From Ulota crispa (Eukaryota > Streptophyta > Bryopsida > Orthotrichales > Orthotrichaceae): a DNA stretch of 64,000 nucleotides. A program made the translations under genes and the position numbers. The notes under the pieces are model-generated. The model saw only the letters and a list, made by a program, of their open reading frames with translations, was not told where the DNA came from and searched no databases. Below are positions 1 to 64,000 of this stretch, piece by piece; position 1 is the first letter of the stretch, and every line of letters begins with the position of its first letter. The stretch covers positions 15,764,727-15,828,726 of the forward strand of contig OY987245.1 in assembly GCA_963920765.1 (NCBI GenBank). The letters run 5' to 3'.

Positions 1-179
1 ACTAAGACGCTTCAAAGGCTCTCCCAATTCATTTTGTCTTGCAAGCTGTACAGCGCATGAAGGATGTCAGCACTTAAAAAAAGGAAATCTGATGGTTCTG
101 AATCTTGTCCTAATGCAGCCACATGTGTCGAAAAAATCCCTTGGTTTACAGAGATAAAGTAAGGAAAAAAGTTACAAAC

Positions 180-1222
180 CTGAATAATGTCTTTCTCATC
201 TTTCTCTCTCAATGATTCTTTGACAGGTTCAGAGGGTCGAAACGTCAATATCACTTGCTGGACTTGCCTTGGCTGCAGTATAACCTCGGAAACAAGATTC
301 ACAGTATTGAACAACTGCAAAGACGTTAAAGATTGTAAGAAAAAATATTGTGAGTTAAGCTGCAAAACTTTACAGCACATTGACGAAAAACCGAACGATT
401 TCATCATTCAATCTCCAGATGGACAACTCAACCGTCCTGACTACTAATGCTTTCACTAATCCAAGCACTAAAGCTGAGAAGAGTTACATTTAAAACGAAT
501 ACTTAACCCGTTTGGCATCATAATTGACATACTGGTACAAAACCTAAATATTGCCCTAGAACATATCCTGAAGAAGGCAAGAGACGAAGAAGTGAAGAAA
601 AGAAATACTCGTTCGAAACAACAAATTCAGAGGTGTTCTTAAATAAAGCCTGCTATCTGACCAAAACAAACGTCAAGGAATGAGCTTACAAAAGGTCGAG
701 ATAACTTTTTAAAAACAGAACAGGCAGACATGTCAAGAGAAGCACAAAAGAAATATGAGCCTCGAAATCAAATTTACGAATAATCCTGATGCAGATGGCC
801 GTAGCAAACGATACATACTTGATTGAAGTCATCCGCTAAGAATGTCGCCACTGTCTGCTCCGCAACATTCTCATGGTCAAAATTTTCGTTATCGATCTGA
901 AATCCGACTTGTGATCCCAGGTCGCTTTGCAGCTTCAAGCTAAGGGTTTCGTTGCATAAACTGCAACAGCAATCATCGTCCTCAAACAGAATCTAGCATA
1001 CAATCGGCAGGATCGGCCAAGATGAAAAGCGAGTTGGAAAAGTGTGACAATTCAGGCCAACAATTCAAGGCAACAAGTAGGTCAAGCGAAATTGCACCTA
1101 ATGAATGAGAACTTGCGAAGGACATGAAATTCGTTGAGAATAACGTTCTTCAGCTTCACGACATTATTCGCAATATCAGTGGTAAACAAGGCTTCCGAAT
1201 CTCCCTCAACCTCGGAAGCCAT
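180..1222 (-). CDS. 5' part of an unrecognised gene, possible ASH/Ig-like domain protein (partial)
   Basis: Three minus-strand exons join in phase: 1222-1098 (ATG at 1222, MASEVEGDSEALF), 960-819 and 314-180. Each has a GT donor and AG acceptor (the acceptor at 960 follows GCTGTTGCAG), giving 134 N-terminal residues; the gene continues beyond the left edge. The segment LFNTVNLVSEVILQPRQVQQ followed by VILTFRP resembles the closing strands of ASH/MSP-type beta-sandwich domains (SPD-2/Cep192/Hydin style), which favours a centrosome, flagellum or membrane-contact protein. That domain call is inference from pattern only. No catalytic motif is visible. Positions 1-179 could hold the start of the next intron or another exon; I could not decide. 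Confidence 0.5.
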
Positions 1223-1843
1223 CACCGCACTCACCGTTCCAGGTGCTCGTAACGGCGAGACACAGGTTAAATTTTCCTCTCACCATCCAGGTTGATCCCT
1301 AGCTCCTTCCGCCAATTCATCTGGACCTGGAAAAAAGAACATCGAATAAGTCAAACCAGCTCTCGAATCCAATCTCATTTCCTCAGCTTAGGTTTAACGA
1401 CGCCAATTCCAATAATTCGACTGGAGTTAATACGCAGGACGCCAATTCCGCTTTCCAAAGGAACAGAGCTGACAAATGCAAGCGCCGAATTGCAGCACAA
1501 TCTCAAACACCGATCTCTTCTACCCTATCCTCGACTAAATACCTCATTTTCACAAAAAAAGCTCAAACAACCTACACAGACGCTACCACAAACCACATGT
1601 CATCGCTCATACTCGATTAAAATCCTCTTCCAAAATTTCAAAAAAGACAATTAAAACCGAACATCATCAATTCTACAAATCCGAACTATCCAATCAACCA
1701 AGGCTCTCAATCCACCTCTGTCTCCCTCCGCAAAAACACTCCACCTCTATCGCGCGTCAGCCACCGAAATCCAGAAATTCACAAAACCTCCACAAATCAC
1801 AGCCATAATTCACCAGACTCAGGGTTGCGAGGCGAGGTCTCTC

Positions 1844-1847
<4 letters not shown>

Positions 1848-1887
<40 letters not shown>
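1848..1887. repeat. Poly-A/T tract of 40 bp
   Basis: An uninterrupted run of 40 A on the plus strand, about 0.6 kb upstream of the minus-strand ATG at 1222. It could be a SINE or retro-pseudogene tail or a nucleosome-excluding promoter tract. No target-site duplication was seen around it. Confidence 0.9.
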
Positions 1888-1889
<2 letters not shown>

Positions 1890-2084
1890 GAAGAGCGTAG
1901 AGAGCTGGTAGTAGTGCTTACAGAAAGTAGCCGTATAGCACACAACTGGAGTTGAGGAAAAGCAGAAGAGTCTACAAACAAACTGCTCAACGAGAAGAGG
2001 GCCTCCCCGCGAGGAGTTGTCGTTGTCACACAACAATAAAGAACAACAATAGCAACAGTCAGAGTGGAGCTCACAAGGAAAAGC

Positions 2085-2445
2085 TTCTGGTTCGACGGCA
2101 ATCCGGCAAAGCCTCACCTCGCACGGCCCGTCGCCCCCGCCTATGCTTAATGGCGGTAATTAAGCTTAATTAAGCTTAGCCCTTCCTAATTCTGAGATTG
2201 CCGCATAAGAAGACGGTATTCCACTGGCAAATCAACAGGTTTCGGAAATAGGGTCGACGGGCCGGCAGACGGGAGGGCGAGCTCGCCTCCGGAACGCGGC
2301 CCCGACAAAGCTTAGATTCCGTCGACAGATTCAGCCGCGTGATGAACATGCGCCTGTCTATGTAGGGTAGGTGTAGATTCCACACGCCCTTGTAGAAGTG
2401 CCGTCCTGAACCATCCTCGGGCCTCATTTGTAGGGGATCCTGTCA
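2085..2445. other. GC-rich island with no recognised gene
   Basis: This stretch is much richer in G+C than its flanks and is rich in CpG (GGTCGACGGGCCGGCAGACG near 2,252). A minus-strand open frame runs through about 2176-2427 without a recognisable domain. It may be a promoter/5'-leader island of the left-edge gene, a captured fragment, or an old exon. Nothing in the sequence decides between these. Confidence 0.35.
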
Positions 2446-2597
2446 GAGCATCATCACTGGAACACTTTAAAAAATTCACTAAATATATTACTAGAACATG
2501 TGATTATTCTCATTGAAAGCATATTAAAACTCTAAAAATGAACAAACACAAATTTGAATTTGGAGATTGGACAACCAAAATTGAGTCAAAATATAGA

Positions 2598-3004
2598 GGG
2601 AATTGATATGTGCATACTTGGGGTTTGGTATATGCACAGCCCCGCGGGATAAATAGATTTTTGTCATCAAAAAGTTGAATTTGAAAATTTTGAATTCAAA
2701 TTTGGACTTAGAGACCTTCATTTAATCTAAATCCATAAAGGAAGTTACAATTGAACAACACTCAATGAAAAAGCTTAGGTAGGGTGCAAACTATTACTTT
2801 TACTTTTGTTTATAAAAAAAGGTAAGCTTTTTTATTAGGTATTGTTCAATGTAACTTCCTTTATGGTTTTAGACAAAATCAAGGACTCTAAATCCAAATC
2901 TGAATTCAAAATTCTCAAATTCAACTTCATGATGGTAGAAATCTAAAACTTACCCCAAGGGGGTGTGCAAATATCAACCCCCCGGTATGCATATATCAAT
3001 TCCC
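2598..3004. mobile_element. Palindromic MITE, family A (GGGAATTGATATGTG ends)
   Basis: About 407 bp that folds back over almost its full length. The left end GGGAATTGATATGTGCATAC is mirrored by the right end GGTATGCATATATCAATTCCC minus its last base pairs, with matching inner arms (TTGAATTTGAAAATTTTGAA against its complement) around a short centre. There is no open reading frame. Related copies lie at 34865-35537, 54399-54810 and 55382-57085. The copy at 54399 has a 9-bp target duplication, which suggests a Mutator-like element mobilised in trans; flanks of this copy do not match. Confidence 0.85.
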
Positions 3005-6000
3005 TATTTTTATTGTCTAATTTTCAAACCCAATTTTTGTGTGTTTGTTTTAAGATTTTTTTGTGCTCTTCCAATGATAATTATCATAAGCTCTAATTTT
3101 ACTCCAAATAAAAGATAGTAACATATTTAATGCAATGTTAAAAGTGCCCATCAATAATTCTCTAAAAGACATTGCCACTAGTGAAGTGCACATGACATGG
3201 TACATGCCCAAATGGAAGGAAAGAAATTGTAAGGTAATGAGATTGTAGTCCTTTTCACCTTGATTTCATTTTCTCAAAGCATCCTTGATGCAATTTACTA
3301 CATGTCCTTGTCATAATATATGTTTGTTTTTCTTTCAATTTCAAGGGATTTACTCACCCTCACTATATCTACTTGAATAACATGCAGTGGAGTAATTAAT
3401 GCTCATCTTCTTTTGGATGTCAAAGGAGACTTTATCAAGCCCTATAACTAGTAACTAGAAAGTATAGAAGCTTATATAAATCTAGTCTTGGAAGATAGTT
3501 TGAAGGATTGGATGTTTAACAAAATATGACAGCTTAGTTTAAACAACTCTTGCAACAAGAAAATTGCTTTTTGTCCATTTTTGTGTGTGTCAAAACAATT
3601 TACAATTTGCATTATTAAAACTCCAATAAGTTCAATCACACCATCCCATTGAATGCATTGATCAAACCAATTGTTGTTTTTATAATTTGCATTTGCATAG
3701 TTTTTATGCATTTGTATGGTTAGTTAAGAGTGCTAGCTACATGTTTCAACTCAAGTTTGACTTTAAGCATTTGCTTAAAAAAGATCTAATGAGTGTTTTG
3801 AATTTATTTTATGATAATCAATCTTTTCAATTTTCTTATGTTGCTTAAAGTTTTCAAAATTATTACATTAGTTTTAATCAATGATGATCATTAAAAGGAC
3901 AAGCAATGATCATTCTATCTTGAGGTCACTTTACACTAAAAGTCACAACCAAAGAAACTCAAGAATTGAGCAATTCTATTTGATAAAGACAGAAAAGTTT
4001 GTTTTAGGGGCTTTACTTTAGGAGTAGATTAAGTATGCCAAAAGGTGCTTGCACATCACCAATTTAAATTCAAATAATTTTGGTCCTAATTCAAAAAATT
4101 ATCTCATTTAGTTTCTCAAACCAAACTTTTGTCTTGGAACCAAATTACAGCATCTAAATTACAATATTTTTGAAGCATTATCATTGGCCAATTGCTTCTA
4201 TTCCCTTCCTCTTCGCTCTCCTCTTCAACCTTCTTCCTTTCTTTCCCTTTCTCTTCTTCTCTTCTCTTTGTCCCGCTTCTACTTCTTCCCTCTCCTCTCT
4301 TCTATTATTTTGCTAAATGCTTCAAGAACGCCTTTCTTCTTTGAATATTTTCAACAATATTTTGTTGCATTATTTGAAGGTTTCACACTTTTTTTTCAAA
4401 ATCCATATTAAATTTATCCAAAACCTTTAAACTCGGAGTCCAAACTAATATAAATATTAACACTCTATCACCATCATGTTTTTGGAACTTTGTGATTAGA
4501 GCAATTTGATGTTATTTTAAGCAACGTTTAATGGATACACATTGAGCTTCTTTAAAGGATCTTGATAGGTTTGTTGGAGTACAAGAGTGGAACAAGAAAG
4601 ATTCTAGTTTCTTGGAGAGATCACTAGCCTATGTTTTATGAACCACATGAGTTAAAAGATAGGGTCTATTTTATTCAAAGGACAAAAAAATTATATAATA
4701 TGTAGACCTACTATAGGGTTCATGAAATACTATACACTTTTGTACATATAAATTAGGGTATGTAAAAACATTAAGTAGTAGGACTTTTTTATTAATAAAT
4801 TAGCCTTGACAAATAGGGATTATAAAAAAAATTAGTGTTGTTTATTGCTCTCCATGTTAAATTGTTTCAAATACATGCCTTAGAATTGAGAAATACCAAG
4901 AACTTGTTACTAAAATTTTTTGCTTAGACTATAGCCCTCTAATTCATATGCTTGTTATTGGTTTCATGGTAAATACCACGTGTGTATACGTAATAGAAAG
5001 TGAGATTTTTTTTGATGAATAATAGAGGTAGGATAAAATTGGACAAACAAAATTTATACATGAAATAGCACCATTTAAAAACCAAATGAATGAATTTATA
5101 AAAAAAAATAGGGTACTAGAAATATGATCAGCGTAGCTTTTTATATAAAAATATGGTCATTTTAATTACCATATTTTAGATAAATAGCCCTACATCAAAT
5201 ACCCTCTTAACTCACATGTATATCTTAAAATCACAAAGAGTGATCTCCTTGAGGCTAGTTTGTTAGGAAGAAGACACATATTGATTGGTCTAGCTCCTTT
5301 CATTGTTTCAAGATTTCTTGTTATTTGCTACCATGGCATTAGAGAAAATATGAGCCCTCTACAAGGCTCCTAAGAACCCCTTTCAAGGGGTCTCCTTAAT
5401 TGTTTTAATATGTACTTTAGGACAAAATAAATTCCTTACACCCTATTATGCCTTTGAGTACAATCATGGCTCACTTTAGCATGTCCAATTTTCATTGGGC
5501 GTCACAATTACATGTACATATTACCATGGTCCTTTTTCTCTATATTAAAACCTTTAACCTAGTACTCGTGAGGGTAACGTTAGTTATGATTGTGTACAAT
5601 AGTAGGAGAATAATTAAGAAATTGTGACATGGTACTAGATTGCCATTTTCTATTCATAGTTTTAGTGATGTACATCATACAAGGTAGAGACATTTCACAC
5701 ACGCTTTTAATGTACCCACTCTAGGCCCAATAAATGTTAGAGAGACTATTCTTAAGGGCCTTGTGGAGGGTTCATACTTTTTCTAATGTTTATTGACATC
5801 CAAAGTAAATTGCATTGAACTTACATCTAGTTTTTTTTTCAAGTGCATTAGATTGAGATTGTGCAAACTTATTTTGGTTGCCTAAGAGGCTTGCAATTTA
5901 GGCAACTTTTTCTAGGTTTTGGCTGGTGTTGATCCAGGTCCATTTGTCTTTGTATCTCCTAGGTTACTTTCAAATGGAGCCTTGTACATTTTACCATTGC

Positions 6001-6710
6001 ATTGGACCTTTTTCATTTGTGTCAAATACATATATTTGAAGTTTGGTAAATTCTAAAAATCTTCTCCTTGAATATCATGTGCAATGACCATTCAAATAAA
6101 ACAATAATTGATTGCAAACTACAATATACAACACATGATCCATGGATGCAAGTTTTGAAAAGTCCACTTGCATATGTTTTACTCATTTAACATAATCTAA
6201 TGAAAGTACAATAAGAGTTCTAAGGTTACCTGAAACTTAAGGATCCTATAAAGGAATGTAATAAGGGCCTAAGTAGGATTCTTAAACCATGTTTCTAATA
6301 ATAAGACTTTGTGAGGTATGTACTTCTTAACTCAATCTAAGTATGATGATTCTTGTGCAAAATCTAAATATCAAAACTTTCATTTGAGGTAGAGGATGCT
6401 CTTAGAGTTAATTTAGACAATTCAACATCATTATGAAAGAGTAGGATTTATGGAAAAAGGCGATATGATAATTTGATAACAAATGTATGGTCAAGAATAA
6501 GCTTTAACAAATCTAATTAAGGATTAGAGAATGTTATATAGTAGGTCTATATATCCTTTGTTGATTGTTGATCAATTCAAAAACATCAAGACGAGGGCTT
6601 AGATTTATTAAATCTACTAATTGATTATGAATTCTTATAACTTTTGCATGTAATATTTGCATGACAGCTTTGATTTTTTTTTATAAGAAAATTGTCTATA
6701 TATGAATAAA
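3005..6710. other. Gene-free AT-rich intergenic DNA
   Basis: Open frames are short and lack codon structure or domains. A pyrimidine-rich stretch lies at 4190-4310. I see no RNA gene or clear transposon end in this interval. Confidence 0.6.
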
Positions 6711-7043
6711 TCTATACTAATAATAGGCTTGGTTCCATTAGTTGGGTAGTTGGGTGTTGCTCCAAGAAGATCAAGTGACGGTTATGTGGCGGTTATTCTT
6801 ATTTCTACGGTTATGTTGCGGTTATGGTTGTCCTTGGAGATGGGGTATACACGGGAATAGGGGGTGGTTGCCTGGAGAAGGAGGCAAAGCGTGTAGGTAG
6901 GCATATTACAGGTAAGCTCATTGGAACAAAAAGGAAAAGAATCTTGAAAAAGGTGATTATGAGGAAGTCATGTAAATTTTTTTGCAAGGACCTCCTTCCC
7001 GTGATGGCCCTCTACCGGAACGACAGGTACAAGGGTCCACTAG
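6711..7043 (+). mobile_element. Non-autonomous Helitron, 333 bp
   Basis: The 5' end is TCTATACTAATAATAGGCTT and the 3' end is CCACTAG, inserted between A and T as Helitrons do (A|TC...CTAG|T). A degenerate 3' hairpin (ACCGGAACGACAGGT) precedes the CTAG. There is no target duplication. The same element family occurs on the minus strand at 34874-35125, 62740-62939 and 62940-63315, which confirms both ends. No RepHel coding sequence is present, so a helper element elsewhere would be needed. Confidence 0.8.
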
Positions 7044-8708
7044 TCATCATATAATTACTCTTCAGCAAAGAATCAAGGCTATCAAAGAAGATTGCTTTGC
7101 AAAAGGTCATCCAGTTTAGAGCTGACATGAGGTCTTTGGATACGAGAGCCAAAATAATTGAAACTAAATTTTTATTACTACAAATGATTTTTTGGCAATC
7201 ATTTATGCAATATGAAGACTAATATCAAAGATAATAGACAACTACAATTTCATTCATTGGTTCATAATTATAGACCTAAAACTATTCCACATAGCTCTTT
7301 TCCCAGGTAAAACTAAAACCTTCATTTGTTTTATTTTTGACAAATTAAATCCTAATAACATATTTTGGTTAATTTACTCAAGTATGTCGTTCTAAAACTT
7401 TTGTGAAATTCATTCTCAAGATTGCACCACCCAAACCTCAACAATGTTTTTTTCTAACCTTACCAACAAGCGATATGTGGGACTTCACAAAAAATAACAA
7501 AAATAAAAACAAAAAACCCACAAAACTTGTGCAATTCAACTAGTTGGAAAAATAGTCAAGAACACAAATTTTTTTCCTACAATGTTTAATCTCATTACCA
7601 TACAGAAAAGAAATCACTAAAGTAAAAGGAGATACAACATGAATAAGAAGTAAATGTTTTCTCACAATATTGATATAAAGTTTTGCTCACTTCTAATTAT
7701 GCGTTTATTAATAACACCAATCCAACATTTACATCAAGAATTCATTGAAATGTACCAAGAGCATATTGTAACTGTGGCCAAAGAAACCAAAGCACATGAA
7801 ATTAAAAAAAGAATTAACTCACAATGTTGATAAGATGTCGTATTAATGTGAAATCATTTGTCCTACTTTTTTTAGAAAAAGAATGTGAAAGATTAAACTA
7901 TAAACTTTCAACTTTAGTTCCCAAAAATCTAATCTAATTATCAAAATATTTTATTGAATATTATCCACATACGCTAATTACCAGATGTTTATTTGAAGTT
8001 ATAAAACAGTATTATATAAAAAATACCATTGATTTGGTCAATTTTGGTGCTTTATTCCGATTTTCATTGTAGTTTTTTAGGGGTTTTCCTACTTCTAAAA
8101 TGTAATTTGCTTAGAATAACTAGATTGTAACTTTGGCACTAATGAAATTTATTGTTCATCACATTTTTGTGTAAATATCTTATGACAATTAATGAACTTG
8201 TAACCATAGAAATGTAATATAAATCCTAGTTAAGTACCTTGTGTTCCTTTGGATTTAATGCATTAGAAAAAAGTTTTATAAAGTATAATTGAAGCTTACA
8301 GCAATGTGTAATTATTCCAAAAAAACATATGCATTGTAACTTTTTTGCGTATATTGAATACATGTTTCTTTGTAGTGTGGTTTCTTTCAAATATGTCTTT
8401 GACACAATGTACATTTGCAAATTATATAATGCTTAAGGATTCTTTACATGAAAAAAGGTACTTGGATTTTTATGGAAAAAATGCAAAAGAAATTCTACTT
8501 TTAGGGATTGCCAAGTTCAAGTCACTTAGAGTAACGCTTTGCATAATATTGTTAAATGTACAATGATTTTGTTCATGTATAATTTAGTTGTCAATACTAT
8601 AGTGAATGGACCAATTAGGTCTAATTACAATATTTTTAAGATTAAAACACTTCCAAACAACTATTTGTATATGAATATAAAAAAGAAAAGAAAAGAAATC
8701 TTAACAGT
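7044..8708. other. Gene-free AT-rich intergenic DNA
   Basis: Very AT-rich sequence with only short, low-complexity open frames. I see no supported feature. Confidence 0.6.
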
Positions 8709-8712
8709 TTAA

Positions 8713-9621
8713 CCCTAAAGCCCTGTTGTCCCCTTGAGGGACAAATGGGATTTCGGGCAAGTACCTACGGCCTTAATTTTTTTTTGATTTTTTGAAACTT
8801 TTTTTGAAAATAGAAAAACACATTAGCTTTTGAGGAAAATAATTTTTATTCCAATCTATGCCCAAGAGCAAAAGTTATACCCATATAAGCAAAAAAATTT
8901 GGAGATTGGGTAAAAATTTAGTTTATTTAGTTTTTTTAGTTTTTTTTCCTCATAGTTTATAATTTTGTCTACATCTAAAGCTTTGATTCATTCCATTTGG
9001 ACTAGTTATGAGAAATTTATGGACAATCTTGTTTTTTGGGCAATTCAAGCATCTTCTTGAAAAAATAACTTATAAACTTCATTTTTGAATGCAAGTTTAA
9101 TATTTTTCCAAAAAAATTGTTGGAGAGGGTGAAGTTTACTTCCTAGAACACTCTTACCATTGGAATTATTGCGTTTCAATTCCATTGAAGAGTTATTGAC
9201 AATTTAAGTTTTTTTTCAATCTCATACCTTCTTCTACCTAATGTTTTTTTTAAGAATGAAAATTAAGTATTCTTTGTTTTCATTCTTTTCCAAAGATTCT
9301 CAACTCAATTTTCCAACATAAAAAAATAAAGCTCTAAACTTTGTGGTGCAAAACATTTAAGTTAAAAATGTTCAAAGTCAAATAATCTAGTGATGCAAGG
9401 TGCAAAAAAGTTTGCTTTTTACACTTTAAATGCAAATATCTTGCAACATTGTGTGTGGTCAAAGTTATTGAACTTTTTTTCCACATTCCTATACTAGTCT
9501 AGTACAAGATCCTATGGTTAAATATGCAAAAAGACCAATTTTCAAACTTTTTTACTCTTTGCCATAGAATTGACACTTTTGAGTGTCTTTTGACAAAACA
9601 AAGGCCCCAAAGCTTTAGGGG
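8713..9621. mobile_element. TTAA-flanked non-autonomous DNA element, family E (copy 1, 909 bp)
   Basis: It is bounded by TTAA at 8709-8712 and 9622-9625. The left terminus CCCTAAAGCCC is matched in inverted orientation by the right terminus (plus strand GCTTTAGGGG, i.e. CCCCTAAAGC). TTAA target duplication with CCC-starting inverted ends is the signature of the piggyBac superfamily. No transposase frame is visible. The interior is AT-rich. It shares the TTAA at 9622-9625 with the next element. Confidence 0.6.
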
Positions 9622-9625
9622 TTAA

Positions 9626-10267
9626 CCCTTAACGCCCCTGGAATTTTGGAGTATCTCAAAATTTGCTTGAAAGTGAACAAAATGCTGGCATTTTGATCAA
9701 TCTTATTGATTTTCTTTGAAATATAACCGTACAAATTCAAAGTAGACATGTTATAGATTGCATACAAAAAAAATCACAAATATTTCACTTATGGATTGAA
9801 AGATTATAATGTTTGATCATGAGGGTGTTAAAATTGTGAATGTGATTTGAAGTCTTTCAATCCTCTTTTTGCCTCTCAAACCTAAAACAGAGGGTACCAA
9901 AAAAATATGAGTATGTAAAGTACAACATGCATAACCCCAATCAATTTACGGCTTCTCAAAATCTATTCTACAACTTTTTAAAATGAATTTTTAATGCAAT
10001 TTTTTCTCCAAGTTCTGGTGTACTTGAGGCTCATTTCCAAGAGCCTTCAACACTAGAAAGTGAAGATTTGCAATGAACACCCTTGTACAAAATCTTGAAT
10101 AGACAAATCATGTTAATTCATTTTCAAGATCAGACTCTTGATGCTGAAACTAGACTTCAACAACAATTCAAATATAATAATAACCACAAAAAAAATCTTC
10201 AAAAACTTTCCGTATCCTTGAACAAAATTCAAAGGGGCAAAATAAACACCTCTCGGGCGTTGAGGGG
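9626..10267. mobile_element. TTAA-flanked non-autonomous DNA element, family E (copy 2, 642 bp)
   Basis: Left terminus CCCTTAACGCCCC and right terminus (reverse complement) CCCCTCAACGCCC, bounded by TTAA at 9622-9625 and 10268-10271. It abuts copy 1, using the same TTAA as a junction. The interior shows no coding sequence. It may have inserted at the edge of copy 1, or the two may be halves of a larger element split at an internal end. Confidence 0.6.
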
Positions 10268-10689
10268 TTAATGTGTTTGTAATATCGGCTTTCCTTTCCT
10301 AATTATAAGATGTTGTAGCATTATTGATAAGTTTTTATGTGATGACCACAATCTTCTTTACAGAAGAAAAAACACAGCTCAAGAACCTTTATCATTGCCT
10401 ACTTATATCTCACTTAGAGATCTAATTAATGCAAACTATAAATAATCAAGTAAGAAAGCCAATTTAAATTTATAATTAAAGAGTGAATTCAATTATGCCC
10501 ACGTAAATATACAATCATAGGCCCATCAAAATGTTTGAATGCTTATGATAAATTATTATAGTTACACTAGTATAGGCACTTGTTGGTTTGATTAGATGCA
10601 AAATAATTTCAAGCCCAATTACATAAAATATTTCTCCTGTAAGAAAATAATTTTTAATTTTTATCCGCACACTCAATATCAAACTCTAC

Positions 10690-11114
10690 CTATGCAATAA
10701 AACATTTTTTTTTGTTTATAAAACATTCCCTTGCAATAAAGCATTTTTTGTATTGTACCCATAGAGTTTTTTACCCATGCAATAAAAGGAACGTCGCTGT
10801 TTTCTCATGCAAAAAACAATTATTAATTTTTTACCTACAATTTTTTTACCAATGTAGTAATTATTCAAGCAATTATTTTATATGTTTTTGTTTTTTACCC
10901 ACATAGTTTTGTTAAATTTTTTATTTTTACCCATGCATTTTTTATACATACAATTTTTTACCCATACATTTTTTTCTCATGCAAATTTTTACCTATGCAA
11001 GTTTTTTATCCAAGCATGTTTATTTATCCATGCAGTAAATGATTGTGGTAAAAGGATTGCCACGCAATAAATCATACTCCTTTATATAAATAGATAGATA
11101 GAAGATAGATAGAT
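10690..11114. repeat. Degenerate repeats of a TTTTTACCCATGCAA-like motif and a GATA-type microsatellite
   Basis: Between 10690 and about 11040 the motif TTTTACCCATGCAA (variants ACCTATGCAA, ATCCATGCAG, CTCATGCAA) recurs many times at irregular spacing. A short TAGA/GATA microsatellite follows at 11088-11114. The short open frames through it (for example 10712-11070) are low-complexity and not credible genes. Confidence 0.65.
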
Positions 11115-11159
11115 TTTTAAAAAAAATTACATTTATGCAAGGTGTTTTAATAAGTTTGA

Positions 11160-11950
11160 TCATCTCAACGAGTTTACACAGCAAGAACAAATAAAGAAGA
11201 ATTTAAGCGTCATGGAATAACTCCAGGATCCAAATAGACTTGTTTTAATATGCACATACAAATCACAACACATCTTCGGAATTAACTGACGAGAGAAATT
11301 GGTTAGGTTAAGCACAATTACAGTAATATCGTACGTTGTCCTCAACAATTTTTAGGTTTTGGTGCAGATGTTTGTGGAACGTAGATGCGAGCTGGGATGG
11401 CAAAGGAGTAAGTAGCTTGGAGCATAGATAGTGAATTTTGTCGGCCTTCTTTCCATCTGAGGATTTGGTAATGGCGGTTGTGAGGAAGAACTTTTCGGCC
11501 TTTATGTGGATATTCGGTTTGGTTGTGCGGATTGTTGCAATTTGAATCCCTTCAATTAATGCTTTATCGTGTTGCTGCAATAGTGCAACATTGATATGAT
11601 TGTGGAGGACCTCTACTTGGATAATTTGAGAGGTATCTTGATGCGGAAAATGACATCGTCATAAACTTTTATGATGTTGTACATGTTCATGCTCTCACAA
11701 ATTCATGTCCAAGCTCACGTGTTGTTCCTATAGGAGCTCCATCCAGAGTCGCTTGACGCATAATATATCTTTGGCGTCGATGCCTGGAGGTGTATCGGCA
11801 TCCAAATTTGTGCGCACTAAATTGATGAAGAACAAGCAGAAGTATTGGAGAGCGTGTGTTTGCTTGCAGCAAGGACATGGCGGGCTTCAGATTGGGATGC
11901 CAAGGTTTTTTTGATCGCTGGTCAGGAGTTCTTGCGATGCATGGCATCTA
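11160..11950 (-). pseudogene. Coding-like relic of unknown identity
   Basis: The minus strand here has a more balanced base composition than its surroundings and open frames at about 11308-11580 and 11687-11947. The first reads with a non-repetitive, soluble-protein-like composition (IEGIQIATIRTTKPNIHIKA). The frames are not collinear without interruption and I see no convincing start codon or splice pattern, so I call it a relic rather than a gene. I do not recognise the family. Confidence 0.3.
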
Positions 11951-11998
11951 CGGAACATCAATTTTCTTGAGACGGTTAAGACTTGATCATGTCTACTT

Positions 11999-12177
11999 CA
12001 CAATTGTGCATCTTAAGAGTGAACATAGTAATTAGCAAATGCCACAATTTTGCACATTAAGAGTGAACATAGTAATTTATCAAAAGCCACAATTGTGCAC
12101 CTTAAGAGTGAACATAGTAATTAGCAAAAGCCACAATTCTGTACCTTAAGAGTGAATATAGTAATTTAGCAAAAGTC
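11999..12177. repeat. Four tandem repeats of about 44-45 bp
   Basis: Units start at 11999, 12043, 12088 and 12132, each beginning CACAATT and containing CTTAAGAGTGAACATAGTAA with minor differences. The array lies about 0.9 kb upstream of the WD40 gene start. It has no coding potential. Confidence 0.9.
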
Positions 12178-12632
12178 CTATGTTAGATACTTGTGTTGGC
12201 ATTTTTTGTTCTTTTTTGTGACTTTTTTCTCTCTGATTTGCAACGTTGAAGTGAGTGGATGGAAATCCACTGTAGAGGAGAGTTTAGGGAAATGGACAAC
12301 AAAGATTGAGTGAAATTAGTGCACAACGTTTGAGCCAAATCTTTGGGAAATAAGAACTCAATTAGTTTCTTGTGCTTCCTTCACAACCAAAAATTACCGT
12401 GGTTTGAATTGAGGTTTATATTGCACTTGAGGGGAAAGGATTATTGGACCTCCTCAAGTGCTTGAAGTTGACCTTTCTGCTAGCTAATCTGCAATTTGTA
12501 AGATTGTCTCCCGATTTCTTAACCTTTGCAATAAGGATGTAAAGTTTGTGTTTGTTGAGAAATTGCTTCATTAGCCTGATAAAATGATAGATATCTGATT
12601 TTTCCGTGGCCTAATCTAAAACTCTTGGCAAG

Positions 12633-12686
12633 GCTGCATAGTCTGCACAATCTGCACAGTCTGCACAATCTGCACAGTCTGCACAT
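12633..12686. repeat. Minisatellite of six 9-bp units (TCTGCACAR)
   Basis: Units alternate between CTGCACAAT and CTGCACAGT. The array sits about 0.4 kb upstream of the WD40 gene ATG, probably in promoter or 5'-leader sequence. In the minus frame it would read as repeated CADC, which is an artefact of the repeat. Confidence 0.9.
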
Positions 12687-13076
12687 CTTGATCTGTCTGG
12701 TGCACACATCCTTCTTGTAGTCCATACTCTTGATGACTTCTGATATTGGTGACTTTTAAATTTTAAATTTTCTCCTCTTGGGAACGCCTTGCTTAGCTTG
12801 TCCAGAGGTAGTAAATGTCCTTGCAGGAGAAGCTTGAATTGTAGTTTCCATGCTATGTATAATGCCCTTACATATGAAGTGCATGTTGAAGGTCTAAAAA
12901 TGCGGAGCAATTAGGGATTTCACGTTTATTTTTCAATTGATTGTTGGATAACCATAAGGAACAATAGCGTTAGCTCTTCTCATATCATTTATATTTTGGT
13001 GGCAAGAATGGATGACAGACGGATATAGTTGCTAGATGCCCAAAGAGATTTCAGTGTAGCAACAAAAACATTCACC

Positions 13077-16000
13077 ATGAGACTTCTAAAAAGGAAAATC
13101 AAGAAGCTTGAAGGATGTGGGAAGGTGATTAAGCTCAATTTTAGCTACATTTTGTTCTTTCTTCTTTTTTAAGCTTGCTCAATCCATTTGTTTTCAAAAA
13201 TCTATTCCCGCCTCTTTTGGAATGTTGTGTTTGACATTTGTCAATTTGCACGGAGCTATACTGTCTGAATAGTTTACAATAACAAAATTGCTTTCAACTT
13301 TGTTGTTCTTGTGTTAGATGTTATAATACAAAAGCTGTTGTACTTTATGAGTGGATAAATTGCATCAAAATCATATCAATCACATTGCTGAACATAAGAA
13401 TGATAAGATATCACTGCAATCATAGAACAACATGCATGCTCTTTGTCATGTGATATCAAAATATGATACTGAATTGCATTCTTTAATCTTGCAGCTAGAG
13501 CTAGAAAGAGTCATTGGATTAACATCAATGTCAGCAAGCGGACTATCATGCAATCCAACCACCGGAGAACTAGCCTATTTGGCTGGCGCTGTTGTAGTTG
13601 TTTACAACGTTAAGACTAATTGTCAAACTCGATTCTTAATGGCTCCAAAAAGCGCTAAAGCTTTCGCATGTATTGCTTACTCAGGCCAAGGAGGCAGATT
13701 TCTTGCTGCTGGTGAGGTATGTGAAAGGCTCTTTGTATACATTTTTTCTATAGATCAATAGATTGTCATATTGGTCTTCCTAATAATAATATATGTATTT
13801 GCACATAACACTAGCAAACCGATATTCTTCATTTGTTTGAATGTGAGACGGTACTCAAACTTTTTGATATAATTCAAAACATGATATTTGTTAATTTGGG
13901 AAAAAGTCTTTCCCAAAACTGATTTTGGTGGTTATAAATGTTGCATTTGTGAGACTATTTTGGTGATTTATAGTGAGTTTTTTGATAATTCCTTCAAGAC
14001 ATTTCATTGTTAATATAAGGTCTTGAAGAAATCATCATAAAATCCACTCTAAATTACCAAAAACCTATTAATTATAGAAAACCAGAAGTCCTAAAGTTGC
14101 ATTTTTTTCTCAAATTAATGAATATTGTGTTTCAAACAAAAATATTTTGTTTTGTTTGGCATGTTCCAACAACTTGTAAAGAATGTTCATTAACCTAGAA
14201 TTATTGCATGACCTAAGAACAGTCATTTAATTAATGTTGCCTGGTTGCTTTAAAATTTTGACCTTTCTAAAATTAAAATTAAAGCAAATTGACAGTGACC
14301 CAGCAAGGCAATTAAATACAGCTCAAAGTCAAGGTATTTTTAAATTGTCATCATCTACCTATATGTTATGTTCCATCTTTATCTATCTATACCACCTTAA
14401 TTTAGTTAATTGTATCCTAATCCATTTTTTGGAGCATACTTCCTTAGTGCACCACTTATTTATTAAAGCATTCTTAAGAACTTTCTGATTTTTGCATTTC
14501 TAGATGGTTAATAGCTTTTGTTGGTGTACATTTTTGACTTATTCCACTAATGCACAAATTTACTAAATGCAGTCAGGACACCAGCCGGGAGTCATTGCTT
14601 GGGAGGTTTCTGTGGGAACATGTGTTGCTGAATTGAGGACACATAAGCATGGGGTTTGTTGTGTTCAGTTTTCACCCAATGGTAAGCAGTTCTTAGATTG
14701 TATTGAGTTGGAAGTTGTATAACTAAAAAGCATTGCTTGGAATGTCAAGAACACCTGGCTCTTCCATGCAGTTCATACTTAGGCTGCTTGGGTGGAAATT
14801 TTGACAAGCATTTTCTTTCATGATAATTAACCATGGAACTTTTTGAATAGCTATTAGCTATATATCTCGAATAAAAACAAAAGCCATATAGCAAGCGTAA
14901 TGTAGAAGGACTATCATGTGTGCATTATTGTTTGACATGTTGTCTCATAATTTTTGATTGCAGGGAAACATCTTGTATCGATTGGTGTTCCTAGTGATGG
15001 ACATGTATGTCTTTGGGACTGGAGAAGTGGCACATTGTTAGCAAAATCTCGTGCTTCCACAGCATCTCAACCCGCTTGTGCGCTGCAATTTGCATCAGAT
15101 GGTAGTTTTTTTGTGACAGGTGGCATTAAGCATCTAAAACATTGGGTGATTGGCTTGCCCAAAGCTAGATCCGCCGGAGGAAATGGAACCATTGGAATGG
15201 AAGGGAAGATCGTAAAACTTGGTAGCCAGAAAGATAGTTCATTTGTTGCTATCCTATCTGCTCCGCCGGCAAAGGATGTGACAACTGCAACCCCTGACTT
15301 TCAACCACTATACGCATTAAGTGCTGCAGGTACGTGATTTTCAATGCATGCAGGCTTATAGTATTTGTGGAACTAAATTTTGAAGCAAATTAGAATTTTA
15401 AAGAATTTAGGAAGTGTTTAATTTGCGTATCTTCCTCTGCACATGTTGGTGCACATGGTCACATGTAAGCACTAGTAGTGATCATTCTAATGACTTGTTT
15501 TTCATTTGTGCCAACTTGTTCTTGTGGCAAAATCTCACATTTGAATTTGGGGAGGAATGCGTTATTGACCAACTAACTTTTTGTGGACCTTTCTTTTTTC
15601 CCTTGAAAAATGCAGGAATTTTGTGCTTGCTTCATTGCGGCTTGGCTATTGAGAAGTGGGTTGATTTAAAGGTATTGAGAAATTCAAGCACTCTACTGTT
15701 GCATTTTTAGCTAATGTAAGTTTGAATTTCATTCAACAGAACGTAGTCTTGCAATGAATCAAGTATAATTCTTACTGCTCTTAATTTTTTTTCTTTGAAT
15801 CAAGAATTATGATTGTTCTAGGCTTCACACAACTGATAGCTAGCACTTCTATATGATTTTGGGTTGTATATGTTGTCTCTTAAATTCCAACAAGCTTGAT
15901 TAAGCCCTTACTTTATCAGCCACTCTTTGAACCAACTCTTCTACATTATTGAAGATTGGTTGGACGTCGTGTATGATGACCGGCGCAGGTTAGGCATGGA

Positions 16001-19000
16001 TACGCTCTAGCTATTTCCAACGCCCATATTGGATGTGCTTGCAGTGATGGGATTGTTCGTGTTTTCATGCATGGAAGCCTTGCATATGCTGTCACATTGC
16101 CAAGACCTGCTCCTTATGGTTATCATGGACTAATAGATGCCAATGTTGGTGCTACTCTTGCTGTTGGAAATCGTACACAACCTAGCATTCGGTTTCCAGA
16201 TGCTGTTGCGTGCAGCTTCCTTCAAGAGGGGCACACACTTGGTATAATAGTGTTACTTGTCTATTTTGTTTCTTTATCTCAAAATATGTTCTGTTTCTTT
16301 TACTACAGAGCTGCTTCAACCCTAGTCTTTGATTATCCTTATATTCATTACTTATGCTACATGATTCTTGTGGCCAAGGACATGCTCAATTGATTACTAG
16401 TTTGTGTTGGATCACAGCTGTCATTTACGAGGACCATAGCCTTTTGATTTGGGATGTGCAAAGCTTCTCGAAGGTACTTTTTTTCTATATAGCTTGCAGC
16501 ATTATTGATCTACATCACAAGGATGTTCTATCACAAAAGTTCAATCATGGCTTGTGTAGTTAATCTTATTAATCTTTCTCATCATTTGTCACCTGTTTTT
16601 ATAATAACAAAAATTTGTTTGTCTAGCTTATCAGGATTCCAGAAGATTTGTAGTTTATGTAGTGCTTCCCAACAACCATTTTCTTTACTGATTGAGATAG
16701 GATGAAAACTAGCTAACAATTCTGCACTAGCCACAGATTATGCATGATCCAATGGTCATGGCCCCTTACGTGTGAGTAGTTTTCTTGGTAGCAAAGGTTT
16801 AGAAAATTCATCCTTTCTAACCAAGTCACAATTTTCTTCATTGATGCAGATAGGACAATGTTGTGCATTGCTCTCCCACTACTCTTGCATATGGGATGTG
16901 TCTCTTTTACCGACACCAAAACAAACACCAGCTCTTCAGCTAATTTATGAGAAAGACTGCTCGTCTTGTGGAGCTTTTGCAACGTGCTCTGCCGATGGGT
17001 CAATTAGGTTGTGGAACCTTGGTTCAGGTCAGGAGAAGCCTAGTGTTGGATTGAACGCATCTTCACCACGGCCTCCCAATATTTATAGCAAGGATGTTTT
17101 GGGCATTCTGTACATTGGTGAGCCAATTTGAAATCATGTGGTACTAGTTAGTTGGGAGAATGAGAGCGCGGTGATATTGCATGATGTTGCAATCTTTAAG
17201 CGTAGCTTTAGGTGGAACAATTGTGAGCTAGTAGAAGTATTCATAAGTCAAAGACCTTGATTCTGTGTGAGTGTGCATATTCTTCAGGTTGAACATCTCC
17301 ACTTGCTTATAGAGTATTGTGAACCATGAACTGATATCTAATTCTTAAGTAAAATGTCTATTTGCCTGCAGATAATAGGGGAGATCAAAAAGATAAAAAT
17401 ATCATTGGTACAACAGATGACGAGTTGGTGGATTCTTTGCACGGGTTTCGGACAATTTGTGCTAGTCCGGATGGCCAGCATCTTGCTGCTGGTGATCAAA
17501 ATGGAAACCTTCGTATATATGACTTAAATACATTGCAATTGATTAGCTTCAAAGTGCGTCCTCTTTTTGCTACACTGTATTGTAGTGGTTTTTGGAAATT
17601 TTTACGCACATTTGAGTTGAATAGAGGGCAATTTCATGACCTCATGAGTTTGTATCTAATTAAAGGATGAAAATAAATGCAGAAGTAGCCATTCACATGC
17701 TGGAAAGCTGAAAGTTTTGCAAGAATGTTGACAGGAAGCACATAATGGTGAATTGTTGTCATTGAGCTTCACTTCAAACACAAATGATACATTGGTTGAG
17801 GAGTCAGTCTGCATGCCTCTACTGGCTTCAGGAGGAAGAGATCACCTTATACATGTTTATGATGTGAACAGGTTGGACTCAGATGCAATGTGCTCCTAGC
17901 TTTGTAACTACTATATGAGATAGAACGTAAATAATTTGAAAAAGTCCTCTACATAGCAGAGCAATGTGCATGTCTTCCTCTAATTGATGCATTGTTTTGC
18001 AGAGGTTATGATGTTGTTGAAACCTTGGACGATCACTCAGCATCTGTGACCACCGTAAAGTTTGCATGCTCTGGGTTGAAGCTCCTTAGTTGCAGTGCGG
18101 ATAAGTAAGTATGAAAGGGTGCTCCACTTCTACACCATTTTCATTAACTTTCCATTCACATCTGTTTGTGATTTCAGCGCTTGAATAAATTCTCAATTGC
18201 AACCCCTGTACCATGCAAACTCAGAGCAAGATGTGAATTCTTATAGTGAACTCTTTGCAGGACTATAGTGTTTCGCAACATGGTAGCATCGGGCGCCGGA
18301 TGCAAAAGCTCACGATACCATCAAGAGCTTTCACCACGAGGAACGTTCTACGATATTGACACAGATCCATGCGACAAACTTGCAGTAGCTGTAGGGCAGG
18401 TACTACTTATATGACCGAGTTAAATAGTGACCACTTGATGATCTCCTAGCACTTTTATGAATAAAATGTCAACTTTGTCATATTGTTATAATACAAAAAG
18501 CCAAATTTGTATTTTATGATTGTAGAAAGTTTTAATGATTAGGATTGATATAGTTTTACTTTTTGGGATTGCCTGCCTTAAAATTGCCAATTTTGGGAAA
18601 TTTTCCTCCAATTTAACAAAACTGAAGTTCTATGTTGCATGTTGATCACGATCTATGCCTAATGATGTTTTTCTTTTATAACATAATTTGTGGACTTCTA
18701 TTGGTGATTGAAACTAGGATAAGAAGCTCAGCATCTTGAATTTGGCTAGTGGCAAGACCGTTCGATTTCTAAAGCCTGAGGGTGATGTTGGAGAGCCTTT
18801 CAAGGTGACTTGGACAAATCCAAATTTTATTCCTCAACAAATTTGTTGTTCGCTTGAGGCTTCAATTAAAATAATCAAGAGGTTGTTTTTCTTGTTGATC
18901 TGTTAGATGATAGGAAGATTGATTATTAGGTATTCTATTAACAATTTCCTCAATTTTAATAGTTTTGGCACAATTCACAGTGCCAAAATTGTGACATTTA

Positions 19001-22000
19001 GTAGTAAAAAGCTCTAATGACAAGGACTGCTAGAGACTTCTGTTTTAGGTTGCAAGTGTCTTGCGGTGTGCCAATGTTGTGCATTTTTGTCAATTTAATG
19101 AAACTAGTGTTAAACAGTGTTATGCACTTACACATGGTATACGGCTCGCCAGGTGCGCTTGGATCCTAGTGGCTTGTATGTGGTATGCTCCCATTCAGAT
19201 CGAGTATTGAGGGTATACGACTTCTTCAATGGGGAGCTCCTGGCTTATGCATCAGGGCATGCACAAATTGTTACCGGAATGATATTCCTTCCGGATTGCA
19301 GAAGACTTGTATCTGTAAGTATTAAACATATGAATTCCCCAATTGTACCAAATTTTCAATATAATATGGCAGCCTTTATGTCAATTATAAATGTATTTAG
19401 CTTTTGTATTCAAAACTAAGATGCTCTGTGCTTTGCACTATGAACATTTGCTCAATATGTGGACAATTTGTTATTTGACATAACATTCTTTGCCTTTCAT
19501 TTATTTTTACTATGCATGAATTGCAAGAATCATTCAAAATTGAGAAAGCATACACCTATTGAAAACTAAGACTTGCTTGGAAATCTTGGTTTTATTGCTT
19601 CTTTGATTCATTTTATGTTGCAAATCCAATCACCATGATTCTTGCATTATGTCAATGAGGTGTTGCTAGACAGATAATCAAATCTGAAATGCACTTATTG
19701 AGCTTGCATTTTGCTTTTGTTGAACATATTAATTTTTAACATATTAAAGCATTGTTGAACACTGTCATCAGTTGATTTTCAGGTAAGTGGAGACAGTTGC
19801 ATCTTCATATGGCAACTTCCGCTCAATATGTCACGTTGCATGAGGAAGCGTTGTATAGCAAATGCTGAGTCCCGACCGCCTCCTAGATGCTTGAAGTCAG
19901 CCCCTACACAGTCTCCTAGACACTTGGATGGAACCATCATTACTCCAAGAAGAACTAATCAAGCAATCCCCTTTGATCCTCTGGATGTAAAAGCAAAGGA
20001 AGCTTGCTATAACGATCAAAAAGATACCTCACGTCAAGTAAAGCATGGGCAAGTGCTAACTCCTTCAACAATAGTACACAATTTGAGTTACAAAGATTTT
20101 GAAAGGCCTCATACAGAGCCTGGTGAAAACAAAACGGTATTGCTAGTGAACTTTCAACAAGGTTTGTAAATGTATTGGTTTTATCATTTAGGACGCAAGT
20201 ATCATGGTTTGGAATTGATGTTAGGATTGGTTTATGTTTGATGACTTTTGTGTGTAGCGCTTTGGACGTGACGGATACAAAGCTATCTCTAAAGCTCGGA
20301 ACGATGCAACCCACTCTGTAGATAGTTCCAACATCCGCAGTTATCCTACTGAGGATACTAGTATAAATGTTTTGCAAATCTCTCCTGAGAATCAAACTAT
20401 ACAACCTGAAGGGGGCCCGTTGATGTCCGTACAAGATGACTTGAGGTGGGCTTGATACTTTCTAGAACGGACAAAATTTTACTTCAAGTTCTCATGGGTT
20501 TAATCTATTAACTCAATTGTAGATAATCAACCCTCGGCTAAAAAGAATTTGGAGATATTGTACAAATGGGTCAAATTGATATTATTGCTAAGTACTGGTA
20601 GAAATATTTTTTTTGCTCTTGTTTGTTGTATTTTGCATGATGACAACATCATTTGTAGAGGAGTATATTGAGATGTTACAAAAGACTTACTTTTAGAAAC
20701 TTTAATAGCGCATAAGCCTAGCTTGAACCTCACGTTGTCGTAAGACTAAATGTTGAATGTTTATAAGATATGTGCAATGTCCACGATTCCTCATTGACAC
20801 TAGTATCCAATAATTTCTAAACAAAGCAAAGTACAGTTGCAAGTGTGTCTAGGTCAATGTGCACATGTGTCTTATGTTACCAATAAGAATGAAATTGATG
20901 ACACTTGTTTGAGTAGTCAAATTGATGCAATACTAATGCCGGATTTGAATTACAGGAGAGATTCGCATTGGAAAACAGTACACACTGTATTTTTTGGTGA
21001 GAGCGATTACTCTCATGATGAATTACTGTCAGAAGCAGGTACTCAAGAGATCGCAACATGTGACAATGACAAAAAGAACAGACAAGGTAATGGTGATGCT
21101 TCATCCAATATAGTGAATATCCCATTCAATGCATTGGAAGAGAAATTTTCAGAGAAACCATTGTTTGAAAAGAATTTGCAGGCAACTTCGGATTGTGAGG
21201 ACAAAAATGGAATAGTTACTGACCTATTAGATGCTAGTGAAGATTTAGAAACCCAAAAATCCATATTTACTTTGGAAAAGACTAAATCAATTGATGAAGA
21301 GGGCGAGAAACCTAAACGGGCTTGTGAACATACAAAGAGTGGTCGAGGGAGGTTTGATGTCTTTTGTATGGGAGAATCGCTTGAAAATTTTGACAGCTTT
21401 AAGAAAGAAACTGTGGACTTTCTTGCACAACCTACCAAAGTGGAAAGATCTTCTAAAGAAGACTTAAAACCAAAAAGTGAATTTAAGCAAACTCCTACCT
21501 TAGAAAAATCCAAGATCTCCATAGATACTGAGCTTATCAAAGTTAATGATGATGGAGGCGATGGCAATGACTTTCAAACTCGGAAAGAGCTTTTCAATGC
21601 ACGCTTCCACAAGCTTATTGCAAATCAGAAGGTGAGATATGTGTTGAGTATTATTACTTCAATGTTGATTGGGTAGAGATATGTCATGAATTGAATTTGA
21701 TTATCTCCAGTTTGAAGCTTAGAATTTTTTTTAAATCTCCAGATATAGCAGGTCAATGTCTAACATGGAATTTGAAACTCTTCAATGCACTATGGACTTT
21801 TGTAGGTGGAAGATTTTGATACCAGTAGCTTCTCCTCACGTTTTTTTGCACAATCAAATATATCCCAGCCTCAAAATCCATGGTTTGAAACATCCATAAA
21901 AACGGAGAGAGAAATCGCAAGTTTTGAGGTTGAAGCGCTTGTACAGGATGAAGACCTAGAAAATAATCCAGGGCGACTTTTGGCTGCTGAAAGGGAACGG

Positions 22001-25000
22001 CTGAAATTGCGGGAGAGGCAGGTACAAAGGAAACGCACATGCACTTCTTTGGTCAAGATTCCCTTTGTACAATGGTGGGAGAGTAAGGAATGTGGGTTGG
22101 TCCAAGCAATAGAAATTTGTGATGGGAGAGTAAGGAATGTGGGTTGGGTCCAAGCAATAGAATTTTGGGATGCTTGCACTTTTAAGGCTCTTTTTTATAT
22201 AAAAATACTCAAAGGCCAATGATACCAACTCATAGGGTTGAGTCAATTTAGATTGAGTACATGATCAGCATCACTCTCTTGAGACATAGCAACATACTGG
22301 CCAAGTTGAGAATGCTCTTTCATTCTTCACATAACTGGTCCAGTGGGTCACATCACTTTACTCATTGATCTACGATCATGAAATCATTTTTGTTTCCAAG
22401 TTGAAGATTGTTCTTTTTGAGATGGCAGGAGAAAATGGCTATAGAGGTTCAACGCATGCGAGAGAGATTGGTAAATCTGGGGATTGCAGTTGCTGAAATT
22501 GCACATGATGGTGAGGGCACCGAACGCAATGGAGATGGAGATGACAAATTTTCTAGCTATTCCTTGCCACTAGGGAGTCCAAGCAAGCGGTCTGCATTAG
22601 CAGCCTATGCGGCAGCCGAATTTGAAGATTCATGTTTACCAAATCCCCCCTTTAAACCATCTGCTCAATCTGGTATTAAAAGGGCATCAAGTTTTGGTCT
22701 TCAAGATAGGATTGTAGATAGCTCAGGTGTTGTGAGCAACAAGAAGAATGGTAATGACGTGGCAATGATTGAGCCCTGTAACCTGCGAAATTTGGATGGT
22801 CGGAAGATTGACTTATGGCAAATTAAGGCCAGAGAAGAATCTAGACTGACAGTTGAGGCGGGAAAGGAAATGGAGGCACCCCTCGCTGTAGTACAGATTC
22901 CTGGTGCAAAACAAGATGATAAATCTATTGACAAGCAAGGAGGACCAGGAGGTGAGGATCATCCTTTGCTTTGTCGGCTTATAAAAATACCCTCCAAAGC
23001 GGAGGTTGGACGAGTTTTAGCAAATAGGGGAGAAAGAAATGCAGCTGGGTTGACTTCTCAGGAGCACAGTCCTTGCAACAGAGCTGCTGCTGCTGCTGGC
23101 CCTCATGCTAAGTCCCTTGAAAGTGAACTTGTGAGAATAAAAGAACGTGAGATTGTGACGAATTATAAAGAAGCTAGATCTTCAATAGCTTCTACAGTAT
23201 CTCCAACATTTGGACGAGCGCTAAAGAGTAGAGAAAACAATTTACTCAACTTCGAGGAAGGAAATCTGCTTCTAAATGAGGAACAACAGAGGTGGGATGG
23301 ACGCCATTCAAATACCAAGCCAAAAGCAGACAACAACCATGCTTCTTCTCTTCCTCCATCTTGCACGCTTCGTACGTATAAAGATTCACTGTCCTCCACC
23401 ACCAAACCTTTTGAGACATCAGAATTAGAAAGGAGGGAAATGTTTCACGAAGATGAAGAAACAGATTTCCAAGGCGATTCACAGCTCGTACGGGCACAAA
23501 GGCTTTTTGGGAGGTGCAAAAGTGTTAATATGAATGTATTACTTGGTACGTTTCATGGCGATGTCTTACAGGTTGCTGGTAAAAAGTCAATAAGTTAGAT
23601 CTCATTTAGCAGTTTATGCCATCAATCGTAAATTTCTCCTCAAATTGCCTACGTGAAAATTCAAGTGGCATCAGTCGGCAGAGATTCTCAATAAGCAAGG
23701 TTTTAGAGGTTCTTTTACTCCATCATCAGAAGTTATAAACACACATCCGTCATAGTTGTATTGTTGCCTGTGAGTATGGCTGTGACTACGCATAATTTGA
23801 TTTATTTCTGCCAGACTCAAGTCATTCTGTTTTTTTTCTCAGCAGGTGAAATACCAGGTGTGGAAGCGCATGACCGACTTCCTTGCTCAATTCTAGGGCC
23901 TGTTGGTGAAGAACCTTACGTTCCCACTCCAACACTTCCTCGCCCTGTTGAAGATTATCAAAAGTCTTTGTATGACTTGATGGAAGCAGCTGACAGAGCA
24001 TCCTCGCTCTTTGGTGAAGTCCGATCGGTCTGTCGAAGAACTACACCAACTCCTTCCGAGGTCCCTTGTACTCCTTCAACAAGTGTATCACTTGATGTTT
24101 TATCTCTCAGTCGTACCTACCAAAGATTGTTGCCTGCAACGTTGCAAACTGTGCGAAGACTAGCTGACGAAGCTGCAGCTTGTGGGCTACCATGTAATAG
24201 GGCTGTGATGCATATCGACAATGATAACATCAATTTCAACCCCGGAGCAGGTGGGCCGATAATCCTTCAATTTCATTATAGGGAAAATTTCATGGATACC
24301 CCTGAAGTTGGCAATAACCCTAGCTTTTTCAGAAATATCACAAATGACCTTAGACCAAAAAATTTAGGCGTTTGTTTTGTAGTGCATGCCACTTCCCTTC
24401 TTCTTTTGTGCGCACGCATAACAAGAAAGAATTAGCGTTTACACAAAGGGAGAAGGAAGTGACATGCGTACCCAAACAAATGCATTATTTTTTTTGGTCC
24501 AAGGGTATTTGTGATATTTCTGAAAAAGCAGGGGTATCTATAAAAATATTGCGAACTTCAGGGGTATCCATGAAATTGTCCCTTCATTATATTGGCGCGG
24601 TTCAGAGAGCCAATCCTGAGACATTCTACTGCACCAAGCTTTTCAAAATTAGGATTTTGCTATAGTTAAGTTACCCTGATTCAAAGGCGAGCGTCTTGAA
24701 AAGTGTCCATGTCCTAAATTTCAGCCCAGTTTAACGATCTTGACGTTACCACTGCTCAACATTCTTGTCGATCAATAGTGGGATCCTTGATCTTGTGTTT
24801 GATGAGAGCACCTAAAAGTTCACACCACTCTTGGAATTGCAGATCATTCCAGTCCCTTCGCGGCATGACTGTACTATCAAATGAGGTCAGCAAAAGAAGA
24901 TTAACCAGCCTGACCTAAACAAATAATGATCTGTTCCTGCAGATTTGATAAGCAGCTCTGCAACAGGTTCAAGCATTCTCCAGTCGAGGCCAGGAACAGG

Positions 25001-25112
25001 CACTTCTTCTTCACTGGCTTCAGTAGATGTGGAGGGATTTATTTCTCGCTTCTCAGAGACGCTGGCGAGTCAAGTGCTGGCACTCGTTCATAAAGCTTTG
25101 CCTGGCAAGTAA
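13077..25112 (+). CDS. MABP1: WD40-repeat scaffold protein, MAPKBP1/WDR62 family (21 exons, 1,770 aa)
   Basis: Exons: 13077-13124, 13495-13716, 14573-14681, 14964-15329, 15616-15671, 15989-16241, 16418-16473, 16850-17117, 17372-17553, 17735-17871, 18003-18104, 18261-18399, 18718-18804, 19153-19314, 19783-20136, 20258-20445, 20956-21631, 21806-22021, 22429-23545, 23846-24250, 24943-25112. All junctions are GT-AG and phases close to a 5,313-nt CDS. Exon 1 gives MRLLKRKIKKLEGCGK, followed by LELERVIGLTSMSASGLSCN, the conserved start of the family. Residues ~20-745 form WD40 propellers (CLWDWRSG, LLIWDVQ, IRLWNLGSG, LRIYDLN, IHVYDVN, LRVYDFFNGEL, CIFIWQLP). Residues ~750-1690 are mostly disordered, with a charged coiled-coil-like stretch near 1180-1230 (AAERERLKLRERQEKMAIEV). 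The C-terminus is a short amphipathic helix (GFISRFSETLASQVLALVHK). Animal relatives scaffold JNK signalling and work at spindle poles; the plant role is not settled. A family-F MITE lies in intron 2 and a family-B MITE in intron 20. Confidence 0.9.
13877..14132. mobile_element. MITE, family F-like, in intron 2 of the WD40 gene
   Basis: About 256 bp with inverted ends: ATATTTGTTAATTTGGGAAA on the left and the complement of CAAATTAATGAATATTGTGT on the right. The inner arms AGTCTTTCCCAAAACT and TTATAATATAAGG-type sequence match the copy at 53581-53844. It has no coding sequence. Superfamily is undecided because no clear target duplication was found. Confidence 0.65.
24281..24582. mobile_element. 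MITE family B with perfect 9-bp target duplication, in the last intron of the WD40 gene
   Basis: The 302-bp element begins GGGAAAATTTCATGGATACC and ends with the inverted match GGGTATCCATGAAATTGTCCC minus one base pair of length. It is flanked by identical TTCATTATA at 24272-24280 and 24583-24591. A 9-bp duplication suggests a Mutator-like transposase source. The element falls 30 bp inside intron 20, just past the donor at 24250/24251, and leaves the exon intact. A sister copy lies at 26272-26548 in the neighbouring gene. Confidence 0.9.
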
Positions 25113-26024
25113 AACATCAAAAGGCACTTCCAGGGGGTGGGTAAGAATTTCTGATAGTTTGAAGGTAACCAGGTGTCTACCACAATGGCAGATGTTCGGT
25201 CTCTCTAATCACATTGGAATTCTCAAATCTGTTTGGAGTATAAGAGACTTGGCTTGGGATGTAAAAAGAAGCTCACATTCTGATCCTCTCAAGAAATATG
25301 TCCCTGCTATTTCTTCAGTCTCATCTTCTGTACAGAATATTCAATGATGAGCACACCCAGATTGTGCTCTCAGTTAGATGAGCATGCAAGCCTTGACTAC
25401 GCTCTAGCCTGTTGGAAACAAGTGTCCCGGTATTGTGAGAAAACAAATCATGTTTCTTATGAACCTGGAACTTCGAAGTATAACCGCAGCGTAATTAGTG
25501 GCAGCCCAGTCAGCTGTATACAACTAAGTGTATTTGACCAGTGGATTGAGCTCGATGCATCCTTGTAATGTTCAATTCATGTCGTCTGATTGTAGAGACG
25601 TTTACCTGAGTGATGGCATCACTTTTACAAATCTCCTTTTCAACAAGTACCCTAGTTGTGACCGTGCTTTTACAGAGTCAACGCATAGAGAATAGTAGGC
25701 TTTAGTGCTGTACAACAAGATCGTGTTTCTCTTTCGTCACTAACTTGGGAAATTGCTATATCCTTCTGTTGGGACACTAATGTTGAGATCGTCCATAATT
25801 TACTAAAATGGACTCTCTGGGGTACGTAAAGCCCTCACCCAAAAAATATCCGAAATATCTGATAGCTTTTGAGTTCTTAAATGACGGAGTTGTAGGTCCT
25901 CAGTATCGCAATGGGTTTCTGTTATTGGGGTCTACGTCAATGGATAGATTTCTACGCTATTGGTCAGCTCGAAGTAGCTGAGCCTAGAATGTTCAAGCCA
26001 ATTATTGATTTTTATCATTCAATA
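25113..26024. other. Convergent intergenic region between WD40 and transporter genes
   Basis: About 0.9 kb between two stop codons pointing at each other, so it should hold both 3' untranslated regions. No canonical AATAAA is obvious near either stop. The short open frames at 25,027-25,568 have no domain. No separate gene is supported. Confidence 0.6.
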
Positions 26025-29000
26025 CTAATGAAAGACGCGCTCGCCAGTTGCAGAGAAGACCCAAAACACGGTGCTGGCAATGTACATAACCGAGGTCAGG
26101 GTGAGAATCGACTGAAATGATCCCAAGCGTTCAATGAAAAAGCCAGCGCCCATGGTGCTAATTATTGCTGCTAATGTGCCTGCTGTATTAGACATACCTG
26201 CGGGAGTAATCCACACATATTTGTATCAGTCATAATTACTTCAGCAACATCCAGGTTTAGCAATTATTCTTGGGAAAATTTCATGGATAAAAATTTCATG
26301 GATACCCTTAAGTTTGCAATATTTTCATAGAGACCCCTGCTTTTTTCAGAAATTTCACAAATACCCTTGGATCAAAATTTTCAGGCGTTTGTTTTGTTGT
26401 GCATGTCACCTTCTTCTCCCTTTGTATGCAAATTACTTCTTTCTTGTTATGCGTGCATTTTGGGTTAAGGGTATTTGTGAAATTTATGAAAAAGCAGGGG
26501 TATCTATGAAAATATTGCAAACTTTACGGGTATCCATGAAATTTTCCCATTATTCTTCCAGTAGAGATGTTAGAAATCCTTACCGTGTAGGACACCTGCA
26601 TACTGGGGACCAATTTCTTGATAATTGACGAGGAAACCTGCTTGACTGAAGGCACTTAACCCCACAGCGGCGGTAAGCCAGCAGGCGGCCACCGCAGGAT
26701 GACGAACGGCGTTCAGTCCCTGGAGCGCCATTGCCGGTCCTAGGAAGCCAATGGATTGCATAATCTTGCGTGTGGTGGTCACCGAGACCCCAGCTTGCAC
26801 AAGCATATCCGAGCTGGCGCCAGCAACAAAACCCACAGCTGCCATCATCGCCCACGGCACTGCACTGAACCAAGCCGAGTCCTTGAGGTTCGCTCCCAGC
26901 ACCTAAACACCACATCAAAATCACCAGTTTTAGTTCCCATTCTATGGTGCATGACACTTATAACCAACAACTCCCAATTCAAGTGGTTAGCCTAAGGCTT
27001 TGTCAAAAAAAAAGTTATCAAAAATTTGAGTCCACCAAGATGAAGCTCAGAGTTTGTCATGCTTGGTGGTGGAATTACTTTTGAGCTAATGAATATATGT
27101 GTTGTGTTTTAGTATTTCTTGTTTGGCCAATAGTTGTTGATTATAAGTGTCACTATAGTGTCACAAGTTTAGGTACCCGTTGTACCAACCAAGGCAACAA
27201 CTTGATCCAAAGTAAAATCTCAATGCAAACCATTTTATGCATGTATGATCCCTCTCCCCCCTCTTGGTCCTCTGCTAGAAGGTTTTAGTGTAAACCACTT
27301 TATGCATGTACCCTTCTCTCATGTGATGGTTGACAATAAAGTATGACAGATTACTAGAAGTTCTACCACAACACTCTCTTTTAACCAATTAGATTGAGCC
27401 GCTTTACCAAACATTAACAACACGTCTCTGTAGTTGCACCAGCCAATCAGAATGCGGATGGATTCTTTTATATACATAAGAAGGTATAAGATATTAGATT
27501 GATTGCCATAATGAACAACTAAGTGAGCACAGTAGCAATCGCTGGAGCAGAATGTGCTCACCGTGTTGAAGTACACCGGCATCCATCCCAGCAGAATGAA
27601 GTAACCCTGCACAAACAATTTTTTCGGTGTCAGCGTTCAAAACTACTTTAGGTAAGAACCCGAAGTCACGCAATCAACGTGACAAACGACATACCCAGTT
27701 GTTCATGAAGTTGGCCACTATGATGGCCCAGGTAGGAAGCTTGGAAAGGAGAAGACGAAACGGTGGAACTAGTGCACTGGATGAGGAAGATAAATTTTTT
27801 GATCCGGAAGTGGTTATTATATCCTCGTTCCCCCGTTTGATATACTGATATTCCTCCTGTGAAATCCTGGACTGGGTCTGGGGATTGCTAGCAATGGCAG
27901 CCAGCCATAGGACGAGCCATAGAAAACCTGCAAGTCCAAACGCCACGAACGGCGCTTTGACGCCGAATCGAGTGGCAAGAAGCGTGGGCGTCGTGATCAG
28001 CCCTGCAACGCTTCCCAGATGAAAGCCCGCCATGGTCATGCCCACGGCTCTGGATCTCTCGGTACGAGGAAACCACCTGAAAAACCATGTCACAAAAATC
28101 GATGCTCAGCAAATTGGGGGTCACCTACAAGAAAACAGTGTCTGAATTGACAAGTCTGAATTGATTAAACCTGTCCAAATTGACAAAAATGTCTGAATTA
28201 ACAAACAGAACTTCTGAATTGACACGTCCAAATCTATAGAAAATGACCCAATTGACAGCGATTTCTTGCATGTACATGCATCCCAAGATATCATCATCAC
28301 ATGCACTCCGAGCTTAGGGGTTACCGATAAAGCGCACTTGGATATCATGTTGTTCATGCATGGCATCGCCACGCCCTCGGCCATGCCCATGAGCACTCGC
28401 ACCGCCAGCAACACGGGCAGTGACTCGCTTGCTGCAAATGGTGTAAGCACCGTGGCGAGCGACCAAAGCGCTACCCCCCACGCCATGACGCTCTTGCCAC
28501 CATAGCGGTCCACCAGTACTCCTCCCGCAATGGGAGACAGCAGGTATCCCCATAGAAACGATGACTGCGGGACTCACACACACATTGCATGTCAGAGGTT
28601 AGGATCAAAAACACAGAGGGGTGATCCACTGAGCCACTACAACAAAAACCGTCCACAGTAACACGTCCGAATTGACAAAAATTTGATAAAAACATGTCTG
28701 AATTGAATTGATAGAAAATTGTCCGAATCAGGATGCCCTAATTCACACAAAAAAAATGGCCTAATTGCCGCTGCTCCCGAGATAGATGATGAAGGTGGGT
28801 GAAATTGGGTTGAATTAGCGTACTTGTACAATGCCTGCGAAGCTCTGGCTCCACCCATGGGCGGCGGACATGGGCACAATGGCGACCGACATGACCACTC
28901 GATCGGCGTTGCACAATGCCATGGCTGCGGCCACCATGGCGACCACCTTGGCTCTCTCCGAAGTGAGAAACGCCAACAACCCTGATTCCTGATCCTCTTC

Positions 29001-29300
29001 CACCAGCGCTAAATCTGCAGCTCCAGTCGTCGCCACCTGACATCGTGTGGGGCAAGCTCGACGTTGGGATAACAAATTCTGTGAAAGGGACAGAAAACTC
29101 TCGTCTGATGATGAAATGGGTGCAGTGAGATCGTGAAGTGCTGTAAATGGTTTTGTTATCCGCAGGGAGAGTTGTGTCGTCCGAGGTGTGAAGTACAATC
29201 TTCGCATATTCGTGGATCTCCTCGGTTCAGCTATCTTCGTTCCAAAGTATCCACCACACGACGTGACGCAAGAGGACGCCATCATCGCCACCTCCATCAT
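26025..29300 (-). CDS. PHT4: Plastid-type anion transporter, PHT4/ANTR group of the SLC17 major facilitator family (540 aa)
   Basis: Six exons: 29300-28824, 28564-28338, 28076-27695, 27606-27562, 26902-26584, 26197-26025; GT-AG junctions, phases closing to 541 codons. The first ATG is 29300; ATG at 29282 gives MASSCVTSCGGYFGTKI, a good chloroplast transit-peptide start. The N-terminal ~100 residues are Ser/Thr/Arg-rich. Mature part: KVVAMVAAAMALCNADRVVM (TM1), the facilitator loop motif GGVLVDRYGGKSVMAWGV, PCMNNMISKWFPRTERSRAV, NNWGYFILLGWMPVYFNT, RKIMQSIGFLGPAMALQGLN, GPQYAGVLHGMSNTAGTLAA and a short tail GERVFH. These match plant ANTR/PHT4 proteins, which move phosphate (ascorbate in one member) across plastid envelope or thylakoid membranes; substrate here is inferred. 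The last intron carries a family-B MITE, and introns 1 and 2 hold a reiterated GTCTGAATTGACA motif. The gene converges on the WD40 gene. Confidence 0.9.
26272..26548. mobile_element. MITE family B with perfect 9-bp target duplication, in the last intron of the transporter gene
   Basis: The 277-bp element has the same ends as the copy at 24281 and is flanked by identical ATTATTCTT at 26263-26271 and 26549-26557. The left end carries a short internal duplication of AAATTTCATGGATA. It is non-coding. Confidence 0.9.
28134..28262. repeat. Reiterated GTCTGAATTGACA motif in transporter intron 2
   Basis: About six imperfect copies of (G)TCYGAATTGACAA occur at irregular spacing. The same motif recurs about three times at 28655-28740 in intron 1 of the same gene, separated by exon 2. 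No function is recognised. Confidence 0.7.
28655..28740. repeat. Reiterated GTCCGAATTGACA motif in transporter intron 1
   Basis: About three copies of the motif found at 28134-28262 (CGTCCGAATTGACAAAAA, TGTCTGAATTGAATTGA, TTGTCCGAATC). It is shared only between these two introns in the window. Confidence 0.65.
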
Positions 29301-29461
29301 CTGTGTCCCAAAGGAGTGCACAGCTTACGGAACGCCGTGCGCTGGAAACATATAGTTTCCGAGATATTGGCCGAAATGTTTTTGTCCGTCAAGAAGAAAT
29401 ACTTGGAGAAGGCATCGACAGATCAACTGCTCCTCCAACACAAAGACGCATAAATCTTTAC

Positions 29462-29689
29462 TCATTCGAAAAATAGTTGAAGAGGTCGAAGCGCACCCCA
29501 CTGCTCAATACTAGGCTTACTCAGAGAAAAACCGGCAGATTGGACAACAGTTTCCAAAGCGTCAGCCGAAACTTCAACCATCGTCAATAAGTCAAAAGTG
29601 GAGCCACCAGCAAGAGCTTTAGGGGGCTCGTCGGTGTACTTCCTTGACTTCAACCCACATACTTTCATGCCAGAAAGTCGTAACGGCAT
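29462..29689 (-). CDS. Upstream ORF or small protein gene ahead of the transporter (75 aa, unrecognised)
   Basis: ATG at 29689, TGA ending at 29462, same strand as the transporter and 161 bp before its first ATG. The peptide has ordinary protein-like composition (MPLRLSGMKVCGLKSRKYTD at the start, FSLSKPSIEQWGALRPLQLF near the end) and normal codon texture, unlike AT-rich intergenic frames. It could be a long uORF in the transporter's 5' leader, part of an unrecognised 5' exon, or a separate microprotein gene. No family is recognised. Confidence 0.35.
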   Translation of the reverse strand: MPLRLSGMKVCGLKSRKYTDEPPKALAGGSTFDLLTMVEVSADALETVVQSAGFSLSKPSIEQWGALRPLQLFFE

Positions 29690-30290
29690 CAATCGATACG
29701 TTACAACTCGATCAACATCAGAACATTATTCAAATCCAACTCTGTGTCGAAACAGGCCTCGCAGACCAGGAACCTAATCTTCAACTCTCTTCTCATGCTC
29801 CCAAGTCTGAGCCCAGTCACATAAGGAGAATCCGACCTCAGAATCTCCGCTCTCAGAAATGCATCAAAACAGTCAGGCCTTGGTTCCTAAGCGTCCAGTT
29901 TGTTAGGAGGGAGGGATTTATTAGACTATCAGAATACTGGCAACATGCAGATACAAAAGTACTTTCGATAAGGAAGGTGGCGCTGTCACGCTGTTGCCAC
30001 CAATGATGGACTGAATCCGGAGCATGGTCATTGGTGACAACAAATATGACAAGTGGAAAGGAGAGGGGGTGACCGGGTGAGGGAGAAACGAATGCTGGGT
30101 CAGGCCTATGTAAATATAGGCTCCAAAAATGGGAATGAATCAACGACGCATCCAATTCTGCCAATTTTGAAATGAAGCCGGATAACCACTGCCTGATCCC
30201 GAAATAAATACCTGCACAAGGCTTGGGGTACTCCGTACTGCGTAGTGCACATCCGGTTTTGTGGGGCCAGGTTGGAGAAGCTCTGATCAA
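29690..30290. promoter_or_regulatory. Probable promoter and 5' leader region of the transporter gene
   Basis: The base composition is balanced here and becomes AT-rich past 30300. The stretch lies directly upstream of the transporter on its own strand. No definite TATA box or motif could be assigned by eye. Confidence 0.35.
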
Positions 30291-30490
30291 GGTCCGGGAA
30301 GAACCGACCACTAGTTTAATGCTAGCAGATTGAAATGAGAAAAAACCATTTGCAATCTATAAACTTCAGCTAAAAATCGGTCAAATTTTTAAAAAAGATT
30401 ACTTATAATATGAAATAGAGAAAATAACCAAAAGAGCTACTTGATAAACTGGTTCAATGTAAGAATTGAAAAAAATCTACCAAAAAATCT
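30290..30490. mobile_element. Fragment of the foldback element seen at 34495-35906
   Basis: GGGAAGAACC, then TTGCAATCTATAAACTTCAG, TATAATATGAAATAGAGAAA and AACTGGTT follow in the same order as the right arm of the palindrome (35610-35810). Only one arm is present and it is diverged, so it is an old, truncated copy. Confidence 0.65.
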
Positions 30491-30787
30491 CAAATATTTC
30501 CTGGACTGTGGCTTTGATTTTTCTGCAGGCTAGAAAATGTTAAGCTTAGAAAGTTGCAATCATGAAATTGAAGGGGCTCAAATTACTGCACATATGTTGA
30601 AGTGGGGCTAGGGTGGAAAAGCACTGTTTTTTCAATAGCTAGAAAATGTGAGGGTTTAGATATTTACCATTGCGAGATTGAATTTGGAAATTTTGTGTTC
30701 ATAATTGGAATTAGAGACCCTACTTTAGTCTGGGTGAGGAGGAGCATACAATTGAACAACAAAATAATAGTGGGCAAATTGTTACTA

Positions 30788-31113
30788 AGGTAGGAAGCTC
30801 ATAAACTGCCCAGCTCTAAAACTGTCCACCATTCTCAAATTTCTTCTTGTTGTACATGTTATTCTTCATAGATTTTAGCAATGTACAAGCAATGTGCATT
30901 TGAGGAGGTGGACAATTATAAAGTCCTATGCCACTTCAACTTAAAAATTTCATAACTAACTCCACAAAGCTCCAAATAATATGAAACAACTTGGGTTAGA
31001 TGCCTATCCCTCTTGTCTTTCAAGAAAAATCTATTGAAATATATTTCAAGAAGTTTCACCTCTCCACAATTCAATTTCAGCCCTTGAATGGTCGGTTTAT
31101 GAGTCTCCTACCT
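30788..31113. mobile_element. TA-flanked MITE, family D (326 bp)
   Basis: Ends AGGTAGGAAGCTCATAAAC and the complement of GTTTATGAGTCTCCTACCT are inverted repeats flanked by TA on both sides (30786-30787, 31114-31115). A TA target site and small size fit a Tc1/mariner (Stowaway-like) MITE. Other members lie at 36679-37057, 43663-43971, 49264-49578 and 54292-55025. Confidence 0.7.
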
Positions 31114-31119
31114 TAATAC

Positions 31120-33700
31120 CCTTATCTACAAAAAAAAAGCCGGACCTTTTCTATCTTGGCCCCACATCGACATATGTGCAGTAAACTGAGCCAATTGAAG
31201 GAGGTTGAATTTGGAAATTTTGATTTCACTTTGGAATTTGGAGACGCCGATATGGACTGGAACGATGACCAATTACAAAATAGGGGCAGGTTCTTCCTTT
31301 TCACTTTCACCTTCATTTAAAAAAAAAAATGAGCTTCGCCACCCTGGCTCCACAAACACGTAACTTACCTGTGGTCTATGACCAGTATTATCATCACCTA
31401 CTTGCTGGTTCTGATTGTTTTGGACTTTGATCACGCTTTGGTTATGCTCCTTGAATAATATAACACGCTTTGATCATGATTAGGACTTTCATCGCGGTTT
31501 GGCACCTATGGGTCAATTATTCAATTTGAGGAAGATAGTATCATTGGGCAGCTTGAAATATAATTTGTTGGCTCTACACCCATGGGAGGAGGTTTTGCAT
31601 TGAGAGAGAGGCTACCTTTAAAAGAGGGTTAACTCAAGTTTGAAAGATCACTATAAATGAAGCATTTGTTGGGAATGGTTCAACTATCTAAGTCTTGTGG
31701 ACGTAGATGGCAAATCCATACTTGATGGCTTTGTTACAAGTATCATTCATCCTTGATGCTTCCATTAAGAGGTAGACCCACACACCTTCTTCCCCAAGAA
31801 ATTATCAAGTCCCTAGACAATGACAAGGACATTTAACCCCCCACAATAATTGGGTGCATTATAGTGATAAGCACATGGCTATCACCAAGGTTTGAACTCA
31901 TGACCACCTCATTGGTGTGCCAACTCTGCCAAGGTCCAAAGCCACTAACTTATAATTGCAAGTGCTTTACCGTGAGGAAGTTTGACTAAGTACCTTGCTC
32001 AAAAGAACAAGCCACTTATAAGAATTAGAAACATAAAAACAATTAAAAGGATTTATTGTTCAAACCATAGTCCAATGCTACAATCTCTCCTAACGTAGTT
32101 GTGTCTTAGATATTTGGCATATAAAGAGACATATGCTTATTTCTTATGATAAGCAAGTGCAACAAGAAGCTTACATGTATCTTGTTTCACTAAATATGAA
32201 ATTTTCATGTAACCATGAACTTTCTATTTCCTTGAGCATTAGAGATTCTCTAATATTTTGAATATATATTTCCCAAAATTGTGCATGTCTTTTAATTTGG
32301 GCACATTCATAACATTTTAGTAAGCATCGCCTAATTGCTTGGAAGTGCCTCCTAATATTATTATTTTACAAGCTAAAGAGGTTTTCAAAATATCACTTAT
32401 GGATTTTAGATAGCCCATATTTATTTACACGTGGCATATTGCTGAGTACATGCAATAGGGCAAGAGATTTGGAGCAGTGCTCATGGAGTACATTTGGCTT
32501 CATCCACTTAAATCCTACCCATCTTATTTCAACCAATTTTTCAAAGAAATGTAGTGGATGTTTCCCACATTTATATCATGATATATTATAATTTGGATTT
32601 TTGAAAAATGTTAGCAGAATTATGGGCCCTCTAGGTGCCCCTTAATTTGTGACTCTCTTACAATGTATTGAGCCTAGGTTGGGTACATTGGAAATATGTG
32701 TGAAGTGTTGTTACCTTGTATGGTTTTCCTCTTGTACAAGTATTAAGCCCTAAAAGACCAAGTAAAATTTTCACCTAGAATTTTCCAAAACTGCCATTTT
32801 TAGAGCATCAACCAAATTTGGAAACAAAAATATTATGCATATGTGACCGTAGGATCTTGAAGAAGAATAGTTTTAGAAGATGTAGAAATTTTTTTAGAGT
32901 TTTCCATGTCATGAATTGGAAGTTAGAATGGTTTGAATATTCAAAAATGTCTTGTGAAAAATTGGGAAGCTACCCTTTATAAGGTGAAATTCCTAAGGAA
33001 AAAAGGCCATATGGGGTGGTGCTTCTCTTAATTCCTTATTCCACCTAAGTAAAGTACATGTCAAAAAAGTTTCAAATCATTAGAATTGTTTAACATATGG
33101 AAAAAAATTAGTAAGTAAAAAGAAGTAGAGAATAATTCAAAACACAAAATTGTTAAAAATTTAATTTTGGAAATGAAAAATGCCAATCCCAATAGTCATA
33201 ATGTTGTAATAAACAATCTACATCCTCTAGTTTTGTTTTGTTTCCAAACTAATGAAAATTGAGTAAAATAAAAGACTTCAAAGTTTATTTTAGAGTAGAG
33301 AATCCATAGCTGCCCTCAAACTAAAAATCCTCATAACTTTCATCTAGTTGATCAAATCGGAATGATTCAAAACTTCCTATATTCACATAAATCTCCTAAA
33401 CCAATTTTAAAAATTTGTTTTTGAAAAACGTGATTTTTAAAAATCTGCCTAGGTTGCTTGCCGAGTGAAAAAAACAACATATTAGGCCATAACTTTTTAC
33501 TCATAATTCCAAATGTCATGAAATTTAGTGCATATGAAAGATAAACCTTGTTCCCACATTCTGTTAAAATTTCAGCCTCAAAATTAAAAAGCTCCAATCA
33601 CAAGTACATGCCCAAAATTGCTATGTTGCTAAAAAAGGTGGTTTGATCCAGGGTTTGATTTTTGTATCTTTGTTGGTAGAGCCACACGCTCTCCACAATG
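31120..33700. other. Gene-free AT-rich intergenic DNA
   Basis: There are no credible open frames. A segment at 31200-31320 resembles the inner arm of the family-A palindromes (GAATTTGGAAATTTTGATTT). Nothing else is supported. Confidence 0.55.
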
Positions 33701-33708
33701 GTAGCATG

Positions 33709-33962
33709 TAAGGAGAATTTGGATAGAATTGGATAGAATTGGATAGAATTGGATAGAATTTGTGGAGTGTGCACGTTCATCCATATAATTTTCTAATATT
33801 AGTAACTTTCATCTAAAATTTGGCAAACCTGGACTTGACTAAGGGAGGGGTTTGGCAACTTCATCCAATTTATCACTCATTTTTTATAATGTTATGATTG
33901 CCAATTGGTTTTCCAGGTAAGATTTAGATGAAATTTCGCCAGTTATTTTTTCCCTGGTCTGG
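33709..33962. repeat. Dispersed repeat with a 4 x 10-bp tandem (GGATAGAATT) at its start
   Basis: GGATAGAATT is repeated exactly four times at 33721-33760. The following sequence (GTGTGCACGTTCATCCA, AGGGAGGGGTTTGGCAA, CTTCATCCA) recurs in diverged form at about 44364-44590. The second copy lacks the tandem expansion. Element class is unknown. Confidence 0.7.
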
Positions 33963-34864
33963 TCCTTTAGGGGTTAAATGTTAAAAAAGCATGACTTCAA
34001 TATGATATTCCAAACTTGAGTTGACACAATCAAGTATCGTGCCACAATTTTTTTTATAGTTTTTTGGTGTTGTGCACCATCATGATTGAATGACTGCCTT
34101 GGTTTTATTGGAACCCAAGGCTCTCAACCATCATTGCACTCAAAATTTTGGGTTGGGAAGAATAAAAATGTATGGTAGTTTTCATATCTCAAAGTACAAA
34201 TTAAAACCCTTATTTAGGTCATTTGAAAGGTTTGGAAAGGGCATCTGAAGGGTTCATACTTTTGCTAATGATTGGAACCAATTTCTTATCCAATGGTTCC
34301 AAACTTCAACCATTCATTTTGCAATTTCAACTGACTCACAGTACACAAAATGCCAATTCTCCCCGGACCCTGGTTTGTAACCTAAAAGTGAAGAGTTCAA
34401 TCCTGTACAACTTCCGAAATGGTTGATGTCATGGTCTTTATCAGTCCAAATTTTATGATTTTGTTTCATTCGCATAAGTAGTTACTTTAAAAAAAGGAAA
34501 AGTATCGGAAATGGGCCTCACAATTGGCTGTATTTCGAAGACAGGCCTAACAATTCAAAAATTTCGAAAATAGGTCTCACCCGGGTCCAGGAATTTTTGA
34601 GTGTTTGCGGTTGATTTTCTTCTATTCTCAAAACCAGTTTATCAAGGAACTTTTTCCGTTATTTTTTATATTTCATTCTATAAATATTGGAAAAATTAAA
34701 ATTCCAATGTGCTTTCTAGATAATGTTTACAAATTGCAAACAATTATTTCTCATATCAATCAGCTTGGTTTGAATTAGCCACCCGTTCTTCCTAGACGCT
34801 TCATCATATATAAAAAGTAGGCCTTGCAACTAAGGTGATCAATATTTTGTGCATATTTATTTAT

Positions 34865-35537
34865 GGGAATTGACTAGTGGACTTGTGCACCCGCCATTCT
34901 GGCGGAGGGCCATCACAAGATGAGGTCCCTGCAAAAAAATTAACATGAAATTTGATATGCATTCTCAATTTTTGTCCCATTCCATGCCCACAGCCCCCCA
35001 TCCAATGCCGGCTAGTAAGGTAGAAAATTTGGTTACAACCACTTTACATTCTATTATTTTGACACCCAACTACCCAACTATCCAACTACCCAACTAATAG
35101 AACCAAGCCTATTATAGAAATAAGATATGGGCACCCCGGGGTTTGATATATGCACACTAGGGGAGGAGTAAATTTTAAATATTTATCATCAAAAAGCTAA
35201 ATATGAAAATTTTGAATTCAAATTTGGATTTAGGGACCTTGATTTAGTTTAGAACCACGATGGAGGTTACACTTGAACTACGCCCAATGGAAAAGCTTAG
35301 CTAGGGGCAAATTATTACTTGAGTTATTACTTTTACCCTTGTTTGTATAAAAAGTTAAGTTTTTCCATTGGGCGGAATTCAAGTGTAACCTCCATTGTGG
35401 TTCTAAACTAAATTGAGGTCCCTAAATCCAAATCTGAATTCAAAATTTTCATATTTAGCTTTTTGGTGATAAATATTTAAAATTTACTCTTCCCCTAATG
35501 TACATATATCAAACCCCGGGTGCTCATATCATTTCCC
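34865..35537. mobile_element. Family-A palindromic MITE at the centre of the foldback, split by a Helitron
   Basis: Left end GGGAATTGA (34865-34873) continues after the Helitron as TATGGGCACCCCGGGGTTTG at 35126. The right end complement reads GGGAAATGATATGAGCACCC. The inner arms match the family-A copies at 2598 and 55382. Without the Helitron it would be about 421 bp. Confidence 0.8.
34874..35125 (-). mobile_element. Non-autonomous Helitron, 252 bp, inserted in a MITE end
   Basis: On the minus strand it runs from TCTTATTTCTATAATAGGCT to a perfect 6-bp-stem hairpin (CCGCCA GAA TGGCGG), then 13 nt and CTAG. It sits exactly between A (34873) and T (35126), so removal restores GGGAATTGATATGGGCACCC, matching the other end of the host MITE. 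Confidence 0.9.
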
Positions 35538-36678
35538 ATAAATAAACATGCACAAAATTTTGGTCACCTTAGTTGCAAGACCTACTTTTAATATATGATG
35601 AGGCGCCCGGGAAGAACCGGCGGCTAATTCAAACCAAGCCAGTTGATATGAGAAATAATTGTTTGCAATTTGTAAACATTGGCTAGAAAGCATGTTGAAA
35701 TTTTAATTTTCCAATATTTATAATATGAAATAGAGAAAATAATAGAAAAAGTTCCTTGATAAACTGGTTTTGGGAATCAAAGAAAATCAACCGCAAAAAC
35801 TCAAAAACTTTTTGAACCCGGACGAGGCCTATTTTTGATATTTTTGAATTGTCAAGCCTATTTTTGAAATACAGCCAATTGTCAAGCCCATTTCCGATAT
35901 TTTCCCTTTAAAAGATTCCTTATATGTTTTAAGATTTTCTTTTGCTAAAGCTATTACTTATAGACCATAACACGCAGCCTTATCTTTGTTTTTTTTACTT
36001 AAACCAAGGGCATGAATTTCAGGCCTTATACGCACCATAATTATAAAATTTTCAAGAATTGTCACTGAAGGTTGGAGCTTTTTAACTTTTTTCTTTTTAT
36101 TTCATATGAAGCATGTGGATTTGAAAACATGATATTTTGTTTATTCCCAAGAAATTTGAGATGCATCTCCGTGGCCCTTAACAGTACTGGGTTATTCTGT
36201 AGTGCATGGTTTACTTTGTCATTACCAAGTCCACAGTTCATCCTTAAAAAAGAAAATATCACGATTATTAAATTTTGAACTATTCATGCAATTATGGCCT
36301 TTTTGGACTTTATACTTAATTTTGGACCATACAAAACATAAGGAGACCTCTAGACGTTTAGCAAAACAAAATACCCAGTATTCTCAAAATATTTTGTTTA
36401 AAAATTGGAAAAATCTCCCTATATTTTGCATATACATCTGTACTTTAATTTGTTGGGATTATCATTTGGACAGTCTTGATTTATTTAATCATGACATAAA
36501 AGAAATTGGAACAAATAGCCATAGTCATTATGATGGTAATGAATCATTCTTACCCATATTGACACCAGTTGTTTGTTTTTTAATTTTCCATTTACTTTTT
36601 TTGATTTCCTATTAGAAAACGATATTTAATATTCCAATCACCCTTGAGAGGATTTGATTTGTAAGGAGCAGCTGTGTA

Positions 36679-37057
36679 AGGTAGGCGCACCCATAAGCGT
36701 GGAAATAAGGGTTTTGGGGTAGGTAAAACAATTGACTAACTTTGAAAAAAATACTGTAAATTAGGAAATGGAAACCAATTCAAGGTTCCAACTGCAAGTA
36801 TTTGTTCACAAAAGATTTTTCAAAGTCTAAAATCACTGAAATTGTACGAACCATGTGTAAGAGATGCTAATCACAAGGCTTGTTGGTTCTTAAATAGTGA
36901 GATGGGTACTCAAACCTCATGCTAGTCACCCACAACCATCACTTCATCACCCATAACTATCACTCAATCACTCACAACCATTTGAATTTTTATTAATTAG
37001 CCCTGCCACTATCAGGTGACAGGCATGGGGATGCAATGCTTATGGATACTGCTACCT
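36679..37057. mobile_element. TA-flanked MITE, family D (diverged copy)
   Basis: Ends AGGTAGGCGCACCCATAAGC and the complement of GCTTATGGATACTGCTACCT, with TA on both sides. The interior differs from the 49264 copy. It includes several near-repeats of CAACCATCACTTCATCACCCA-like sequence around 36930-36985. Confidence 0.65.
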
Positions 37058-37751
37058 TACTAGGAAAATGCAAACTTTGTAGTGCAAGAAAAAGTATTTT
37101 GACGGATCTGAGTATTAATTGCTCTCTTTTCATCCAAAAATATACCTAATACAATGTTTTGCAAGATGGGTGGAAATGCTCTAAGGGCAATAAACAAACA
37201 CTACTTTGAATTTCTCTTTGCCTCACAAGAGTGTGTGAACTATGAATTTTGTAAAGTCCATATTCAAATAAACACAGCATATCCATAGTACACAAAATTT
37301 TAAAGAGCAACTGCCTTACAAATAATGCCAATCTTCTTGCCAAATAAGAGATAACAACGTAGGAATCTTCAAAGCAAGGCCCCTTGCACTTTGTACATTC
37401 CTCCAGGTGACAGAATCTTATGTCCAAATTGCCTTCACAACCATTCTTCTTGAAAGCATTTCCACACGTATGGAAAATCAACAAGCTGGGAAAACTTCTA
37501 GATGAAAAAGGAGCAATTAATGCACAGACCAGCCAAAACATTCTCCAAAAATTGCAAGTCTCCTTGTATACAACAACTTTTTCAAATACCACATATTGTT
37601 TAAAAAAAAAAAAGTTAAATATTTCAATGATGAATAAATTATTTGCTCTAGTAAACAAGGTTTGGTTGAACATCAAATTTTCCAACTTAACAAGTGGAAC
37701 AAACAAGTCACTATATTTCCTAGTGATACAATCACATCTAAGTTTACTTAA

Positions 37752-37974
37752 CACTAAATGTCTTGTGGAGATAGTATACACGTTCCCGTGTAATTGGCAT
37801 TTGCTAACAACAAGAAGTTTGAATTTGGGCTCTCAAATAGCTTACTAGAATTGCACTAAACTATATTCCAACTTTTTTGTTGATCTCAAATGTAGTAAAG
37901 GTATAAATTCATTCCAAATGCAAAAAAATTCCGTATACTGTATTGGTCACAAAGGCACTTTTCAAGTTTAGGAG
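37752..37974. mobile_element. TTAA-flanked element, family E (old copy)
   Basis: It starts after TTAA (37748-37751) with CACTAAATGTCTTGTGG and ends near CAAGTTTAGGAG followed by a mutated TTCAA. It is a diverged sister of 38370-38595, sharing GGCATTTGCTAACAACAAGA and GTTGATCTCAAATGTAGTA. Confidence 0.55.
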
Positions 37975-38369
37975 TTCAAATTAGTCATACTACTAAAATC
38001 ACAATGACCTCTGCAATATCACACCTCCAATCTCTATGATACTACAGAAAACTAGGAGAGTCATCAAAATTGAGGTGATATTAAAGAGGTTGCACAAAGA
38101 GTTATTAAGGAAGTCAACATTTTATTGCTTCTCCTTGATTCACACTATTTCAACTCTTAAAATTTTATGATTTAAGGAGTTTGGGACTTTCATGATATCA
38201 CTTTTCTATTGCTATTACCAAATGAATTTAAACATTTATTCCATAAATTCTAATGATGAATGCATTCAGTAACCAAGCGCCAACTGCTCATCTTGTTTAA
38301 AAAAGAAGTAAGGTGTGCGTCTTAATTGGCCTTCCAAGCAATTGAATACTTGGTGTTGATTTGGATTAA

Positions 38370-38595
38370 CCCCTAAAGGTCAAGCGGGCATAGTACATAC
38401 GTTGCCGTCTATCTGGCATTTGCTACCAACAAGAAATTTGAACTTGGGATCTCAAATAGCTCACTAGAACCACGTTTATCTATATTTCAACTTCTTTGTT
38501 GATCTCAAATGTAGTAGAGGTGTGGATCCTTTCCAAATACAAGAAAAATACCCCATATTGTACTGGTCGCAAAGGGCCTTTTTGATGTTTAAGGG
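38370..38595. mobile_element. TTAA-flanked element, family E (226 bp)
   Basis: It is bounded by TTAA at 38366-38369 and 38596-38599. Inverted ends are CCCCTAAAGGTCAAG and the complement of CTTTTTGATGTTTAAGGG. Immediately after the right TTAA another end of the family begins (CCCCTGAACGTCAC), so again two copies appear to share one TTAA. Confidence 0.6.
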
Positions 38596-38855
38596 TTAAC
38601 CCCTGAACGTCACAAAAGCCCTTTGCGGCCGTATGTATGACCGTATGTACGGATGTAATTGAGCTACTTTGAAGGCTTTCCAAATTTTTTTATGCACCCA
38701 TCATCATACAATCCTTCAATATGTATGGTTGTAACACTTAACTTCCAGCTGATTCAAACTTCTGAATATTGGCTGCGACCATATTTGGTACCGTAGCTCC
38801 AGAGCCTTCAGGGGTAGGCAAAATTTGAAGTTTTTCAAGTCGGATGGAGTTGCTC

Positions 38856-41800
38856 TTATTCTTCACACAATCCAGCCACAAACGCGTCCAAGTGAGGATT
38901 AGAGTGCGCGTACTGCAAGGCACTCTGCTTCCACTCCAACGCTCGAGCTCGCAATGCCGCACCTTCAGCTTCGTGCATCACCAAGTGCACCACCCTCTGG
39001 ATCTCCTCGCACCGCACAAAGCCCCTCTTCTCCTCCACCAGCTCCACCGCCACCTTCACCGTGTCCACCAGGTACCTGTTGCCCCCACTCCCTCCACCTG
39101 CTTTGTCAGTCCCCTTCTCTCACCACGCTCCCTTCAACACTCGCTTCTCTACTCTCACATCTCCATCCTCTCTCTCTCCAAGCCCTTGTGCAAATTTCCA
39201 GCTGCACACTCGCTCTGTACTCTCACTATCACCGACACTCATGTGTCACAGAACACTAATATAGAAATCTCCAGTGCCTTCAAGACCCCGCTCGAGGCTC
39301 CTCTTATGCCAAGCACTTCTTCTGCTGATGTCACTTTTTACATGCACCAATATGTATTGTCACAACATTAACAAGACTCCACAATTCCCATCATCAGCAT
39401 TGCCTTGACAAGGGATGATGAACACAGTATGATGGGCAAGGAATGATGGCTGTCTCGAATCTACAACCACCTGCACTCACGACCCTCTCTGATTGCACTT
39501 CCTCGGGTGGATGATTGCTCTGGCGTGTGTTCACATGTGGCGGTTTAGCACTCAGACTTGGGCATGAGATGAGGAATGTACAGGGACTGAGGAAGTGTAG
39601 AGAGTGCAATTGGAGTTTGTAGGAGACCGAAAGAGACTAGAACATGATGAAGAGTACAAAGGCTGAAGAAAGGGAGGGACTTTCAGGGAATGGCAGAGAA
39701 GGACTAGGACCTGGCTGTCATGAACTGCTCAAACTGCTGAGGCCAAGCAATGATCGGCACGGCATTGGTAACGCCCTCCAGCACGGAGTTCCAACCGCAA
39801 TGGCAGAGGAACGCACCGCAAGCAGGGTGTCGGAGGATGTAGATCTGGGGAACCACCACGGTAACAAGCTTGCCCTGTCTCAGTGTGCGCTCCTCAAACC
39901 CTAGCACCCCCCATTGCCGTCACAATTACCATGTTCAGAACACATGTAACTGCAACCTTTAGGTCAGCTTACGCAGAATACTCTGTTTGTATAAGGAACC
40001 ATATCGAAGTTCGGAGGACTTGGAGAGGGACTCAAGAACCAAGTTTAAGCCGCTTAAAACGAACATCCATGCTGGCTTAAACTCGTACGATGCTCACAAA
40101 GAAGTCTGGCATCTCTCACATTGTGCATTTGCTATGAACAACGAATACAGGAAAAGCATTATATAGAGCTTATAGAGAGTCTTTGCATTGATAGACCTGC
40201 AAATACTATCTTTCGCAAATTGACCAGTGTGTGCATAGTTCATTCTTACTTTGGAAGAGGTGCAAATTACATTGAAGAATCATATGGTGTAGTTTGTATA
40301 CATAACCCAGATTCATGCTGGTTAGTGTAGTTTGGGCCTTGACCCTTAAAAACTTGCAAATGGTAGAAAATGTTCAATAAATGAGGTTTCTAATGAATTA
40401 GAAACTCCACTCGATGACCTTCCTTTTCTAAGTTTAAAAAGTAGTTTTCAAGGTGAAATGAGGTTTCACCAAGCATGGAGGATGCTTGGGAGTCTGAAAG
40501 GGTGAAGTAATCCCACCATAGCTTCAAGTTGGAGATGAAAAATGATGCAGACCTGGAGGGAGAAACTCGGAGACATTCGGGGGTGCAGGCTCGTTTGGTC
40601 TCTTGATCAGAGTTCCTGCCAGCCACACAAACGGTTGTTTGCTTTCCTCCAGAGCCAAGGCGATCTCCTTCAACCTCTCCTGCTGATTCTGTACCAAAGT
40701 TCCAAACGCAATGTACAGCACCGAGCGCGGTGCTTGCGAGTCTAGCCACTGTATTAGACTCGCGCTCTCCTCACTAAAGTCCTCCTCGATCGCTGTCGCA
40801 GCACCCGGCGAAGGGAAATCATCTGGAATGAGCAGAGGCCCGATTGGGATGACCTTGGGAAACTGCAGGGTAATATACTGCTGACTTGAGACTTCAGAGC
40901 ATTATTGGGCAAAACATCAGATCACCACTTGAATGAGAACTTTTCACTTCGTTTTTATTGAACGCAAGGGCTTGGAATGAGGAAAATTGTTATGAATTGT
41001 AATTTTTAACCTAACTAGCCAGCAAAACACTATCATAATTGCTTTGAACGTTGAACTTGGCATTGTAGACCAAGACCATGCTTCCTTATGGACGAAATTT
41101 TTGAAAGCACTTGCCCAAAAATTCCATCAAAGATCAAACGCACATTGTTAAGTTCTGTGCCCTAGAACTTCCCAAATGCTATGATCTTTCGGAAAACTAA
41201 GAACCAACAGCTCAAAACTACAAGACAGGACAAAACATAACATCTTCGTCAAAATCATGTATCAACCCAAGGTTTGTCGTGTGAGCACCTGGGGGGTAGT
41301 TGAGTTAATCCAAACACAAGCCTTACCGTGTATGCGACAATCCTAAGTCTTGTTTAAGAAACAAGGTAGAAGCACCCAATAATAACAATGCAACTAATGT
41401 TGTTGCTACTCTACCATTCTACAACTTAAACCTAGGTTAGTCACACATAGCTTATCATTTTGGTCAACAACAATAAACTCTCTACAACTTACCTAAATTT
41501 AAGTTTTAGAATGATCACCTTGTGTAGAGAGTAACAACATTACGTACACTCTTAATATTGAGTGTTTCTACCTTATGTCTTCGTTCAAAATGCTTTTTGA
41601 ACTTCTCTGAAAGAATGTTTTGGACACACTTGGGGTTTCAAAACGCAGCAGATCGTAGAGAACCTACCTGCTGCTGGTCCTTCGACGCATGAGATCGAAG
41701 GTCGTCGAATGCGTCGAACACATCCTCTTCAAGCTCACAGAATGTGTTCACCAGAACCACGGGAGCCTCGCAAGATCGTCTCGACATGCGAAGGAAGCTA

Positions 41801-43114
41801 TCGTATGCGCCGATTTTCCTAAATTCCGGGTCCCTAAGCTCCGTCACCAGATCGGACGGATGCACTGGAAACTTAAATCCAGGAATGGGAATGGGCTCCG
41901 TTCGATTGTGCTCGGTGAGCGGCAATCGCCCGCGTGCAAGTAAACTCGGTACCTGCGAGCATCCATGTCCATACGGTCAATGAATTCTAGATACCAAAGG
42001 GTTCAAAGCAATGTATGTTGTAAGGATAGTTGTTTCTCTTCTTATAATTGCAGTGTTACTAATGCAAGTCTCCGGAGTGCAAACTTGTCCCTTTCTTTTG
42101 AGTTAAGATAGACAAACCCATTTCAGATTGGTCCCCAATTCTGCACCCTACTTTTCACCACACATTGAACCCAGCACTGACCTTTACTTGCACAAGCAAA
42201 TCATGCCACATGTTAGATGCTAAGTTAGTTTGGGAGGGTTGGGATTGGGACCGTCAAGTGCTATTATAGGAACACATCCAAACAGCTTCAAGGTTAGTTT
42301 AAAGTTGCTAACAAGGACCCTATGAGCTGCAACTTTGCCCTTTAATATAAAATAATCTACAATACCTTTTTCCACAAAAATTATGTTCCAAGATAGCCTT
42401 TTGTTGAAAGGCTATCCCTACGCCCCTTGAGGTACCCCAAACCCTTAAACGGTAGGGATGGGTCTGTCTACCTTAACTCACTCGTGTAAACGACCTTTCA
42501 CATGTGGAAAAGTCCATCCCTGCTCTTTGCAAACAGATTCAAGACCTTAGCTCACTCGTATAAACGACCTCTCACATGTGGAAAAATCCATTACCTGCTC
42601 TTCGCAAACAGATTCAAGAGTGGGAGTGAAGCGGAGGCCATACGTGGAGCATAAGCGACAGATTGCACGCCGGCTGGATGTGCAGAACGTAACGGGGGAT
42701 GTCGAACTGCGCAGCCAAGGTCTGCGTCCACCCCATGAGCATGTCGGAGACGATGCAGCACGGCGGAGGGGCGGCACTTCCCGACATCAATGGGGCCAAG
42801 TGAGCTCCAAACGCAGCGACGAGCTTCGCCTCCGACGATTCGTTGGCCACAGTTTCGAGAAACCCTTGCAAAGTGCCATCGTAGAGGCCATCCTTCACAG
42901 CAACGATGTCGATGTCGTCTCCAGCAGCTCGCAATCTGGGCGCCCAGTGCCAGTAGAGCGCGTCGGTCCACACCTTGGTCACGTGGTACTCCGCGCTCAG
43001 GATCGTGACCTTCACTGCCGCCGCTGCCAGTCGGATTGCGAAATCGAATAAGGGGGTGGAATGGCTCACGCTGAACATGGGCACCAACACGACGTGTGCA
43101 CGCCACCTGCCCAT
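38856..43114 (-). CDS. Family-1 UDP-glycosyltransferase (491 aa, five exons)
   Basis: Exons 43114-42644, 41952-41668, 40862-40553, 39900-39711, 39075-38856; all GT-AG, phases closing to 492 codons. ATG at 43114 gives MGRWRAHVVLVPMFSVSHST, with the catalytic His of the N-terminal loop (VSHS) preserved. CIVSDMLMGWTQTLAAQFDI fits the acceptor-domain Asp region. The C-terminal domain has SVLYIAFGTL and a PSPG box in exon 4 (HPACGAFLCHCGWNSVLEGV then IIAWPQQFEQ), including HCGWNS and the final Glu-Gln. The first PSPG residue, normally Trp, is Val (TVVVPQ). Members move sugar, mostly glucose from UDP-glucose, to small acceptors in the cytosol; the acceptor is unknown. Four introns are unusual compared with flowering plants. 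It is an inverted duplicate of the gene at 49877-54292. Confidence 0.9.
42179..42465 (-). repeat. Dispersed repeat (family R1), in intron 1 of the minus-strand glycosyltransferase
   Basis: In reverse orientation it matches 43985-44330 and 60750-61092: AACCCTTAAACGGT-type start, GCCTTTCAACAA, ATATTAAAGGGCAAAG, ACTTGACGGTCCCAATCCCA and CATGTGGCA. It is non-coding and of unknown class. Confidence 0.7.
42470..42617. repeat. Tandem duplication of 74 bp in glycosyltransferase intron 1
   Basis: Units start at 42470 and 42544 (ACCTTAACTCACTCGT and ACCTTAGCTCACTCGT), with CTTTGCAAACAGATTCAAG at the end of each. The second ends close to the intron donor at 42643. Confidence 0.9.
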
Positions 43115-43136
43115 CGCTACAAACACGCTCCACTCG

Positions 43137-43245
43137 AGCGATCTCTTTGGCGATCTCCCCTTAGCGATCTCCTTCGCGCGCGATCTCCCTTGGCGATCTC
43201 CTTCGCGCGCGATCTCCTTCGCGCGCGATCTCCCTTGGCGATTAT
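43137..43245. repeat. GC-rich minisatellite upstream of the minus-strand glycosyltransferase
   Basis: Reiterations of GCGATCTCC(C/T)TTGGC and GCGATCTCCTTCGCGC begin about 23 bp upstream of the ATG at 43114, so they lie in the 5' leader or core promoter. The plus-strand paralogue lacks them. Confidence 0.85.
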
Positions 43246-43486
43246 CTTCAGCAGCAGAGAACCGCGATCCCGAAATTCGTCACCATGATTTCAAGTGGGG
43301 CAGGATTTCTGCAAGAGCTGCTGGATCGACGAACGGTGGACAACTGGACATGCCTGGCTTGCTTTCCACATGGGAAGACGGCAGTGTAGCGTTGGAGACT
43401 TTCTCTGAGCTTGTCCGGAAGCTGTCCTACCCTGCGAGGTTTTTTTTGGGTCTGCCACTCTGCCCCTGTTGGTTCTGAGTTGGGAA
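43246..43486. other. GC-balanced segment with coding texture, unrecognised
   Basis: From about 43280 to 43440 the plus strand reads like old coding DNA (for example LLDRRTVDNWTCLACFPHG from near 43315), followed by a stop. It could be an exon relic or captured fragment. I do not recognise it with confidence. Confidence 0.25.
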
Positions 43487-43645
43487 GGGCCTCCTTCCAT
43501 GCTCACCCGGTGGCCGGTCCAAATAAAAATACTCCATTGATAATCGGTCAGATGGGATTCCAGTTTTTCTAAAGTCCAATCCAACCGATTATTGGTGGAG
43601 TATTTTTAGTTTGGCTGACCACCAAGTGAGCATGGAAGGAGGCCC
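43487..43645. mobile_element. Foldback MITE of 159 bp
   Basis: GGGCCTCCTTCCATGCTCAC on the left is matched by GTGAGCATGGAAGGAGGCCC on the right. The inner arms AATAAAAATACTCCA and TGGAGTATTTTTAG also pair, so nearly the whole element is one hairpin. No target duplication was identified. Confidence 0.85.
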
Positions 43646-43662
43646 TAAGTTACAATAAAATA

Positions 43663-43971
43663 GCAGCATTCATAAGCGTCACTGTGCCCATAATCATCAC
43701 CTCTAAAATCTTGAAAAATTTGTGAACGTGAATAGATGTAATTACAAAGATGTACAATTAGTGAACATGAAACCTTGGTGTTGGTATTAGGTGCAATTGC
43801 AATTGGCTCTTTAAAAATTTACAACTTATTCTCACAGTATCCAAATAATATATTCAAAAGTGCAAACTCATCATTTTTCTCTTGCTAATAGGATCAAATA
43901 ATTTGCTAGATGTATCTTGATAATCATCATGTTCAAAACCCTTAATTTGATGGTTATAGGTGCTGCTACCT
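43663..43971. mobile_element. TA-flanked MITE, family D (left end decayed)
   Basis: It aligns along its length with 49264-49578 (CATCACCTCTAAAATCTTGA, ACTTATTCTCACAGTATCCA). The right end TAGGTGCTGCTACCT is followed by TA. The left end AGGTAGGA is degraded to GCAGCATTCATAAGC, next to TA at 43661. Confidence 0.7.
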
Positions 43972-43984
43972 TAAGGTAACCTTA

Positions 43985-44330
43985 CCCATACCTGAGCATT
44001 TGAGGGTTTAGGGTACTTCAAGGTCTTGGAAAATTCAAGAAAGAAATTTGTAGGGTTAGCCTTTCAACAAGCTATCATGGAACATTATTTTTTTGGAAAC
44101 AAGTATTGTAGAATATTTCATATTAAAGGGCAAAGTTACAGCTCATAGGTTCTCTAAAAGCAACTCTAGACTACCTTAGAAATTGCTTAGATGTGTTCCT
44201 ATACATGTACTTGACGGTCCCAATCCCAACCCTCCCAAATTAGCTCCTAAGCTGACATGTGGCAAGATTTGCTTGTGCAAGTGGCATTCACAACTCCAAT
44301 TTGGGTGCAAAGCAACCTCCAAAATTGGTT
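43985..44330 (+). repeat. Dispersed repeat, family R1
   Basis: TTACCCATACCTGAGCATTT, CCTTTCAACAAGCTATCATG, ATATTAAAGGGCAAAGTTAC and CTTGACGGTCCCAATCCC match 60750-61092 in order and orientation, and 42179-42465 in reverse. Element class is unknown. Confidence 0.75.
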
Positions 44331-46404
44331 TTTCCATTGGTTGCGCGACAGGCACCCACCAATGCAAGCTAGTAAGGAAAAGTTGAATAGAAATGAATGA
44401 AATCAACAAAGTGTGCACACTCATCCAAAAACCAAACTAATATTAGCATGGTTCATTTAAATTTTGGCAAATTTGGTGTAAGCCTAGGGAGGGGTTTGGC
44501 AATTTCATCCATTCCTTCACCATTCTAGTGTTACAGTAGCCAGTCACTAATGGAAGTAAGATTTTGGCAAATTTTGCCAACCTTTTAAATGTTGGTTCAA
44601 AGTGAGTGGTGAATGCCTCAAAAGTATGGGTCAATTTTGGAGATAGCTCAAGTATGAAGAAGGTTACCTTACGCAAAGCTTGCGTAAAACCAATATGCTC
44701 AAGACTTCTATGGCACTTGCCCGGAGTATATATATATGGGAATTGATATATGTACCACACCCTTTTTACTATTCTACCATACTTACTATATATGGTCAAT
44801 ATTTATGATGTTATATTAGGTGTGGACAACAAACAACATATCATTAATTGAAAATACAACTTGACATAGAATCAAAGTTGTAACTTTAATTTTGTTTATC
44901 AACTCTAAATCCTGCTCATAGTATGGTGCATGCCACCATGAACCAACAAACTATGGAAAGTGGCCATATTCCTGGGTAGTTTGTTTTATTAACTTTCTGC
45001 TATGACGTGCTCCACTACCAGGATGACACCTCCTGGACTTGTCAAGATGGACATAAATGTGTTGACCAAGTAGCATGATTTCACTTTGGATTTTTATCAA
45101 TTTACTTAGTCAACTTGTCAATTTTGTGCAAATTAATTATTAATATTGAGGCAACTAGTGCTAGGGTGGCCAATTCTTTGCCCTCTTAGTGTAAAATGTC
45201 CAATAGTTACCATTTTTGAATGATGATAACCTTTTTTTGACAAACAATAATTCCAATTTCTCTTTGTAACCTTTTTCCTAACATCTCATTGCTTATAGTT
45301 AAGGAGAGATATAAATTTTTGAGGGTTTCTATAAATATTTAATACGATTGTTGCAACTTTGTTGGTTTATAGTGGCACGCACTATATTGATTAAAAAGGG
45401 AAATGGCACAATCAAGGTACCCAAGAAGGACTATTTAATTCTGATTTGGCCATATCCATGATACTTCTTCTATTTATTACATCTTACTCGATAGTGCTAT
45501 GCTCTTAACTTTTTGACAAGAAGTTGTTTATACTTGTAGAATAGTAGAAATAATATATACTTTTTCAAATGATGAATGTTATCTTGTCCAAATGAGCAAT
45601 CTTGTGAGAAGCTCCGGAATTGTCTCATTTCATAAAATTAAAGTAAAAGACTCATCTGGACTACAAATTTGGTTAGTAGGAATTAGGTTAATGCATTTAT
45701 AGTTGTGCAAGCTTCTATGATACATGAATTAAAAGTGTATTAGTCCATACATTATTAAAATTTGTTGTTGTGAATTCTTTTAGAGACAATTTCATGCAAG
45801 TTTTTCCATGTCCAATAAAGAACATTAAAAATTTGTAAATTTTCTTTTTAAGTGGCAGAAGCATGCACATATACTTGTTTCTAGGTACGGTGCACAAATG
45901 GTCAAAATTATTAAAATGTTAATAATTCATTTTAGGGAACCATTACAATTTACAAGTAAAAAAAAGCCCAAATCAAAACATTTGGGTTCTAATCACTTTT
46001 ACGGTGTAAAAAAAAAATCAAGAAAGTCCTTTTGATGGAAGGAACACTTTCTAAATGAATGTCTTAATGTAAGGAAAGCTTAAGAAAAATGTCTCTTCAC
46101 TTGCAAGTTGCAAGTTCAAATTTTTCCCTAAACAAAAATAATACAAACTCACTAGTGCAAGTGAGATAAGAGTCTTGTCTAGACGTCTGGCAGGCTCTTT
46201 TAGGGGTACCCTAATCATGCCATCACCCAAAAATTTGAATTAAACTTAGCATAATTTAGATTTTTTTACTTCATAGTATGAGTAGGATCTATAATTGAAA
46301 AATAGAGCTAAAGCTAGTATAAGCAAGTGTTCACATACTATAAAATCTTGAAAAATTAGAGTGGGGCAACCTAAATACAATATTTTTGTAAGTAGTTTCC
46401 AAAA
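44331..46404. other. AT-rich intergenic DNA with a truncated family-A MITE
   Basis: 44364-44590 is the second copy of the 33709 repeat. 44738-44960 is the left half of a family-A2 MITE (GGGAATTGATATATGTACCA, TAGGTGTGGACAACAAAC) like those at 46405 and 63335. No gene is supported in the rest. Confidence 0.6.
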
Positions 46405-46826
46405 GGGAATTGATGTGTGTACCATATATTTTTGACTATTTTGCCACATCCATTATATATGGCCCATTTACAATGTTATAATAGGTGCAGACTACAAGCA
46501 AAACATCACTAGTTTGAAAATATAGCTTGACATAGACGTTGCAACTTCAATTTTATTTTTAAGCCCCAAATTTGGCTCAACCATAGTATTAATTTAAAAT
46601 TTCTAATTGAAATTGAACATAATGTGGCTTTTTTAAATGATACCATGAGTAAGATTTGGAGCTAAAAAATAGAGTTGAAATATCAACTTCTATGCCAAGT
46701 TATATTTTCAAACTAGTGATGTTTTGCTTGTGGTCCACACCTACAATAATATAGCAAATATAAGCCACCTATAGTAAGTGTGGTAGAATAGTCAAATCGG
46801 TGTCATTGGTATATACATCAATTCCT
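46405..46826. mobile_element. Palindromic MITE, family A2 (422 bp)
   Basis: GGGAATTGATGTGTGTACCA on the left mirrors ATACATCAATTCCT on the right, and inner arms such as ATGTTATAATAGGTG and CCACACCTACAATAATAT pair. Flanks TTTCCAAAA (46396-46404) and TTACCAAAA (46827-46835) match at 8 of 9 positions, a probable 9-bp target duplication. Confidence 0.85.
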
Positions 46827-47095
46827 TTACCAAAAGTAATCCAAAACCAAGAAGGCTCTATTCTCATCCACCCACGTTGTGCCATGTGCCTAAACAAAAA
46901 AGGCCATAAGGTAGGTAGCTAGTTGAAAAGCAACACTTCAAAGGCTGATTTTCTTTTTCATGGGCATTTTGAGACAAAAATATTCCTTCTCTAATTTTCA
47001 GACAAAGAGAAATGGATGTCAAATGTAACACAATTTTCTTTTTTCATATTTTTTGAAGTATTATTGAATTGTTGATGGATTTTCAAATTTTTTTG

Positions 47096-47290
47096 TAGTA
47101 GACATTTATTTGTGATTCTACATCTCCCATAAACCATTCCTCTGCAACTTATAATCAAAGAGATGAGGTAAAACCAAGGAGTATGATTGGCTCTTGCAAT
47201 AGAGTACACCTTTTCTTTTATGACTTGAAGGAGTCCATTTAAGGACTAATACATATCCATTCTTGATCTACCTATGGAATGCTTCATCTA
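47096..47290 (+). repeat. Segment duplicated at 48378-48845
   Basis: ATTTGTGATTCTACATCTCC, GAGATGAGGTAAAACCAAGG and GGCTCTTGCAATAGAGTACA recur at 48388-48480, continuing at 48757 (CTTTTATGATTAAAGAAGGG, ATGTCCATTCTTG). The second copy is split by a family-F MITE, which shows that the duplication predates that insertion or that the empty site is preserved here. Confidence 0.8.
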
Positions 47291-47361
47291 AGGGGATTCA
47301 CTACAAGAAAAAGGGCCAATTTTGGTTAAGGATTTTGACTGCAAAAGAGACTAAAACAACT

Positions 47362-47884
47362 AAACATCATATTTGTTAAATTGGGTCAAAACGTTCATTT
47401 TGGGACTTCTAAAGGTTTGGGGTGATCACCCCAAACCAAGCTCCACCGTTTTTTTTGGGTACATGTGCCCTCACCTGAGAGGAGGAATTTGTGAGGGAAA
47501 AAAAATCTTAATGGCTTAGACTGTTCAATTTGATACTTTTGAATCTGATTTGAGGTAACTTTTTGAGTTTAAGGTGGAAACACCATATTTGTTAACCTGG
47601 GAAAAAGGTACAGTTTAAGACTTTCAAGGTTTTAGGAGATCTCCTAAAACCAAGCTCAGCGTTTGTATTTTGTACATGTGCCCTCACCTGAGAGGAGGAA
47701 TTTGAGAGGAAAAAAATTTTAGTGGCTCAAACTAAATTTGATACTTTTGAATTTAGTTTGAGGTAACTTTTTGGGTTTAAGATGGAGTACAAAATGGTAC
47801 CTCCATTTTTCCTAGATTAACGAATATAGTGTTTGGAGTACAAAGTGGTACCTTGTTTTTCCCAATTTACCTAATATGATGTTA
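47362..47884 (+). mobile_element. MITE family F, split by a second copy of itself
   Basis: Outer copy: 47362-47577 plus 47835-47884, running from AAACATCATATTTGTTAAAT to CCCAATTTACCTAATATGAT. It contains the inner hairpin GGGGTGATCACCCC. Compared with the intact copy at 50469-50734, the break falls within AAGGTGGAGTACAAA. Confidence 0.8.
47578..47834 (+). mobile_element. MITE family F, inserted into another family-F copy
   Basis: It begins AAACACCATATTTGTTAACC and ends CGAATATAGTGTTT, with the same internal order as its host (CCCTCACCTGAGAGGAGG, GATACTTTTGAAT). The flanks share only GG, so the target duplication is very short or lost. Confidence 0.8.
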
Positions 47885-47994
47885 CTAGGACTTTTTGACT
47901 AATTAGTATGACCACATGTAGTCATAAATAATTTAATTTATGACATATATTAAACCACTTGACTAACACTTGACTAGTCAAAAAGTCCTAGTTG
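47885..47994. mobile_element. 110-bp foldback MITE
   Basis: ACTAGGACTTTTTGACTA on the left and its exact complement TAGTCAAAAAGTCCTAGT on the right. The middle also pairs (GTCATAAAT with ATTTATGAC). Confidence 0.85.
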
Positions 47995-48482
47995 TTTTAT
48001 TGTTTTGGTAGTCAAAATCCTAAATTAAAAATTACCCTTTTTCTTGCAAATTTGCAATTAGAGCATACAACACATTATTTGATACTTTGAAAAAAGTGTA
48101 CAAAGTAGGAATTCTGATTTTTTTTTTCCAAAAAACTCCATATACATTGCATTGGGAATTTGTTGACTATTTTCCAATGAAATGAGATAAATATCATCCA
48201 AAAATACACTCTTTTTGGATAGAAAGTTCATTAAATTCTGAAATTTTGGACATAAGTTCATAACTAGGTTTCACGTGACCTCCTTAATTAGAATTAAGGT
48301 GAATTTTGGATTAAGGTGAGGTACAAAATGATACGCATTGTTTTCCCAAATTAATGAATAACACATTATACTACCTTAGGCACCTATTTGTGATTCTACG
48401 TCTCATAAATCATTCCCCTACAGTTTATAAAGAGATGAGATGAAATCAAGGAGTACAATTGACTCTTGCAATAAACTACAAC

Positions 48483-48756
48483 GTCATATTCATTAAATTG
48501 GGAAAACCAGATTCCCAAGTTGTACTTCACTTTAAACCCAACATTTTTCTTTCTGGCTTTAAATGCCATATTCAAAAGTATCAAATTTGGTGTGAGCCAC
48601 TGAGATTTTTTCCCTCGCAAATTCCTCCCCTCAAGTGAGGGCACATATACCAAAAGAAACGTTACTTAAACCTAGAGCTTGGTTTAAGGTGATCACCCTA
48701 AACCTAGTTTATTCCCAAAAATTGGGGTCTCTTACCAAATTAACAAATATGGCTTA
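48483..48756 (-). mobile_element. MITE family F, reverse orientation
   Basis: It reads in reverse the order of 50469-50734: AAATTGGGAAAAC end, AGCCACTGAGATTTTTTCCC, TCAAGTGAGGGCACAT, GGTGATCACC, and the AATATGGCTT end. It interrupts the duplicated segment 48378-48845 at a TAC. Confidence 0.75.
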
Positions 48757-48877
48757 CTACACCCTTGCTTTTATGATTAAAGAAGGGTCCATTCAAGAAT
48801 CACCTCATGTCCATTCTTGGGTACCTATGGGACTCTTTTGTATGAGAGGGGGATGCAATTTGAGCCTTGTACGTTAA

Positions 48878-49229
48878 CCCTTAAACGTCTGGCTCATCCC
48901 CGTGGCCAGCCCGCTACAGTTACTTCTACAGTGTTTTTCAAGGATTTCAGAACTATGATTGGTGTAACAAGTGCCCAGCTAGTTGCAAAAGTGAATAGTA
49001 TAGGTTGACCTCACAAAAATTGTAGGAAGGGCAGTATGGATCTTCTCACAATTTGGATTGTCTAAATATATGAGTGTATTTGATGAAGTCATTTTTTGCT
49101 TTCCATGACGTAGCATGTGTTTATGATCACTTCTGTGAAAAAAATTAGATGAAAATTTGCTTTCTTCTGCCATATAGAATGTTTTTTTAGAAGGAAAGGA
49201 CAACAAACGTCCTTCTGGACGTTTAGGGG
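48878..49229. mobile_element. TTAA-flanked element, family E (352 bp)
   Basis: TTAA at 48874-48877 and 49230-49233. Inverted ends are CCCTTAAACGTCTGG and the complement of TTCTGGACGTTTAGGGG. This is the cleanest member of the family. It is non-coding. Confidence 0.7.
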
Positions 49230-49263
49230 TTAACTGTCATGATCATTGGAAATAAATCGTATA

Positions 49264-49578
49264 AGGTAGGAACACCCATAAGTGTCAGTGTCCCCATAAC
49301 CATCATCTCTGAAATCTTGAAAAATCTGTGGAAGTGAATAGATGTAATGACAAAAATATACAACATGTAAACATGAAATCTTAAAAATGATGATGGGTGC
49401 AATGGCAGTTTGCTTTTTAAAAATTCACAACTTATTCTCACAGTATCCAAATAATACATTCGAAAGTGCAAACTCATTTTTTTTCTGTTCCTAATAGGAT
49501 CCTATAATTTTGTTAGGTATTTGTTAATAGTCATCATGTTCAAAACCCTTCGTTTGACGTTTATGGGTGCTCCTACCT
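49264..49578. mobile_element. TA-flanked MITE, family D (intact, 315 bp)
   Basis: Ends AGGTAGGAACACCCATAAG and the complement of TTATGGGTGCTCCTACCT, with TA at 49262-49263 and 49579-49580. It ends about 300 bp upstream of the plus-strand glycosyltransferase ATG, so it lies in that promoter region. Confidence 0.8.
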
Positions 49579-49876
49579 TACGACTGTAATGCTCCAAAGG
49601 GCATCCATGCCGACGACGCTGTTTAGGAGACAGGGACGGCAGCACGTACAATTCCCGAAACGACATTGGCGCTGCGCATCCGCGAGTGCAAGGAAGCGTG
49701 GCGACAGAGTTCCACGCAATCTTCTCTTCTGCAGCAGCATGAAGCTATTGGAGCTGCGACAACCTTGGCATTCGTGATCGATTCCCGAAAGCTGGTGTTG
49801 CGGAATAACCGGAATTGAGGTGTGGCGGTTCTTTGGTGCTGCAGGAGAGTGCTGCGTTGCAGACCCGCTTGCTGCG

Positions 49877-52800
49877 ATGGGCAAGTGGCGTGCACACGTC
49901 GTGGTGGTGCCCATGTTCAGCGCCAATCATGCCACTCCCTTGCTGGACTTCGCGATCCGACTGGCAGGCGCAGCAGTGAAGGTCACGATTCTGAGCGCGG
50001 AGTACCACGTGACCAAGGTGTGGACCGACTCGCTCTACTGGCACTGGGCGCCCAGATTGCGAGCTGCTGGAGACGCCATCGACATCATTGCTGTCAAAGA
50101 TGGCATCTTCGATGGCACTTTGCAAGGGTTTCGGGAAACCGTGATGAACGAATTATCGGAGGCGAAGCTCGTCGCTGCGTTTGGAGCTCACTTGGCCCCA
50201 TTGATGTCGGGAAGTGCCGCCCCTCCGCCGTGCTGCATCGTCTCCGACATGCTCTTGGGGTGGACGCAGACCTTGGCTGCGCAGTTCGACATCCCCCGTT
50301 ACGTTCTGCACACCCAGCCGGCGGCCGACCTGTTGTTTATGCTCCACGTAAGGCCTCCGCTTCACTCCTACATGTCCATGTACTTCTTGAATCGCTGGTT
50401 CAGAGATGCGGTTCTCTGTGTACTTTCTATGTGTATGGACGGCATGAACTACATGGCATGAGTACTCAAAACACCATATTAAGTAATTTGGGTCAAAACG
50501 TTCATTTTGGGACTTTTGAAGGTTTGGGGTGATCACCCCAAATCGAGCTCTAGCGTTTTTTTGGTACACGCGCTCTCACCTGAGAGAAGGAATTTTTGAG
50601 GGAAAAAATCTTAGTGGCTCATACTGAATTTTGATAATTTTGAATCTGGTTTGAGCCTTGAGGTGACTATTTTGGATTGAGGTGGAGTACAAAATGGTAC
50701 CTTTGTTTTTCCCAATTTACCTAATATGGCGTTTCAACTTCGCTATGTAAAACAACATGCTTGAAGTTGGGAAATGGCTTGGGACGTTACTTCCATAACA
50801 AGGCTTTATTGTGACATTGTTTAGCTTGGAGTCTATTCTATCCTCCTCAACCTAAACTGAAGAACATTACACTGTCATAGGAGAACAATTTGATGTAGTG
50901 TATTATAACTTAATGCTAGAGCAACTCTCCATGTCCTTCGTCTTTTTCCCTCTCCGATTCCGATGCACCTGGGAAGTTGGCCCTTAGTAGTCTACAACAA
51001 CTTGCATAACGAGCTTAATATACATAAACGTACGATGTGTTTTCTTGTTTCATAGGTGTACTTTGCATTCGTCCATGCATGTGAACTCCGATTAGTGCAA
51101 CAGAGACAAGCCATGGAAATGAGCCACTTGTGACTGTTTACAGTATTTCCCCTTTGAAAACGTTGGTGTTCTTTGTTCTAGAATAAGCTAAGTATCCTTA
51201 TTCACGTTCTGGCGCTACGCACCTCATGGCAGTGAAGGAGTACTGAGGACATGCCATGGCTCGCAGGTACCGAATTTGATCGCAGCAGGGCGGTTGCCGC
51301 TCACGGACGACAATCGCACAAAGCCGGTGGAGATCCCAGGATTCAAGTACCCAGTCGACCCGTCAAACTTCGTGTCCGACATCGCGGATCCGGATCAAAT
51401 AAAACTAGGCACATACGAGCTGTACCTTCGCATGTCGCGGCGAGCTCGCGAGGCGCCCATGGTTCTCGTGAACACGTTCCGTGAGTTTGAAGAAGACGTG
51501 TTTAAATCATTCGATAACCTTCGGTCTCATGCGACAGAGGACCAGCCGGTGGGTATCCTACCCTTTGCGGCATTTCTCTGAAATAGCTTGGTCCATGGTT
51601 GTCACATTGGACTGCCCGTCTGTCAGATCGCTAGTGCTCCCAACCTGGGGAGCATCCCACAAAGCCTAACAGAGGCATTTAGTCAAAATGCCCTACTCAA
51701 TTGAGCTCATGTCTGTACAAGGTATTCAATTCACAATTGATTTCAAAAAATAATAAAAAATGATAAAAAAACATATTTTGTACATGTTGGTGACACTCAT
51801 TGTCGTCAACATGAAGTCAAAATGTGGGTTTAAACCCACATTGTCTAGTAAAAATGGTACATATGGTAGGTACATATGGTACATAGTAATTTTAGTAATT
51901 TTTTGATTCTTTCTTGTCTTAGCTAAAAATTCTTAAAATGCCCTAAAAAGCAAGAGTGGATGGACATGTCCATTTTGTGTGTCCGCCTATGTTGGCTGAC
52001 AGCCAAATGCTAACCAAAGTAACAACGAGAGACTCTGTACTTGGGTTACTCACCCTGATCTGAACACTTTCCTGAACACTTGCTTGCTTCTTTGGAGAAT
52101 TAGAACGCCTTCCTCGTCACTTGGAGATGTAGGATTCTGTTTCTTGATATTGTTATGGACATCCTTGCTTTCGAAGGCATTGAGAGGAAGAGATGGCCTT
52201 GTGCCTGCAGGTTCCGAAGGTCATCCCAGTTGGGCCTTTGCTTCTTCCAGATGATTTCCCTTCGCCGGGTGCTGTGGCGATCGAGGAGGACCTCGGTGAG
52301 GTGGGTACGAGCTTAATGCAGTGGCTGGACTCGCAAGAGCCCCGCTCGGTGCTGTACATTGCATTTGGAACTGTGGTCAGGAATAAGAAGGAGAGGTTGG
52401 AGGAAATCGCCTTGGCTCTGGAGGAAAGCAAACAACCGTTTGTGTGGCTGGCAGGAACTCTGAACAAGAAACCGAACGAGCCTACACCCCCGCATGTCTC
52501 CGAGTTTCTCCCTCCAGGTCTGAATCATCCTCTGAGGACCCTGAAGCTACCTAGTCATAATGCATCCAGATTTTCGGAGGAACCAAGACGTTTAGTTCAG
52601 AACATTTCATGAACAACTCAAGGACAATGGAAAGTTGGCATTCAATTGATTTCAGTTCATACTTTTTGGACTCTTTTTAAATTAGTCAAGAATTTCTGTT
52701 TAGAAAGATTCACTTATGTCAATGCGTCAATGCCGTTGATGGTAATGGGGGGTGCCAGGGTTTGAAGAGCGCACACGGGGACAGGGCAAAGTTGTTACCG

Positions 52801-54292
52801 TGGTGGTTCCCCAGATCTACATCCTCCGACACCCTGCTTGCGGTGCATACCTTTGCCATTGCGGTTGGAACTCCGTGCTGGAGAGCGTCACCAATGCTGT
52901 GCCGATCATTGCTTGGCCCCAGCAATACGAGCAATTTATGACAGCCAGGTCCCAATCCTTCTCTCCTGTTCCCTGAAAGTCTCTCCCTCTCTTCAGACTT
53001 TGTACTCTTCATCATGTTCCGGTCTCTTCCGGTTTTCCACAAAGTCCATTTGCACTCTCTGCACTTCCTCAGTACCTATACATTCCTCTTCTCATGCCCA
53101 ACTCTGAGTGCACAACTGCCACATGTAAACACACGCCAGAACAGTTGTCCACCCGAGGAAGTGCAATCAGAGAGGGTCGTGAGTGAAAGGTGGTTGTAGG
53201 TTGGCGATATCCATCATCCCGTGCCCATCATCCCTCGTTCATCATCCCTTGCCCATCATCCCTCGTTCATCATCCCTTGCCCATCATCCCTCGTTCATCA
53301 TCCCTTGCCCATCATCCCTCGTTCATCATCCCTTGCCCATCATCCCTCGTTCATCATCCTTTGTCAAGTTAGTGCTGGCATCTTGTTGACGTTGTGACAA
53401 TGCATAGTGTTGCATGTAAAATGTGACATCCATAGGGAGATTATTTGGGTTTACTAGGTAGTAAAATTGCAAAGTGGTAATTATACAGATTTTACCACTT
53501 TTGAATATGGTAATGGTAGTGCGTTTACTACCTAGTAAACCCAAATAATCTCCATGTGATCATAAATAAGTGTTTGACATAACTTGTGCGTTATTCATTT
53601 AATTGGGAAAAGTACTTTCCCAAAACTTATTTTGGGAATATTGAATTTTGCATTTCTGAGAATATTTGACAATTTGAGGTGAGTTTTTTTGATAATCCAT
53701 GGAAGGCATATCATCATTGATGTAAGGTCTTGAAGTAATCATTCATCATAATATTCACTTTGAATTACCTAAAAACTCTTAAAAATGAAATTTTTTTAAG
53801 TCCCAATATGTAAGCTTTTTCCCAATTCAATGAATAACGCGTTTGGGAGCCTCAAGCGTGGTCTAGAAGGCACTGGAGATTTCTACTAGTGATCTGTGAC
53901 ACAAGACTGTCGGTGATAGTGAGAGTACAGAGCGAGTGTGCAGCTGGAAATGAGCTTGAGAGTTTGGAGAGAGGATGGAGGATGTGATGCTAGAGAAGCG
54001 GGTGTTGGAGAGAGCGTGATGAGAGAATGGGACTGACAAAGCAGGTGGAGGGAGTGGGGGCAACAGGTACCTGGTGGATATAGCAAAGGTGGCGGTGGAG
54101 CTGGTGGAGGAGATGAGGGGCCTCGTGCGCAATGAAGAGATCCAGAGGGTAGTGCGCCTGGTGATGCACGAAGCTGAAGGTGCAGCGTTGCGAGCTCGAG
54201 CGGCAGAATGGAAGCAAAGTGCCGCGCAATATGCGCACTCCAATCCTCACTTGGACGCGTTCGTTGCTGGACTTTGTGGACTTTGCGGATAA
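49877..54292 (+). CDS. Family-1 UDP-glycosyltransferase (491 aa, five exons), inverted paralogue
   Basis: Exons 49877-50347, 51267-51548, 52211-52517, 52759-52948, 54067-54292; GT-AG junctions, 492 codons. It starts MGKWRAHVVVVPMFSANHAT with the catalytic His in ANHA. It shares exon structure and most sequence with 38856-43114 (PSPG part HPACGAYLCHCGWNSVLESV, IIAWPQQYEQ; first PSPG residue again Val). C-terminal exon: LVRNEEIQRVVRLVMHEAEG to LDAFVAGLCGLCG. The stop TAA is made from the TA target site and first A of a family-D MITE at 54292. Introns are larger than in the paralogue because of MITEs at 50469, 53436 and 53581 and a minisatellite at 53221. The acceptor substrate is unknown. Confidence 0.9.
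50469..50734 (+). mobile_element. MITE family F (266 bp) in glycosyltransferase intron 1
   Basis: AAACACCATATTAAGTAATT on the left mirrors AATTTACCTAATATGGCGTTT (21 bp less one) on the right. It contains the palindrome GGGGTGATCACCCC at 50526-50539 and the shared core CTCACCTGAGAGAAGGAATT. It is absent from the paralogue's intron 1. Confidence 0.8.
53221..53365. repeat. 28-bp minisatellite, about five copies, in glycosyltransferase intron 4
   Basis: The unit is GCCCATCATCCCTCG followed by TTCATCATCCCTT, repeated nearly perfectly. The minus-strand paralogue has a single diverged unit at the same intron position (about 39410-39440 in reverse). The long Pro/Ser/His frames across it are artefacts. 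Confidence 0.9.
53436..53553. mobile_element. 118-bp MITE with 30-bp perfect inverted ends, in intron 4
   Basis: GGAGATTATTTGGGTTTACT plus AGGTAGTAAA on the left, exact complement on the right ending AAATAATCTCC. The loop is AT-rich. The paralogue's intron lacks it. Confidence 0.9.
53581..53844. mobile_element. MITE, family F-like, in intron 4
   Basis: TGCGTTATTCATTTAATTGG on the left and the complement of CCAATTCAATGAATAACGCG on the right. The interior matches 13877-14132 (TTTCCCAAAACTTATTTTGG, AAGGTCTTGAAG). It is absent from the paralogue. Confidence 0.75.
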
Positions 54293-55025
54293 GGTAGGAA
54301 CACCCGTAAGAGTTAGTATTCCCATAACTTTCACCTCTAAAATCTTTGAAAATCTTTAGAAGTAAATAGATGTAATTACAAGGATGTATAACATATAAGG
54401 GAATTGATATGTGTATCACACCCTTTCAACTATTGTATCACACCTCTAGAGTGAATTTCAGATTTCTACTATCAAAAAGCTGAATTTCAGAATTTGGAAT
54501 TCAGATTTGGACTTGGAGACCTTGATTTAGTCTAGTTTCATAAAAAGGTTTTAGTCAAACAATACCCAATGAAAAAGCTTATCTTTTTTTATAAGTAAAA
54601 GTAAAAGTAATATTTTCTCCCCTACTTGAACTTTGCCATTGGGTGTTATTCAATTACAATGTTTTTATGTGGTTTAAGACTAAATGACTGTCTCTAAGTC
54701 CAAATTTGAATTCCAAATCCTCAAATTCAGCTTTTTGATGGTAGAAATCTAAAATTTATCTTGGGGTGTGGTACAGTAGTTGAAAGGGTGTGGTACACGT
54801 ATCAATGCCCAACATATAAACATGAAACCTTAGTGTTGGTTATGGGTACAATGGCAATTTGTTCTTTAAAAATTCACAACCTATTCTCACAATATCCAAA
54901 TAATACATTTGAAAGTGCAAACTCATTATTTTTGTGTTGCTGACAAGATCCTATAATTTACTAGATGTATTAATAGTCATCATGTTAAAAACCCTAAAAC
55001 TAGCCCTTATGGGTGTTCCTACCCT
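54292..55025. mobile_element. TA-flanked MITE, family D, split by a family-A MITE
   Basis: Ends AGGTAGGAACACCC and the complement of GGGTGTTCCTACCCT, with TA at 54290-54291 and 55026-55027. It is interrupted at 54399-54810. Outer parts align with 49264-49578. It sits on the stop codon of the plus-strand glycosyltransferase, so it forms the start of the 3' UTR. Confidence 0.85.
54399..54810. mobile_element. Palindromic MITE, family A (412 bp), perfect 9-bp target duplication
   Basis: GGGAATTGATATGTGTATCA on the left mirrors TGGTACACGTATCAATGCCC on the right. It is flanked by identical AACATATAA at 54390-54398 and 54811-54819, within the family-D MITE. This copy fixes the target duplication length for family A. 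Confidence 0.9.
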
Positions 55026-55381
55026 TAAGGACCAAGGAATCTTGGTTCTACTCAATTCTGTGCACATCTTGGACGGTGGTTCATTTCAAGGATATGTGAC
55101 CAAAAGAGTTGAATTGTGTTTTAGTCTTGTACATGGTCTTGATCAAGAGTCAGTCGCTTGATGGATTGCATAATCTTTTTGTAGTTCTTATCATTGCAAG
55201 AACAGATTATTTGTGCTATGAATCATTTCGTTTAACAATTTTACAATGAATGATTGATATGAATTATAAGTTTTGGAATTGTGAGTTTAAATGGGTTGGT
55301 AGTTTTTATGATTAGTTTGTTTTCCAAGTTCCAAAAGTAGAAAAAGCATTTGTAGAAAGAAAATTTACGTCATATAATTAG
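55026..55381. other. Short AT-rich intergenic stretch
   Basis: I see no gene, repeat or regulatory feature between the two mobile elements. Confidence 0.6.
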
Positions 55382-57085
55382 GGGAATTGATATGTGCATA
55401 TCGGGGTTCATACATGCACACCCACCGGGGGTCCATACATGCACACCCACCGGGGGTCCATACATGCACACCCACCGGGGGTCCATACATGCACACCCAC
55501 CGGGGGTCCATACATGCACACCCACCGGGGGTCCATACATGCACACCCACCGGGGGTCCATACATGCACACCCACCGGGGGTCCATACATGCACACCCAC
55601 CGGGGGTCCATACATGCACACCCACCGGGGGTCCATACATGCACACCCACCGGGGGTCCATACATGCACACCCACCGGGGGTCCATACATGCACACCCAC
55701 CGGGGGTCCATACATGCACACCCACCGGGGGTCCATACATGCACACCCACCGGGGGTCCATACATGCACACCCACCGGGGGTCCATACATGCACACCCAC
55801 CGGGGGTCCATACATGCACACCCACCGGGGGTCCATACATGCACACCCACCGGGGGTCCATACATGCACACCCACCGGGGGTCCATACATGCACACCCAC
55901 CGGGGGTCCATACATGCACACCCACCGGGGGTCCATACATGCACACCCACCGGGGGTCCATACATGCACACCCACCGGGGGTCCATACATGCACACCCAC
56001 CGGGGGTCCATACATGCACACCCACCGGGGGTCCATACATGCACACCCACCGGGGGTCCATACATGCACACCCACCGGGGGTCCATACATGCACACCCAC
56101 CGGGGGTCCATACATGCACACCCACCGGGGGTCCATACATGCACACCCACCGGGGGTCCATACATGCACACCCACCGGGGGTCCATACATGCACACCCAC
56201 CGGGGGTCCATACATGCACACCCACCGGGGGTCCATACATGCACACCCACCGGGGGTCCATACATGCACACCCACCGGGGGTCCATACATGCACACCCAC
56301 CGGGGGTCCATACATGCACACCCACCGGGGGTCCATACATGCACACCCACCGGGGGTCCATACATGCACACCCACCGGGGGTCCATACATGCACACCCAC
56401 CGGGGGTCCATACATGCACACCCACCGGGGGTCCATACATGCACACCCACCGGGGGTCCATACATGCACACCCACCGGGGGTCCATACATGCACACCCAC
56501 CGGGGGTCCATACATGCACACCCACCGGGGGTCCATACATGCACACCCACCGGGGGTCCATACATGCACACCCACCGGGGGTCCATACATGCACACCCAC
56601 CGGGGGTCCATACATGCACACCCACCGGGGGTCCATACATGCACACCCACCGGGGGTCCATACATGCACACCCACCGGGGGTCCATACATGCACACCCAC
56701 CGGGGGTCCATACATGCACACCCACCGGGGGTAAATTTTAGATGCCATCAAAAAATTGAATTTGAGAATTTTGAATTCAAATTTGGACTCAAAGACTATG
56801 ATTTAGTCTAGAACTATATAAAAGGTTGCAATTAACAACACCCAATGGAAAAGGTTAGCTAGGGGGAAAAGTATTACTTTTACTTTTTATTTGTAAAAAA
56901 AAGTTAGCCTTTTCATTGAATGTTCAATTGTAATTTTTATTATGGTTATAGACAAAATCATGGTCTCAAAGTCCAAATTTGAATTCAAAATTCTCAAATT
57001 CAACTTTTTGATGGTAGAAATCTATATTTTACCCCCTAAGGGGGTGTGCATGTATCAACCCTCCAATGTGCACATATCATTTCCC
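55382..57085. mobile_element. Palindromic MITE, family A, greatly enlarged by an internal minisatellite
   Basis: Left end GGGAATTGATATGTGCATAT and right end complement GGGAAATGATATGTGCACAT. Right of the array the inner arm, loop and returning arm match 2598-3004 (GAATTTGAGAATTTTGAATT, CCCAATGGAAAAGG). Without the array it would be about 400 bp. Confidence 0.85.
55427..56726. repeat. 52 identical tandem copies of a 25-bp unit
   Basis: The unit is GGGGGTCCATACATG followed by CACACCCACC. 1,300 bp is exactly 52 units, with one 24-bp variant unit just before (55403-55426, GGGGTTCATACATG). By eye every unit is identical. The unit derives from the MITE arm itself: the opposite arm holds one complementary copy near 57030-57055 (GGGGGTGTGCATGTATCAAC). 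The unit has no stop codon in any frame, which opens roughly 450-codon frames on both strands; these are not genes. Confidence 0.97.
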
Positions 57086-57247
57086 TAAATTAATAGATGA
57101 TGCAATTCATTTAGTAAAATTATGAATGCTTTATGTATTTGAAAAAGATAGATTGTTTAAGTATTGTGGTAATTTATATTTTATTCAGATTTTCAAAAAA
57201 ATGTGTGTTGAAACTTGAAAGAGCATTTGAAATATTGAAAGGAAATT

Positions 57248-57653
57248 GGGGAAATTACAAATAGGGGCACAAAAATGAAAAATATTACAAATAGGGGCAC
57301 AGTTTCAAAATAATTTGTAAATTTTTGTAATTTTTTTTGGTTTTGACATTGGTTGATTTAGACATATCACATTAAGTGTTAGCAAACTTCCAAAAAATTT
57401 AGAGGTCTTTCCAAAAATTGTCATCCCATTTACTAAAACTTCTTTATTTAGGCTTCATTTGGAGAGGCCTTTAAGTTTTTTGGAAGCTAGCTAACATTTA
57501 ATGTGATATGTCTACATCAACCAATGTCAAATCCAAAAACATTACAAAAATTTACAAAATATTTTGAAATTGCGCCCCTATTTGTAATTATTTTGAAACT
57601 GTTCCCCTATTTGTAATATTCTTCATTTTTGTTCCCCTATTTGTGATTTCCCT
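57248..57653. mobile_element. Foldback MITE, family C (406 bp), perfect 9-bp target duplication
   Basis: GGGGAAATTACAAATAGGGG on the left and CCCCTATTTGTGATTTCCCT on the right, flanked by identical AAGGAAATT at 57239-57247 and 57654-57662. The arms contain tandem ATTACAAATAGGGGCAC motifs and pair through TTGGTTGATTTAGACATATC. It is non-coding and probably Mutator-like. A second copy starts at 63568. Confidence 0.9.
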
Positions 57654-57662
57654 AAGGAAATT

Positions 57663-59002
57663 AGTACAGGTATGATGAGAGGAGCCATTACAAATGCTTT
57701 TTGAATTTTGTGAACATACATAATATTTCAAAATTAGTATTCAATTATGAAAGATTGTTCCGACAAAACTTTGATAAATGAAGTTAAATCTAAATTTGTT
57801 GAAAAAGTAGCAAACACCGAAGCACAAAATGATTTAGGAGTTTAAAGTGCTGGAATTTCAATTGAAGATGCGTGGAGAAAACTTTAGTTTCAAAACTTTT
57901 CAGTATAAAGTAAGCTGATGAATAAACAAGTAAGCATTTTGTTAATCACAATAAATGAAAAAGATACAAATTTGCTTTCAGAAAGCATTAAAAATGAATA
58001 AATATATAGCAAAAAGCCTTTGCAATGACAAAATTTGTGAACATAACATTGATAATTATTTTAATAGTATTTCAAAGTCAAATTCAAATTTAACGTAAAA
58101 TTAACATAATTGATTTTTCTTCAACAAAGCAAAAAAAAAAATCTATCCATATTAGTCAATAAATCAATTGAATGTTGAAATAAAAAATAAAAATGATAAA
58201 AAAAATTGCAGCTTGTTTTGATATGATTTGCTTTATAATTAATTGTTCTTTTGCTTTTTATGTATTGTACTAGCTAAAATCAAAGAAATTGATGAAGATG
58301 GTGAAGCCAATGGTGTAAATTGTAAAAACGTTGTAATTTTTTATATTTTAAAACTCTATTACGCTTGTTGGAATGATATTTTTGACACGTTTTATAATGT
58401 CTTTTTATGTGTCCATTTCATTGTATCATACATAATTGTGTTTACAATTTGTACTCAAAAATCTCATTGATTTTTTAATGTTTTTTTATCAGTTCTATAC
58501 TTATCAAAATAGCCTGGTATATTTTTTTCTATGAAAGGGATGTGCAATTAAATCCTCAAATTCCAGCAACCGTGTTAGCTTGCAATTTAATTAACATGTT
58601 TATTTCTACAATGATACTAAAACTCAGCACAATAAAGTAAAAAAATTAAACTTCGAAGCTACAAAATGAGCTCTTAACAAAATTAAACATCATATATGAT
58701 CTAAGCTGGATAAAAATAGCAATGGAATAAGGTCACGAACACCAAAAATGTAGGAAAAATTACTGGTATAGGTTGTTAATACTTTCCATTTATAAAGAAC
58801 TGAATTTCATCTTGCGCGTAAGGGGTGATGGAATTTGCAAATACAAAGTCTTTGCAACAAACAGATGACTTTGTATTTTGAGAAGTAAAGGATCATTAAG
58901 TTAATGGTAAAGTTAAAGCTTTAAAAATATGTTTTTCATAACATGCCTCAAATTTGACAATTTCAAATTCATTAAATCAGAACTATACACGATACACTAT
59001 AT
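57663..59002. other. Gene-free AT-rich intergenic DNA
   Basis: The only longer frame (58243-58470, plus) is AT-driven and without a domain. No supported feature. Confidence 0.55.
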
Positions 59003-59033
59003 ACGATATATGATACATGATACATGATACATG

Positions 59034-59092
<59 letters not shown>
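59003..59092. repeat. ATACATG and AT dinucleotide microsatellite
   Basis: Several GATACAT repeats at 59003-59040 run into a nearly pure AT tract of about 50 bp at 59043-59092. Confidence 0.95.
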
Positions 59093-59095
<3 letters not shown>

Positions 59096-60749
59096 TTACC
59101 TAAGGTAAAGGTCCATTTTCACTTGGCTTTAGCTAAAACTGATTTTAAATTTTAGAAACGGTCATTGTTGCCCAAAAACCAAGGATGACAACCATGGAAG
59201 ACAAAAAGGAAATTTTGGCAATTAGAAGTGGGGCTTTAGGATGCCACGGTCACACATACGCTTTTAAACTTAAGTTCTTTTGCCCCCAGCATGCCAATAG
59301 GGTAGAGGTAGTGATGGGAGATTGAGGGGTTCACATATCCCCTCAGTCTTTTGTAAACTTCACTTATGTGCAAAACTGATTTTTGTGCACTGTCATCTCC
59401 TACGCTCCTCCTTCTCATCCTTGTATGCGCTGCAAGTTCTCTTCTTTGCGCAGTTTGATTCTTTGTCTCGTTGCGGAGGGGGAGCATGAATCTTGTTTGT
59501 GGATGTCGCTGCACATATGCAAATTTTGGAATCAGATGTACTCGCTGCCATCGGTTCAAGTTTGCAACTTTCGGAATTTTCTAGTCGTAGCAGCGCTTGT
59601 TAGCAGATTTTGAGCTTGTATGCTGCAATTTGAGTGCAGTAATCGCTGATTTTGGCTGAAGGTCCGTCTTTTTCTGGGCGATTGTTTGATTTTGTTTGTA
59701 GTGTGGATTGCTCTCACATGATTTTGCAAATCTGGAGTTATATTGGCCCGACTCCTTGGTCTTAAGGCCTTTACATATGAGGTAATTGGCCTCCACTATA
59801 ATCTTATTTTAATTAATAGCGTAGGCTGGCCTTAAGCAAAATGTGGGTTGAAATTTGAGGCAATTGCCCCAAAACTAAATTGGCCTAACTCCCATATGTA
59901 AAGCAACCTTGAGAATATTATGTTTAGGTTGCCTCAGACAAATTTCTTGATATTCTACACTATATAAATACTTACTGCTACTATAGTAATCTTCATCAAA
60001 AATTACTACAATAAATTAATTTTAAAGGACTCAGCAATAGCACCAAAGATGCGGAAAAATAAATTAGCAGCGTCCACATCATACACAATGTGAAATCTAA
60101 GTCTTTTGAGAGTTGCATGCACCTCCAAATGGCCAAGTGATGAGTCTTGAGGTAACTTACCATGGTAAGGCAACCTAAATATGAAGGCAACCTAAACGCA
60201 ATATTCAATGTACCGATAGACCAAAAATTTCTCAAACGTGATTGGTTGAAATATGACTTTTGTCCACTAAGGGTTTGTTTGGTACTTTAACATCCATGTT
60301 CACCAACCAATATAGCCAAGTCAACGGCCAAGATAGTGAAGTTTTGAGACTTGCTTTAAGGATTCCAAACTTGTCCGATAGAAGCACACTCTTGGATGAC
60401 ACACAATGACATGAAAAAGTTTCTAACAGACAAAACACCGGACAACGTACCCATTTTTGTGTCTTAGCCGATGCTAGTCTGAACCGGGCCTAAGGTTTGT
60501 TAGATTTGCCCCTATTGGTTCCAAGTTTTTTGTTGGTATACAAGCTTTGCATGAAGCCTTATTGCTCAATACCCCTACGGCACTTGCCTAGAGTAGGGTT
60601 TTTTTTGGCTTTTTGCAGTTACATTTGAAATTGCTTTATTCAATTTTTGCCAATGGATTTCCCTCCCTCTCAAAATTCTCCATACCCGTGCAAACACGCA
60701 GGCTTGTTATTATTCATCTACGGTGCCAAAAAAACAAACCCAGGCCTCG
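59093..60749. other. Intergenic DNA with a GC-balanced patch, no recognised gene
   Basis: 59236-59613 has balanced composition and overlapping open frames on both strands without a domain; it may be a relic exon or captured fragment. 59765-59910 has partial inverted repeats (CTTTACATATGAGGTAATTGG against CCATATGTAAAG) and may be a decayed MITE. The rest shows nothing. Confidence 0.4.
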
Positions 60750-61092
60750 GAGTAAGATAACCTTACCCATACCCAAGCATTTAAGGGTTTAAGGTACTTT
60801 CATATCTTGAAAAATTAAGGAAAAAAATATGTAGGGTTTGCCTTTCAACAAGCTATCATGGAACATAATTTTAATGAAAAAAAGTATTGTAGATTATTTT
60901 ATATTAAAGGGTAAAGCTGCAACTTGTAGGGTCCCTATTAGCAACTCTAAACTACCCTTGAAATTGCTTGGATGTGTTCATATACATGTACTTGACGGTC
61001 TCAATCTTGACCCTCCCAAACTAGCTCCTAAACTGACATGTGGAAGGATTTGCTTAAGCAAATGGCATTCACTGTTCCACTTTGGGTTCAAG
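60750..61092 (+). repeat. Dispersed repeat, family R1
   Basis: It matches 43985-44330 in the same orientation (AACCTTACCCATACC, CCTTTCAACAAGCTATCATG, TACATGTACTTGACGGTC, TAAACTGACATGTGG). The class is unknown. Confidence 0.75.
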
Positions 61093-61188
61093 AGTGTGTG
61101 AAGAACACCTCAAATGTAGAGTGCAACATTAGGGATCGCTTAGGTATGGGGTGGGTTACCTTTATTTATATATATATATATATATATA

Positions 61189-62739
61189 CTAGTGGGCCCA
61201 TGTATTTGTTGTTCCAACAGAAGACTGTCAGGTCTAGCAAACTCAATTCCTTTGATGTTTCAAACTTTTAAAAACAAAAAAAAATAGTTCAAGTCAGCTG
61301 CAAAAACATATGAAAATTCATAAACAATACAATATCTCTTCAAAAACCATGAAAATTCATTAAAAGAATGTTTATTTTTCAAAAAGTATGAAATTAATTG
61401 TGTTACTTTTGAAATCCCATCCAATAATTATTCAAAATATCTGAAAATTAGACATAAATCTTCTTGTCTCAAAATGCCCATGTAAAATGCCTACTACAAA
61501 AACATATGAAAATTTATCAACAGTACCATAACTTTCAAAAATTATGAAAAAAAATAGTGTTACATTTGACATCCATTTCTCTTTTTATGTATATTATATA
61601 TACACATTATCTTGTTTCAAAATGCCCATGTAAAGATATTGTTGCTTTTTGAGCTATCTACCTCACACTTCGTATCACTGTTTCTTATCTTCTGTAAAAC
61701 AATTTTACAGAATTACTCATATCAATTTTTGGCTTGCTCCTTAACTGCGCTGCACCGGTCTTCCTCCTTCTTTGCTCTGCCCTCCTTGATCCTACCACGG
61801 TATCCACAACCTAATCTACACAGTGGTAGCAACAGCATTTTAGACTGCTGGACTTGGAAAAATAAATAAAGATCCTCTTGTGCTCTTACTCAAGTCTACA
61901 CTCACGTAGGACTTGTCCACCATAGTTTCGTTATTTCATTTCTCTCATGATCACTGACAATATCAATCAACCATGACAGAAATTTGATGCTTCCTTGAGT
62001 TGCTTGGAGAATGGACAGAGATCACTCCACAGCTCTCGCCAGAGATCACTCCACCACAACTTGGGGGCTCATTCTGCATTCAATGTCATGTAATCACGAA
62101 TGATGTGAACGAAGGCTCAATGAAAGCATGGTTTGCTGTGAGCTTTTTCAAATGTCGACATGTAGAGATCTTCACTTAGTTGAACGCCTCTTATGTTCCT
62201 GTGCTCAAGACACTTCACGGCGATCGGTCCAACAGCCGAGGTGCCGGGACGAAAATCTGCTCACCCACGGATGCTCCGGTCAAACAGTCAAGGTGTCGGG
62301 ATTATCAAAAGTCGACTCTAAAGTTCCGAAACTCAAGAATCTGTGTATGCTGAATCATCTCCGCTTTCACATTCTCGAAGTTTATCCTGTGCTGAAGAAG
62401 GCAATTTGTTGAAGACGAGAATATGCTCACCCATTAATACATAAACTCAACTCTGCTTGCAACTCACCCTCTGTTACAGCAGCAATTTCACTTATTGCAC
62501 TCCACCGATCCCATGGTGCTCATCCTGTTTGCTCCTCTTTTTTCTTGGACGGTGGCTTATTTCCAGAAGATGAGGATGCAGCAGTGCAGCCAAGCAAGCG
62601 AGAAGACACACATGCAGAGAGGGAGATGTGCGTGCATGTGCAGCCTTAACAAAATCTTCTTGGAGCAACACAGACACCCAACTTTGCAGCTTAGTTACCC
62701 AACTACCCAACTAATGAAACCAAGCATATTATTAGTATA
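61189..62739 (-). mobile_element. Candidate gene-fragment-bearing Helitron (about 1.55 kb)
   Basis: The minus-strand 3' end is a hairpin TGTTG GAA CAACA followed by 15 nt and CTAG at 61189-61192, inserted next to A, with the same GAA loop as the Helitron at 34874. The minus-strand 5' part (62660-62739) matches the 5' region of the short Helitrons (ACCCAACTACCCAACTAATG, AGCATATTATTAGTATA). The exact 5' TC is not visible because another Helitron sits at that point. The interior 61650-62500 is GC-balanced with coding texture (KVPKLKNLCMLNHLRF, LRR-like), possibly captured host sequence. Confidence 0.45.
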
Positions 62740-62939
62740 CTAGTGGACTCGTGCACCTGCCGTTCTAATGAAAGGCTATCATGCAAGAAAGTTTAAGCGG
62801 TTCACCTTCTTCTCCTGCGGTCACTCCCTATCACTACGTATACTCCATCTCCGTGGCCAACCATAATTGCCCTTTAATCTTCTTGGAGCACAACACCCAA
62901 CTACCCAACTAATAGAAATAAGACTATTTTAGAAATAAG
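62740..62939 (-). mobile_element. Non-autonomous Helitron, 200 bp
   Basis: Minus-strand 3' end CTAG at 62740-62743 next to A at 62739; 5' TC (GA on plus) at 62938-62939, followed directly by the CTAG of the next Helitron. The internal sequence matches the family (GAGTCCACTAG end, CACCCAACTACCCAACTAAT). Confidence 0.75.
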
Positions 62940-63315
62940 ACTAGTGCACCCTTGTACTTGCCGTTTTGGCGAAGGGCCATCATGGGAGGGGGTCCTTGCA
63001 AAAAAATTAACATGACCTTCCTCATAATCACCTTCTTCAAGATTCTTCTCCTTTCCGTTCCAATGAGCTTACCTATACTATGCCTACCTACACGCTTTGC
63101 CTCCTTCTCCGATCAACCACCCCCTATTTCTGTGTATACCCTATCCCCAAAGACAATCATAACTGCCACATAACCATAGAAATAAGAATAACCGCCACAT
63201 AACCGCCACTTAATCTTCTTGTAGCAACACCCAACTACCCAAATAATAGAGATTTTATTCTATTATAGACACCCAACTACCCAGCTAATGGAACCAAGCC
63301 TATTATTAGTATAGA
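62940..63315 (-). mobile_element. Non-autonomous Helitron, 376 bp, head-to-tail with the previous one
   Basis: CTAG at 62940-62943; 5' end on minus TCTATACTAATAATAGGCTT at 63315, followed by T. It aligns through its length with the copy at 6711-7043 (reverse), and has an extra internal duplication of ACACCCAACTACCCA near 63220-63290. Confidence 0.85.
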
Positions 63316-63334
63316 TATATATATATATATCTAT

Positions 63335-63567
63335 GGGAATTGATATATGTACCACATCCTTTTTATTAATCTACCACATTTACTGTTTATGGTCAGTACT
63401 TATGATATTATAATATTAGGTGTGGACAACAAACATCACATCTCTAAATTGAAAATACAACTTGACTTAGAAGTTGTAAATTTTGTTTTGTTTTTCAAAT
63501 CTAAATCCCACTCATAGTATTGGTTAAATTTTTTGAATGAAACTCATCATAATTTGGATTTTTTAAT
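63335..63567 (+). mobile_element. Truncated MITE, family A2 (left half)
   Basis: GGGAATTGATATATGTACCA and GGTGTGGACAACAAACATCA match 44738-44960 and the left half of 46405-46826. It is interrupted at about 63567 by the next element. Confidence 0.75.
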
Positions 63568-64000
63568 GGGAAAATTACAAATAGGGGCATGAAAATGTAA
63601 AATATTACAAATAAGGGCCAAGTTTCAAAATATTACAAATAGGGGCACATTTTCAAAAAAAATCGTGATTTTTTGTAATTTTTTTTTGGTTTGGACATTG
63701 ATTGATTTAGATTCATCACATAAAATGTTAGCTAACTTCCAAAAAAATTAAAGTTTCCAAAGATCTCCATTCACTTTACAAAAATTTCTTTATTTAAGCT
63801 TGATTTGGAGAGACTTTTTAAGTTTTTTAGAAACTAGCTAACACTTAGTGTGATATGTTTAGATCAACCAAAGTCCAAACCAAAAAAATTACAAAAATTA
63901 TATATTTTTAAAAATTGTGCCTTTATTTGAATATATTTTGAAACTACGTCCCTATATGTAATATTTTATAGTTTCATATCTCCATTTGGACTTTTTCATT
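63568..64000. mobile_element. Foldback MITE, family C (runs off the window)
   Basis: GGGAAAATTACAAATAGGGG start, repeated ATTACAAATA motifs, central GATTTGGAGAG and the returning arm (GTGTGATATG, TCAACCAAAGTCC) match 57248-57653. The final inverted end lies beyond 64000. Confidence 0.85.

Follow-up and report, generated by a model that had tools for sequence, protein, structure and literature searches.

How does a run of identical short repeats come to fill one arm of a palindromic transposable element? The question is raised by a locus in Ulota crispa, in a stretch of 64,000 nucleotides that was analysed as a whole (the window; bases 15764727-15828726 of contig C4). A preliminary description of this DNA had reported exactly 52 identical 25-bp repeats at 55427-56726, grown from one arm of a palindromic MITE. 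An exact periodicity count across the window bore out the number in the assembly, with 52 consecutive 25-bp units at these positions, every one exact, and Tandem Repeats Finder reported the same array (55403-56732; 53.2 copies, 99% matches, 0% indels). The longest run with exact periodicity of 25 extends from 55409 to 56732 (1,324 bp) and is not a product of chance. In its natural register, the array of about 1.3 kb consists of 53 units arranged head-to-tail, one variant and 52 identical copies, and the unit is of minisatellite size.

A genome-wide check of the unit, which the preliminary description had proposed, was conducted on 274.8 Mb in 157 contigs. Allowing up to two mismatches, 53 matches were recovered (52 exact, one with a single mismatch), all of them inside the window array, and a control search with the reversed pattern gave 0 matches. 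The array is homogeneous and tandem on the kilobase scale, as satellite DNA is, but in the genome search its unit occupies a single locus and not many; the idea that it is a genome-wide satellite was rejected, as all matches fall in one array. Six open reading frames of 446-474 amino acids, one per frame, span the array (55365-56811) because the 25-bp unit lacks a stop triplet in every frame. A protein-coding array was accordingly rejected, the reading frames being explained by the stop-free unit and not by genes.

The element that carries the array, at 55381-57085, is palindromic, and the array occupies its left arm. Complementarity between the inner arms, at 56745-56833 and 56926-57014, is 85% across 89 nt. 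The preliminary description had taken the unit to be a changed copy of the subterminal arm, present once and inverted in the other arm near 57030-57055, and had called the rest of the element diverged. Both points stood: the right arm contains a single subterminal motif of 27 bp at 57032-57058, related but not identical to the 25-bp unit and sharing ATACATGCACACC with it, where most of the listed family ends have ATATTTG or ATATATG. Divergence is evident in the arm complementarity and in a target-site duplication (TSD) that has decayed to 5 of 8 matching positions, the two remnants matching more closely if one indel is allowed. Coordinates of these features are collected in Table 1.

Table 1. 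Features of the array-bearing element and related copies (positions are those of the window; L numbers denote loci elsewhere in the genome).
Feature	Position	Strand	Basis or remark
Second, unexpanded family copy, 412 bp	54399..54810	.	Perfect 9-bp flanking repeat AACATATAA
Left target-site-duplication remnant TATAATTA	55373..55380	.	5/8 match to 57086-57093 by eye
Left terminal motif M1 GGGGAATTGATATGTGCA and its spacer	55381..55406	+	Matches family end GGGAATTGATATGTGCACA
Outermost 25-bp unit, one base different from the others	55407..55431	+	Unit comparison, genome search (1 mismatch)
52 identical 25-bp units TCCATACATGCACACCCACCGGGGG	55432..56731	+	Same run as 55427-56726, in another register
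Left arm, inner part	56732..56833	+	Inverted repeat
Short element centre between the arms, 92 nt	56834..56925	.	Inverted repeat
Right arm, inner part	56926..57031	-	Inverted repeat
Single subterminal M2 and inner spacer, right arm TTGATACATGCACACCCCCTTAGGGGG	57032..57058	-	Counterpart of the array unit, not expanded
Element end, with right M1 and spacer	57059..57085	-	Family end comparison
Right target-site-duplication remnant TAAATTAA	57086..57093	.	TSD comparison
Array-bearing elements with flanking 8-mers matching at 7 or 8 of 8	L024, L032, L074, L075, L076, L077, L078, L081, L086

No changes were found in the 1,324 bp of exact periodicity, which by the rule of three, applied by hand, places a 95% upper limit of about 0.23% on divergence among the units. 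Set against the 15% difference between the arms, this suggests that the array, if the assembly is right, expanded or was homogenised long after the element formed.

Several neighbouring features of the window were also recorded. A second palindromic element, belonging to another family, lies at 57248-57653 between perfect 9-bp flanking repeats AAGGAAATT (57239-57247 and 57654-57662). It carries its own terminal motif ATTACAAATAGGGGCA in tandem, with two copies in one arm and three in the other, the latter with one or two changes per copy, and so presents the same architecture in another family. Another copy of that family, at about 63570-63997, has three motif copies in its left arm, one of them with two changes. 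A separate 28-bp tandem repeat (53211-53363; 5.4 copies, 98% matches) is located about 0.6 kb beyond a fragment that matches UDP-glycosyltransferase at the cut-off (52193-52612), and two MFS gene pieces are also present in the window.

To place the host element within a family, its right arm was used in a genome search; 40 of the 2,205 first-look candidates were scored, and 46 matches were listed. Unexpanded elements are mostly about 370-445 bp long, with arms of roughly at least 130 bp. The neighbouring copy in the window, whose 9-bp flanking repeats lie at 54390-54398 and 54811-54819, shows inverted repeat over 51 + 80 nt. Target-site duplications were assessed for 48 locus ids; once one duplicate and the six ids that had no end pair (L017, L037, L039, L042, L082, L085) were set aside, 41 elements remained, among which a few with mispaired ends (e.g., L023, L033, L040) were scored as misses. 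An 8-bp flanking repeat within one mismatch was found for 26 of the 41, compared to a mean of 2.4 and a maximum of 8 after shuffling, and 8 bp was the sole length from 5 to 11 to exceed its own shuffled maximum. The elements are thus MITEs, being short, non-coding and high in copy number, with inverted repeats and a TSD, and they are of the foldback (type 2) kind, with long TIRs that contain 2 to 54 motifs per arm.

TSD length appears compatible with either the hAT or the Mutator superfamily. An 8-bp TSD is the hAT length, which the 9-bp case does not fit; the features given for MULEs in PMC5225508 are a TSD of 8-10 bp and long TIRs, and here the TSD is mostly 8 bp, with one window copy matching at 9 of 9. 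The long arms and the 9-bp case would favour Mutator. Among 54 matches to PF10551 in the genome, 16 were compared with the listed family ends. One of these, a MULE domain at C1:14482664 (in C1:14481033-14482966), lies 1.6 kb from a family end, a proximity with a chance of about 0.10. A second family end was not found for this domain, which may represent a candidate autonomous partner. For hAT, one-sided flanks of about 1.5 kb at 8 of the 39 PF05699 matches contained no end with fewer than 6 mismatches in 19 bases, and none of the seven matches compared on C1 and C2 was within 20 kb of a listed family end. We noticed no publication on this MITE family in the literature searched.

The arms of this family follow a common order. 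Read inward, an arm begins with the terminal motif M1, GGGAATTGATATGTGCACA, followed by a short spacer (s1), the subterminal motif M2, such as TTGATATTTGCACACC, an inner spacer (s2), and then TAAATTATAGATTTCTACCATC; M1 and M2 are tandem versions of a motif of about 22 bp. An exact pattern for M1 with a second core returned 869 matches (437 and 432 per strand), while the control returned 0. The two-copy tandem motif is therefore the normal state of the family ends.

When a third core was added to the M1 pattern, 49 matches were obtained on contigs C1 to C10 (control, 0), so that arms with at least three motif copies make up 5.6% (49/869) of the exact ends. As two matches on C10 face each other in L095, the 49 arms come from at most 48 elements. 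A pattern of three close cores in which M1 was not required gave 1,246 matches (control, 0). On the whole of C1 this pattern detected 11 separate arrays, of which 3 were among the 7 C1 rows of the M1 pattern, and both array counts are therefore lower bounds. A capture-recapture estimate by hand, rough because the two patterns are not independent, would put the number of arrays on C1 at about 23, which corresponds, after scaling by length, to roughly 150 genome-wide. Arrays of this kind, with other units, are accordingly present in dozens of family members, which goes beyond the preliminary description, and an event unique to the window locus was rejected on these grounds.

Forty arrays at 39 loci were parsed into units of 19-25 bp, with 3 to 54 motifs each. 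Excluded from this set were L042 (three 22-bp units with no MITE arms seen), a three-motif end in L023, and an array in the right arm of L099 that the parser had not detected, its cores reading CACGC; reverse-complement shadows of L099 and L101 were removed by hand, reducing 42 arrays to 40. The window array is the longest of the set, with 54 motifs counting M1, and at a unit identity of 0.998 it is nearly pure. A score of 1.0 was reached by nine shorter arrays, which have at most 15 motifs. The 40 arrays have 37 distinct modal units, the only ones in common being those of the two arms of L095, of L076 and L085, and of L103 and L105. Mean unit identity was 0.956 within arrays (31 with enough units) versus 0.788 between arrays (780 pairs).

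Spacers provided a further comparison. The terminal spacer was the same as the modal array spacer in 26 of the 40 arrays and differed from it in 14, versus agreement in 51 of 1,560 cross-array pairs. Because 20 of these arrays had been hand-picked from the 49 rows, with a bias to neat repeats, the spacer test was redone on all 49. The first gap was identical to the second in 16 of 49 rows (not identical in 33) versus 5 of 2,352 cross-row pairs, and the two were within one mismatch in 31 of 49 rows versus 51 of 2,352 pairs. Among the arms with three motifs, seven of nine had equal first and second spacers; in four of these seven (L098, L100, L104, L109) the order was M1-s1-M2-s1-M2-s2 with M2-type cores, which is what one misalignment of M1 with M2 would be expected to leave behind. 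The second core was of the M1 type in L106, L107 and L114, and L074 and the left arm of L095 fell outside the pattern. Extra copies thus occur in the same place and register in many arms, nearly every array has its own unit, and new spacers often copy the spacer of the same arm.

Individual loci add to this picture. The two arms of L099 have each expanded, and their units differ. Both arms of L095 (C10:15025300-15026010) are also expanded, to 3 and 6 motifs, and have private variants in common, which suggests copying between the arms of one palindrome. In L076, a pair of variants reappears ten units later and shows growth by blocks at small scale.

At the upper end of the size range, which begins with arms of three motifs, is a block of about 21 kb. 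This related array of 22-bp units on C6 (C6:14627388-14648653, edges in L115 and L116; about 21.3 kb between the edges) runs at its right edge into a decayed element terminus ending CATATCAATTCCC; no family arm was seen in the 488 bases read to the left of it. Its main unit has 686 exact copies genome-wide, 685 of them on one strand, and among the 100 matches listed all are inside the array, the continuity of which rests on motif matches, nearly unit-by-unit rows over the first 3 kb, and the total count. An offset of exactly 4,143 bp was shared by 13 pairs among 90 matches listed. Several offsets above 300 bp recur, this one the most frequently, and the spacing suggests multi-kilobase block duplication.

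Repeated, independent birth of arrays in place is the simplest reading of these results. Overall, we consider it probable that the window minisatellite was born in one arm of a foldback-type, non-coding MITE, in which the M1-M2 pair seeds duplication in place and blocks then enlarge the array. Seeding by the resident pair is well supported, and the enzymatic route of growth is one that we infer: the M1-M2 direct repeat would misalign during replication slippage, unequal exchange or break repair, the misalignment would duplicate one unit in place, and longer arrays would grow and homogenise via block duplication. In the window copy, a duplicated segment of M2 plus inner spacer would have grown to 53 units, and expansion was probably so recent, or homogenisation so strong, that just one unit, the outermost, departs from the others. 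Every unit carries the motif that may serve as the binding site of the element's transposase. Against the explanation, the window array is atypical in copying s2 and not the terminal spacer, the terminal and modal spacers differ in 14 of the 40 arrays, and the first two gaps are not identical in 33 of the 49 rows. Its register is the rarer one, in which the modal spacer is s2 and the duplicated segment, M2 plus the inner spacer, measures 25 bp; an s2-type modal spacer was present in only 3 of the 40 arrays (the window array, L075 and L079). CGGGG(G)T lies on both sides of the 25-bp segment and is a plausible site of misalignment, so this particular array may owe its register to a G run.

The role of the G run bears on an alternative put forward in the preliminary description, in which units would fold at the self-pairing ACCC...GGGT motif or form G structures, stall replication and so expand. 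The window unit has a G5 run and forms the longest of the 40 arrays, the CGGGG(G)T repeat borders its duplicated segment, and copy number was weakly correlated with one-unit hairpin energy (rho -0.33, p 0.04) and GC content (rho 0.34, p 0.03) in a series of six uncorrected rank tests. In the same series three-unit energy was borderline (p 0.051), there was no correlation with unit length (p 0.10), and, against the alternative, none with fold z-score (p 0.35) or G-run length (p 0.21). Arrays L101, L095, L077, L081, L110 and L113 contain G runs of only 1-2 bases, and such features are therefore not needed for an array to arise. As a general cause the proposal did not hold up; we regard it as improbable, and the M1-M2 direct repeat is the better-supported seed. 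Slightly less improbable, yet still unlikely in our judgement, is growth coupled to transposition, in which the transposase would cut or bind internal motifs, copy-back gap repair would add units, and extra sites would possibly be favoured, as in the binding-site advantage scenario that PMC4079207 reports for Tetris and Galileo. The unit does copy the terminal or subterminal motif of the element, and the flanking 8-mers match at 7-8 of 8 positions in 9 of 16 array-bearing elements with paired ends (Table 1). The remaining 7 of 16, however, match at 3-6 of 8; no transposase was linked to the family in the hAT flanks or MULE domains compared; an array of about 21 kb would be unlikely to serve as a working end; and the finding of 37 distinct modal units in 40 arrays indicates that arrays are rarely carried on to new insertions. 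For L076/L085 and L103/L105, each a pair of different loci with one modal unit between them, transposition may have spread an array that was already formed.

These shared units are also what speaks for the capture of a pre-existing satellite by the MITE and its subsequent spread via transposition, a route proposed for miDNA4 in PMC12628747. Three findings count against capture: the repeated sequence is the end motif of the element itself, the window unit is confined to a single locus, and spacers in the arrays often match the same arm. Of the readings weighed we give it the least credence. Hardly more credible is an assembly artefact, in which the number of units or their perfect identity would be a product of consensus or gap filling. 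In principle, identity this complete across 1,324 bp invites suspicion, but the first unit of the window array has its own variant, and many separate arrays have private units, edge degeneration (L040) or internal variants (L076, L111), which argues that the arrays in the assembly are real.

Systems of this kind are already known, in the form of foldback elements with variable terminal tandem repeats and of satellites derived from transposable elements, as Tetris, Muta1 and the MITE-derived satellites that have been reviewed, Xstir among them, attest in the sources cited here. Tetris, which according to PMC4079207 made a satellite from TIR repeats in Drosophila virilis, is likewise non-autonomous, with TIR tandem repeats (TIR-220) that share a stretch with the terminal domain and vary in copy number; 8-10 bp TSDs and arrays of up to 66 copies, a satellite size, are also described for it. 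The Tetris repeat is about 220 bp and constitutes one repeat family, whereas units here measure 19-25 bp and nearly every array has a separate one. Muta1 of Aedes aegypti, a MULE that PMC5225508 calls a type 2 foldback element, resembles the present family in its TSDs of 8 or 9 bp and in TIRs (145 bp) that combine a terminal motif with short subterminal tandem repeats, and Muta1 and related MULEs have derivatives with variable repeat number. It differs in having 12-bp repeats, nine copies when intact and a known transposase; the present family has two copies in its base state and expands differently from locus to locus, up to kilobases. The path from MITE to tandem array to satellite is shared with Xstir/Xmix and miDNA4 of Xenopus, where, as reported in PMC12628747 and PMC9659126, Xstir arose from internal or TIR sequence of a MITE and miDNA4 by repeat capture, in contrast to the present family, in which a resident two-copy seed has apparently given birth to arrays on many separate occasions. 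BrickBuilt of Porphyromonas gingivalis has a 23-bp tandem repeat without spacers inside a MITE (PMC4596501), but is bacterial, with 19 occurrences in the strain described. The pineapple MITEs of PMC8449440, inserted into TA microsatellites, are not alike.

The feature that appears to be new is how many seemingly separate births one seed has given rise to; in the literature searched we found no family with so many apparently separate arrays, almost all with a unit of their own, arising from one resident two-copy motif. A stronger claim can be framed only tentatively, as we think it doubtful: that a single MITE family serves as a nursery of satellites across the genome, in which the two-copy terminal motif found in hundreds of arms converts independently in about 1 arm in 20, transposition or repair may drive copy number, and the window locus is hypermutable at present. 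If that were true, arrays with their own units would span the range from three copies to a 21-kb satellite, and copy number could be driven by the element's transposition or repair cycle, beyond passive slippage.

The known examples of satellites from transposable elements, as the sources describe them, were reconstructed from few arrays with one repeat family in common. Replicate births with separate labels allow rates, registers, mode of growth and homogenisation to be compared, and they make the start of a tandem repeat testable, in that one can ask whether a resident two-copy motif is sufficient and whether transposition is a driver. For annotation, minisatellites of 19-25 bp in this genome may be MITE arms. 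Taken together, the same kind of growth, with other unit sequences, is seen at dozens of relatives, so that within one genome the stages by which satellite-like DNA is born can be traced in order.
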